Below, piece after piece: positions 1 through 42,784 of a stretch of DNA of 42,784 nucleotides. The stretch's first letter is position 1. Each line of letters begins with the position of its first letter. Source of the stretch: Nocardioides mangrovicus (lineage in GTDB: Bacteria; Actinomycetota; Actinomycetes; Propionibacteriales; Nocardioidaceae); assembly GCF_003674065.1 (NCBI RefSeq), contig NZ_RDBE01000009.1, positions 1 to 42,784 of the forward strand. Direction: 5' to 3'. The position numbers and the translations under genes were made by a program. The notes beneath the pieces are model-generated. The model worked only from the letters and a program-made list of their open reading frames with translations, did not search any database and was not told the origin of the DNA.

Positions 1-946
1 CCTGTACCGAGGTCTCCTCCGCACCGGCCGCGATCTGCTGGCTCGAGGCCGAGAGCTCCTCGGCAGCCGCGGCCAGGGCCTCGGAGGTCTCGACGCTGCT
101 CGTCATGAGCTCGCGCAGCTGCGTCAGCGCGTCGTCCAGGCTGGTGCTCATCTGCCCGATCTCGTCACGTGAGCGGATCCCGCTGGTCGCGGTCAGGTCA
201 CCGGCCGCGAGCGCCTCCGCGACCTTCTGCACCTTGCCCACCCGCTTGGCGAGGTCGCGGGCCACGACGACGGCGGCCACCGCGCCCAGGGCGATGCCGA
301 CCAGCAGCACGAGCAGCATGGTCACGCGCAGGTGCTCGTAGCTGGTGTGATTCTCGGCCGCGGTGCGGCGAGCGTCGGAGGCGACGAGTCCGCTGAGCGT
401 CTCGAGGTTCGCGGTGGCGTCCTTGAACGACTGGTTCTTGGCGTTGGCGGCCACCCAGCCGGCGGTGTCGTGCTTGAGCGCCAGCGGTGCCGTGTTGGCC
501 GTGTTGAAGGCCAGTCCGGCCGCGACGTCGCTCCGCACCCGCTCGAGCAGCTTGGCCGTACTCGCGGCGGGCGAGGTCGCCTTGAAGGCGCGGACGTCGC
601 TGTTGAACGTGGTGGTGAGCGGGCCCAGCGAGTCGAGGGCGGTCTGCGCGTCGGCCGGAGTCGGTGCGAGCGCGGCGTCGCGGATGGCGATGCGCATGTC
701 CTTCACATCGCCCACCAGCCGAGTCGTGGCCACCGACTCCTTGACGTTCTGCGAGTACATCGAGGCGGTCGCGCCGTCGGTCTGGGCGAGCCCGTGAAGC
801 CCGAAGACCCCGACGACCAGCGCCGCGAGAGCCAGCACGGCGACCGACGCCAGCACCTTGGTCGCGATGTGCCGGTCGGCGCACCAGCTCGCGGCGCCCC
901 GGCGCGGCGGGGCGATGTCGGCGGAGCGTGAACCGTCAGTGGACAT
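1..946 (-). CDS. Methyl-accepting chemotaxis protein (N-terminal part, cut by window edge)
   Basis: This is the start of a membrane chemoreceptor that passes ligand signals to CheA/CheW. The 315 codons in the window show, in order, a short cytoplasmic N-terminus, a transmembrane segment at about residues 31-50 (KVLASVAVLALAALVVGVFG), a mostly helical periplasmic sensor of about 150 residues (four-helix-bundle type, with the run SMYSQNVKESVATTRLVGD), a second transmembrane segment (VTMLLVLLVGIALGAVAAVV) and a HAMP domain (ARDLAKRVGKVQKVAEALAA, then GDLTATSGIRSRDEIGQM). The beginning of the signalling coiled coil follows, ending in EELSASSQQIAAGAEETS at the window edge. The ATG at 944-946 is preceded by GAAGGA about 8 bases upstream. 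The signalling tip lies outside, so the ligand and adaptation sites cannot be judged. The leader carries nested hairpins (961-1006). Confidence 0.93.
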   Translation of the reverse strand, partial: MSTDGSRSADIAPPRRGAASWCADRHIATKVLASVAVLALAALVVGVFGLHGLAQTDGATASMYSQNVKESVATTRLVGDVKDMRIAIRDAALAPTPADAQTALDSLGPLTTTFNSDVRAFKATSPAASTAKLLERVRSDVAAGLAFNTANTAPLALKHDTAGWVAANAKNQSFKDATANLETLSGLVASDARRTAAENHTSYEHLRVTMLLVLLVGIALGAVAAVVVARDLAKRVGKVQKVAEALAAGDLTATSGIRSRDEIGQMSTSLDDALTQLRELMTSSVETSEALAAAAEELSASSQQIAAGAEETSVQ

Positions 947-960
947 GGAGTTCCTTCGCA

Positions 961-1006
961 GGAGTCGATGCACGCAGCGCGTGCGTTCTCCTCCTTGATC
1001 GACTCC
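961..1006 (-). promoter_or_regulatory. Nested hairpins in the leader of the chemoreceptor gene
   Basis: Perfect 9-base arms GGAGTCGAT (961-969) and ATCGACTCC (998-1006) enclose a second perfect hairpin, GCACGC/GCGTGC at 970-975 and 979-984. The structure ends about 15 bases before the start codon of the receptor. The single-stranded part, read on the minus strand, contains AAGGAGG, a strong Shine-Dalgarno-like motif that is not followed by a start codon. The structure could control translation or be an operator; its function is unknown. I could not match it to a known riboswitch consensus. Confidence 0.5.
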
Positions 1007-1074
1007 TCGGTCGTCGACCTGAAACTGGACTAGTCATATCCGGTGCGGTCGGCCCGGCTCATGGGTTCACGGGT

Positions 1075-1824
1075 TCACGGGGTTGCGGTCCCGTAGACCT
1101 GCCGCGCGCGTCGGGCGTAGACGGTCGGGGCGATGCGGGGCACCACGTACCGCGGGACGGCCGGCGCCGAGGCGAGCATCGCGCTGAGCACGGCCGGGTC
1201 GCCCTCGTAGGCGAACATCCCGAACACCAGCGGCAGGACGGCCTTGGGCACGCTAGCGGCCCCGGCCTCGCCGACCGCATCCCACTCAGCCTGCGTCAGC
1301 TGCAGCGCGGCCAACGGCAGCAGCTGCTCCTCCTCCGTTCGCAGGTGCTCGGCCAGCAGGGCGTGCAGGTGCTCCAGTGCCTCCACCAGCTCTCGACGCG
1401 GCGCTGCTGCCGCTTCGTCGACCCATTGCTCGCGGCCCGTGCGCACACGACCGAGGACCGCGTCGAGCGCGGCGTGCTGGGCCTCTGCGACGTCGAGGAG
1501 TCTCGCTTGGCGAGCGGTCAGCCGCGGCCGCAGCACCGGCCACAACAGCTCGTCCTCCCCGGCGTGGTGGTGGTGGAGCAGGTCGCAGAGCAGACCCAGG
1601 TGCCGGTCGACCACCTCGGCGCGGCGTGCGTCACCATCGCCGACCTGAGCGACGGCGTCCCGCACGAGGCGGAACTCGCGCAGCAGCATGGTGTGGACGA
1701 CGATCATGTCGCGGACGTCGATGGGGGTCTGCTGCTGCGGCGAGCAGTTCCACCTGGCTTCGCGATGGTCGTACCAGCAGCGACGGGTGTGGTGGTGGGC
1801 CTGTGGATCGAGTGGTGTCGTCAT
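1075..1824 (-). CDS. Hemerythrin-domain protein
   Basis: A 249-residue soluble protein with a hemerythrin-type four-helix bundle, a fold that binds a di-iron centre and reacts with O2, NO or peroxide. Candidate ligands occur in the right order: His44 (VVHTMLLREF), the cluster HHHHAGEDE at 84-92, His117 (AEAQHAAL) and HLHALLAEHLRTEEE at about 152-166. The N-terminal 35 residues are His/Arg-rich and not part of the domain. The C-terminal about 70 residues (VFGMFAYEGDPAVLSAML onward) are typical of the actinobacterial hemerythrin-like proteins of this length. The ATG at 1822-1824 starts MTTPLD; upstream in-frame codons belong to the opposite-strand gene. It is divergent from a GAF-LuxR regulator, so the two may share a promoter region and a redox signal. 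The precise role is unknown. Confidence 0.88.
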   Translation of the reverse strand: MTTPLDPQAHHHTRRCWYDHREARWNCSPQQQTPIDVRDMIVVHTMLLREFRLVRDAVAQVGDGDARRAEVVDRHLGLLCDLLHHHHAGEDELLWPVLRPRLTARQARLLDVAEAQHAALDAVLGRVRTGREQWVDEAAAAPRRELVEALEHLHALLAEHLRTEEEQLLPLAALQLTQAEWDAVGEAGAASVPKAVLPLVFGMFAYEGDPAVLSAMLASAPAVPRYVVPRIAPTVYARRARQVYGTATP

Positions 1825-1911
1825 GACCGAGAGCGTGCGGTGCCAGGACAGGCGGGGGTATCCCAGAAATGTGGGGTTCCCCGCAGCCGGCCCCGAGCGC
1901 ACGATGTGCTC

Positions 1912-2955
1912 GTGAGCTCCGCGACCCGCAGCCTGCGTGACCGGCTCCACGATCGGCTCCTGGCGGCCGTAGACCGCGAGCGGCTGGCCACCGTCCTCTT
2001 CGATGGCCTGGCCCACCACGTGCCCTACGACTTCGCGTGCTTCGCCGTCACCGATCCGACCAGTGGGCTGATCACCTGGGCCGCCAAGAGCCGCCCGCTC
2101 GGGGTGGGCGACGAGGACTTCGCGGCCAGCGAGTACGGGCCGCCCGACCTCAACCAGTTCGCGGAGCTGGCTCGTCGCCGACCGCCGGTCGGGGTGCTCT
2201 CCATCGACACCGACGGCCACCCCGAGGCCGCGCGCCGCATGGCGCAGTACATGGGTCCGCAGTTCGGCTTCACCGACGAGCTCCGGGCAGCGCTCACCAG
2301 CCGATCGGCGACCTGGGGGGCGCTGGCTCTCTACCGCGGGCCGGGAGATCCGCCCTTCAGCGCGGGCGAGGCCGACCAGGTGGCTGCCGTCTGCGAGCCG
2401 GCGGCGGCCGCGGTGCAGCGCTGCCTGTTCGCCGGCAGTGGCGCATCGAGGTCCGCGGGGGAGCCGGCGGGGCCGGCCGTCATGGTGGTCGACGCCTCGG
2501 GACGGGCGGTGCAGACCACGACGGCGGTGCCGGCCGTCGTGGAGGAGCTGGGCGGCTACGACCACGGATCACTGCCCGAGAACGTGCTGGCCGTGGTGGC
2601 GCGCAGTCGTCATGGCGACCAGCACGTGCACAGTCGGGTCCGCGGTCGCTCCGGAACGTGGCTGAGCATCGGCGCGTCCCCGCTGTCCGGCGCCGGACGT
2701 GGTCCAGCCGACGTGGTGGTGACGATCGAACCCACCCCGCAGGCTCAGCTGAGCCGTCTCGCCCTCGCCGCGCACGGGCTGACCGCGCGCGAGGAGGACG
2801 TGGTCTCGCTGGTGCTGCAGGGCGTCAGCACCCAGGGGATCGCTCGGTCCCTGCATCTCTCGCCGCACACGGTGCAGGACCACCTCAAGACGGTCTTCGC
2901 GAAGGTGGGCGTCTCCAGCCGGCGCGAGCTGACGGCACGGCTCCTGGTGGGCTGA
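1912..2955 (+). CDS. GAF-domain LuxR-family transcriptional regulator
   Basis: A 347-residue regulator. The N-terminal 170 residues look like a GAF sensor (VPYDFACFAVTDPTSGLITW near the start, then the hydrophobic core GALALYRGPGDPPFSAGEADQ). The C-terminal about 60 residues are a clear LuxR/GerE helix-turn-helix, with HGLTAREEDVVSLVLQG, STQGIARSLHLSPHTVQDHL and KTVFAKVGVSSRRELTARL, including the conserved TxRE, HTV and HLK positions. The start chosen is GTG 1912 (VSSATRSL); GTG 1906 is equally possible. The open frame continues far upstream, but that part overlaps the hemerythrin gene and is not coding. The two genes are divergent, so the regulator may control itself and the hemerythrin protein; that is inference. 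The ligand is unknown. Confidence 0.88.
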   Translation: MSSATRSLRDRLHDRLLAAVDRERLATVLFDGLAHHVPYDFACFAVTDPTSGLITWAAKSRPLGVGDEDFAASEYGPPDLNQFAELARRRPPVGVLSIDTDGHPEAARRMAQYMGPQFGFTDELRAALTSRSATWGALALYRGPGDPPFSAGEADQVAAVCEPAAAAVQRCLFAGSGASRSAGEPAGPAVMVVDASGRAVQTTTAVPAVVEELGGYDHGSLPENVLAVVARSRHGDQHVHSRVRGRSGTWLSIGASPLSGAGRGPADVVVTIEPTPQAQLSRLALAAHGLTAREEDVVSLVLQGVSTQGIARSLHLSPHTVQDHLKTVFAKVGVSSRRELTARLLVG

Positions 2956-3107
2956 TCCTCCTCGACGTGCCCGGTGTCTCCCCGGTGCGTCCCGCTTCAT
3001 GGGGTGGTGATGAGCCGCCACGGCTCTGGCATCGTCGGACTCGACGGTTCGACGCTCCTGTGAGCTGACAACTTTCTGCAGGCGACAGCTCTCGAGCTTG
3101 AGCCTTC

Positions 3108-3148
3108 GGGCCCCCAGGATCTGGCTGAGTTCACGGTCCTGGGGGCCC
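3108..3148 (+). terminator. Perfect 12-bp inverted repeat, probable terminator
   Basis: GGGCCCCCAGGA at 3108-3119 is perfectly complementary to TCCTGGGGGCCC at 3137-3148, with a 17-base loop. It stands 150 bases behind the stop of the LuxR-type regulator and 70 bases before the next gene. There is no T-tract, which is common for high-GC actinobacterial terminators. The rest of 2956-3217 holds nothing recognisable. Confidence 0.6.
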
Positions 3149-3217
3149 TTCGCGCGCCGCTGCTTCCCGCGGCTCTCCCGCCCTGGCGGTGTCCGACCCT
3201 CCTGGCAGGCTCGGCCC

Positions 3218-3919
3218 ATGACATCGGAGCAGCACGAGACGCTCGGCGACGCGGCGGCAGCGGCATCCATCCACGACGACGGGTGGCGGCTGCTGCTCGG
3301 CGGTGCGTACAGCTGCGTCGCGGTGGGTTCGATGGCTGCGGCGGCACAGGTCGCGGAGGTCGCGGTGCGCGCGTGCGGGCCGGACGCCGCGCACCTGCGG
3401 CTGGACCTGGGCGACGACCGTGTCGGCCTCGTGCTGCGTACCCCGCGGGCCGAGGGGCTGACCCGGCTCGACACGGCGCTGGCCGCGCAGATCTCGTCGG
3501 CAGTCAAGGAGCTCGGCCTGGCCACGACGCCGGGCGAGGGTGGTGGCGCACGCGCCGTGCAGGCGCTGGAGATCGCTGTGGACGCGCTCGACATCCCCGC
3601 CGTGGTGCCGTTCTGGGCAGCCGTGCTCGGCTACGACGTCGTGTCGCGGCCGATCGCCGAGGGCCAGGAGCTGGTGGTCGTCGACCCCGCCGGGCAGGGG
3701 CCCACCCTGTGGTTCCAGCAGCAGGACGTCGCGCGCCCCCAGCGCAACCGCATCCACCTCGACGTGAGCGTGGCCGAGGACGAGGCCGACGCGCGGGTGG
3801 CCGCGACGCTGGCCGCAGGAGGCCGGGTGGTCAGTGACAGCCGTGCGCGCGCCTTCTGGGTTCTGGCCGACCCGGAGGGCAACGAGGCCTGCGTGTGCAC
3901 CTGGCAGGACCGCGACTGA
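3218..3919 (+). CDS. PCD-like / VOC (glyoxalase-fold) fusion protein
   Basis: A 233-residue two-domain protein. The N-terminal about 95 residues resemble pterin-4a-carbinolamine dehydratase (DDGWRLLLGGAYSCVAVGS..AAAAQVAEVAVRACG, then DLGDDRVGLVLRT and LTRLDTALAAQISSAVKELG). The expected catalytic HHPD motif is absent: the equivalent stretch reads CGPDAAHLRLDLG. The C-terminal half is a vicinal-oxygen-chelate domain (ALEIAVDALDIPAVVPFWAAVLGY, GPTLWFQQQ, NRIHLDVSV, FWVLADPEGNEACVC) of the Glyoxalase_6 type. Such fusions are widespread in actinobacteria and uncharacterised. The start ATG 3218 is the first codon after an upstream region without coding features. A separate bona fide PCD with intact HHPD lies at 34791. 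The function cannot be stated beyond possible metal-dependent small-molecule chemistry. Confidence 0.8.
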   Translation: MTSEQHETLGDAAAAASIHDDGWRLLLGGAYSCVAVGSMAAAAQVAEVAVRACGPDAAHLRLDLGDDRVGLVLRTPRAEGLTRLDTALAAQISSAVKELGLATTPGEGGGARAVQALEIAVDALDIPAVVPFWAAVLGYDVVSRPIAEGQELVVVDPAGQGPTLWFQQQDVARPQRNRIHLDVSVAEDEADARVAATLAAGGRVVSDSRARAFWVLADPEGNEACVCTWQDRD

Positions 3920-3927
3920 GCGGTCCC

Positions 3928-4122
3928 TCAGCTGCAGGAGCCCACGCTGGAGCTGGCTCGCACGGTGGAGCAGGTCTTGCTGAACACGCCCTTGATGACG
4001 CCGCCGAACGCGAAGACGACGAGCACGACCAGTGCGGCGATGCCCGCGACGAGCAGGCCGTACTCGACCGCCGAGGCGCCTGTCTCATCGCGCCGCGTCC
4101 AGGTCCTGATGAGCTCGATCAT
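3928..4122 (-). CDS. Flp-family type IVb pilin
   Basis: A 64-residue prepilin. A short basic leader (MIELIRTWTRRDETG) ends in Gly15 and is followed by ASAVEYGLLVAGIAALVVLVV. Cleavage between Gly15 and Ala16 would leave Glu at mature position 5, the hallmark of type IV pilins, and EYGLL is the Flp signature. A hydrophobic helix continues to about residue 45, and two Cys in the C-terminal tail (KTCSTV, GSCS) could form a disulfide. No tad/cpa assembly gene, prepilin peptidase or secretion ATPase is near, so the pilin must depend on machinery elsewhere. It converges on the VOC gene with 8 bases between stop codons. An inverted repeat lies about 95 bases upstream (4217-4236). Confidence 0.92.
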   Translation of the reverse strand: MIELIRTWTRRDETGASAVEYGLLVAGIAALVVLVVFAFGGVIKGVFSKTCSTVRASSSVGSCS

Positions 4123-4216
4123 GGGGTGGTTCCCATCTGTGGGGGGGTCGGGCAGACGGTGGGTGCGGATCCGAGCGCGTGTCCAGGATGGCTCCGATAG
4201 GTAGCCAATGGGTCGT

Positions 4217-4236
4217 TTCGGACTTTATGGTCCGAA
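4217..4236. promoter_or_regulatory. Inverted repeat between the Flp pilin and HIT genes
   Basis: TTCGGAC (4217-4223) and GTCCGAA (4230-4236) form a perfect 7-base palindrome around TTTATG. It lies between divergent genes, 95 bases from the pilin start and 120 from the HIT start, an AT-richer island in GC-rich DNA. It is a candidate operator or promoter-proximal site; the regulator is unknown. Confidence 0.4.
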
Positions 4237-4356
4237 TCGGTTACGGGGGTCCGCAATCCCGTTCGGTGCTGCTGCGAACGCAGCGGTGGCGACGCGCGTT
4301 CGTGCTCGAGACGAGATCGGCGACGGCGCGAGACGTTCGCCTCCTAGCCTGGTGGC

Positions 4357-4695
4357 GTGGCCGACTACACGGGAGACGACTTCTACTGCGACGTCGCACT
4401 CCGTGGTGTACAGGCGCTCGACGTCCTCCACGACGATCCCCGCGTGCTGGCGTTTCGACACACCCGCCCCTTCTGGCCCGTCCACGTCGTGGTCGTGACC
4501 CGGGAGCACGTCGACTCCCTGCTCACGGTGGGCGACGACCTGGCAGTCCACCTGCTCCACGTGGTGCAGCAGGTCGCTGCCGATGTCGTGGCCGCACACG
4601 GTGCCGCGGGCGTCACCACCAATCTCGGCGACTACCAGGACTCGCGCCACCTGCACGTCCATGTGCATGCCGGTCGGCCGCTGCGCCGGGCCTGA
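4357..4695 (+). CDS. HIT-family nucleotide hydrolase/transferase
   Basis: A 112-residue histidine-triad protein. The catalytic motif is HLHVHVH at residues 98-104, matching H-phi-H-phi-H-phi-phi, in which the middle His attacks the alpha-phosphate of a nucleoside phosphoramidate or dinucleotide. The N-terminal strand VLAFRHTRPFWPVHVVVVTREHV is the usual HIT core (substrate-pocket Pro and the VVxTREHV segment). The length matches the small HINT-like group. GTG 4357 gives the start MADYTG; the reading frame is closed a little upstream. It reads alone, divergent from the pilin gene. The substrate is unknown; a general nucleotide phosphoramidase is the family default. Confidence 0.9.
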   Translation: MADYTGDDFYCDVALRGVQALDVLHDDPRVLAFRHTRPFWPVHVVVVTREHVDSLLTVGDDLAVHLLHVVQQVAADVVAAHGAAGVTTNLGDYQDSRHLHVHVHAGRPLRRA

Positions 4696-4754
4696 GCCGG
4701 CCGGGCGCCCCGCGGGTGTAGCCACGTCAGGTCGCGGGGGCGTACAACTCCAGC

Positions 4755-4865
4755 ATGCCCACGGATCCCGACAAGTCCCCGGACGACCCCGCCGCCGACG
4801 ACGCCAACCCGGCCGATGCCGGGGGCAACCCCGATCGGACGGAGGCGGAGCCGGACGAGGGGTGA
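4755..4865 (+). CDS. Small acidic Pro/Asp-rich peptide (36 aa), hypothetical
   Basis: An ATG-started frame of 36 residues made almost wholly of Asp, Glu, Pro, Ala, Asn and Gly (begins MPTDPDKSPDDP, ends EAEPDEG). It lies 59 bases after the HIT gene on the same strand and is followed directly by two strong hairpins that could terminate it. There is no hydrophobic stretch or Cys. It may be an intrinsically disordered protein or a chance frame; composition bias in GC-rich DNA makes short frames unreliable, and I see no clear Shine-Dalgarno sequence. Confidence 0.35.
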   Translation: MPTDPDKSPDDPAADDANPADAGGNPDRTEAEPDEG

Positions 4866-4887
4866 GCGACCGGGAACGCCTTCACGC

Positions 4888-4960
4888 ACCACACCCGCAA
4901 CCGGTCGCGGAGGCGACCGATCGCGGGTGCGGTGGTGGGTCGGGTCCGCGAGGCGGACCC
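4888..4960. terminator. Two hairpins, probable bidirectional terminator
   Basis: The first hairpin has GGTCGC (4903-4908) and GCGACC (4913-4918) around GGAG, extended by the flanking CCCGC/GCGGG pair. The second has GGGTCCGC (4942-4949) and GCGGACCC (4953-4960) around GAG. They separate a rightward small frame from the stop of the leftward lipoprotein gene (4969), the expected place for a shared terminator. Confidence 0.6.
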
Positions 4961-4968
4961 GCGCGGGA

Positions 4969-5652
4969 CTACTGACCCGGGGTGGTGTTGACGGTGATCT
5001 TGGCGATGCCGACCAGGAGACCGCCGGCGACGGCGTTGGTCTTGAAGGTCTTGTTCAGCAGGTCGGCGGCGACCGGGGAGACCTCGACCTTGGTGCCCTC
5101 GAGGGTGGCGGTGCCGGACCCGGCCGACAGCGGCTTGAGGGTGCGGCCGTCGAGCTTGAGCACGTAGGCGCTGGTCGCTGCGGTCTTGCCGTTCACGCTG
5201 ACGTCGCCGTAGACGCGGCTGACGCCGGGGTCGACGTTGAGGTTGGTGATCTCGACCTTGGTGCCGCCCGCGGACAGCGAGAAGCCGGAGCCCTCGTGCT
5301 GGATCTGGCCGATCACGTAGGGGGAGACCTGACCGGGCTTGAACACGGTCACGTTGCCGCCGGTGATCGGGAAGACGAGGGCGCCGTTGGTCAGCTTGGC
5401 GGTGCCCACCACGCCGGGGGTGAGCTTGAGGGTCTGCAGGGCCTTGACGAAGCCGCTGTCGAGGGTGACCTGCGTGGTGTTGCCCTGCAGCGAGTCGATC
5501 GAGGCGACCGGCTTGGGGGCCTTGGTGCTGGTCGAGGAGGAGCTCGAAGCCGACGACGAGTCGTCGCTGCTGCTCCCGCAGGCGGCCAGGGCGGGGACGG
5601 ACAGCATCGCCACGGCGACGCCGGCGACGATGCGCTTGTTGAGGGTGATCAT
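4969..5652 (-). CDS. Secreted lipoprotein, function unknown
   Basis: A 227-residue exported protein. MITLNKRIVAGVAVAMLSV is a signal peptide and PALAACGSS contains the lipobox, so Cys25 would be lipidated. It is followed by a Ser-rich linker (SSSDDSSSASSSSSTSTK). The mature domain has repeating beta-type segments: TLDSGFVKALQTLKLTPGV, PITGGNVTVFKPGQ, then KVEVSPVAADLLNKTF and GLLVGIAKITVNTTP. This layout recurs in actinobacterial lipoproteins annotated only as hypothetical, so I give no function. The start ATG at 5650-5652 fits the signal peptide exactly. The 88 bases between it and the oxidoreductase stop should hold its promoter; no clear -10/-35 pair is visible. Confidence 0.8.
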   Translation of the reverse strand: MITLNKRIVAGVAVAMLSVPALAACGSSSDDSSSASSSSSTSTKAPKPVASIDSLQGNTTQVTLDSGFVKALQTLKLTPGVVGTAKLTNGALVFPITGGNVTVFKPGQVSPYVIGQIQHEGSGFSLSAGGTKVEITNLNVDPGVSRVYGDVSVNGKTAATSAYVLKLDGRTLKPLSAGSGTATLEGTKVEVSPVAADLLNKTFKTNAVAGGLLVGIAKITVNTTPGQ

Positions 5653-5740
5653 GCCGGTGGTTCGTGCCCGGGTTCGCCGCGGACGGGAGGAGTTTTGGCC
5701 GGATTGGTCTGTGATCGAACTGTGACCCGAATCGCGTGGC

Positions 5741-7345
5741 TCAGGACCGGCGGAGCGCCCGCCGGAGCCGGTCGTGGGCGAGGGCCGCGCGCGCGGCGTT
5801 GTGCCCGGCCGCACCGTGCACACCGCCGCCGGGGTGGGCCGACGCCGAGGCCAGGTAGAGGCCGGGTACGCCGGTCTCGGCCCGTCCCAGCCCGGCGACC
5901 GGACGCAGCGCCAGCTCCTGGTGCAGCTGGGAGGTGCCTCCGTTGAGAGCGCCGCCCACCAGGTTGGCGTCGCGCGACTCCAACTCGGTCGGGCCGAGCA
6001 CCCGGCGGGCGAGCACGCGCGTGCCGAACCCGGGGGCGTACGCCTCCAGACGCGCCTGCACCCGGTCGGCGAACCGCTCGCACTCGTCGTGGTCCCAGCG
6101 CCCGCCGAGGCCCTCGCCGCCCGCGTCGCCACCGACGTGCTGGGGCACGTGGGTGTAGGCCCACATCGACTCGGTGCCCGCCGGCGAGCGGGTGGGATCG
6201 GAGGTGGTCATCTGACCGGCCAGCAGGAAGGGGCGCGCCGGCACCAGGCCGGCGCTCACCTGACCCAGGGCCTGGGCCAGGTCGGCGACGTCGTCGGCGA
6301 CGTGCACGGTGCCCGGGGAGTGCGGTGGCGGCTGCGCCCACGGCACCGGGCCGCTGAGCGCCCAGTCGACCTTGACGGTCGCCGGATCCCAGGTGAACTG
6401 TCGCATCCCCGCGCGGACCCGGCGGGGTACGTCGGCGGCCGGCACCAGCGATCCGGCCCGGCCGGGGCCACCGAACAGCTGCACCGCGGTGACCGCCGCG
6501 ACCACCGCACGACGCGCGTGCACCGAGCCACCCGCGGCGTGGACGTGGCGGGCCCGGCCGTGCTCGACGCCCACCCCGTGGACCGCCTCGCCCACACGTA
6601 CCTCGCCACCCCTGGCCTCGAGGCGACGACGCAGCGCCGCGCTCAGCTGGCCGGCACCGCCTCGCGGCACAGGGAAGCCCACGCTCTGCGCCAGCATCGA
6701 CATGAGCAGTCCCATGAGGCCCGAGCCGGGGGAGTCGACCGGGATGTCGGTGTGCCCGGCGTTGCCGCACAGCAGCAGCTGCGGCCCGGCGCCGCCGAAA
6801 CGCTGCCGGGCGAGCTCGGTGGCCGGCGTCAGCAGCGTCTTGAGGAACCGGGCACCGCCCAGCTTGCGCAGCTGCCACAGCCCTCGCGGCACAGCGCGCA
6901 GCGGCGGGAAGGGCTGCAGCAGCCCCGCCAGCAGCGGCTCGCCGATGACGTCCCACTCGCGGCACAGCGTCAGCCAGGCCTCCCCGTCACCGGCGTGCTG
7001 CTCCTCGGCCAGGGCAGCGGTGACCTCGCGGTCGCGGTGGATCAGGGCCCACGAGCCGTCGGGCCGGGGATGGCCCAGCGCCGCCGGGGCGTGCTCCCAG
7101 TGCAGCCCGTGCTCCTCCAGGCGCAGCGCGCGGATGGCGGGGGAGACCGCGGCCAGGGGGTAGAACGCGCTGAAGGTGTCGTGCACGAACCCGGGGTGCA
7201 CCTCGGTGTCGCTGCGCACGGCGCCGCCGACCTCGGGCTGCTCCTCGAGCACCAGCACCGACCAGCCGGCGTCGGCGAGGTGATTGGCCGCGACCAGGCC
7301 GTTGGGTCCGGCACCGACGACGACCGCGTCGTAGGCGCTGCTCAT
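5741..7345 (-). CDS. FAD-dependent oxidoreductase, phytoene-desaturase-like
   Basis: A 534-residue flavoenzyme. The N-terminal dinucleotide-binding motif is VVVGAGPNGLVAANHLADAG (residues 8-27), followed by the acidic end of strand 2 (VLVLEEQPEVGGAVRS). A C-terminal FAD-contact segment, GVPGLYLASASAHPGGGVHG, is typical of the CrtI / NAD(P)-FAD-dependent oxidoreductase group. Other carotenoid genes are absent, so a true phytoene desaturase is unlikely; actinobacteria carry many such paralogues with unknown substrates. The ATG (7343-7345) overlaps the stop of the SRPBCC gene upstream (ATGA), so the two are translated together. The SRPBCC partner suggests a hydrophobic substrate. Confidence 0.85.
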   Translation of the reverse strand: MSSAYDAVVVGAGPNGLVAANHLADAGWSVLVLEEQPEVGGAVRSDTEVHPGFVHDTFSAFYPLAAVSPAIRALRLEEHGLHWEHAPAALGHPRPDGSWALIHRDREVTAALAEEQHAGDGEAWLTLCREWDVIGEPLLAGLLQPFPPLRAVPRGLWQLRKLGGARFLKTLLTPATELARQRFGGAGPQLLLCGNAGHTDIPVDSPGSGLMGLLMSMLAQSVGFPVPRGGAGQLSAALRRRLEARGGEVRVGEAVHGVGVEHGRARHVHAAGGSVHARRAVVAAVTAVQLFGGPGRAGSLVPAADVPRRVRAGMRQFTWDPATVKVDWALSGPVPWAQPPPHSPGTVHVADDVADLAQALGQVSAGLVPARPFLLAGQMTTSDPTRSPAGTESMWAYTHVPQHVGGDAGGEGLGGRWDHDECERFADRVQARLEAYAPGFGTRVLARRVLGPTELESRDANLVGGALNGGTSQLHQELALRPVAGLGRAETGVPGLYLASASAHPGGGVHGAAGHNAARAALAHDRLRRALRRS

Positions 7346-7779
7346 CGGCGGCGTTCGGCGAGGTAGGCCAACCGCCGCAGCGCCTCGACGTTGCGCCAGT
7401 GCAGGCCCGGCGCGCGCAGCGGTGCCGGCACCAGCCGTGCGGGACCGGAGGCGGCGTCCTCCTCCAGCGCGACGTGGGTCTGCTCGGCCACGGCCTCCAG
7501 CCGGATGCGGACGTGGGCCTCCCCGCTGGGCCACGCCCGGGCCCGCAGCTCGAGCAGGGTGGGGGGTCGGGACTCGAGCACCTCGGTCTCGTCGTCGAGC
7601 AGCAGCGGCCAGGCGCCCACCGAGTGGTGCAGCTTGGCCCCGGCGGCCGGCCACTGGTCGTCGACGTCGCGCATCCGCGACGCCCCCACCACCCACAGCG
7701 GGTAGAGCCACCCGTCGGCCAGGACGTCCCAGACCTGCTCGGGGGTCGCGGCGATGGTCCTGCGCACGGTCGTCATCAT
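7342..7779 (-). CDS. SRPBCC (START-like) family protein
   Basis: A 145-residue single-domain protein. The N-terminal TTVRRTIAATPEQVWDVLADGWLYPLWV is the classical first strand and helices of polyketide-cyclase/SRPBCC folds, followed by GAKLHHSVGAWPLLLDDETEV and a strand-rich core (LLELRARAWPSGEAHVRIRLE) and a C-terminal helix with LHWRNVEALRRLAYLAE. The fold forms a deep hydrophobic cavity for lipid-like ligands. The two starting ATG codons are at 7777-7779 and 7774-7776; either is possible. The stop overlaps the start of the FAD oxidoreductase. The substrate is unknown. Confidence 0.85.
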   Translation of the reverse strand: MMTTVRRTIAATPEQVWDVLADGWLYPLWVVGASRMRDVDDQWPAAGAKLHHSVGAWPLLLDDETEVLESRPPTLLELRARAWPSGEAHVRIRLEAVAEQTHVALEEDAASGPARLVPAPLRAPGLHWRNVEALRRLAYLAERRR

Positions 7780-7811
7780 CGTCCGGTACCCAACCGGCGC
7801 GGTCCCACGGC

Positions 7812-8420
7812 TCAGCCGAGCAGATGGTCGACGGTGAAGCGGGTGGCCGCACGCTCGAAGGCCGCGCCGTGCCGCAGCATGGCGTGCTTGCCCCCGGGCA
7901 CGCTCACCTCCTCGACGCTCGTCTCGCGCCGCAGCCGGGCCGCCACGGTGGCGGCGTTGGCGGGCGAGGCGATCCGGTCCTGCGAGCCGTGCACGATCAG
8001 CACCGCGCGCCCGGTCAGGTCCTGGTGGTCGGAGGGATAGAGCCACGGGTTGAGGGCGACGACGCTGCGGACGTCGGGCTGGTCGCCGGCCAGGATCGCG
8101 GCCCGACCGCCCAGGGAGTGGCCGACCAGGCCGAGGGGGAGCCGGCCCAGCCGGTCGCGCACCTGGTCCATCGCCCAGGTCGCATCGGCCACGGGGGTCG
8201 TCGTGGTGTCCCAGCCGCGGTGGCTGTTCAGCACACGGAAGACCGCGAGCGTCCGGGGCCGGGCGAGCGCCAGCCGCCACCCGATGGGCACCATCCGCAG
8301 CACGGAGAGCTGGGTGGGGCTCACCGGGAGCGTGCCCCCACCGCGGGCGGCGCCGCCGTGCAGCAGCAGGACGGCCGCTGCGGGGCGGGACGGGACGTGG
8401 ACGTCGATCAGCCGGTGCAC
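7812..8420 (-). CDS. Alpha/beta hydrolase
   Basis: A 202-residue serine hydrolase of the compact, lid-less type. AAAVLLLHGG is the oxyanion strand, the nucleophile elbow is LVGHSLGG (Ser102), the acid is in LIVHGSQDRIA (Asp148) and the base in PGGKHAML (His179), so the triad is complete. The start is GTG 8418-8420 (MHRLIDVHVPSR). It is the first gene of the leftward group and stands 32 bases upstream of the SRPBCC gene. The substrate is unknown; the small size suggests a dienelactone-hydrolase-like or carboxylesterase activity on soluble substrates. Confidence 0.88.
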   Translation of the reverse strand: MHRLIDVHVPSRPAAAVLLLHGGAARGGGTLPVSPTQLSVLRMVPIGWRLALARPRTLAVFRVLNSHRGWDTTTTPVADATWAMDQVRDRLGRLPLGLVGHSLGGRAAILAGDQPDVRSVVALNPWLYPSDHQDLTGRAVLIVHGSQDRIASPANAATVAARLRRETSVEEVSVPGGKHAMLRHGAAFERAATRFTVDHLLG

Positions 8421-8455
8421 GCCAGGGGTGTGCCCGCCAGGCGGACGTCCATGCG

Positions 8456-8509
8456 CGGGCGCTCGTCACACCGCCCGACCCGTAGGGGTGCGGTCGGGGC
8501 GAGCGCCCG
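8456..8509. promoter_or_regulatory. Long two-tier inverted repeat between divergent operons
   Basis: CGGGCGCTCG (8456-8465) is perfectly complementary to CGAGCGCCCG (8500-8509). Inside them CCCGACC (8474-8480) pairs with GGTCGGG (8492-8498). The structure occupies the middle of the gap between the leftward hydrolase and the rightward PIG-L cassette, where promoters rather than terminators are expected. It may be an operator or a leader structure. Confidence 0.5.
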
Positions 8510-8557
8510 CGTGGGACCGTCGATCATGCCGAGCCGCCCTGCTGTCGCGCTCGGTGG

Positions 8558-9262
8558 ATGCGTCCTCGCGTGCTGACGGGCGGGACCGATCCGGGCACGG
8601 CCGTGTTGTGGGACGAGCCGGTGCTCACGACGTCGTGGCCCCTCGCCCGCGACGCGCGCGTGCTGGTGGTGGGGGCGCATCCGGACGACGAGACGATCGG
8701 TGCGGGCCGGCTGCTGGCCGCCCACCACGGCCGGTGCGACGCGGTGGTGCTCTCCGCAGGCGAGGCCTGCCTGCCCGACGGCGACCGGCGCGACCTGGGG
8801 CACCAGCGGCTGGCGGAGTGGCGTGCCGCGCTGTCGCACCTGGGGGTCCGGCCGCTGGAGGCCCCGCGATGGCCCGACGGTGAGCTGGCGGCGTACGTCG
8901 CCGAGATCGAGGAGGCGCTGCGCGAGACCGCGGCGGACTACGACGTCGTGCTCGCCCCGTGGCGCCACGACCCGCACCCCGACCACGAGGCGGTCGGGCG
9001 CGCCGCGCTGGCCGCTGCCCCGGGCCGGGTCGTGGCCTACCCGGTGTGGACGCCGTTCTGGACGACGCCGACGCAGCTCGGTGAGCGCGGCGCACGCCTG
9101 GTCGGATTGCGGACGCCGGCCTCGGCGCACCGTGCCTGGACGGCGGCCGTGGCCGAGTACGCCAGTCAGACCCGGCCGTTGCGTCCGGGATGGGCGCCGA
9201 TCGTGCCCGCCGAGCTGCTGCGGCGCCAGCAGGAGCAGCTGCTCGTGGTCGACGATGCGTGA
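8558..9262 (+). CDS. PIG-L family N-acetylglucosaminyl-type deacetylase
   Basis: A 234-residue zinc-dependent deacetylase of the LmbE/MshB/PIG-L fold. The metal motif VVGAHPDDETIGAG (AHPDDE at residues 40-45) and the second metal His in HDPHPDHEAVG are present, as in MshB and BshB. It is shorter than MshB (about 300) and lacks its C-terminal part. The family removes acetyl groups from GlcNAc-like sugars. It is the first gene of a four-gene unit and overlaps the methyltransferase by 8 bases. With a methyltransferase, an acyl-CoA dehydrogenase-like protein and a glycosyltransferase it forms a cassette that recurs in actinobacteria and whose product is not known. The start ATG 8558 has GGTGG just upstream. 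Confidence 0.88.
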   Translation: MRPRVLTGGTDPGTAVLWDEPVLTTSWPLARDARVLVVGAHPDDETIGAGRLLAAHHGRCDAVVLSAGEACLPDGDRRDLGHQRLAEWRAALSHLGVRPLEAPRWPDGELAAYVAEIEEALRETAADYDVVLAPWRHDPHPDHEAVGRAALAAAPGRVVAYPVWTPFWTTPTQLGERGARLVGLRTPASAHRAWTAAVAEYASQTRPLRPGWAPIVPAELLRRQQEQLLVVDDA

Positions 9263-9821
9263 GACCGACTTCGACGCCCGCTACCGGGCCGATCCCGACC
9301 CGTTCGAGGTGGCGAGCAGCTGGTACGAGCGCCGCAAGGAGAGCGTCGTCCTGGCCTGCCTGGCCCGGCAGCGCTACACGGCGGCCTGGGACTGTGCTGC
9401 CGGCACCGGCCACCTCGTCCACGCCCTGGCGCCTCGCTGCGAGCGGGTCCTGGCCACCGACGGCGCGGTCACCGCCGTCTCGATCATCGGCGCGCGCAAC
9501 GCCGAGCGGCCCGGGGTGACGGCCGAGCTGAACACGCTGCCGACGGTGCCGCCCGCCGCGACGGGGTGCGACCTGGTGATCCTCGCGGAGATCCTCTACT
9601 ACCTGCCCGCGCAGGCGCGAGGAGAGCTGCTGGAGGCGCTGCCCGCCTCGGCCGGCGAGGTGCTGCTGGTGCACTGGCGCCACCACGCCGACGACGCGTG
9701 GCTGAGCGGGCCGGCCGTGCACCTCGAGGCGGGACGGGCCCTGGAGGCCGCGGGCTGGACGGGGCGGGTGCACCACGTCGACGCCGACTTCGTCCTCGAC
9801 AGCTGGGTGCGGTGCCCGTGA
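9255..9821 (+). CDS. SAM-dependent methyltransferase (NodS-like class I)
   Basis: A 188-residue class I methyltransferase. DPFEVASSWYERRKESVVLACLAR is the characteristic N-terminus of the NodS / nodulation-type N-methyltransferase group. Motif I is degenerate but recognisable (WDCAAGTGHLVHALAP), motif II follows (VLATDGAVTAV) and DLVILAEILYYLP is the post-motif II/III region. NodS methylates the free amine of a deacetylated chitooligosaccharide, and here too the gene follows a PIG-L deacetylase; by analogy the pair could deacetylate and then methylate a sugar amine. That is inference. Its ATG lies inside the end of the PIG-L gene, and its stop overlaps the next start (GTGA). Confidence 0.85.
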   Translation: MRETDFDARYRADPDPFEVASSWYERRKESVVLACLARQRYTAAWDCAAGTGHLVHALAPRCERVLATDGAVTAVSIIGARNAERPGVTAELNTLPTVPPAATGCDLVILAEILYYLPAQARGELLEALPASAGEVLLVHWRHHADDAWLSGPAVHLEAGRALEAAGWTGRVHHVDADFVLDSWVRCP

Positions 9822-10777
9822 CCGCGGTACCGGTCGCCCTGGACGTGCCCGCGACCGTCCGTGCGGGCGGCGCGGACACCCAGGCGCTGCGTGAGGCCGT
9901 CGTCGCGACCGCGCCGGAGTCGACCACGTTCCTGGACTGGCCGCGACTGGTCGAGCACCTGCTCGCCGTCGGTCGCACGGACGCCGCGTGGGCCAAGCTG
10001 GCCGAGGCCCACGTCGACGCCCTCCGCATCCACGCCGAGGCCGGCACGCAGCCGGTGCCCGGTGCCTGCTACGCCGTCTGGGCCTCCCGCTCGCACGAGA
10101 CCGGGCTACGGGCCGTGCGCGACGGTGACGCGTGGCGGCTCAGCGGCACGCTGGCCTTCGCCTCCGGCGCCGGGGTGGTGGACCGGGCGCTGATCCCGGT
10201 CTGGAGCGCCCCGGAGCGTCACGACCTGCTCGACGTCGACGTCCGGGACTGGCCATTCGACCGTAACCGGTGGCGCACCCACGTGATGCGGGACAGCCAC
10301 ACCGCCTGGGTCACCCTGGCCGAGGAGACGATCAGCGCGCGGCCGGTGGGAGGTGCGTCCTTCTACCTCGGCCGCCCCGGCTTCTTCCCCGGCGGTGTCG
10401 GGGTGGCGGCCGCCTGGGCCGGTGGCGCGGCCCGCGTGTGCGACCTGCTGGAGGAGGTCGTGCCGCTCGAGCGTCGCTCGGCCGGCCAGCTGGTACGGCT
10501 CGGTGCGATCCGCGCCGACGTGGCGAGCGCCGTCGCGGTGTGCCGCGACTACGCCCGGACGGCCCCGCAGACCCATCCCGACCCCCGGCTGCCCGCCACC
10601 CTCGCCCGGCACGCGGTGGCGGCCGCCGTGCGGCGGGTGCTCGTCGACGCGCGCGCCGCGGCGGGCGCCGCCGGGCAGGTGGGACAGCCCCAGCTGATGC
10701 GCGCGATCGAGGACCTGACCCTCTACGTCGCCCAGCAGGACCCGGACCAGGACGGCTCGTGGCTGGGGAGCCGGTGA
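9818..10777 (+). CDS. Acyl-CoA dehydrogenase-like protein (short)
   Basis: A 319-residue protein of the acyl-CoA dehydrogenase fold, shorter than the usual 380. The middle strand domain contains WRLSGTLAFASGAGVVDRALIP, equivalent to the GxKxWITNG.A.AD segment. The C-terminal helical bundle is present (FYLGRPGFFPGGVGVAAAWAGGA, then LARHAVAAAVRRVLVDARAA). The N-terminal helical domain is reduced. The usual catalytic Glu is not obvious, so a CoA-thioester substrate is uncertain; it could be an oxidase or hydroxylase-like homologue. The start GTG 9818 overlaps the previous stop and the stop overlaps the next GTG, so translation is coupled on both sides. Confidence 0.75.
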   Translation: MTAVPVALDVPATVRAGGADTQALREAVVATAPESTTFLDWPRLVEHLLAVGRTDAAWAKLAEAHVDALRIHAEAGTQPVPGACYAVWASRSHETGLRAVRDGDAWRLSGTLAFASGAGVVDRALIPVWSAPERHDLLDVDVRDWPFDRNRWRTHVMRDSHTAWVTLAEETISARPVGGASFYLGRPGFFPGGVGVAAAWAGGAARVCDLLEEVVPLERRSAGQLVRLGAIRADVASAVAVCRDYARTAPQTHPDPRLPATLARHAVAAAVRRVLVDARAAAGAAGQVGQPQLMRAIEDLTLYVAQQDPDQDGSWLGSR

Positions 10778-11517
10778 GGCGACCCGGCGTGGTCGTCGCC
10801 GTCCCGGCCCAGGACGAGGCCGCCACCATCGAGACCTGCCTGCAGCACGTGATGCGCGCCGCCGCGCGGGCGGTCGAGCACGCCCACGCCGACGTGGTGG
10901 TCGCCGTGGCCGCGCACAGGTGCCGCGACGCCACCGAGCAGCTGAGCCGGGACCTGCTGGGTCGGGCCGCCTACCCCGGCGTGCGCGGTCTGGTGTTCGC
11001 CGACCACGACGCGACGACCGTCGGCGAGGTCCGCGCCCGACTGATCGAGCGCGTGGCCGCCGAGGTGCCGATGCGTGTCGACACCTGGATCTTCAACACC
11101 GACGCCGACTCCGCGGTCTCCTCCGACTGGATCACCCGCACCCTCGAGCAGGCCGAGCACACGGACGCCCGGCTCGTCCTCGGTCTGGTGGACCTGGATC
11201 GCTGGACGGCGCCGCCATCGGCGCTGGAGGCGTACGCGCGGCTGGTGAGCGAGGGCATGCGACCGGGCGGCCACGACCACGTCTACGGCGCGAACCTGGC
11301 GGTGCGCTGGGACGTCTACCGCCAGGTGGGCGGGTTCACCGCCGAGCTCCCGGAGGACCGCGGTCTGGTGAACCGGGTCCGAGCGGCGCAGCACCGCGTC
11401 CTGTCCACCCTCGAGCCCGTGGTGCTCACGTCCTCGCGCGAGCAGGGCCGCAGTGGGGCCGGCCTGGCCGACCTGCTGGCGCTGCTCAGCGGCACCCAGG
11501 TCGTGACCGAGCGCTGA
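10774..11517 (+). CDS. Family 2-type glycosyltransferase
   Basis: A 247-residue GT-A enzyme. VVVAVPAQDEAATIETCL is the nucleotide-sugar binding start, IFNTDADSAVSSDWI is the DxD metal site, and VYGANLAVRWDVYRQVGGF with LPEDRGLVNRVRAA is the acceptor/ED region. It has no membrane segments. It is last in the four-gene cassette and its GTG (10774) overlaps the stop of the acyl-CoA dehydrogenase-like gene. A glycosyltransferase next to a sugar deacetylase suggests that one adds a GlcNAc-type sugar which the other deacetylates; the acceptor is unknown. Confidence 0.85.
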   Translation: MRRPGVVVAVPAQDEAATIETCLQHVMRAAARAVEHAHADVVVAVAAHRCRDATEQLSRDLLGRAAYPGVRGLVFADHDATTVGEVRARLIERVAAEVPMRVDTWIFNTDADSAVSSDWITRTLEQAEHTDARLVLGLVDLDRWTAPPSALEAYARLVSEGMRPGGHDHVYGANLAVRWDVYRQVGGFTAELPEDRGLVNRVRAAQHRVLSTLEPVVLTSSREQGRSGAGLADLLALLSGTQVVTER

Positions 11518-11522
11518 GGGCG

Positions 11523-11609
11523 CTAGTCCTCGATGCTGTCCCAGTCGGGTTCGGGCAGCGGGAGCCAGGGCTCACCGGCTTCGGGCTCGGGGAGCGTCGG
11601 GATGGCCAT
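11523..11609 (-). CDS. Small peptide gene (28 aa) with LPEP repeats, unannotated type
   Basis: ATG 11607-11609 opens a frame of 28 residues ending with TAG at 11523-11525. A good Shine-Dalgarno stretch (AGGAAGG) lies just upstream, and an AT-richer tract with GATACAT in a -10-like position lies further upstream. The peptide begins MAIPTLPEPEAGEPW and ends PEPDWDSIED: Pro/Glu-rich, with two Trp and two similar LPEPE / LPEPD units, no Cys and no signal sequence. It sits in the short gap behind the glycosyltransferase and is divergent from the flavin monooxygenase. The size and repeated motif would fit a peptide substrate or small regulator, but no obvious maturation enzyme is beside it. Function unknown. 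Confidence 0.5.
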   Translation of the reverse strand: MAIPTLPEPEAGEPWLPLPEPDWDSIED

Positions 11610-11692
11610 GCCTTCCTATGTATCCGCTTTGTCGACATCTCATGCGCGATCGTGAAACCACGGTGAAAGCGAGCGTGCCTAGCGTCGCCGCC

Positions 11693-12844
11693 ATGAGGTC
11701 GTCCAGGGTCCTGATCTGCGGAGCGAGCATCGCCGGGCCGGCGCTCGCCCTCTGGCTGGCGCGCTACGGCTTCGAGGTCACCGTGGTGGAGAAGGCCGCA
11801 TCGGTGCGCGCCGGCGGCCAACCGGTCGACTTCAAGGGCGCCACCCACCGCACCGTCCTGTCGCGGATGGGGATCCTCGAGCAGGTGCGGGCCGCCGCGG
11901 TGGGGGCGCACGACGGCGCCATCGTCGATGCCCGCGGCCGCCGGATCGGCACGGTGCCGGGTGAGTTCAGCGGCGGCGAGATCAACGTGCCGCGCGGTGA
12001 CCTCGCCTCCATCTTGCTGGAGCGCACGGCGCCGACCTGCGAGTACCTGTTCGACGACGTCGTCGTCAGCCTCGACCAGGACGCCGACGGCGTCGACGTA
12101 CAGCTCGCGCACGGCGGGCGACGGCGCTTCGACCTGGTCGTGGGCGCCGACGGGATCCACTCCGGCACCCGCGCCCTCGCCTTCGGGCCCGAGAACGGCT
12201 TCGTGAGCCACCTCGGCTACTACTACGCGATGTTCTCCGCGGTCAGTGCGGACGACGAGATGTACAACGAGCCCGGCCGCATGGTCGCCACCAGCGGTGG
12301 CGACGACCCCGCCTTCGCGGTGTTCGCCTCGCCCCTGCTGGCCTACGACCGCGACGACGTCGATCAGCAGCAGCGCCTGGTCGTCCACGCCTTCCGCGGT
12401 GCCGGGTGGCGGGTGCCGGAGCTCATGGCCGGGCTCGCCGACGCCGACTACTTCTACTTCGACTCCATCAGCCGGGTGAGCGCCGACCGCTACGCCAGCG
12501 GCCGCGTCGTGCTGCTCGGCGACTCCGCCTACGGCAACGCGCTGGGCGGCTTCGGCACCGGCCTGGCCATCGTCGGGGCCTACGTGCTCGCCGGCGAGCT
12601 GCATCGCGCCGGCGGCGACCACGCCGTCGCCTTCGCCGGCTACGAACGCAGGTTCCGCGACTACGCGAAGGTCTCGCGCAAGGTCAACGCCGGACGACTG
12701 CTGGCTCCCAGCACCCGGGGCGGCATCTACCTGCGCAACCGGCTGTTCTCGGTCGCACCGCTGTTCGCGCCGCTGATGCGCCTGAGCGACCGGTTCGCCA
12801 CCGACATCGAGCTGGTCGACTACGAGCAGGCCGGCGCGGACTAG
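11693..12844 (+). CDS. FAD-dependent monooxygenase (TetX/PHBH-like)
   Basis: A 383-residue group A flavin monooxygenase. The FAD fingerprint RVLICGASIAGPALALWLARYG is at residues 5-26, the DG motif is LVVGADGIHSGTR and the GD motif is VVLLGDSAYGNALGGFGTGLA, in the right order. The C-terminal half lacks membrane segments. Such enzymes hydroxylate aromatic or polyketide-like compounds with NAD(P)H and O2; some inactivate antibiotics such as tetracyclines or rifamycins. I do not recognise the substrate. ATG 11693 places the Rossmann motif at the N-terminus; an upstream in-frame ATG (11618) would add 25 unrelated residues. The stop overlaps the stop of the opposite aldehyde dehydrogenase gene at CTAG. 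Confidence 0.85.
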   Translation: MRSSRVLICGASIAGPALALWLARYGFEVTVVEKAASVRAGGQPVDFKGATHRTVLSRMGILEQVRAAAVGAHDGAIVDARGRRIGTVPGEFSGGEINVPRGDLASILLERTAPTCEYLFDDVVVSLDQDADGVDVQLAHGGRRRFDLVVGADGIHSGTRALAFGPENGFVSHLGYYYAMFSAVSADDEMYNEPGRMVATSGGDDPAFAVFASPLLAYDRDDVDQQQRLVVHAFRGAGWRVPELMAGLADADYFYFDSISRVSADRYASGRVVLLGDSAYGNALGGFGTGLAIVGAYVLAGELHRAGGDHAVAFAGYERRFRDYAKVSRKVNAGRLLAPSTRGGIYLRNRLFSVAPLFAPLMRLSDRFATDIELVDYEQAGAD

Positions 12845-14262
12845 TAGTGCGCGCTCATCACGTGCTTGATCCGGGTGTAGTCCTCGAAGCCGTAGACCGA
12901 GAGGTCCTTGCCGTAGCCGGAGCTCTTGAAGCCGCCGTGGGGCATCTCGGAGACGAACGGGATGTGGGCGTTGAGCCAGACGCAGCCGAAGTCCAGCGCG
13001 CGGCTGAGCAGCTCGGCGGTGCCGTGGTCGCGGGTCCACACGCTGGCGGCGAGGCCGTAGTCGACACCGTTGGCCAGCTCGATCGCCTCGTCGCGGTCGG
13101 TGAACGGCTGCACGGTGAGGACGGGACCGAACACCTCCTGCTGCACGATCGCGTCGTCCTGCCGGACGCCGGTGACGACCGTGGGCGCGAGATAGAAGCC
13201 CCGCTCTCCCACGCGGGTGCCGCCGGTGACGACCTCGGCGTGGCCGGGCAGTGAGTTCAGATGGCCCATGACCTTGGCGAAGTGGCCGGCGTTGTTCAGC
13301 GGCCCGTACTCGGCGGCGAGATCGTCGGGGAGCCCGGGGCGGACGTCGGCGGCGCGCTCGACCAGGGCCGCCACGAGGTCGTCGTGCACGGAGGCGTGCA
13401 CCAGCACGCGGGTGGCGGCGGTGCAGTCCTGGCCGGCGTTGAAGGTGGCGCCGACCAGGATGCCCTCGGCCGCCGCGGCCAGGTCGGCGTCGGCGAAGAC
13501 CACGGCGGGCGCCTTGCCGCCCAGCTCGAGGTGGCTGCGCTTGAGCCGCTTGGCCGCCGACTCCGCCACCTGGGTGCCCGCCCGCACCGACCCGGTGATG
13601 GCGACCAGGCCCGGGGTCGGGTGCTCGACCAGTGCGCGACCGGTGGTGGCGTCGCCGACGACGACGTTGAGGACCCCCGGCGGCAGCACCTCGGCGGCGA
13701 GCTCGCCGAGCAGCACCGTGGAGCGCGGCGTGGTGTCGCTGGGCTTGAGGACGATGGTGTTGCCGGCGGCGAGCGCGGGCGCGATCTTCCAGACCGCCAT
13801 GGCGAACGGGTAGTTCCACGGCGTCACCTGACCGACGACGCCGATCGGCTCGCGTCGGACGCTGGAGGTGAAGCCCGCCAGGTACTCGCCCTGCGACATG
13901 CCCGACGCCAGCCGCGCGGCGCCGGCGAAGAAGCGCAGCTGGTCGATGCCCTGGTCGACCTCCTCGGACTCCACGTAGCGCAGCAGCTGCCCGGTGTCGC
14001 GCGACTGTGCGGCCACCAGGTCGGCCCGGCGGGCGTCGATCGCGTCGGCGAGCTCGAGCATCAGCTGCTGCCGGCTGCCCGGCGTGCTGCGGCCCCACGC
14101 GGGGAACGCCCGCGAGGCGGCCGCGTACGCGGCGTCGACCTCGGCCGACGTGCCGATCGGCGAGCGGCCGTCGGCCTCCCCGGTGGTGGGGTCGACCAGC
14201 TCGAGGGAGTCGGTGGCGGTCGACTCGACGGCCTCGCCGTCGATGACGTGGTGGATGGTCAC
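12841..14262 (-). CDS. Aldehyde dehydrogenase, gamma-aminobutyraldehyde type
   Basis: A 473-residue NAD(P)-dependent aldehyde dehydrogenase. The catalytic residues are Glu246 in HLELGGKAP and Cys280 in FNAGQDCTAATR; the coenzyme motif ITGSVRAGTQVA and the PWNYPFAMAVWK segment are intact. FNAGQDCTA and the overall sequence are typical of aminobutyraldehyde dehydrogenases (PatD/PuuC-like), which oxidise 4-aminobutanal to GABA. The start GTG 14262 follows GGAGACA, part of the end of the oxidase gene 11 bases upstream. Together with the DAO-type oxidase it would finish the oxidative deamination of a polyamine or related amine. The exact amine is inferred from family and context. Confidence 0.88.
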   Translation of the reverse strand: MTIHHVIDGEAVESTATDSLELVDPTTGEADGRSPIGTSAEVDAAYAAASRAFPAWGRSTPGSRQQLMLELADAIDARRADLVAAQSRDTGQLLRYVESEEVDQGIDQLRFFAGAARLASGMSQGEYLAGFTSSVRREPIGVVGQVTPWNYPFAMAVWKIAPALAAGNTIVLKPSDTTPRSTVLLGELAAEVLPPGVLNVVVGDATTGRALVEHPTPGLVAITGSVRAGTQVAESAAKRLKRSHLELGGKAPAVVFADADLAAAAEGILVGATFNAGQDCTAATRVLVHASVHDDLVAALVERAADVRPGLPDDLAAEYGPLNNAGHFAKVMGHLNSLPGHAEVVTGGTRVGERGFYLAPTVVTGVRQDDAIVQQEVFGPVLTVQPFTDRDEAIELANGVDYGLAASVWTRDHGTAELLSRALDFGCVWLNAHIPFVSEMPHGGFKSSGYGKDLSVYGFEDYTRIKHVMSAHY

Positions 14263-14272
14263 TGCTGTCTCC

Positions 14273-15655
14273 TCATGAGTCGAAGCCGAGCCCGAGCGCG
14301 TCGAGCGCATGGATGACCGGACCACGCCGTCCTTCGCGGTGGTCGGCGCGGTCGAGGCCCCGCCGCATGACGGTGACGCCGAGGCTGGTCAGCGGCTCGG
14401 GCGGGAAGGGCAGCGGATGCCGGCGGACCATCGTGAGCCGGGTGCGCTCGGTGTCGCGGCCGGCCAGCCGGTCGAGCATCACCTGGGCGGCGAACCGGGT
14501 GGCCCCGACGCCCAGCCCGGTGAACCCGGCGGCGTAGGCGACGCGGCCGTCGCGAGCCAGGCCGTGGAACGCCACGAACTGCGTGCAGGTGTCGATGGCG
14601 CCCGCCCAGCGGTGGCTGAACCGCACGTCCTCCAGCTGCGGGAAGGTGGCCAGGAAGTGGGAGGCGAGTCGGCGGTAGGTCTCCGGCCGGTCCTCGTAGC
14701 CCGACCGCACGCGGCGCCCGGGGTGGTAGACGGCGTCGTAGCCGCCGTAGAGGATCCTGCCGTCGGCGGTGGGCCGGGAGTAGTGGAACTGGTTGGCCAG
14801 GTCGCCGAACCCCTGCCCGTGGCGCCACCCGATCGCGGCGCGCTGCTCGGTGGTGAGGGGCTCGGTCATCAGCACGTAGTCGTAGACCGGGATCGTCAGC
14901 AGCCGGGTGCGCCGCAGCAGCGAGGGAAAGGCGTTGGTGGCCAGCGCGACCCGCTCGGCGCGCACGACGCCGCGATCGGTGCGCACCGTCGTGCCCTCCA
15001 GCGCCAGCGCGCGCGTCTGCTCGTGGATGCGCACGCCCGCCTCGGTCGCGGCCCGGGCCAGCTCGCGGGCCAGCTTCGCGGGGTGCACCAGCGCGCAGTC
15101 CTCGCGGTCCCACACACCGCCCAGGAACAGCGGGCTGTCGATCTCGGCGCGGACGGCTGCGGTGTCGAGGCGCTCGCCGTCGAGCTCGTCGAGCCACGCC
15201 AGCTGGTGCTCCTCGGTGGCGACGTCCAGCTCGCCCACCCGCGCGAAGTCCACGTCGAGCCCGGCGACGTCGCGCTCCAGGCCGTCCAGGTTCTCCCGGC
15301 CCAGCCGCACCAGGTCGTCGTACTCGCCCGGCCAGCGCGAGCGGCCGTTGCCCTCGCCGTGGGTCAGACTGGCCTCGCAGAACCCGCCGTTGCGCCCGGA
15401 GGCCGCCCAGCCGACGCTGCCCGCCTCCACCACGACGACGTCGAGCGAGGGCTCCTCGCGCTTGGCCAGCAGCGCCGTCCACAGCCCGCAGTAGCCCGCC
15501 CCGACCACGACGAGGTCGGCCGTGATGTCTCCGGCCAGCGGCTCGTAGGACGCACCGGGGGCGTCCTCGATCCAGAACACCCGCGGGACGCTGGTGGCCA
15601 GCGACCGCTCAACCAACGCCGCGGCCGGGGCGTGGCGTTCGTAGGCGGTCCTCAT
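14273..15655 (-). CDS. FAD-dependent amine oxidase (DAO / PuuB-like)
   Basis: A 460-residue DAO-fold flavoenzyme. The dinucleotide site is DLVVVGAGYCGLWTALLAK (GAGYCG at residues 52-57), followed by VVVEAGSVGWAASGRNGGFCE, where the GRNGG motif is diagnostic of the gamma-glutamylputrescine oxidase / glycine oxidase group. The C-terminal FAD contact is VAYAAGFTGLGVGATRFAAQV. PuuB oxidises gamma-glutamylputrescine to an aminoaldehyde; the aldehyde dehydrogenase downstream would take the product. No gamma-glutamylputrescine synthetase (PuuA) is visible here. The ATG (15655) overlaps the stop of the PucR gene as ATGA, so regulator and enzyme are co-translated. Confidence 0.86.
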   Translation of the reverse strand: MRTAYERHAPAAALVERSLATSVPRVFWIEDAPGASYEPLAGDITADLVVVGAGYCGLWTALLAKREEPSLDVVVVEAGSVGWAASGRNGGFCEASLTHGEGNGRSRWPGEYDDLVRLGRENLDGLERDVAGLDVDFARVGELDVATEEHQLAWLDELDGERLDTAAVRAEIDSPLFLGGVWDREDCALVHPAKLARELARAATEAGVRIHEQTRALALEGTTVRTDRGVVRAERVALATNAFPSLLRRTRLLTIPVYDYVLMTEPLTTEQRAAIGWRHGQGFGDLANQFHYSRPTADGRILYGGYDAVYHPGRRVRSGYEDRPETYRRLASHFLATFPQLEDVRFSHRWAGAIDTCTQFVAFHGLARDGRVAYAAGFTGLGVGATRFAAQVMLDRLAGRDTERTRLTMVRRHPLPFPPEPLTSLGVTVMRRGLDRADHREGRRGPVIHALDALGLGFDS

Positions 15656-17190
15656 GCCTGCACCTCGCGGGCCAGCAGGGCGAACCGCAGCGCGGTGAGG
15701 GTGTCGGGGTCGTCGAGCCGACGGCCCAGCACCTGCTCGGCGCGCGACAGCCGGGCGTAGTAGGCCGGACGGGAGAGGAAGAGCGCGGCCGCCGCGGCGG
15801 TCTTGTTGCCCGGGTGGGCGACATGGGCGGCCACCACCTCGAGCAGTCCCTCGGTCTCCAGGTCGCGCAGCTGGCGTTCGGCGAACAGCGAGATCCGCTC
15901 GTCGTCGCCGAGCAGGGTGAGCAGGCCGCGCAGCCCGACGTCGTCGAGGCGGTGCACGCCCTCGGTGTCGCCGGGCACCGCCCGCAGCACCTGGCCGCTC
16001 TCGCGCAGGGCCGATCCGACGTCGCCCGCCGTCGTGACCGTCCGACCCACGCCGAACGCCGCCGGCACGCGGCGAGACGTCGCCAGTGCCCAGCGATCCA
16101 CGGCCTCGACCGGGTCGAGGGTCGCGGGCAACGAGAGCAGGATCCGCGGCGAGCGCTGCACGACGTCGGCCACCGCGGCGAGCTCGTGCGAGGCGGCGGT
16201 GGACACGGCCGCGGTCACCAGGTCCTCCGCCGTTCGCGAGCCGGTCGGGCGGGCCGAGACGGCCACCAGGTGACGTCCCGCCTGCGGCCACGCGAGCCGG
16301 TCGGCTGCCCGCCGGGTCTCGGGGTGGTCGGGGTCGGCGACGAGCCGGTCGATCAGCTCGCCGTGGCGGCGGCGCACCAGCGTCTCGCGGTCGCGGGTGT
16401 GGAGCAGGTGCAGCGCCACGGCGCCCGCCCCGCGCTCGATGACCGCGACGACCCGCGGCTCCGGCGGCCGCGGGCAGTCGAGCACCAGCCGGCCCCAGCG
16501 GCGCGCCGGGGCGCCGAGGTGGGTGACCAGCCAGCCTGCCGAGGCGTCCCACGACGTCCGGCCGCGGACCTCGACGCGCCGCGAGCGCACGCTCCAGTCG
16601 TCGAGGAAGCCGTCGTCGCCCTGCGGCCCGAGCACGTAGTCGACCACGCGGTGGTCGCCGTCCTCGACCACCGCGGTGGCCGCGGCCAGGTCGCGCACGG
16701 CCCGCAGGATCTCGGCCGGTCCGGCCTCGGTGATGGCCAGGTCCGTGAAGGTGTCGTGCACCTGCTCGCTCTCGCGCAGCGCGGTGACCTGGGCGTCGAC
16801 CACCCGCTCGCCGACCTCCTGGGCCACCGCGGCGAAGCTGACCTCGCGACGCAGTTCGACCAACGGCAGCCCGGCGCGGCCGCAGGCCGAGACCAGCTCG
16901 CCGGGCAGCCCCTCGCGCCAGCGCCGCCCCAGCTCGACGACCAGCCCGGCCGCCTGGACCTCGCCCAGGCTGCGGGCGAACCCGGCCAGCGACGCGGGCT
17001 CGTCGGGCAACGCGATGCCGGTGGTGAGCACCAGGTCGCCGGCGCGCAGCAGCCGGGCGATGTCGGCCAGCTCGGTGACGTGCACCCATCGCACCTCGCG
17101 GTCCAGCTGCAGCTGGCCGGTCAGCACGCGCGGCTCGCCGGCGGCGAGGACGGGAGTGGCCAGCACGTCGGCCACGCTAGGCAACGCCAC
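15652..17190 (-). CDS. PucR-family transcriptional regulator
   Basis: A 512-residue regulator with the PucR layout: an N-terminal PucR ligand domain (PSVADVLATPVLAAGEPRVL, then WVHVTELADIARLLRAGDLVLTTGIAL), a central region, and a C-terminal PucR-type HTH (VAAHVAHPGNKTAAAAALFLSRPAYYARLSRAEQVLGRRL). Members control purine, amine or amino-acid catabolism. I start at GTG 17190 because GGAG stands 6 bases upstream; the longer frame from TTG 17217 lacks a ribosome site and TTGACA there may be a -35 element. It is the first gene of the leftward amine-oxidation operon and diverges from mmsA, so it probably controls both directions. Confidence 0.87.
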   Translation of the reverse strand: MALPSVADVLATPVLAAGEPRVLTGQLQLDREVRWVHVTELADIARLLRAGDLVLTTGIALPDEPASLAGFARSLGEVQAAGLVVELGRRWREGLPGELVSACGRAGLPLVELRREVSFAAVAQEVGERVVDAQVTALRESEQVHDTFTDLAITEAGPAEILRAVRDLAAATAVVEDGDHRVVDYVLGPQGDDGFLDDWSVRSRRVEVRGRTSWDASAGWLVTHLGAPARRWGRLVLDCPRPPEPRVVAVIERGAGAVALHLLHTRDRETLVRRRHGELIDRLVADPDHPETRRAADRLAWPQAGRHLVAVSARPTGSRTAEDLVTAAVSTAASHELAAVADVVQRSPRILLSLPATLDPVEAVDRWALATSRRVPAAFGVGRTVTTAGDVGSALRESGQVLRAVPGDTEGVHRLDDVGLRGLLTLLGDDERISLFAERQLRDLETEGLLEVVAAHVAHPGNKTAAAAALFLSRPAYYARLSRAEQVLGRRLDDPDTLTALRFALLAREVQA

Positions 17191-17202
17191 CACCGGCTCC
17201 GT

Positions 17203-17248
17203 CCGACGATCTGTCAACCGAGACGACCAAGAGCATACGGTTCGTCGG
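17203..17248. promoter_or_regulatory. Divergent promoter region with spaced inverted repeat
   Basis: The 95 bases between the PucR and mmsA starts contain CCGACGA (17203-17209) and its complement TCGTCGG (17242-17248), and TTGACA on the minus strand at 17212-17217. The arms are 32 bases apart, about three helical turns, compatible with looping by a PucR dimer. This is suggestive only. Confidence 0.3.
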
Positions 17249-17285
17249 GACGCGACCGACGTGCGGACCCACCAAGGTGGACCGC

Positions 17286-18803
17286 ATGACCATCTCGCAC
17301 TGGATCGACGGCCAGGAGGACGCCGGCACGTCCGGCCGTCTCCTCGACGTGACCAACCCCGCCACGGGCGTAGTGAGCGGCCAGGTGGCCCTCGCCGACG
17401 CCGCCGACGCCGAGCGTGCGATCGCCGGCGCGGCCGCCGCGGCCACCGCCTGGGGCGAGACGTCGTTGGCGCGGCGGACCCAGGTCGTGTTCGCCTTCCG
17501 CGAGCTGCTCAACGCCCGCAAGGGCGAGCTGGCCGAGATCATCACCAGCGAGCACGGCAAGGTCTTCTCCGACGCGATGGGCGAGATCGCCCGCGGCCAG
17601 GAGGTCGTGGAGTTCGCCTGCGGCATCAACCACCTGCTCAAGGGCGGCCACTCCCCGTCGGCCTCGACCGGCGTGGACGTGCACTCGCTGCGGGCGCCGC
17701 TGGGCGTCGTCGGCATCATCAGCCCGTTCAACTTCCCGGCCATGGTGCCGATGTGGTTCTTCCCGGTGGCCATCGCCGCCGGCAACGCGGTGGTGCTGAA
17801 GCCCAGCGAGAAGGACCCGAGCGCGTCGCTGTGGCTGGCCCGGCTCTGGCGCGAGGCCGGTCTCCCCGACGGCGTCTTCACCGTGCTGCAGGGCGACAAG
17901 GTGGCCGTCGACGCGCTGCTCACCGACGAGCGCGTCAAGGCCGTCTCCTTCGTCGGCTCCACCCCGATCGCGCAGTACGTCTACGAGACCGCCAGCGCGC
18001 ACGGCAAGCGCGTCCAGGCGCTGGGCGGGGCCAAGAACCACATGGTGGTGCTGCCCGACGCCGACCTCGACCTGGCCGCCGACTCCGCGGTCAACGCCGG
18101 CTTCGGCAGCGCCGGGGAGCGGTGCATGGCCATCAGCGTGCTGGTCGCCGTGGGCGGCATCGCCGACGAGCTGGTCGCACGCATCGCCGACCGCGCGGGC
18201 GACGTCGTCGTGGGCGACGGTCGCCGCCGGCAGGGTGGCGGTGGTGAGAAGGAGCCCGACATGGGCCCGCTGGTCACCCAGGCCCACCGCGACAAGGTCA
18301 GCTCCTTCATCGACGCCGGCGAGGAGGCGGGCGCCAAGGTCGTCGTCGACGGCCGCACGGTGCAGGCCGACGGCGCGGCGGACGGCTTCTGGCTCGGCCC
18401 GACCCTCTTCGACCACGTCACGCCGCAGATGAGCATCTACACCGAGGAGATCTTCGGTCCGGTGCTCAGCGTCGTCCGGGTGGAGACCTACGAGGACGCC
18501 ATCGAGCTCGTCAACGCCAACCCCTACGGCAACGGCACGGCCATCTTCACCAACGACGGCGGCGCCGCCCGGCGCTTCGAGAACGACGTCGAGGTCGGCA
18601 TGATCGGCGTCAACGTGCCAATCCCGGTGCCGGTGGCCTACTACTCCTTCGGCGGCTGGAAGAACTCGCTGTTCGGTGACACCCACGCCCACGGCACCGA
18701 GGGCGTGCACTTCTTCACCCGCGGCAAGGTCGTCACCAGCCGCTGGCCCGAGCCGACCACCGAGGCGCGTGCCCTGGCGCTCGGGATGCCGACCAATGCC
18801 TGA
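17286..18803 (+). CDS. mmsA: CoA-acylating (methyl)malonate-semialdehyde dehydrogenase
   Basis: A 505-residue aldehyde dehydrogenase of the MMSDH group, which converts (methyl)malonate semialdehyde with CoA and NAD to acetyl- or propionyl-CoA and CO2. The catalytic Cys280 is in GFGSAGERCMAIS; the general-base Glu of ordinary ALDHs is replaced in GGAKNHMVV, as expected for MMSDH. ISPFNFPAMVPMWFFPVAIA is also diagnostic. ATG 17286 follows AAGGTGG by 5 bases. It overlaps the aminotransferase gene by 8 bases. In this context it would consume the semialdehyde made by the aminotransferase from beta-alanine or a related amino acid. Confidence 0.93.
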   Translation: MTISHWIDGQEDAGTSGRLLDVTNPATGVVSGQVALADAADAERAIAGAAAAATAWGETSLARRTQVVFAFRELLNARKGELAEIITSEHGKVFSDAMGEIARGQEVVEFACGINHLLKGGHSPSASTGVDVHSLRAPLGVVGIISPFNFPAMVPMWFFPVAIAAGNAVVLKPSEKDPSASLWLARLWREAGLPDGVFTVLQGDKVAVDALLTDERVKAVSFVGSTPIAQYVYETASAHGKRVQALGGAKNHMVVLPDADLDLAADSAVNAGFGSAGERCMAISVLVAVGGIADELVARIADRAGDVVVGDGRRRQGGGGEKEPDMGPLVTQAHRDKVSSFIDAGEEAGAKVVVDGRTVQADGAADGFWLGPTLFDHVTPQMSIYTEEIFGPVLSVVRVETYEDAIELVNANPYGNGTAIFTNDGGAARRFENDVEVGMIGVNVPIPVPVAYYSFGGWKNSLFGDTHAHGTEGVHFFTRGKVVTSRWPEPTTEARALALGMPTNA

Positions 18804-20133
18804 GCTGTCGCCCGAGGAGGTCTACGACCTCGACCGCGCCCACGTCTTCCACTCCTGGTCGGCGCAGCAGAAGATCTCGCCGATGGTGATCGCCGACGCC
18901 GAGGGCAGCTGGGTCACCACCGGTGAGGGGAGGCGGCTGCTGGACTTCACCAGCCAGCTCGTCTTCACCAACCTCGGGCACAAGCACCCGCGGATCGTCG
19001 AGGCGATCCAGCGGCAGGCCGTCGAGCTGTGCACGGCCGCGCCGGCCACGGCGGTGGAGTCGCGCGCGGTCGCCGCCGCGCTCATCGCCGGCAAGGCGCC
19101 CGACGGCATGCAGCACGTGTTCTTCACCAACGGCGGCGCCGACGCCAACGAGCACGCGATCCGGATGGCACGGCTGCACACCGGCCGGCACAAGGTGCTC
19201 TCGCGCTACCGGTCCTACCACGGCGGCACGCACCTGGCCGTCAACGTCACGGGCGACCCGCGCCGCTTCGCCAGCGACGACGCCACCGCCGGCACCGTGC
19301 ACTTCCTCGGCCCGTTCCTCTACCGCAGCGCCTTCCACGCCACCAGCGAGGCCGAGGAGTGCGAGCGCGCGCTGGCCCACCTGCAGCAGGTGATCGAGCT
19401 CGAGGGGGCGGCCACCATCGCCGCGATCGTGCTCGAGTCGATCCCCGGCACCGCCGGCATCATGGTCCCGCCGCCGGGCTACCTGCGCGGGGTCCGCGAG
19501 CTCTGCGACCGCTACGGCATCGTCTTGGTCCTCGACGAGGTGATGGCGGGCTTCGGCCGCGCCGGTCGCTGGTTTGCCTACGAGCTCGACGCCGCCGACG
19601 GCGGGTGGAGGCCCGACCTCATCACCTTCGCCAAGGGCGTCAACTCCGGCTACGTGCCGCTGGGCGGCGTGGTCATCAGCCGGGCGATCTACGACACCTT
19701 CGCCGAGCGTCCCTACCCCGGCGGGCTGACCTACTCCGGCCACCCGCTGGCCTGCGCCGCCGCCGTCGCCACCATCCGCGCGATGGACGAGGAGGGCAGC
19801 GTGGCGAACGCCGAGCGGCTGGGTCGCGAGGTGTTCGGGCCCGGGCTGGCCCAGATCGCCGAGCGGCACGACGTCGTCGGCGAGGTCCGCGGCGTCGGGG
19901 CGTTCTGGGCGCTGGAGCTGGTGAGCGACCCGGCCACGCGCGAGCCGCTGGCCCCCACCGGCGGCACCAGCCCGCAGATGGCGGCCGTGGTCGAGGCCTG
20001 CAAGGCCGAGGGTCTGCTGCCGTTCGCCAACTCCGGGCGGATCCACGTCGTCCCGCCGATCAACATCAGCGACGACGACGCGCGGCTGGGCCTCGACATG
20101 CTCGACCGCGCGCTGGAGAAGTCCGCTGGCTGA
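18796..20133 (+). CDS. Class III (omega-amino acid) aminotransferase
   Basis: A 445-residue PLP enzyme of the aspartate-aminotransferase-like class III group. The PLP lysine is Lys280 in LITFAKGVNSGYVPLGGV, the PLP-nitrogen Asp is Asp247 in LVLDEVMAGFGRAG, and FFTNGGADANEHAIRMAR and YRSYHGGTHLA are standard. Such enzymes transfer the amino group of beta-alanine, GABA, beta-aminoisobutyrate or diamines to pyruvate. Its 8-base overlap with mmsA argues that the product is a malonate-type semialdehyde, so beta-alanine or beta-aminoisobutyrate is the likeliest substrate; this is inference. The permease gene starts 2 bases after its stop. Confidence 0.9.
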   Translation: MPELSPEEVYDLDRAHVFHSWSAQQKISPMVIADAEGSWVTTGEGRRLLDFTSQLVFTNLGHKHPRIVEAIQRQAVELCTAAPATAVESRAVAAALIAGKAPDGMQHVFFTNGGADANEHAIRMARLHTGRHKVLSRYRSYHGGTHLAVNVTGDPRRFASDDATAGTVHFLGPFLYRSAFHATSEAEECERALAHLQQVIELEGAATIAAIVLESIPGTAGIMVPPPGYLRGVRELCDRYGIVLVLDEVMAGFGRAGRWFAYELDAADGGWRPDLITFAKGVNSGYVPLGGVVISRAIYDTFAERPYPGGLTYSGHPLACAAAVATIRAMDEEGSVANAERLGREVFGPGLAQIAERHDVVGEVRGVGAFWALELVSDPATREPLAPTGGTSPQMAAVVEACKAEGLLPFANSGRIHVVPPINISDDDARLGLDMLDRALEKSAG

Positions 20134-20134
20134 G

Positions 20135-21562
20135 GTGCGCACGGCTGCCGTGGTCTCGCGGCAGCTGCGATTGCTTCCCCTGGTCGGCGTGCTGTTCTTC
20201 AGCGTCTCCGGCGGCCCCTACGGGCTGGAGGAGACCATCTCCAGCTCGGGGCCGGGCATGACGATGGTGCTGCTGCTGGTGGTGCCGCTGGTCTTCGGGC
20301 TGCCGTGCGCGCTGATGGTGGCCGAGCTCGGGTCGGCGCTGCCCCTGGAGGGCGGTTACTACTACTGGTGCAAGGTCGCGCTGGGGCAGGGCGCGGGCGT
20401 GGTGCAGGGCATCTGGAACTGGCTGCTGACCTTCCTCGACACCGCGCTCTACCCGATCGTCTTCGCCGACTACATGGCCCAGTGGATCCCCGGCACCCGC
20501 CGGGGCGAGCACGTCTGGTTCTCCTTCTTCGGCGGCGCTTTCTCCGCCGACACCCACTGGCTGGTGGCCGTGGCGTTCATGGTGCCGCTGGCCTGGCTCA
20601 ACGTCCGCGGCACCCGGCTGGTGGGGGAGACCTCGGTCGCGCTGATGGTGGTGGTCCTCGCGCCGTTCGCCGTGCTGACGCTCTACGGTCTGGTGCAGCT
20701 GCTGCGCTACCCGGTCGAGCTGTTCCCGACCTTCACGCTGCCCGGGCAGCACGTCGGGGCCGCCTTCGGGGCGGGGCTGGGCGTCGTCATCTGGAACTAC
20801 ATCGGCTGGGAGTCGCCGAGCACCCTGCTGGGCGAGATCGACCGGCCCCAGCGCACCTACCTGCGCGCGCTGATGCTCAGCCTGCCGCTCATCACGCTCA
20901 GCTACGTGCTGCCGATGCTCGCGACGCTCGGCTCGGGCCTCCACCGCGGTCACGAGACCGCCTGGGAGGACGGCGACTTCGCCTCCGTCGGCCGGCTGCT
21001 CGCCGGGCACTGGCTGTTCGTGCTCATCGTCATCGGCGCCGTCGTCTCCCAGGTGGGGCTGTTCTCCTCGCTGCTGATGTCGGGCGCCCGCGTGCCCCGG
21101 GTGATGGCGGCCGACGGCTACCTGCCGGACTGGCTGGCCCACGACCACCCGCGCTACGGCACCCCGGCGCGGGCGATCGTCGTCTCCTGCGTCATCTTCG
21201 CGATCTTCTGCATGATGGACTTCAGCGCGCTGGTCGACGCCGACGTCATCCTCAACCTGGCCTGCCTGCTCATGCAGTTCGTGGCGCTCATCGTGATGCG
21301 CCGGCGCTTCCCGGCGCTGCGTCGCCCCTACCGGGTGCCAGGCGGCGCGGCCGGTCCGTGGCTGCTCCTGGCCGGTCCGGCGGTGTTCACGGTGTGGCTG
21401 AGCTGGAGCACCTTCGATGAGGAGCCGGCGGCCTTCTGGATCGGCCTCGTGATGCTCCTGCTGGGCTGGGCGTCCTACCCGGCCACCCGGCGCTGGGTGA
21501 AGCGCGAGCGCCCGGACGCCGACGTCGACCTGAGCGCGCTGGAGGTCACGCCGCGGGGCTGA
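20135..21562 (+). CDS. APC-family amino acid/amine permease
   Basis: A 475-residue integral membrane protein with about 12 hydrophobic segments. The first helix contains the substrate-site motif FFSVSGGPYGLEE (the GGPxG type of the APC superfamily), and the region YYYWCKVALGQGAGVVQGIWNWL and ARVPRVMAADGYLPDWLA match the family. It starts with GTG 20135, 2 bases after the aminotransferase stop, so it is the last gene of the operon and presumably imports the amine or amino acid that the locus degrades. It overlaps the convergent MFS gene by 17 bases. Confidence 0.9.
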   Translation: MRTAAVVSRQLRLLPLVGVLFFSVSGGPYGLEETISSSGPGMTMVLLLVVPLVFGLPCALMVAELGSALPLEGGYYYWCKVALGQGAGVVQGIWNWLLTFLDTALYPIVFADYMAQWIPGTRRGEHVWFSFFGGAFSADTHWLVAVAFMVPLAWLNVRGTRLVGETSVALMVVVLAPFAVLTLYGLVQLLRYPVELFPTFTLPGQHVGAAFGAGLGVVIWNYIGWESPSTLLGEIDRPQRTYLRALMLSLPLITLSYVLPMLATLGSGLHRGHETAWEDGDFASVGRLLAGHWLFVLIVIGAVVSQVGLFSSLLMSGARVPRVMAADGYLPDWLAHDHPRYGTPARAIVVSCVIFAIFCMMDFSALVDADVILNLACLLMQFVALIVMRRRFPALRRPYRVPGGAAGPWLLLAGPAVFTVWLSWSTFDEEPAAFWIGLVMLLLGWASYPATRRWVKRERPDADVDLSALEVTPRG

Positions 21563-22718
21563 GCTCGTCGCCGTGCGTGCCCGCATGCCGCGGGAGCATC
21601 AGCGCGAAGACCAGCCCGGGCACCGCCCACGCGGCCATGACGACCAGGGCGGCCGTCGGGTGGTGCACCACCACCTGCACCGTGAGCACGACGAACACCG
21701 CGCCCAGGTTGCCGGCCAGCAGCAGGAACCCGGTGGCGGTGCCGGCCCGCGCCGCACCCACGTGCAGCTCGGACCAGTCGAGCACCACCGGCAACGTGCC
21801 GAGCAGCAGGAAGCCCAGCAGCACCAGCGCTGCGGTGGCCACGCCGACGCCGTTGGCCACGGTGAGCAGCAGCATCACGGCCGCCAGCACGAGCGTGGTG
21901 AGCACGCAGTGGGTGCGCCGGACGTCGCGCTTGGCCACGACGCCAGGCAGCACGGCCGCACCGACCACGCCGGCCACCGTCGTGGCGGCGATCATGGCGC
22001 CGGCCACGTCGCGGTGGCCGAAGCCGACCATGATCGTGTCGAGCCACGTGGCGATTGCGTTGTAGCTGCCGAAGCCGACGAACAGCAGGGCGCCGAGCCG
22101 CCAGACGAACGGGTCGTGGCGCAGCCAGCCCAGCGAGGGGTCCCCGTCCTCGACCACGTGGCGGGCCGGAGTGCGCAGCGAGACGAGCGTCGCCAGCCCG
22201 GCCAGCACGGCGAAGCCGGCGTGGACGCCGAGCAGCAGCTGCAGGCCGCCGGCGTCGTAGAGCGACCCGCTGGTGAGCACGGCGAGGAGGATCCCGACGA
22301 ACTGGGCCGCCGAGGCGATGGCGATCGCCGTGGTCTGCTGGGCGGGCGGGAAGTAGCGCGAGGCGATCTTGGTGCTGGCGTTGAGCACCAGCGGCTGGCC
22401 GACCGACATGACGACCTGCCCGACCAGCACCACCGCGTAGGAGCTGGGGTCCACCACGCGGATCAGCGCGCCGCCGGCGGTGAACAGCGCACCGGCGGCC
22501 AGGGCGTGCGTGTAGCGCCGGTCCATCCAGCGTCCGGCCCAGATGGCCAGCACGACGAAGGTGGCGGGGTTGATGACCGCCAGATCGCCGATGGCGCCCT
22601 CGGAGACGCCCATGTCGCGGGCGCTCTGGGTGGTGATGGCGGCGAAGGAGAGCCACAGGAGCTGACTGGCGACGACCAGCAGCGCGAACCCGGTCAGGGC
22701 GAACGCGCGGCTCCTCAC
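21546..22718 (-). CDS. MFS transporter
   Basis: A 390-residue transporter with 12 predicted helices in two halves. The loop between helices 2 and 3 has the MFS motif-A-like GRWMDRRYTHAL; helices are clear throughout (ALTGFALLVVASQLLWLSFA, VVLVGQVVMSVGQPLVLNAS, ALVLLGFLLLGTLPVVLDWS). The central loop is short (RTPARHVVEDGDPSLGWLRHDP). The substrate and direction cannot be inferred. The start is GTG 22716-22718. It is convergent with the permease and lies 18 bases downstream of the nickel transporter stop on the same strand, so it could be transcribed with it. Confidence 0.85.
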   Translation of the reverse strand: MRSRAFALTGFALLVVASQLLWLSFAAITTQSARDMGVSEGAIGDLAVINPATFVVLAIWAGRWMDRRYTHALAAGALFTAGGALIRVVDPSSYAVVLVGQVVMSVGQPLVLNASTKIASRYFPPAQQTTAIAIASAAQFVGILLAVLTSGSLYDAGGLQLLLGVHAGFAVLAGLATLVSLRTPARHVVEDGDPSLGWLRHDPFVWRLGALLFVGFGSYNAIATWLDTIMVGFGHRDVAGAMIAATTVAGVVGAAVLPGVVAKRDVRRTHCVLTTLVLAAVMLLLTVANGVGVATAALVLLGFLLLGTLPVVLDWSELHVGAARAGTATGFLLLAGNLGAVFVVLTVQVVVHHPTAALVVMAAWAVPGLVFALMLPRHAGTHGDELSPAA

Positions 22719-22736
22719 GGCCGACGTTCTATCAGG

Positions 22737-23879
22737 TCAGCTGCCGAGGTCGGCCGACCACCGCTCCTCGATGCGCCCGAAGCGCCAGACGGCGATCGCG
22801 ATGAGCCACGCGACGACGAACAGCGCGACGATGCCGTAGCCGGCGTAGTCCAGCGGGATGTCGGCGATCGCGCGCAGCGGGCCGGAGCTGATCCGGGCCT
22901 GGTCGGCGACCACCCCGATGAGCTCGACGGTGCCGATGACCAGCGCCACCGCCACCGAGATCGAGGTGATGGTGAGGTTGTAGAAGACCTTGCGCACGGG
23001 CTGGGCGTTGGCCCAGCCGTAGGCGGCGTTCATGAAGACGCCGTCGATGGTGTCCATCAGGCTCATGGCCGCCGCGAACAGCACCGGCAGCACCAAGATC
23101 GCGTAGAACGGCAGGTTGATCGCCGCGGCGCCACCGGCGATCACCAGCAGCCCCACCTCGGTGGCGGTGTCGAAGCCGAGCCCGAACAGCACGCCGATGG
23201 GGTAGATGTGCCAAGGCTTGCGCACCGACTTGGTCAGCCCACCGAGGAAGCGGTTCATGAAGCCCCGCTTGTTGAGCTGGTCCTCCAGGGCCGCCTCGTC
23301 GTAGCGGCCGCGGCGCAGCTCACGGAAGATCTTCACCACGCCGAGCAGCACGACCAGGTTGAGGATGCCGAGCACCCACAAGAACACCCCCGACACCGAG
23401 GCGCCGATGACGCCGGTGACCGAGTGCAGCGTCGAGTTGCCGTCCTCGACCGGCCCGGTCAGCGCCTTGACGCCGATCGAGAGCAGGAACGCCAGGCCGA
23501 ACACGATCGTGGAGTGCCCCAGGGAGAACCAGAAGCCCACCGAGAGCGGCTTGCGGCCCTCGCCGGTCCCGGCCGCGTTGTCGGCCATCAGCTTGCGCGT
23601 GGCGTTGTCCACCGCGGCGATGTGGTCGGCGTCGAAGGCGTGCCGCAGGCCGAAGGTGTAGGCCAGGATGCCGACGCCGACGGTGAAGACGGGGTTGTCG
23701 CCGCCGAGCCGGTAGTGCGCGGGCACCACGAGCCCGAGCAGCACGGCGAACCCGACGACGTGCAGCAGCACGACGAAGCCGGCCATCCCGGCCAGGCGGC
23801 GCCGGTCGCCGCGGCTCAGGCTGCGCCGGAACCGGGCCAGACCCGAACCCTCCAGGCTCGGCTCGACCGTCTGCGTCAT
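22737..23879 (-). CDS. Nickel/cobalt transporter, NixA/HoxN/HupN (NiCoT) family
   Basis: A 380-residue inner-membrane permease. The metal signature HX4DH is in LRHAFDADHIAAVDN (His80, Asp85, His86), and the two other NiCoT signatures are present: FSLGHSTIVFGLAF and LGFDTATEVGLL. Eight transmembrane segments can be drawn. Such proteins import Ni2+ and/or Co2+ with high affinity for urease, hydrogenase, Ni-SOD or cobalamin; none of these users is in the window. The ATG at 23879 is preceded by GAGGGAGG. The upstream palindrome at 23908-23932 fits the Nur operator, so expression should fall when nickel is plentiful. Confidence 0.95.
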   Translation of the reverse strand: MTQTVEPSLEGSGLARFRRSLSRGDRRRLAGMAGFVVLLHVVGFAVLLGLVVPAHYRLGGDNPVFTVGVGILAYTFGLRHAFDADHIAAVDNATRKLMADNAAGTGEGRKPLSVGFWFSLGHSTIVFGLAFLLSIGVKALTGPVEDGNSTLHSVTGVIGASVSGVFLWVLGILNLVVLLGVVKIFRELRRGRYDEAALEDQLNKRGFMNRFLGGLTKSVRKPWHIYPIGVLFGLGFDTATEVGLLVIAGGAAAINLPFYAILVLPVLFAAAMSLMDTIDGVFMNAAYGWANAQPVRKVFYNLTITSISVAVALVIGTVELIGVVADQARISSGPLRAIADIPLDYAGYGIVALFVVAWLIAIAVWRFGRIEERWSADLGS

Positions 23880-23907
23880 GGGCCCTCCCTCGCGGTGCGA
23901 CCGACTA

Positions 23908-23932
23908 CTTGTTGCGAACGTATCGCAACAAG
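23908..23932. promoter_or_regulatory. Nur-type operator upstream of the nickel transporter
   Basis: CTTGTTGCGA (23908-23917) and TCGCAACAAG (23923-23932) form a perfect 10-base inverted repeat with a 5-base spacer. The core, TTGCGA-N5-TCGCAA, fits the TTGCNA-N5-TNGCAA box of Nur, the nickel-responsive Fur-family repressor of streptomycetes. It lies 29 bases upstream of the transporter ATG, where it would cover the promoter. The family consensus is from memory. Confidence 0.75.
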
Positions 23933-24024
23933 CGGCGAGGTGGTGCTGCGGGAGGGTGAACACGGGGCAAGCGATCACCGCTGCACCCCAGCCGGCTCCC
24001 GGCACCACGCCTACGCTCGCGGCT

Positions 24025-25443
24025 GTGCCCTCCCTGCCGGCCGGCTTCGGCGTCGCGCTCTCGCCGCGGACCAAGGTCTGCGACGACGGCCGCACCCTGG
24101 TCGGCGCGTCGGGCCGGGTGATGTACCTGTCTCCCCGTGCGGCCGGGCTGGTCGCCGGGCTGCCCGCCGAGGTGGGCGCGGGCCGTGACGAGCAGCTGCT
24201 CGCCCGCCGGCTCCTCGACTCCGGCGCGGCCGACCCCTGGTGGGCCGCGCCGGCCGGTCGCGACGCCGACGTCGCAGACGTCACGGTCGTGGTGCCGGTG
24301 CACGAGCGCGCCGACGGGCTGCGCCGGCTGCTGGCCGCCCTGCCCGACCCGGTGCCCGTGGTGGTGGTCGACGACGGCTCGGCCGACGCTGCCCCGATCG
24401 CGGCCGTGGCCGCCGAGCACGGCGCCCGGCTGGTCGTGCATCCCGAGAACCGCGGGCCCGCGGCGGCCCGCAACACCGGGCTGCACGCGGCCGGCACGCC
24501 CTTCGTGGCCTTCGTCGACTCCGACGTGGAGCCGCGGCCGGGCTGGCTGGCGGTGCTGCGCCGCCACCTCGACGACCCGACCGTCGCGATCGCCGCGCCG
24601 CGGGTGCTCGGCCCCGTGCCGCGTGCCGACGACTCCTGGGTGGAGCGCTACGAGCAGGCCCGTTCCTCCCTCGACCTCGGCGAGCACGCCGCGGCCGTGC
24701 GGGTGCACGGGCAGGTGGCCTACGTGCCCTCGGCCTGCCTGTTGGTCCGGGTGGACGCTCTCGGCGATGAGGGGGGCGGCGGCTTCGACGAGGCGCTGCG
24801 CTCCGGGGAGGACGTCGACCTGGTGTGGCGGCTCCTCGCCGACGGCTGGGGCGTGCGCTACGAGCCCGCCGCGCAGGTGCGTCACCGGCACCGATCACAG
24901 CCGGCGCAGTGGCTGCGCCGCAAGGCGTTCTACGGTGCCTCGGCCGCGCCCCTGGCCGCCCGGCACCCCGGCGCGGTGAGCCCGATGGTGCTGGCGCCCT
25001 GGTCGGCGGCGATGACGGCCGCCCTGCTGGCGCAGCGCCGCTGGTCGATGCCCGTCGCCCTGGCCGCGTACGCCGTCGCGACGGCCCGCACCGCGCAGCG
25101 GCTGCAGCGCAGCGACCGACCGGTCGCCGCTGCCGCCACCGTCGTGCTGGAGGGCTCGGTGGCCGCCCTGTGGCAGACCTCGGCCGCTCTGACCCGCCAC
25201 TACTGGCCCGTGGCCGCGGCGGGCTGCCTGGTCTCGCGCCGCGCCCGCCGCGCGGTGCTCGCGTCCGCCGTGCTCGACGGGCTGGCCGACCACCGGCGCA
25301 CCCGACCGCGCCTGGACCCGCTGCGCTACGTCGTGGCCCGCCGCCTCGACGACCTGGCCTACGGCACCGGCGTCTGGCGTGGCGCCCTGGCCGCCCGTTC
25401 CCTCGAGGCGTTGAGGCCCTCCTGGGTCCGCTCGACCCGTTGA
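24025..25443 (+). CDS. mftF: MftF-like mycofactocin-system glycosyltransferase
   Basis: A 472-residue protein with the MftF layout. The N-terminal 80 residues have LPAGFGVALSPRTKV and GRVMYLSPRAAGLVAGL, a segment peculiar to MftF. A GT2 domain follows from about residue 85: DVTVVVPVHERADGLRRLL, VVVDDGSADAA, FVAFVDSDVEPRPGW (DSD at 165-167), and SGEDVDLVWRLLADGW. The C-terminal 150 residues are Ala-rich and partly hydrophobic. MftF adds beta-1,4-linked glucose units to the redox cofactor mycofactocin. No mftA-E gene is near, so this is either a dispersed member of the pathway or a paralogue with another acceptor. GTG 24025 starts at the conserved LPAGF segment; the nickel operator lies 90 bases upstream. 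Confidence 0.82.
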   Translation: MPSLPAGFGVALSPRTKVCDDGRTLVGASGRVMYLSPRAAGLVAGLPAEVGAGRDEQLLARRLLDSGAADPWWAAPAGRDADVADVTVVVPVHERADGLRRLLAALPDPVPVVVVDDGSADAAPIAAVAAEHGARLVVHPENRGPAAARNTGLHAAGTPFVAFVDSDVEPRPGWLAVLRRHLDDPTVAIAAPRVLGPVPRADDSWVERYEQARSSLDLGEHAAAVRVHGQVAYVPSACLLVRVDALGDEGGGGFDEALRSGEDVDLVWRLLADGWGVRYEPAAQVRHRHRSQPAQWLRRKAFYGASAAPLAARHPGAVSPMVLAPWSAAMTAALLAQRRWSMPVALAAYAVATARTAQRLQRSDRPVAAAATVVLEGSVAALWQTSAALTRHYWPVAAAGCLVSRRARRAVLASAVLDGLADHRRTRPRLDPLRYVVARRLDDLAYGTGVWRGALAARSLEALRPSWVRSTR

Positions 25444-25485
25444 GGGATGCTCGCCACGGCCGGCACATCGGACGTACCGTCGGTC

Positions 25486-25677
25486 ATGGTCTTCTCGGGC
25501 ATCGCCGTCGTCGTCGTGGTCGTCGTCGTGGGTCTCGCGCTGCGGGTCGACCGTCGCCGACCGCGCGCGAGCATCGACGAGGCCGCGGTCCGCGAGGGCA
25601 GGCGCACCGCCTTGAACCGGGCCGAGAGCGTCATGCCACGCCACAACCAGGCCCCGCCCGGCATGGGCGGACTGTGA
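25486..25677 (+). CDS. Small membrane protein, first of a tandem pair
   Basis: A 63-residue protein: a hydrophobic helix VFSGIAVVVVVVVVGLALRV, then DRRRPRASIDEAAVREGRR and a tail ending QAPPGMGGL. It aligns with the next gene over the whole length: MVF start, helix, DRRR, SRID/SID, basic-acidic linker and a PPG.GG C-terminus. ATG 25486 is chosen by this alignment; the frame also has an ATG at 25447. Probably N-out/C-in single-pass. Function unknown. It lies behind the MftF-like gene on the same strand. Confidence 0.65.
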   Translation: MVFSGIAVVVVVVVVGLALRVDRRRPRASIDEAAVREGRRTALNRAESVMPRHNQAPPGMGGL

Positions 25678-25703
25678 CCACCGCGCGGCGGTAACGTCTC
25701 GTC

Positions 25704-25898
25704 ATGGTGTTCTGGACGATCGTCGTCGTGGTGCTGCTGGTTGCCTTCGCGCTCGCGTTCCGGTCCGACCGGAGGCGGCGCGGCTCGCGGATCGACCAGT
25801 CGCGGATCTCCTCGGCCAAGGACAAGGCGATGCGCGAGGGCACCACGATCCAGCCCGGCACGCGCGGCATGCCGCCCGGGCCCGGCGGCGGGTTCTAG
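25704..25898 (+). CDS. Small membrane protein, second of a tandem pair
   Basis: A 64-residue protein: hydrophobic segment MVFWTIVVVVLLVAFALAF, then RSDRRRRGSRIDQSRISSAKDKAMREG and the Pro/Gly-rich end GTRGMPPGPGGGF. Start ATG 25704. It is a paralogue of the protein 26 bases upstream, with the same hydrophobic-basic-PPG layout, so the two probably arose by tandem duplication and diverged. No known domain. It converges on the Pmt gene 8 bases away. Confidence 0.7.
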   Translation: MVFWTIVVVVLLVAFALAFRSDRRRRGSRIDQSRISSAKDKAMREGTTIQPGTRGMPPGPGGGF

Positions 25899-25906
25899 CC
25901 CGGCGG

Positions 25907-27580
25907 CTAGATCCAGCGGTGGAACCACACCCGCTGCAGCCAGTGCGGGGTGGTGATGAGCTGGTCGGTCCAGATCGGCCAGAACCAGGCGAAGGCCAGC
26001 GCCACCAGCACGACGTACGCGCCGGCGACCAGGACGCCGTAGCGGCGCCGGCGCGGTGAGTCCGAGAGCGACCCCCAGATCCGGCCCAGCACCAGCACCA
26101 GGCCGAGCACGAGGAACGGCTCGGTGACGATGGCGTAATAGGAGAAGATCGGCCGGTCGTCGTAGCGGAACCAGGGCAGCCAGCTGGTCAGCACGCCCAC
26201 GACCACGACGCCGTAGCGCCAGTCGCGGCGGGCCACCCAGGCGAGGCAGGCGTAGATCGCGGCGCAGGTGCCGGCCCACCAGACCGCCGGGTTGCCCAGC
26301 AGGAGCACCTGGCGCAGGCAGGTGCTGTCGGCCGGGGCGGTACAGCCCTGCTCGCCGGGCTTGATGTCCAGCTGGGCGTCGACGCCCACGGGCCGGTTGA
26401 GCACGAGCCAGCCGCCCGGGTTGGACTGGTAGACGTGGTGGGCCGTGGTCAGGCCGCCGGTGTGGAAGTCGTAGACGGACACGTGGTAGTGCCACAGCGA
26501 CCGCAGCCCGCGCGCGAGGTTGGCGAAGAACCCGTCGGGCAGCTTCTGGGTGACGTACGTCCCCCAGTACGGGCCGTACTGCGTGCGCGAGAGGTTCGCC
26601 TCGTAGACGTGGTAGTTCATCAGCCAGCCGGTCCAGGTGGCCACGTAGACCAGCACCGGCAGCACCACCAGCCAACCGAAGGCGGCCAGCGCGTCGACGA
26701 CTGCCGCCTTCCACACCGACAGGTCGACGCCGAGCCGGCGCCGCGCACCGGCGTCCCAGGCCCACACCAGCAGCCCGAAGCCGAGCATCACGTAGAGCGT
26801 GCCCCACTTGCAGCCCAGCCCCAGCCCCCACATCAGGCCGGCCGCCACCCGCCAGGGACGCCAGAGCAGCCGCGGACCCCACGAGGACGGTGAGGCGCCG
26901 GCCGGGGCCAGCCGGGCGAGCCTCGCGCGCCCCCAGTCGCGGTCGGCCACCAGGCACGAGACCGCGCAGAGCACGAAGAAGGCCTGGAAGATGTCCAGCA
27001 GCGCAAGTCGGGAGAGCACCAGCTGCAGGCCGTCGAGGCACATGATCAGCCCCCCGGCGACGCCGAGCACCGTCGAGCCGGTCATCCGGCGCGCCAGCCG
27101 CACCATCACCATGACCATCAGCGAGCCGACGATCGCCGAGGCGAAGCGCCAGCCGAACGGGTTCATCCCGAAGACGGCCTCGCCGCTGGCGATCAGCCAC
27201 TTGCCCACCTCGGGGTGGACGATCATCTCCGGCCCCGACGACCACAGCCCGTGCAGGTTGCCGTCGAGGATCTGGTCGTTGGCGTTCGCGACGTAGTTGC
27301 GCGCGTAGCCGAAGTGGAGCAGCGACCAGGCGTCCTTGGCGTAGTAGGTCTCGTCGAAGGAGAACGCCGCCGGCGTGCCCAGGTGCCACAGCCGCAGGAA
27401 CAGGGCCAGCAACGTGACCGCAGCCGTGGCGACCCAGCCGGTGACGGGGTCGGCGTCCTCGAGCCGCGAGGCGCTGCGGCGGCGCAGGCTGGGCACCACG
27501 CGCCCGACGGCGTTGCGGGAGAGTCCCTGGGTCCTCGCCGCGGTGCCTGCCACGGCGGCAACAGTACGTACTGAGACCAT
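25907..27580 (-). CDS. pmt: Protein O-mannosyltransferase (GT39, Pmt)
   Basis: A 557-residue integral membrane enzyme that transfers mannose from polyprenyl-phosphate-mannose to Ser/Thr of exported proteins. The motif FSFDETYYAKDAWSLLHFGYARNYV, with its acidic DE pair after the first helix, is typical of actinobacterial Pmt (Rv1002c type). MIVHPEVGKWLIA, then LALLDIFQAFFV, GCKWGTLYVMLGF and the C-terminal transmembrane bundle agree. ATG 27580 leaves only 7 bases to the divergent rsmI start; GTG 27499 is an alternative that would remove 27 N-terminal residues and leave 88 bases. The neighbourhood pmt/rsmI/tatD/rpfB/rsmA/ispE matches mycobacteria. Confidence 0.92.
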   Translation of the reverse strand: MVSVRTVAAVAGTAARTQGLSRNAVGRVVPSLRRRSASRLEDADPVTGWVATAAVTLLALFLRLWHLGTPAAFSFDETYYAKDAWSLLHFGYARNYVANANDQILDGNLHGLWSSGPEMIVHPEVGKWLIASGEAVFGMNPFGWRFASAIVGSLMVMVMVRLARRMTGSTVLGVAGGLIMCLDGLQLVLSRLALLDIFQAFFVLCAVSCLVADRDWGRARLARLAPAGASPSSWGPRLLWRPWRVAAGLMWGLGLGCKWGTLYVMLGFGLLVWAWDAGARRRLGVDLSVWKAAVVDALAAFGWLVVLPVLVYVATWTGWLMNYHVYEANLSRTQYGPYWGTYVTQKLPDGFFANLARGLRSLWHYHVSVYDFHTGGLTTAHHVYQSNPGGWLVLNRPVGVDAQLDIKPGEQGCTAPADSTCLRQVLLLGNPAVWWAGTCAAIYACLAWVARRDWRYGVVVVGVLTSWLPWFRYDDRPIFSYYAIVTEPFLVLGLVLVLGRIWGSLSDSPRRRRYGVLVAGAYVVLVALAFAWFWPIWTDQLITTPHWLQRVWFHRWI

Positions 27581-27587
27581 CGATGCT

Positions 27588-28405
27588 GTGCTGGTGCTCG
27601 CTGCGACCCCCATCGGGCAGGTCGGCGACGCCCCGCCACGACTGGCCCAGGAGCTGGCGGCGGCCGACGTGGTGGCCGCCGAGGACACCCGTCGGCTGCG
27701 GCGGCTGCTGGCCGACCTGGGCGTCGCGACGTCCGCGCGCGTCGTCTCCTACTTCGAGGGCAACGAGTCCGGGCGGACGCCGCAGCTGGTGGAGTCGCTG
27801 CTGGCCGGGGAGCGGGTGGTGCTGGTCACCGACGCCGGGATGCCGTCCGTCTCCGACCCCGGCTACCGGCTGGTGGCCGCCGCCGTCGAGGCCGGCGTCC
27901 GGGTGACGGCCGTGCCGGGGCCCAGCGCCGTGCTCACCGCGCTGGCCGTCTCCGGGTTGCCCGTGGACCGGTTCTGCTTCGAGGGCTTCTTGCCCCGCAA
28001 GGGCGGCGAGCGCTCACGCCGGCTGACCGCGCTGGCCGCCGAGGAGCGCACGATGGTCTTCTTCGAGTCCCCGCACCGTACGCACGCCTCGCTGCTGGCG
28101 CTCGCGGAGGCGTTCGAGCCCGAGCGGCCCGCGGCCGTGTGCCGCGAGTTGACCAAGACCCACGAGGAGGTCGTCCGCGGCCCGCTCGCGGAGCTGGCGC
28201 AGTGGGCCGAGCCCGGCGTCCGCGGCGAGGTGACGCTGGTCGTGGCCGGGGCCGTCCGCGCGCCCGCGTCGAGCGAACCGGCCGATCTGGCGGCCGCGGT
28301 GGCCGTCCTGGAGGCCGACGGAATGAGCCGCCGCGACGCCATCCGCGACGTGGCCCTGACGTCGGGCATCTCCAAGCGCGTGGTCTACGAGGCGGTGCAC
28401 CGCCC

Positions 28406-28409
<4 letters not shown>
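27588..28409 (+). CDS. rsmI: 16S rRNA C1402 ribose 2'-O-methyltransferase
   Basis: A 273-residue SAM enzyme that methylates the ribose of C1402 in 16S rRNA (E. coli numbering). The tetrapyrrole-methylase-like N-terminal domain starts at LVLAATPIGQVGDAPPR, followed by VAAEDTRRLRRLLADLG, VVLVTDAGMPSVSDPGYRLV, AVPGPSAVLTALAVSGLP and FFESPHRTHASL, all standard RsmI motifs; the C-terminus has GMSRRDAIRDVALTSGISKRVVYEAVH, a helical end motif. Start GTG 27588. Its stop overlaps the tatD start (GTGA), and the pmt start lies 7 bases away on the other strand. Confidence 0.95.
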
Positions 28410-30656
<2,247 letters not shown>

Positions 30657-30672
30657 GGCCCTGACTAGTCTC

Positions 30673-31515
30673 GTGCCGGTGGACGTCGCGCTGCTCGGAG
30701 CCGCCGACGTCCGCCGGCTCGCCGCCGCGCTCGACCTGCGGCCGACCAAGCAGCGGGGTCAGAACTTCGTCATCGACGCCAACACCGTGCGGCGCATCGT
30801 GCGCGAGTCGGGGGTCGGGGCCGAGGACGTCGTCGTCGAGGTCGGACCCGGGCTGGGCTCGCTGACCCTGGCGCTGGCCGAGGTGGTCAAGCGCGTCGTG
30901 GCGGTGGAGGTCGACGACGTGCTGGCCGCGGCGCTGCCGGCCACCCTGGCCGAGCGCGCTCCCGGCGCCGACGCCGAGGTGGTGCACGCCGACGCGCTGC
31001 GCATCGCCGGCCTGCCCGGCCCGCCGCCGACCGCGCTGGTGGCCAACCTGCCCTACAACGTCTCGGTGCCGGTGCTGCTGCACCTGCTGGCGCTGCTGCC
31101 CTCGCTGGAGCGGGGGCTGGTGATGGTCCAGGCCGAGGTGGCCGACCGGCTCACCGCCCCGCCGGGCTCGCGTACCTACGGCGTGCCGTCGGTCAAGGCC
31201 GCCTGGTTCGCCGACGTCCGCCGCGCGGGCGCGGTCGGGCGCACCGTGTTCTGGCCCGCGCCCAACGTCGAGTCCGGCCTGGTGGCCTGGACCCGGCGCG
31301 ATCCGCCGGCCACCACCGCCACGCGCGAGCAGGTCTTCGCGCTGGTCGACGCCGCCTTCGCCCAGCGTCGCAAGGCGCTGCGCGGTGCGCTGCGCGGCGT
31401 GCTGCCCGACGCCGAGGCGGCCCTGCGCGCGGCCGGGATCGACCCGCTGGCCCGGGGCGAGTCGCTCTCGGTGGATCAGTTCGCCAGACTGGCCGAGATG
31501 AGGCCGCCCCGGTGA
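30673..31515 (+). CDS. rsmA: 16S rRNA (A1518/A1519) dimethyladenosine transferase
   Basis: A 280-residue rRNA methyltransferase (KsgA) that dimethylates two adjacent adenosines near the 3' end of 16S r[18 protein letters not shown], the SAM motif [17 protein letters not shown] and the catalytic [11 protein letters not shown] (NLPY) are all intact; [13 protein letters not shown] and [13 protein letters not shown] are typical C-terminal motifs. The start GTG 30673 lies 16 bases after rpfB, so it is probably transcribed with it. The stop overlaps the ispE start (GTGA). Confidence 0.96.
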
Positions 31516-32410
31516 CGACGATCAGCGTGCGCGCGCCGGCCAAGATCAACCTCCACCTCGGGGTCGGGCCGGTGCGCGAGGACGGCTTCCACCCGCTGGC
31601 CACCGTCTACCAGGCCATCGGCATGTACGACGACGTCAGCGTCTCCGAGGCTGCCGACTGGTCGCTGGCCGTGCGCGCCCACGAGCGGATCGACGTCGCC
31701 GAGGTGCCCACCGACGCCAGCAACGTCGCGCTGCGCGCCGGCCGGCTGCTCGCCGCCCACCACGACCTGGACCGTGCCGCCTCGATCGTCATCGAGAAGG
31801 CCATCCCCGTGGCCGGCGGCCTCGCCGGCGGCAGCGCCGACGCCGCCGCCACGCTGCTGGCGCTGGACCGGCTGTGGGACCTGCAGACCTCCGACGACGA
31901 CCTGCTCGCGCTCGCCGCCGAGCTGGGCAGCGACGTGCCGTTCGCGCTGGTCGGCGGCACCGCCGTCGGCACCGGCCGCGGCGAGGTGGTCAGCCGCGTG
32001 GCCGACCGCGGCCGCTGGTGGTGGGTGGTGGTCGAGTCCGACATCGGGCTCTCCACCCCGGCCGTCTATCGCGAGTACGACCGGATGGCGGTCGCCGCCG
32101 ACCCGGCGGTGCCCGAGGCGCTGCTGGCCGCGCTCGCCGACGGCGACCGCCGTGCCCTGGCGGCGTCGGTCTCCAACGACCTGGCCGCCCCCGCGCTCGC
32201 GCTGCGTCCCGACCTGGCGCAGGTGCTCGCGGCCGGCGCCGCAGCCGGCGCGTTGACCGGGCTGATCTCGGGTTCGGGCCCCACCTGCCTGTTCCTGTGC
32301 GAGGACCAGGCCCACGCCGCCGCGGTCCGGATGACGCTGGCCGAGGAGCACGAGCGGGTCTTCGCCGCAGCCGCCCCCGTGGCCGGCGCCCACGTCGTGG
32401 AGTACGCCTA

Positions 32411-32411
<1 letters not shown>
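31512..32411 (+). CDS. ispE: 4-diphosphocytidyl-2-C-methyl-D-erythritol kinase
   Basis: A 299-residue GHMP kinase that phosphorylates CDP-methylerythritol in the MEP isoprenoid pathway. Motif 1 is [14 protein letters not shown], the ATP-binding motif is [20 protein letters not shown], and motif 3 is [14 protein letters not shown], all in family order; [21 protein letters not shown] is also diagnostic. GTG 31512 overlaps the rsmA stop, and its own stop shares one base with the ABC-F start (TAGTG). The order rsmA-ispE is conserved across bacteria. Confidence 0.96.
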
Positions 32412-34203
<1,792 letters not shown>

Positions 34204-34204
<1 letters not shown>

Positions 34205-34233
34205 GGGCGGGTAGGGGCGGGTAGCGGCGGGTA
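34204..34233. repeat. Three tandem 10-bp repeats
   Basis: GGGGCGGGTA occurs twice in tandem (34204-34213 and 34214-34223), followed by the variant GCGGCGGGTA (34224-34233). They fill the 33 bases between the convergent ABC-F and MarR genes. Probably a simple slippage-prone tract; no hairpin terminator is visible here. Confidence 0.7.
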
Positions 34234-34237
34234 CGAG

Positions 34238-34726
34238 CTAGGCCTCGAGCGGGGCCATGACCGACTTCAGCAGCTGCGCGAGCCTCGACCGGTCGTCCTC
34301 GGGCAGCTGGGCCAGCAGCTCACGCTCGCGGTCGATCAGCTCGGCGAAGGCGGAGTCGACCGCCAGGCGTCCCTCGTCGGTCAACCCCACCAGCACGCCG
34401 CGTCGATCGGCGGGGTCGGGTGCGCGCTGCACGTAGCCGCGCTCGGTCAGCCGGTCGACCCGGTTGGTCATGGTGCCGCTGGTCACCAGGGTCTCGACCA
34501 TGAGGCGCCCGGGCGAGAGCTCGTACGGCTCGCCGGCGCGGCGCAGGGCGGCCAGCACGTCGAACTCCCACGGCTCGATGCCGCGCTCGTGGAAGGCCTG
34601 TCGGCGCGCGCGATCGAGCAGCCGCGAGAGCCGGGAGACCCGGCTGAACACCTCGACCGGTCCCAGGTCGAGGTCGGGCCGCTCCCGGTGCCAGGCCTGG
34701 ACCAGGAGGTCGACGTCGTCGTGCAC
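34238..34726 (-). CDS. MarR-family transcriptional regulator
   Basis: A 162-residue winged-helix repressor. The dimerisation helix is VFSRVSRLSRLLDRARRQAF, the recognition region GIEPWEFDVLAALRRAGEPYELSPGRLMVETLVTSGTMTNRVDRLTERGYVQR and the wing DPADRRGVLVGLTDEGR, with the conserved DxRxxxxxLT pattern. The start is GTG 34726; the longer frame to 34819 would run through the operator and the next gene's start. It diverges from the PCD gene, and the palindromic sequence between them (34746-34767) is its probable operator. The ligand is unknown. Confidence 0.9.
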   Translation of the reverse strand: MHDDVDLLVQAWHRERPDLDLGPVEVFSRVSRLSRLLDRARRQAFHERGIEPWEFDVLAALRRAGEPYELSPGRLMVETLVTSGTMTNRVDRLTERGYVQRAPDPADRRGVLVGLTDEGRLAVDSAFAELIDRERELLAQLPEDDRSRLAQLLKSVMAPLEA

Positions 34727-34745
34727 GGGTCGAATCCTACGCCGC

Positions 34746-34767
34746 TCAAGAATCTTGACGTCAAGAT
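34746..34767. promoter_or_regulatory. Palindromic operator of the MarR regulator
   Basis: ATCTTGACGTCAAGAT (34752-34767) is a perfect 16-base palindrome. It overlaps a second one, TCAAGA-A-TCTTGA (34746-34758), giving three alternating half-sites. It lies 20 bases before the MarR start and 24 before the PCD start, so one bound dimer could block both divergent promoters. ATCTTGA/TCAAGAT half-sites are common in MarR-family operators. Confidence 0.75.
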
Positions 34768-34790
34768 AATGCGTCGCGTAGCGTCGAGCC

Positions 34791-35099
34791 ATGGTGAGCA
34801 AGGCGGACTTCGACGACAAGCGGCTCTACACCTGGCACGTCGAGAACGACAAGGCCAGCGTGGAGTACGAGTGCACCAGCTTCACCGCCGCCGGCGAGCT
34901 GGTGCAGCGGATCGCGGCGATCGCCGACGACCAGGACCACCACCCCGACCTCGCGGTGCGCTACCCCGGGGTCGTCACCGTCACCACGACGTCGCACGAC
35001 CAGGGGGAGCTGACCCAGCGCGACCTGGACCTGGCGCTGGCGGTCGACGAGGCCGGGAGGGGCTTGGTCAAGCTCGACCTGGGTGACGACGACAAGTGA
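34791..35099 (+). CDS. Pterin-4a-carbinolamine dehydratase-like protein
   Basis: A 102-residue PCD/DCoH-fold protein. The active-site motif DHHPDLAVRYPGVVTVTTTSHD is intact: the two His, Pro-Asp and the later SHD are the known catalytic set. TAAGELVQRIAAIADDQ is the preceding helix. PCD recycles 4a-hydroxytetrahydropterin produced by pterin-dependent hydroxylases; no such hydroxylase is in the window, and bacterial PCD-like proteins often have other roles. The ATG at 34791 is just downstream of the MarR operator. Its stop overlaps the next start (GTGA). Confidence 0.88.
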   Translation: MVSKADFDDKRLYTWHVENDKASVEYECTSFTAAGELVQRIAAIADDQDHHPDLAVRYPGVVTVTTTSHDQGELTQRDLDLALAVDEAGRGLVKLDLGDDDK

Positions 35100-35884
35100 C
35101 AGCAGCGGTCTGGGACCCCGAGCGCTACCTGACGTACGCCGACGAGCGGGGCCGCCCCTTCGTCGAGCTGGTCTCGCGCATCGGTGCCGCCGCGCCGGGC
35201 CGGGTGGTCGACCTGGGCTGCGGCCCGGGGAACCTGACCGCCCTGCTGGCCGAGCGCTGGCCCACCGCCGAGATCTCCGGTGTCGACTCCTCGCCCGAGA
35301 TGGTCGCCACCGCCCGGGCGCGCGGCGACGGCGTGGGCTACGAGGTGGGCGACATCGCCACCTGGCAGCCCGCCGCGCCGGTCGACGTCCTGGTCTCCAA
35401 CGCGGCCCTGCAGTGGCTGCCGGGCCACCTCGACCTGCTGCCGGGGCTGCTCGAGCACGTCGCGCCCGGCGGCTGGTTTGCCTTCCAGGTGCCCGGCAAC
35501 TTCGACGAGGCCAGCCACACCGTGCGTCGCGCGCTGGAGCAGGAGGAGCCGTACGCCTCGGCGCTGCCGCCGCTGGACCGGCCCGGGTCGCACGACCCGG
35601 CGGTCTACCTGCGTGCACTCGAGCCGCACGTGGCCTCGGTCGATGCGTGGGAGACCACCTACCTCCACGTGCTCCAGGGCGCCGATCCGGTCTTCACCTG
35701 GATCAGCGCCACCAGTGCGCGACCCGTACTGGGGGCGCTGCCGGACGACCTGCGCCCGCGCTTCGTCGAGGAGCTCAAGGCCCGGTTGCGCGAGGCCTAC
35801 CCCGACGACGGCTACGGCGTGGTGATGCCCTTCCGCCGGGTGTTCGTGGTGGCCCAGAGCGACGCAGAGGTGACGCAGAGGTGA
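35096..35884 (+). CDS. tam: Trans-aconitate 2-methyltransferase-like enzyme
   Basis: A 262-residue class I SAM methyltransferase. WDPERYLTYADERGRPFVELVSRI is the typical Tam N-terminus, motif I is VVDLGCGPGNLTALLAERWP, then GVDSSPEMVATARA and VDVLVSNAALQWLPGHLDLLP, where the NAALQW segment is diagnostic. Tam methylates trans-aconitate, a spontaneous isomer of the citric-acid-cycle intermediate that inhibits aconitase. The length fits. GTG 35096 overlaps the PCD stop and its own stop overlaps the VOC start, so three genes are translationally coupled under the MarR operator. Confidence 0.88.
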   Translation: MTAAVWDPERYLTYADERGRPFVELVSRIGAAAPGRVVDLGCGPGNLTALLAERWPTAEISGVDSSPEMVATARARGDGVGYEVGDIATWQPAAPVDVLVSNAALQWLPGHLDLLPGLLEHVAPGGWFAFQVPGNFDEASHTVRRALEQEEPYASALPPLDRPGSHDPAVYLRALEPHVASVDAWETTYLHVLQGADPVFTWISATSARPVLGALPDDLRPRFVEELKARLREAYPDDGYGVVMPFRRVFVVAQSDAEVTQR

Positions 35885-36264
35885 CGCGGCTGCACCACGT
35901 CCAGGTCTCCGCACCCGCCGGCTGCGAGGAGGCCGCCCGCGCCTTCTGGTCCGGCGTGCTCGGGCTGAGCGAGGTCGAGAAGCCCGCCGAGCTGCAGGCT
36001 CGCGGCGGGTGCTGGTTCCGCGCCCTGGACGGCGACACCGTCGCCGCCGAGGTGCACGTCGGCGTCGAGGCCGACTTCAGGCCCGCCCGCAAGGCCCACC
36101 CGGCCCTGGTCGTCGACGACCTCGACGCCGTCGCCGAGGCACTGCGCGCGGCCGACCTGCCCGTCGACCTCTCCCAGCGCGACGGCCTGGCCGGCTACGA
36201 GCGCCTCCACACCACCGACCCGTTCGGCAACCGGGTGGAGCTCCTCGCGCCTCGAGCTGGATGA
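35881..36264 (+). CDS. VOC-family (glyoxalase-fold) protein
   Basis: A 127-residue single-module VOC protein. LHHVQVSAPAGCEEAARAFWSGVLGL is the first metal-side strand and helix, GGCWFRALDGDTVAAEVHVGVEADF the second, AHPALVVDDLDAVAEALRAADL the third and TTDPFGNRVELLAP the fourth, with DPFGNRVEL the usual metal Glu motif. Function unknown; members include glyoxalases, dioxygenases and resistance proteins. GTG 35881 overlaps the tam stop. Nothing recognisable lies in the 69 bases from its stop to the tRNA. Confidence 0.85.
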   Translation: MTRLHHVQVSAPAGCEEAARAFWSGVLGLSEVEKPAELQARGGCWFRALDGDTVAAEVHVGVEADFRPARKAHPALVVDDLDAVAEALRAADLPVDLSQRDGLAGYERLHTTDPFGNRVELLAPRAG

Positions 36265-36333
36265 GGATCGATCCCGCCGGGTCTACCGGGCCGCCCAGGT
36301 CCCGGCCCATCGCCTAGCCTGTCGTGGCAGCGA

Positions 36334-36412
36334 TCCCCGGTTGGTCTGCCGGCAGGGCCCGCCTGACTTTGAATCAGGACTAGCGACGCAGGTTCGACTC
36401 CTGCCCGGGGAG
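36334..36412 (+). tRNA. tRNA-Gln(TTG)
   Basis: The acceptor stem TCCCCGG (36334-36340) pairs with CCGGGGA (36405-36411), discriminator G36412. The D arm GGTC/GGCC, anticodon stem CCTGA/TCAGG with loop CTTTGAA (anticodon TTG at 36369-36371) and T arm GCAGG-TTCGACT-CCTGC all fold. The T1-A72 pair fits glutamine. The variable region is 9 bases, longer than the usual 5. CCA is not encoded. A tRNA gene downstream of the rsmA-ispE block is common in actinobacteria. Confidence 0.88.
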
Positions 36413-36629
36413 CAAGAAGTGCAGGTGAGTGGCTCCTCATGGGGGTGCTCGCGAAGGCGGACCGGCGGCTTCTCGATCGGTGTGACCACCGACGTCGAGA
36501 TCGTCGGACCCGTCTTGGTCGAGCGCTCGGTCGACAAGATGCGGCGCATCGTCGACGAACGACCATCGCGATGGCGTCGGCGCCAGCTGCGACCTCAGTC
36601 AGTGTCACCTTGCAGGACCGGGTCACCGA
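36413..36629. other. Non-coding junction between tRNA-Gln and the aldoxime locus
   Basis: These 217 bases contain only weak open frames on both strands with no recognisable domain. The stretch translating as GFSIGVTTDVEIVG then RSVDKMRRIVDE (about 36460-36560, plus strand) looks protein-like but is short and without a start, so it may be a gene remnant. Composition is slightly lower in GC than the block to the left. Confidence 0.3.
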
Positions 36630-37538
36630 TCAGGCACCCACGGAACGGTTCAACGATGACGGGGAGACGCCGAACTGACGTTGGAAGGCACGACGAAAGG
36701 TGTCGGCGTCGTTGAAGCCACTCAACGCCGCCGCGCGCCCGACGTGTTCGCCTGCAACAAGCAGTCGGCGCGCCGCCTCCAGGCGCCGGCGGCGGATGAA
36801 GGCGGCCGGGGAGTCGCCGCTCTGGGCGAAGATCTTCTGGAGGAGGCGCAACGAGACATGGTGGGCGCGTGCGACGGACTCGGGATGCAGGAGGGGGTCG
36901 CCGAGGTGCTGGTCGATGAAGCCGCGAACCGTGAGCGCCAGCACGTGCGAGTCGAGGGCGGGAGCCACCTGGGTGGACCCGGCGACCACAGCGGTCAGCA
37001 GGCTCACCAGCGCGTCGGCGACAGCCGGCTCCTGGAGTTCATGGTCTCCGCTGTGCCCGGGCATCGTGCATTCCGCGAGCGTCATGAGTGCGCGCAGCGC
37101 TCCGCCGCCGGGGAGGGGGCGTCCAGTGAGATTGGTCAGCGCGCGGGTGCCCACCGGGATAGACCGGCGTGGGACCTGCAGGACGATCTCGCTCATCTCG
37201 CCTGGGAATACCAGGGTGTAGGGCGACGCAGCGTCGTACAAAGCGGCCGAACCGGCCTTCAACGTGGCCTCTCGATCGTGCTGCAGAACGGCGCCCGTGC
37301 CTGAGCGATGCAGCGAGACCAACAGGTCGTCACGCGGGTGCTGAGCGATCAGGCGGTCACTGCGAAAGACCTCGGACGCCCCACTCTGCACCCGGGTGAG
37401 CGACACCTCGGGACTGAGGACGCGCTGTTGCAGGCTCGCGCTGAAGCGCGGCGAAGCCGAGCGGACCCGGAGCGGGACGAAGGCGGAGCTGCACGCCTCG
37501 GCCCACCCGGACACAGATGTGACCTCGACCTGGGACAC
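36630..37538 (-). CDS. AraC/XylS-family regulator of the aldoxime-nitrile genes
   Basis: A 302-residue regulator. The N-terminal half has the AraC-binding-like domain 2 pattern (AFVPLRVRSASPRFSASLQ, DDLLVSLHRSGTGAVLQHDREA, SAALYDAASPYTLVFPGEMSEIVL). The C-terminal 100 residues have two helix-turn-helix motifs: HPESVARAHHVSLRLLQKIFAQSGDSPAAFIRRRRLEAAR, then GFNDADTFRRAFQRQFGVSPS. The start GTG 37536-37538 leaves 191 bases to the nitrilase. AraC-type activators such as NitR of Rhodococcus rhodochrous J1 govern nitrilase expression, so this is the probable activator of the divergent nit-oxd operon. The ligand is presumably an aldoxime or nitrile. Confidence 0.9.
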   Translation of the reverse strand: MSQVEVTSVSGWAEACSSAFVPLRVRSASPRFSASLQQRVLSPEVSLTRVQSGASEVFRSDRLIAQHPRDDLLVSLHRSGTGAVLQHDREATLKAGSAALYDAASPYTLVFPGEMSEIVLQVPRRSIPVGTRALTNLTGRPLPGGGALRALMTLAECTMPGHSGDHELQEPAVADALVSLLTAVVAGSTQVAPALDSHVLALTVRGFIDQHLGDPLLHPESVARAHHVSLRLLQKIFAQSGDSPAAFIRRRRLEAARRLLVAGEHVGRAAALSGFNDADTFRRAFQRQFGVSPSSLNRSVGA

Positions 37539-37612
37539 CCCTCGGATGCTAGGTCGTCACCCGGGCAGTGAGAAGGAGTTCCGCTGTCCCCGCCGGTCAA
37601 GCGGGTCATCCG

Positions 37613-37648
37613 TGCGCGAATCGTCGGACGGATTGCGCGAAACGCCGG
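37613..37648 (+). promoter_or_regulatory. Direct repeats with 21-bp period, probable AraC-type activator site
   Basis: TGCGCGAATCGTCGG (37613-37627) and TGCGCGAAACGCCGG (37634-37648) match at 13 of 15 positions and start exactly 21 bases apart, two helical turns. AraC/XylS activators bind such same-face direct repeats just upstream of, or overlapping, the -35. A TAGGGT hexamer (37671-37676) lies 22 bases after the second repeat and is a possible -10. Confidence 0.6.
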
Positions 37649-37729
37649 GTCTGTGCGAGTCAGCCCTTCCTAGGGTCCTGCACCACAGGAATTGCTGACG
37701 AGGCCGACGACACCGAGAACAGGAACGAC

Positions 37730-38758
37730 ATGGCTGATTACACGAAGAGGTTCCGCGCTGCGGCCGTCCAGGCCGAGTCGGTGTGGAACGACGTCGCCGG
37801 AGGCGTCGACAAGCTGATCGACTATGCGACTCAGGCCAAGGAGAACGGCGCGGAGATCGTGGCGTTCCCGGAGACCTGGATCCCCGGGTACCCGTGGTTC
37901 CTCTGGCTGGACTCGGTCGCCTGGCAGAGCCAGTTCCTGGTGCCGTACGCCGCAAACTCGCTGGAGGTGGGAGACGAGAACTGGCAGCGGATCGAGAAGG
38001 CTGCTGCGCAGATCGGCATCACGATCAGCTTCGGCTTCAGTGAGCGCGAGGGTGGTTCGCTCTACATGGCGCAGGCCGTGGTCGACAGCTCCGGGGACAC
38101 GGTTCTCACGCGGCGCAAGCTGAAGCCGACCCATGTCGAGCGGACCCAGTTCGGCGAGGGAGACGGCTCCGACATCACCGTCGTCGACACCCCTGTCGGT
38201 CGCGTCGGTGCACTCAACTGCTGGGAACACCTGCAACCGCTCACGAAGTACGCGCTCTTCGCCCAGGACGAGCAGCTGCACGTCGCGGCGTGGCCCTCCT
38301 TCTCGATCTTCGAGGGCGCCGCTTTCGCGCTCGGCCCGGAGGTCAACACCGGCGCCTCGCGGCAGTACGCCGTCGAGGGCCAGACGTTCGTCCTCGCCCC
38401 CTGCGGAGTCATCGGCGCGGCGGCCCACGGCGCTTTCGCCGACACCGAGCTGAAGCGGCAGCTTCTCGGTCTCGGCGGCGGCTTCGCCCGCATCTACGGG
38501 CCCGACGGTCGCGACCTCGCCGAGCCGCTGGCGCCCACCGACGAAGGCATCCTGTACGCCGACATCGACTACGCGGTGATCCTGGCCGCCAAGAACGCCG
38601 CTGACCCGGTGGGTCACTACTCGCGCCCGGACGTCTTCACCTTGCACCTCCAGGCCGACGGGCGCCTCCCGAAGGTGTCGCCGACACGACCGAAGGCCAC
38701 CGCTGAGGTGCAGTCGCCACCCGAGCCGGAGCCGGGCCCCGAGCCGGTCGCGCTCTGA
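37730..38758 (+). CDS. nit: Nitrilase
   Basis: A 342-residue carbon-nitrogen hydrolase that converts nitriles directly to carboxylic acids and ammonia. The catalytic triad is Glu48 (AFPETWIPGYPWFLWL), Lys130 (LTRRKLKPTHVERTQFG) and Cys164 (GALNCWEHLQPLTKYAL), one residue from the R. rhodochrous J1 numbering (48, 131, 165). These motifs separate true nitrilases from amidases. The C-terminal 30 residues are Pro/Glu-rich (PPEPEPGPEPVAL), dispensable-looking. ATG 37730 follows AGGA. The aldoxime dehydratase gene starts 12 bases downstream, so the nitrile is probably made on the spot. This pairing is known from Bacillus sp. OxB-1. Confidence 0.95.
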   Translation: MADYTKRFRAAAVQAESVWNDVAGGVDKLIDYATQAKENGAEIVAFPETWIPGYPWFLWLDSVAWQSQFLVPYAANSLEVGDENWQRIEKAAAQIGITISFGFSEREGGSLYMAQAVVDSSGDTVLTRRKLKPTHVERTQFGEGDGSDITVVDTPVGRVGALNCWEHLQPLTKYALFAQDEQLHVAAWPSFSIFEGAAFALGPEVNTGASRQYAVEGQTFVLAPCGVIGAAAHGAFADTELKRQLLGLGGGFARIYGPDGRDLAEPLAPTDEGILYADIDYAVILAAKNAADPVGHYSRPDVFTLHLQADGRLPKVSPTRPKATAEVQSPPEPEPGPEPVAL

Positions 38759-38770
38759 AGGGAGCGGGCC

Positions 38771-39826
38771 ATGACCACCTCGTCGCCGTCGCTGGAGCCC
38801 TCGATCGCGCCGCACCTGTTGCGAGCCAGCCGGACGCCCAAGCACGAACCGGGCTCCTACCTTCCGGCGTACCCGGCGTTCTCTGCACGCTTCGGAGAAG
38901 ACGTCACATCCCTGGTGATGGCCTACTTCGGAGTGCAGGCGCGCGATACCGACAGCCCGGTCCTCGCCGAGTCGTCGGCACACGTCCGGGCCCAGTTCGC
39001 CGAGACGGACGGACCCGCGTCGTGGGACCGCGCCGCCTACGTCGACGCCGAGGGCTTCACGACCGTCATCAGCATCGCCTACTGGTCCGACCCGGATGCC
39101 TTCGACCGCTGGTACGACGTCAAGGGCGTCTCGTGGACGGACGCCGCGCGCGTGACTGATGGTGTCGGGCACTTCCTCGAACTGGTGCGGCCGTCGGTGG
39201 AGCGGTTCGAGACCGTCTTCTCGGCTGCCGACCGGGACGAGGGACTCGCCGGCGCGAAGTCCGGGCTGAGCGGCATGATCGAGGAGCACGCCTACTGGGG
39301 ATCGATGCGCGACCGGCTGCCGTTGAGCCAGACCGACCCGCTGTATCCCTCCGGCTCGCCTCGCCTCGTCACGGACGGACCGGTCCGAACGGTGGTCCTC
39401 CACGAGAACGCCTGCCTCATCCGGTCCGGCCAGGACATCACCGACACCGGCGACGTCGAGAGACGGGCCTACCTCGGCGACGTCGAACCGTCGCTGCGGG
39501 CCGGCATGGAGTTCCTGCGTGACGAAGGCGGCGAGATCGGCTGCTACGACAACCGCTACATGCGGATCCTGGACGAAGAGGACCAGCCGACCGATCGCAC
39601 CTTCGGTCTGAGCTGGTGGCGTGACATCAGCGCCCTGGAGGACTGGGCTGCTTCACACCCGACCCACGTCGAGATCTTCGGCGTGGCGATGAGACATCTC
39701 TCCAGCTTCGGACCGGAGACTCGACTCCGGCTCTACCACGAGGTCACCGTGCCCGCCGCCACCGAGCAGCGCTTCGTCTACGCCGGCTGCCACGACGCCA
39801 CCGGTCTGCTACGCGCAGTCCTGTAG
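38771..39826 (+). CDS. oxd: Heme-containing aldoxime dehydratase
   Basis: A 351-residue enzyme that dehydrates aldoximes to nitriles. Ser219 (HENACLIRSGQD) and His299 (SHPTHVEIFG) fall at the numbers reported for the heme-distal Ser and proximal His of OxdRE; the distal catalytic His is probably His323 in RLYHEVTVPAA. YLPAYPAFSARFG, EHAYWGSMRDRLPLSQTD and GCYDNRYMR are other family motifs. The whole length is intact. The ATG follows GAAGGGAG. It is the second gene of the operon. Most characterised members accept aryl- or alkyl-aldoximes; the natural substrate here is not predictable from sequence. Confidence 0.95.
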   Translation: MTTSSPSLEPSIAPHLLRASRTPKHEPGSYLPAYPAFSARFGEDVTSLVMAYFGVQARDTDSPVLAESSAHVRAQFAETDGPASWDRAAYVDAEGFTTVISIAYWSDPDAFDRWYDVKGVSWTDAARVTDGVGHFLELVRPSVERFETVFSAADRDEGLAGAKSGLSGMIEEHAYWGSMRDRLPLSQTDPLYPSGSPRLVTDGPVRTVVLHENACLIRSGQDITDTGDVERRAYLGDVEPSLRAGMEFLRDEGGEIGCYDNRYMRILDEEDQPTDRTFGLSWWRDISALEDWAASHPTHVEIFGVAMRHLSSFGPETRLRLYHEVTVPAATEQRFVYAGCHDATGLLRAVL

Positions 39827-40021
39827 CCGATGCGTCCGACGTCGCGGGGGAGCACGCCGCTGCATCCGGTCGGCAGGTAGCACCTGGGCGTGACGCGGTA
39901 CACGACAAGCTCGTTCATGCGTCTCAAGGGGAAGCCGGGCGCTGGCATCTCGAACGGTGACCGGAGCTGCACCGTCGTCCGGGGAGGGCCGTACCTCCGC
40001 TCGGTCCAACCGGTCCGGTGC
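39827..40021. other. Gap between the convergent oxd and mysD genes
   Basis: 195 bases without a convincing gene. They contain a weak hairpin (CAGGT/ACCTG at 39874-39886) and no T-tract. The sequences GGGGAGCA (39847-39854) and CCGGGGAG (39979-39986) repeat parts of the 3' end of the tRNA-Gln gene over 8 bases; this is near chance level in such DNA. Confidence 0.3.
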
Positions 40022-41068
40022 TCAAGACCTGCGAGAACGCCTGGAGTCGCGTCGCAGCGCCTGCTCGACGCACCCCGCGAAGAGGTCGTCGAGGCCGATG
40101 CCGGCCGCGGCGGCCATCACCGCGACGACGCTGGTGCGAGCGAAGGAGCAGTAGAGGCCGGCTTCGAGGAACCACGGGCGGCCCTCGGGGTCGATGCGGA
40201 AGTCGAACAGGCTGTAGTCGCGGCAGCCCAGCGCCCGGTGCGCGGTCCTGGCGGCGCGCCACACGGCCGCGGTGACGGCGTCGGACGGGTCGGGCGGCAC
40301 GATCCAGGCGTGCTCGGCGTCCTTGGCCACCAGGGTCAGCCGGCCGTCGCGGCGCGCCAGCTTGTCGGCCCGGTCGCGCACCGGCTTGGTCGCGGGGTCG
40401 ACGGCGTACTCCTCCAGCGGGAGGCACAGCAGCTCGCCGTCGCGCTCGAGCACGCCGCAGCGGACCTCGCGGCCGAGCTCGATGTAGCGCTCGACCAGCA
40501 CCTGGTCGCTGTGCTCGGCGGCGCCGGCCAGCGCGGCGTCGAGCTCCTCGCGGCGACGCACCAGCATCACGCCGTCGGAGTTGTCGGCGTCGACCGGTTT
40601 CACGACCACCGGTGGGGTCAGGGTCGGTGGCCGGCCCGGGGTGAGCAGCTCGCCGGCGGGCACCCGGACGCCGGCGGCCGCGACCAGCGCACGCGCCCAC
40701 GCCTTGTCGGCCCCGGCGGCCATGGTCTGCGGCGTGTTGCCGACGTAGGGGAGCCCGAGCAGCTCCAGCATCGCCCGGTAGAGGGTCATGCCGGGGCGAC
40801 AGAACATCTGCGGCACGGCGACGTCGACCTCGAGGCCGGCGATCCTGGCCATCGCCTCCGCGGGCGACAGCGGGTCGGCGGCGGCGATGCCGGCCGGGTC
40901 GAGGGCGGCCGGGAAGCGCCAGCTGCCGTCGGGGCTGACGTAGCCGACGTGGTGCTCGTAGGCGGTGGCGTCCAGGGCGGCCAGGCAGTCGGCGGCGTAG
41001 AGGACCGACAGCTCGGCCAGCTGCTCGGTCTCGGCCGAGCCGACGAGGTGGAGGAGGCGCAGGGGCAC
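40022..41068 (-). CDS. mysD: MysD: D-Ala-D-Ala-ligase-like mycosporine-like amino acid ligase
   Basis: A 348-residue ATP-grasp ligase that joins a second amino acid (usually Ser, Thr or Gly) to mycosporine-glycine, giving shinorine or porphyra-334. The N-terminus LRLLHLVGSAETEQLAELS and YAADCLAAL with PDGSWRFPAALD are characteristic of cyanobacterial MysD. Further: PQMFCRPGMTLYRAMLELLG and LPYVGNTPQTMA; VVVKPVDADNSDGVMLVR, IELGREVRCGVLERDGEL and LPLEEYAVDP, and the metal/phosphate end FDFRIDPEGRPWFLEAG. The start GTG 41066-41068 is 12 bases after the mysC stop, so the genes form one operon. The last about 15 residues are Arg/Ser-rich. Confidence 0.93.
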   Translation of the reverse strand: MPLRLLHLVGSAETEQLAELSVLYAADCLAALDATAYEHHVGYVSPDGSWRFPAALDPAGIAAADPLSPAEAMARIAGLEVDVAVPQMFCRPGMTLYRAMLELLGLPYVGNTPQTMAAGADKAWARALVAAAGVRVPAGELLTPGRPPTLTPPVVVKPVDADNSDGVMLVRRREELDAALAGAAEHSDQVLVERYIELGREVRCGVLERDGELLCLPLEEYAVDPATKPVRDRADKLARRDGRLTLVAKDAEHAWIVPPDPSDAVTAAVWRAARTAHRALGCRDYSLFDFRIDPEGRPWFLEAGLYCSFARTSVVAVMAAAAGIGLDDLFAGCVEQALRRDSRRSRRS

Positions 41069-41080
41069 GGTCGAGCGCCC

Positions 41081-42403
41081 TCAGTCGCCGGCCGGCTCGA
41101 CGAGCTTGCCGATGTTGAAGTCGATCTTCACCCAGTCCCGGCCCGCGACCAGGTTCTGCAGCAGCAGCGCGGGGATCTGCAGGTGGTGGAGCATCAAGAA
41201 GGGCAGCGGGTCGCGCGGGTCGAAGACCGCGTCGACCCCCTCGCGGACGGTGCGCCAGCGCTCGCGCCAGCTGCCCGGAGCCCGCAGCAGGCGCCAGGCC
41301 TCGTGGTAGGCCCAGTACGTCGGTCGGCTCGCCACCGTGGGCACCACCGGCTCCTCGCGCCGCCCGAGGTAGGCCTCGGCGAGGTCGGGGTGGTCGTAGA
41401 ACATCGTGATCGCCGAGTGGGTGCGGGGGTTGCACTCGATGGGCAGCACCCGCCCGTCCGGGGTCTGCATCACGTCGAAGCTGATCTGCCCGGTCAGGCC
41501 CAGCGGCTCGACGAGGCCGCGCACCCAGGCCAGGATCTCCGGCTTGTCGACCATCGCGTAGTTGACCTGGAAGGCCGAGGAGGGGCAGCAGGCCCACACC
41601 TGGATGCGTCCCTCCACCACCGTGCTGTGCGTGCAGTACTCCACGCCCTCGACCAGGTGCTGCATCACCCACGGCGTCTCGGCGGTGATCGGCTTGGACC
41701 GTGCGAAGGCCGCCGTGGCCTCCGGGGTGGGCCGGGGCAGGGGGGTGAGGTCGAGCCGGTTGACGGGGTCGTAGGCGATGCTCTTGAGGACGTAGGGCGG
41801 GTCGGCCGAGGCGAAGTCGAACGCCGCGACCTGCTCCGGAGAGGTCATCCGGTGGGCGTCGGGCACCGACAGCCCCAGCCCTGCTGCCAGTGCGGCCAGG
41901 GCCTCCTTGTCGTCCAGCGTCTTGATCGTCTCGGCGTCGGCGTGGATCACCCGGCAGTGCGCCTCGAGCAGCGGGGCCGCGGCCGCGTCGTGGTAGCTGG
42001 CGACCGGGCTGCACACCGGCACGTAGACGTCGACCGACTCCTGGCGCACGACGTCGAGCAGCGCCTCGGCGTAACCGGGATCCTGCGGCCGGGGCACCGT
42101 GCGGAACACATCGACGCAGCGGGAGAAGCGGTGCCCGGTCCAGCGGTACTTCTCCTGCTCGACGAGGACCACGCGGTGACCGGCCCGGTGGAAGGCCCGG
42201 GCCAGGGTCAGCGCCTTGGTCATCTTGCCGCCGCTGATCAGGATCGTGAGGCGCTCCCCTTCGGGGCTGGGCTGGGGGTCGCGGCCACCGAGAAGCAGGG
42301 CGAGGGACGTCAGCGCGAGGTTGGCGGGCATCGCGAGCTGCAGCAGGGCCAGGGCGCCGATGGTCCGTGCCGCGCGCGGGACGGCTGCCGAGGTCCGGCT
42401 CAC
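41081..42403 (-). CDS. mysC: MysC: ATP-grasp ligase forming mycosporine-glycine
   Basis: A 440-residue ATP-grasp enzyme that attaches glycine to 4-deoxygadusol, the second-stage reaction of mycosporine-like amino acid synthesis. A hydrophobic N-terminus (TIGALALLQLAMPANLALTS) is followed by LTILISGGKMTKALTLARAF and HRAGHRVVLVEQEKYRWTGH, YVLKSIAYDPVNRLDLTPLP, EYCTHSTVVEGRIQVWACC, PSSAFQVNYAMVDKPEILA and the C-terminal DPLPFLMLHHLQIPALLLQN with WVKIDFNIGKLVEPAGD. These long blocks are nearly invariant in cyanobacterial MysC, so the call is firm. GTG 42401-42403 overlaps the dioxygenase stop (GTGA). Confidence 0.95.
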   Translation of the reverse strand: MSRTSAAVPRAARTIGALALLQLAMPANLALTSLALLLGGRDPQPSPEGERLTILISGGKMTKALTLARAFHRAGHRVVLVEQEKYRWTGHRFSRCVDVFRTVPRPQDPGYAEALLDVVRQESVDVYVPVCSPVASYHDAAAAPLLEAHCRVIHADAETIKTLDDKEALAALAAGLGLSVPDAHRMTSPEQVAAFDFASADPPYVLKSIAYDPVNRLDLTPLPRPTPEATAAFARSKPITAETPWVMQHLVEGVEYCTHSTVVEGRIQVWACCPSSAFQVNYAMVDKPEILAWVRGLVEPLGLTGQISFDVMQTPDGRVLPIECNPRTHSAITMFYDHPDLAEAYLGRREEPVVPTVASRPTYWAYHEAWRLLRAPGSWRERWRTVREGVDAVFDPRDPLPFLMLHHLQIPALLLQNLVAGRDWVKIDFNIGKLVEPAGD

Positions 42404-42784
42404 CGGGGCCCGTAGCCGTCGACCATGCCGCGGTGCATCACGCGGTCGCCCACCACCCCGGAGTGGTCGGCCTTGTGCAGCACGCAGCCGTTGTCCCACA
42501 CGACGACGTCGCCGACCTCCCACTGGTGTCGCAGGGTGGTGGCGTCGTGGGTGGTGGAGTGCTCGTAGAGCCGCTCGACGAGCTCGCGCGAGTCGGGCTC
42601 GGAGAGGCCGGAGACCTCGACGCACCGCTGCGGCGTGGAGAGGTACAGCGCAACCCGGCCGGTGACCGGGTGGGGCCGCAGCACCGGGTGCCAGGCCTCG
42701 GTCTGTTGGGTCGCGCCCGGCTCCACGCCGGTGACCACGTGCCGGATCTCGCGGCCGGCCACCTGCTCGCGCAGCTCGTCGGGG
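42400..42784 (-). CDS. TauD/TfdA-family Fe(II)/2-oxoglutarate dioxygenase (C-terminal part, cut by window edge)
   Basis: The visible 127 residues are the C-terminal part of a TauD-type dioxygenase. HPVLRPHPVTGRVALYLST is the usual core strand pair, and VWDNGCVLHKADHS followed by RVMHRGMVDGYGPR holds the third iron ligand (His in CVLHKAD) and the Arg that binds the 2-oxoglutarate carboxylate (RVMHRG). The HxD pair lies beyond the right edge. Its TGA overlaps the mysC GTG, so the two are translated together. In known MAA clusters the dioxygenase is MysH, of the phytanoyl-CoA hydroxylase family; a TauD-type partner is different, so the reaction (oxidation, decarboxylation or hydroxylation of the MAA) is open. 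Confidence 0.88.
   Translation of the reverse strand, partial: PDELREQVAGREIRHVVTGVEPGATQQTEAWHPVLRPHPVTGRVALYLSTPQRCVEVSGLSEPDSRELVERLYEHSTTHDATTLRHQWEVGDVVVWDNGCVLHKADHSGVVGDRVMHRGMVDGYGPR

Follow-up and report, generated by a model that had tools for sequence, protein, structure and literature searches.

We asked what a TauD-family oxygenase is doing beside the mycosporine-like amino acid (MAA) genes of Nocardioides mangrovicus, and whether it takes part in making these sunscreens. The window, a 42,784-nucleotide stretch of contig NZ_RDBE01000009.1, ends inside this gene. On its minus strand lie mysD (40022..41068), a D-Ala-D-Ala-ligase-like ATP-grasp gene with a Pfam Dala_Dala_lig_C match and 53% identity to a Nostoc sp. 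HK-01 protein that itself adjoins mysABC-like genes; mysC (41081..42403), an ATP-grasp gene with a GTG start that scores above the NCBIfam NF005315 cut-off and whose product is 55–60% identical to MysC of ten cyanobacterial loci; and the C-terminal part of tauD (42400..42784), matching PF02668 at positions 142-266 (E 6e-22). These matches bear out the initial annotation, which had read an actinobacterial MAA cluster from mysD and mysC, preceded by a TauD-family oxygenase whose TGA overlaps the mysC GTG.

Reading past the window end supplied the remainder of the locus: mysA (dehydroquinate synthase family) and mysB (O-methyltransferase), both upstream of tauD as the initial annotation had anticipated, a HAD gene, and the other half of the oxygenase. 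The window stops within tauD, where 28 consecutive N (contig 42785-42812) begin; since the same place holds 84 bases in four orthologues from the same family as N. mangrovicus, the true gap length is not 28. Beyond it lies a minus-strand N-terminal piece of 109 residues (contig 42813-43139; TauD positions 5-110, E 1e-11) carrying the HxD iron site as H-V-D, and the C-terminal part holds the second iron histidine and the 2-oxoglutarate arginine, such that the full PF02668 set of HxD...H and C-terminal arginine is present across the two pieces flanking the gap. Together these genes form a six-gene minus-strand operon, HAD-mysA-mysB-tauD-mysC-mysD. Profile matches, together with tblastn of all four core genes against related MAA loci, identified the combination that defines an MAA cluster (mysA, mysB and mysC with mysD or mysE), and Pfam HAD_2 and TauD matches inside the operon place it with the HAD/TauD-type actinobacterial clusters. 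Successive genes overlap by GTGA, GTGA, ATGA and GTGA, the last being the tauD TGA with the mysC GTG, before a 12-base spacing between mysC and mysD; because 4-base overlaps recur between successive genes, the tauD-mysC overlap is a trait of the whole operon rather than of tauD alone.

The pairing of a TauD oxygenase with an MAA cluster is already published, and the N. mangrovicus operon is one more example. The initial annotation had treated it as a new observation and had taken MysH for the sole known MAA dioxygenase, and the available texts of two papers overturn both points. One names MysI, a TauD/TfdA MAA oxygenase of Nostoc sp. UHCC 0926, in 2023, proposes for it an origin independent of MysH and palythine-type products, and places its action at the C3 glycine, not C1 (PMC10510106). 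The other, using GATOR-GC in 2025, reports HAD and TauD as conserved in clusters of Actinomycetota with the identical gene set (cyclase, O-methyltransferase, ATP-grasp, D-Ala-D-Ala ligase, HAD, TauD), calls the role of HAD unvalidated, states that both genes are absent from Cyanobacteriota, and cites an unpublished heterologous expression of such an operon, with shinorine, palythine and palythine-serine as its products (PMC11888242). MysI shares family and pathway with the oxygenase described here and differs in setting, in that, as far as its published description allows the comparison, it sits with mysF and mysE, whereas the N. mangrovicus gene adjoins mysB and mysC. MysH, according to the available texts, is an Fe/2OG oxygenase of the PhyH family that converts shinorine-type MAAs to palythines (PMC10510106, PMC11378024); the operon oxygenase belongs instead to PF02668. 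A search for a MysH elsewhere in the N. mangrovicus genome with PF05721 (PhyH) gave 0 matches, which supports the initial annotation. PhyH genes do occur in six other genomes examined: in four (G455, G456, G457, G958) they lie on other contigs than the MAA genes, in G900 one lies ~118 kb from a HAD-TauD pair on the same contig, and in G019 one lies ~2.2 Mb from mysC on the same contig, with no TauD within the 14 kb read.

To place the oxygenase among its relatives, we drew locus counts from the 80 nearest relatives of N. mangrovicus MysC (MysC relatives occurred in 467 GTDB stretches), 69 of which are actinobacterial MAA loci. Two Rhodococcus loci (L065, L094) were counted as actinobacteria despite an automatic Cyanobacteriota label, and L052, labelled Melainabacteria and probably a misplaced contig (72% G+C, its TauD nested among actinobacteria), was left out of both the actinobacterial and the cyanobacterial counts. 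TauD is intact in 65/69 of the actinobacterial loci, more often than chance would explain, and missing or decayed in the other 4/69, and is thus dispensable; within a 396-genome sample of the phylum it is intact in six of the seven MysC-bearing genomes. Its location varies among related clusters, the mysB-mysC slot being only one of several positions, so that the proposed coupling to mysC is not supported. The MAA-cluster TauDs group in a single clade (59 rows, compared with 31 from outside, after 19/78 MAA TauDs and 14/45 outsiders were removed as near copies and L050 and L106 left out), which agrees with the separate clade that had been predicted, and 73/75 TauD rows from MAA clusters keep the iron and 2-oxoglutarate residues; the gapped N. 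mangrovicus TauD was excluded from alignments and trees. Could tauD still be foreign to the pathway and just happen to lie next to mysC here? TauD-family genes are frequent in actinobacteria, and the variable position would suit such a bystander, but the single MAA-linked clade, its frequency among the actinobacterial loci and the 4-base overlaps on both sides rule it out for practical purposes, and we consider it exceedingly improbable. None of the three outcomes named beforehand as refuting (no mysA or mysB, no HxD, mere abutment) occurred.

As to what the operon makes, we infer every reaction from the named pathways, while gene content, order, overlaps, iron site, clade, the lack of a PhyH match and the loss of HAD motif I (below) were read directly. 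MysA would cyclise sedoheptulose 7-phosphate and MysB would methylate the product to 4-deoxygadusol, to which MysC would join glycine and MysD a second amino acid, giving a shinorine-type product. The TauD oxygenase would then most likely hydroxylate the alpha-carbon of the N-linked glycine (its N-carboxymethyl group), and the resulting hemiaminal would break down to glyoxylate and a palythine-type MAA. Its nearest solved relatives are AAD-1, RdpA, PlaO1 and TauD, with ScoE further off, and so its substrate is not given by homology. ScoE is TauD-related to the operon oxygenase (E 5e-20; NCBIfam 2e-19) and, by name, has an N-carboxymethyl amine substrate, as the N-linked glycine of an MAA would offer, yet it is clearly more distant than those four enzymes, and it makes an isonitrile. 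The TauD family is chemically versatile and the MAA clade is far from every solved enzyme (best identity 29-35%), which speaks for another tailoring step, be it ring or side-chain hydroxylation or a reaction at the C3 amino acid, the site suggested for MysI in the available text (PMC10510106); we regard this as unlikely, as the palythine and palythine-serine of the unpublished expression result, as cited in the available text of PMC11888242, are consistent with removal of the glycine side chain. We therefore return to the palythine-type step: the locus is probably a HAD/TauD-type MAA operon of the published kind, in which TauD serves as a palythine-forming analogue of MysH from another family and HAD acts without hydrolysis.

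The evidence on HAD comes from its motifs. Motif I reads GS(I/L), with both aspartates replaced, in 76/76 HADs from MAA loci, N. mangrovicus included (one is a duplicate, L023 and L046 being the same organism), and both are also replaced in the 120 best database relatives (best 120 of 2186 at E 1e-30). DxDG is kept, by contrast, in 19/19 readable non-MAA homologues, one of 20 (L132) having been dropped because its match fell short of motif I. Motifs II (S/T), III (K) and IV (acidic) are retained, with T111, K147, E171 and D172 invariant in 46/46, and HAD is present in all 65 actinobacterial MAA loci whose contig extends upstream of mysA. A model of a relative (pLDDT 96.0) has the Rossmannoid core with cap. 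CbbY, a xylulose-1,5-bisphosphate phosphatase (PDB 4uar/4uat; PMC10212915), is both the nearest solved structure by sequence (E 2e-53) and the top fold match to the model (TM 0.88, 39% identity), and it has K147, E171, D172 and cap-region residues in common with HAD; its homologues differ in keeping DxDG. Judged from sequence, the MAA HAD appears to be a CbbY-like sugar phosphatase minus its catalytic nucleophile and acid/base. The loss of motif I goes unmentioned in the available text of PMC11888242. Our literature search, which did not extend to supplements, found no report of an MAA-cluster HAD as a gutted CbbY-type sugar phosphatase, and a search on HAD-superfamily pseudoenzymes and the nucleophile found nothing.

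Both genes also occur outside actinobacteria: HAD and TauD are adjacent in three cyanobacterial clusters (L072, L083, L084), and two Nostocaceae genomes carry them as an orphan pair distant from mysABC, in contrast to the absence stated in the available text of PMC11888242. Counting against the generality of the HAD reading, the centre genome was the only one with an MAA-type HAD in a sample of 386 cyanobacterial genomes; HAD is missing from the cyanobacterial MAA loci L064, L097 and L107, each covered for 7 kb or more in the HAD direction, and the contigs of L075, L080 and L102 end too soon to tell. In the comparison with MysI, no AMP-binding motif was seen beside the cyanobacterial TauDs (0/25 loci, ~1.5 kb flank each; of a further cyanobacterial sample, L212 alone was included in this check). 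A match in Nostoc edaphicum, from the same comparison, is surrounded by sulfur-metabolism genes.

The adjacency and the orphan pairs, along with the invariance of Ser8 beside the lost aspartate, would fit a HAD that is an enzyme with another nucleophile or chemistry, possibly working with TauD on the product of the latter (e.g., hemiaminal, glyoxylate). We hold this as possible though rather doubtful: HAD is kept without an intact TauD in L025, L087, L093, L050 and L106 and in Pseudanabaena L096, which has no TauD match genome-wide at 1e-10, and none of our searches offered a known HAD mechanism lacking the motif I aspartate. We favor a non-hydrolytic HAD whose most likely role is binding, either to a sugar phosphate or to a partner in the pathway, although what it binds is speculative. 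More specifically, we tentatively suggest, at a little under an even chance, that the MAA HADs are single-origin, decommissioned CbbY-type phosphatases with the pocket otherwise kept, now conserved as a non-hydrolytic partner (e.g., holding sedoheptulose 7-phosphate for MysA) and forming with TauD a separable module that also occurs in Nostocaceae away from mysABC.

Regulation offers a further thread. A divergent MerR-DICT regulator precedes HAD in the N. mangrovicus genome and in G433, and, going by domain names, it may have a light-sensing role; a literature search on DICT domain, MerR and light found nothing. A constant part of the cluster it is not, as a DICT profile run over 91 loci picked up a single further gene, of the EAL-DICT type, which follows TauD in L053.

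For the biology of these sunscreens, the operon carries a HAD annotated as a hydrolase, yet without the residues that HAD phosphatases need. The cyanobacterial HAD-TauD pairs provide a second, discontiguous setting for both genes, and a conserved pseudo-phosphatase beside a sugar-phosphate-using cyclase provides a testable idea for how flux into sunscreens may be controlled.

The initial annotation had reported a mycosporine-like amino acid (MAA) cluster in which a TauD-type dioxygenase gene overlaps mysC, and this holds: mysC, mysD and the dioxygenase gene are all called, and mysA and mysB, sought beyond position 42784, were both found upstream on the same strand. Taking the genes upstream of the window end from L009 (the stretch read around this locus), and giving contig coordinates with stop codons included, the minus-strand operon runs in transcription order from a HAD gene (45818–45153; Pfam HAD_2) through mysA (45156–43939; DHQ_synthase and DHQS_C), mysB (43942–43136; Methyltransf_3), tauD (43139–42400, gap inside; Pfam TauD in both pieces) and mysC (42403–41081; above the NCBIfam NF005315 cut-off, with no match in the Pfam search of the operon proteins) to mysD (41068–40022; Dala_Dala_lig_C). 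GTGA overlaps join HAD to mysA, mysA to mysB and tauD to mysC, an ATGA overlap joins mysB to tauD, and 12 bases separate mysC from mysD. The window takes bases 1–42784 of contig C18 (163,041 bases, in a host genome of 4.1 Mb), and it stops exactly where 28 N interrupt the oxygenase gene, a gap site that measures 84 bases in four family orthologues; by kinship assignment, genome G028 is of the same genus. Beyond the window end, divergent from HAD, lies a MerR-DICT regulator gene (C18:45883–46752, plus strand; L009:5883–6752), with a 41% relative in the same arrangement in L110 and with relatives that one source calls light-induced regulators. Elsewhere in the window, what looks like an AraC-type regulator gene (36630–37538, minus strand) stands upstream of a nitrilase-family gene (within 37568–38758; CN_hydrolase), 3' of which is an aldoxime dehydratase gene (38771–39826; Dehydratase_hem), and 36630–39826 reads as an aldoxime-nitrile pathway.

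The HxD iron site sought in the start of the dioxygenase is present as H-V-D in the N-terminal piece, with W-D-N...H and M-H-R in the C-terminal piece. Across 75 TauD rows near mysC (the window's own excluded), 73 retain the first histidine and aspartate, 73 retain the arginine and all 75 have the second histidine, the rows visibly decayed from their sequences being L050 and L106; at these two loci TauD is decayed or strongly diverged, with the HxD region missing and HAD and mysA–D still there. Our 80 GTDB loci, kept of 467 MysC relatives, are the nearest relatives of the window MysC, and by our own count 69 are actinobacterial: 61 carry HAD and intact TauD, four have TauD on a contig ending before HAD (L043, L054, L057, L074), two have HAD without TauD (L087, L093) and two have HAD with a TauD remnant (L050, L106). 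Because these loci are nearest relatives, we also searched a phylum-wide sample of 396 genomes, where MysC (E 1e-60 or better) occurred in seven, the window's own counted, and the MAA-type HAD in exactly those seven (at least 285 bits; next 160). TauD was present in the stretch read in six of the seven, the other (G019) having none in the 14 kb that its locus L025 covers. Placement of tauD varies: it may separate mysB from mysC, follow mysD, precede HAD or lie on the opposite strand. In a quick tree with several long outsider branches, the 59 MAA TauDs fall on one side of one branch from 31 others (SH-aLRT 99), the separate clade that the initial annotation had proposed to test for.

Around these loci we also observed an EAL-DICT protein directly 3' of tauD in Mycolicibacterium bacteremicum (L053:13065–14417), a DUF1275 membrane protein after tauD in Rhodococcoides fascians (L056:12947–13831), and two MerR-type genes near MAA clusters, one (L034:13717–14829) with a weak, below-cut-off B12-binding match recalling CarH-type light regulators and one (L068:4330–5586) seen by profile only. 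A 72% G+C contig labelled Melainabacteria (L052) carries an actinobacterial-type MAA cluster and is probably misplaced.

A structure model of a TauD relative has the TauD fold (pLDDT 93.5), with AAD-1, RdpA, PlaO1 and TauD as nearest folds, and the profile search also matches ScoE, named as an N-carboxymethyl amine oxygenase; the N-linked glycine of an MAA is an N-carboxymethyl amine group, as in ScoE's named substrate. We infer a palythine-forming step by TauD, in which the alpha-carbon of this glycine would be hydroxylated and glyoxylate then lost to give palythines. The host genome yielded no PF05721 gene, and the same kind of step is proposed for MysH, the PF05721 enzyme, in PMC10510106 (2023), which also names MysI, a TauD/TfdA enzyme, and puts forward at least two origins of the palythine structure. 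According to PMC11888242 (2025), actinobacterial MAA clusters conserve HAD and TauD/TfdA; the paper cites a 2018 meeting abstract that reports shinorine, palythine and palythine-serine from a Rhodococcus fascians operon carrying the two genes. The earlier interpretation, an independently evolved tailoring step, was right in outline but is not new, its main claim being already in print in these two papers.

The HAD protein has lost motif I, the DxD of HAD phosphatases. Among 76 HADs from MAA loci (from 70 GTDB loci, five family loci and the operon described here; one organism counts twice), the motif reads GSI in 74 and GSL in two, followed by S in 70 and G in six, and the best 120 relatives listed from a 5.8-billion-protein database have GSI too; an extra domain match on one protein (P0121) misses the motif I region, the protein itself starting GSIST. 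As controls, 19 of the 20 HAD places that came next in the phylum sample span motif I, and all 19 have DxDG(T/V). Set against these 19, 46 MAA HADs have switched D7 to G, D9 to I, E16 to S, R17 to E, H19 to Q, A110 to V and S173 to N, whereas F23, N24, F27, W36, Y41, G49, G50, R53, H71, K74, R90, G92, K147, P148, E171, D172, G176 and A180 are common to both. CbbY phosphatases are the nearest solved structures by sequence (E 2e-53) and by fold (TM 0.88), and in a tree with the motif columns included a single branch (support 100) separates the 49 rows of GSI proteins from 19 others. With motif I emptied and the pocket kept, the sequences suggest that HAD may bind without hydrolysing. MysA uses sedoheptulose 7-phosphate, which is therefore a candidate HAD ligand. 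Of the 70 GTDB loci that have HAD and mysA, 67 have HAD on the mysA strand and, by match ends, close before mysA; L109 and L111 have it between a diverged mysA and mysB. In these two (L109:10155–12063; L111:10809–12680) mysA is only 39–40% identical to that of the operon described here and is perhaps of another cyclase type. The available text of PMC11888242 calls the HAD role in MAA clusters unvalidated and makes no mention of the missing motif I.

That text also states that HAD and TauD are absent from Cyanobacteriota; among the ten cyanobacterial loci of the 80 GTDB loci, we found both in three (L072, L083, L084) and HAD alone in one (L096). All four are metagenome-assembled per their titles, but with their G+C of 41–50% and a separate cyanobacterial branch in the trees they are unlikely to be contamination from actinobacteria. 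Few cyanobacteria have the trait: among 386 genomes sampled, an MAA-type HAD occurred in the centre genome only. In the family of Calothrix NIES-4105 (162 genomes), TauD scored 403–404 bits in two genomes, G900 and G958 (next 149), directly 3' of a GSIG-type HAD in each. These orphan pairs (L212:8875–10346 and L185:1177–2646) belong to Nostocaceae genomes with mysABC elsewhere, about 138 kb off in G900, where no mysA–D lies within about 9 kb either side of the pair, and on another contig in G958, where the pair's own contig is only 3.4 kb; no mysD lies beside either mysABC in the stretch read. Being paired in both genomes away from mysABC, HAD and TauD are a separable pair. HAD is also kept without TauD (L025, L087, L093 and L096, the last with no TauD match at 1e-10 in its whole genome) or with TauD remnants only (L050, L106). 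The more interesting part of this locus is the putative pseudo-phosphatase HAD beside the tauD cluster, which lies outside the stretch that the initial annotation had singled out.
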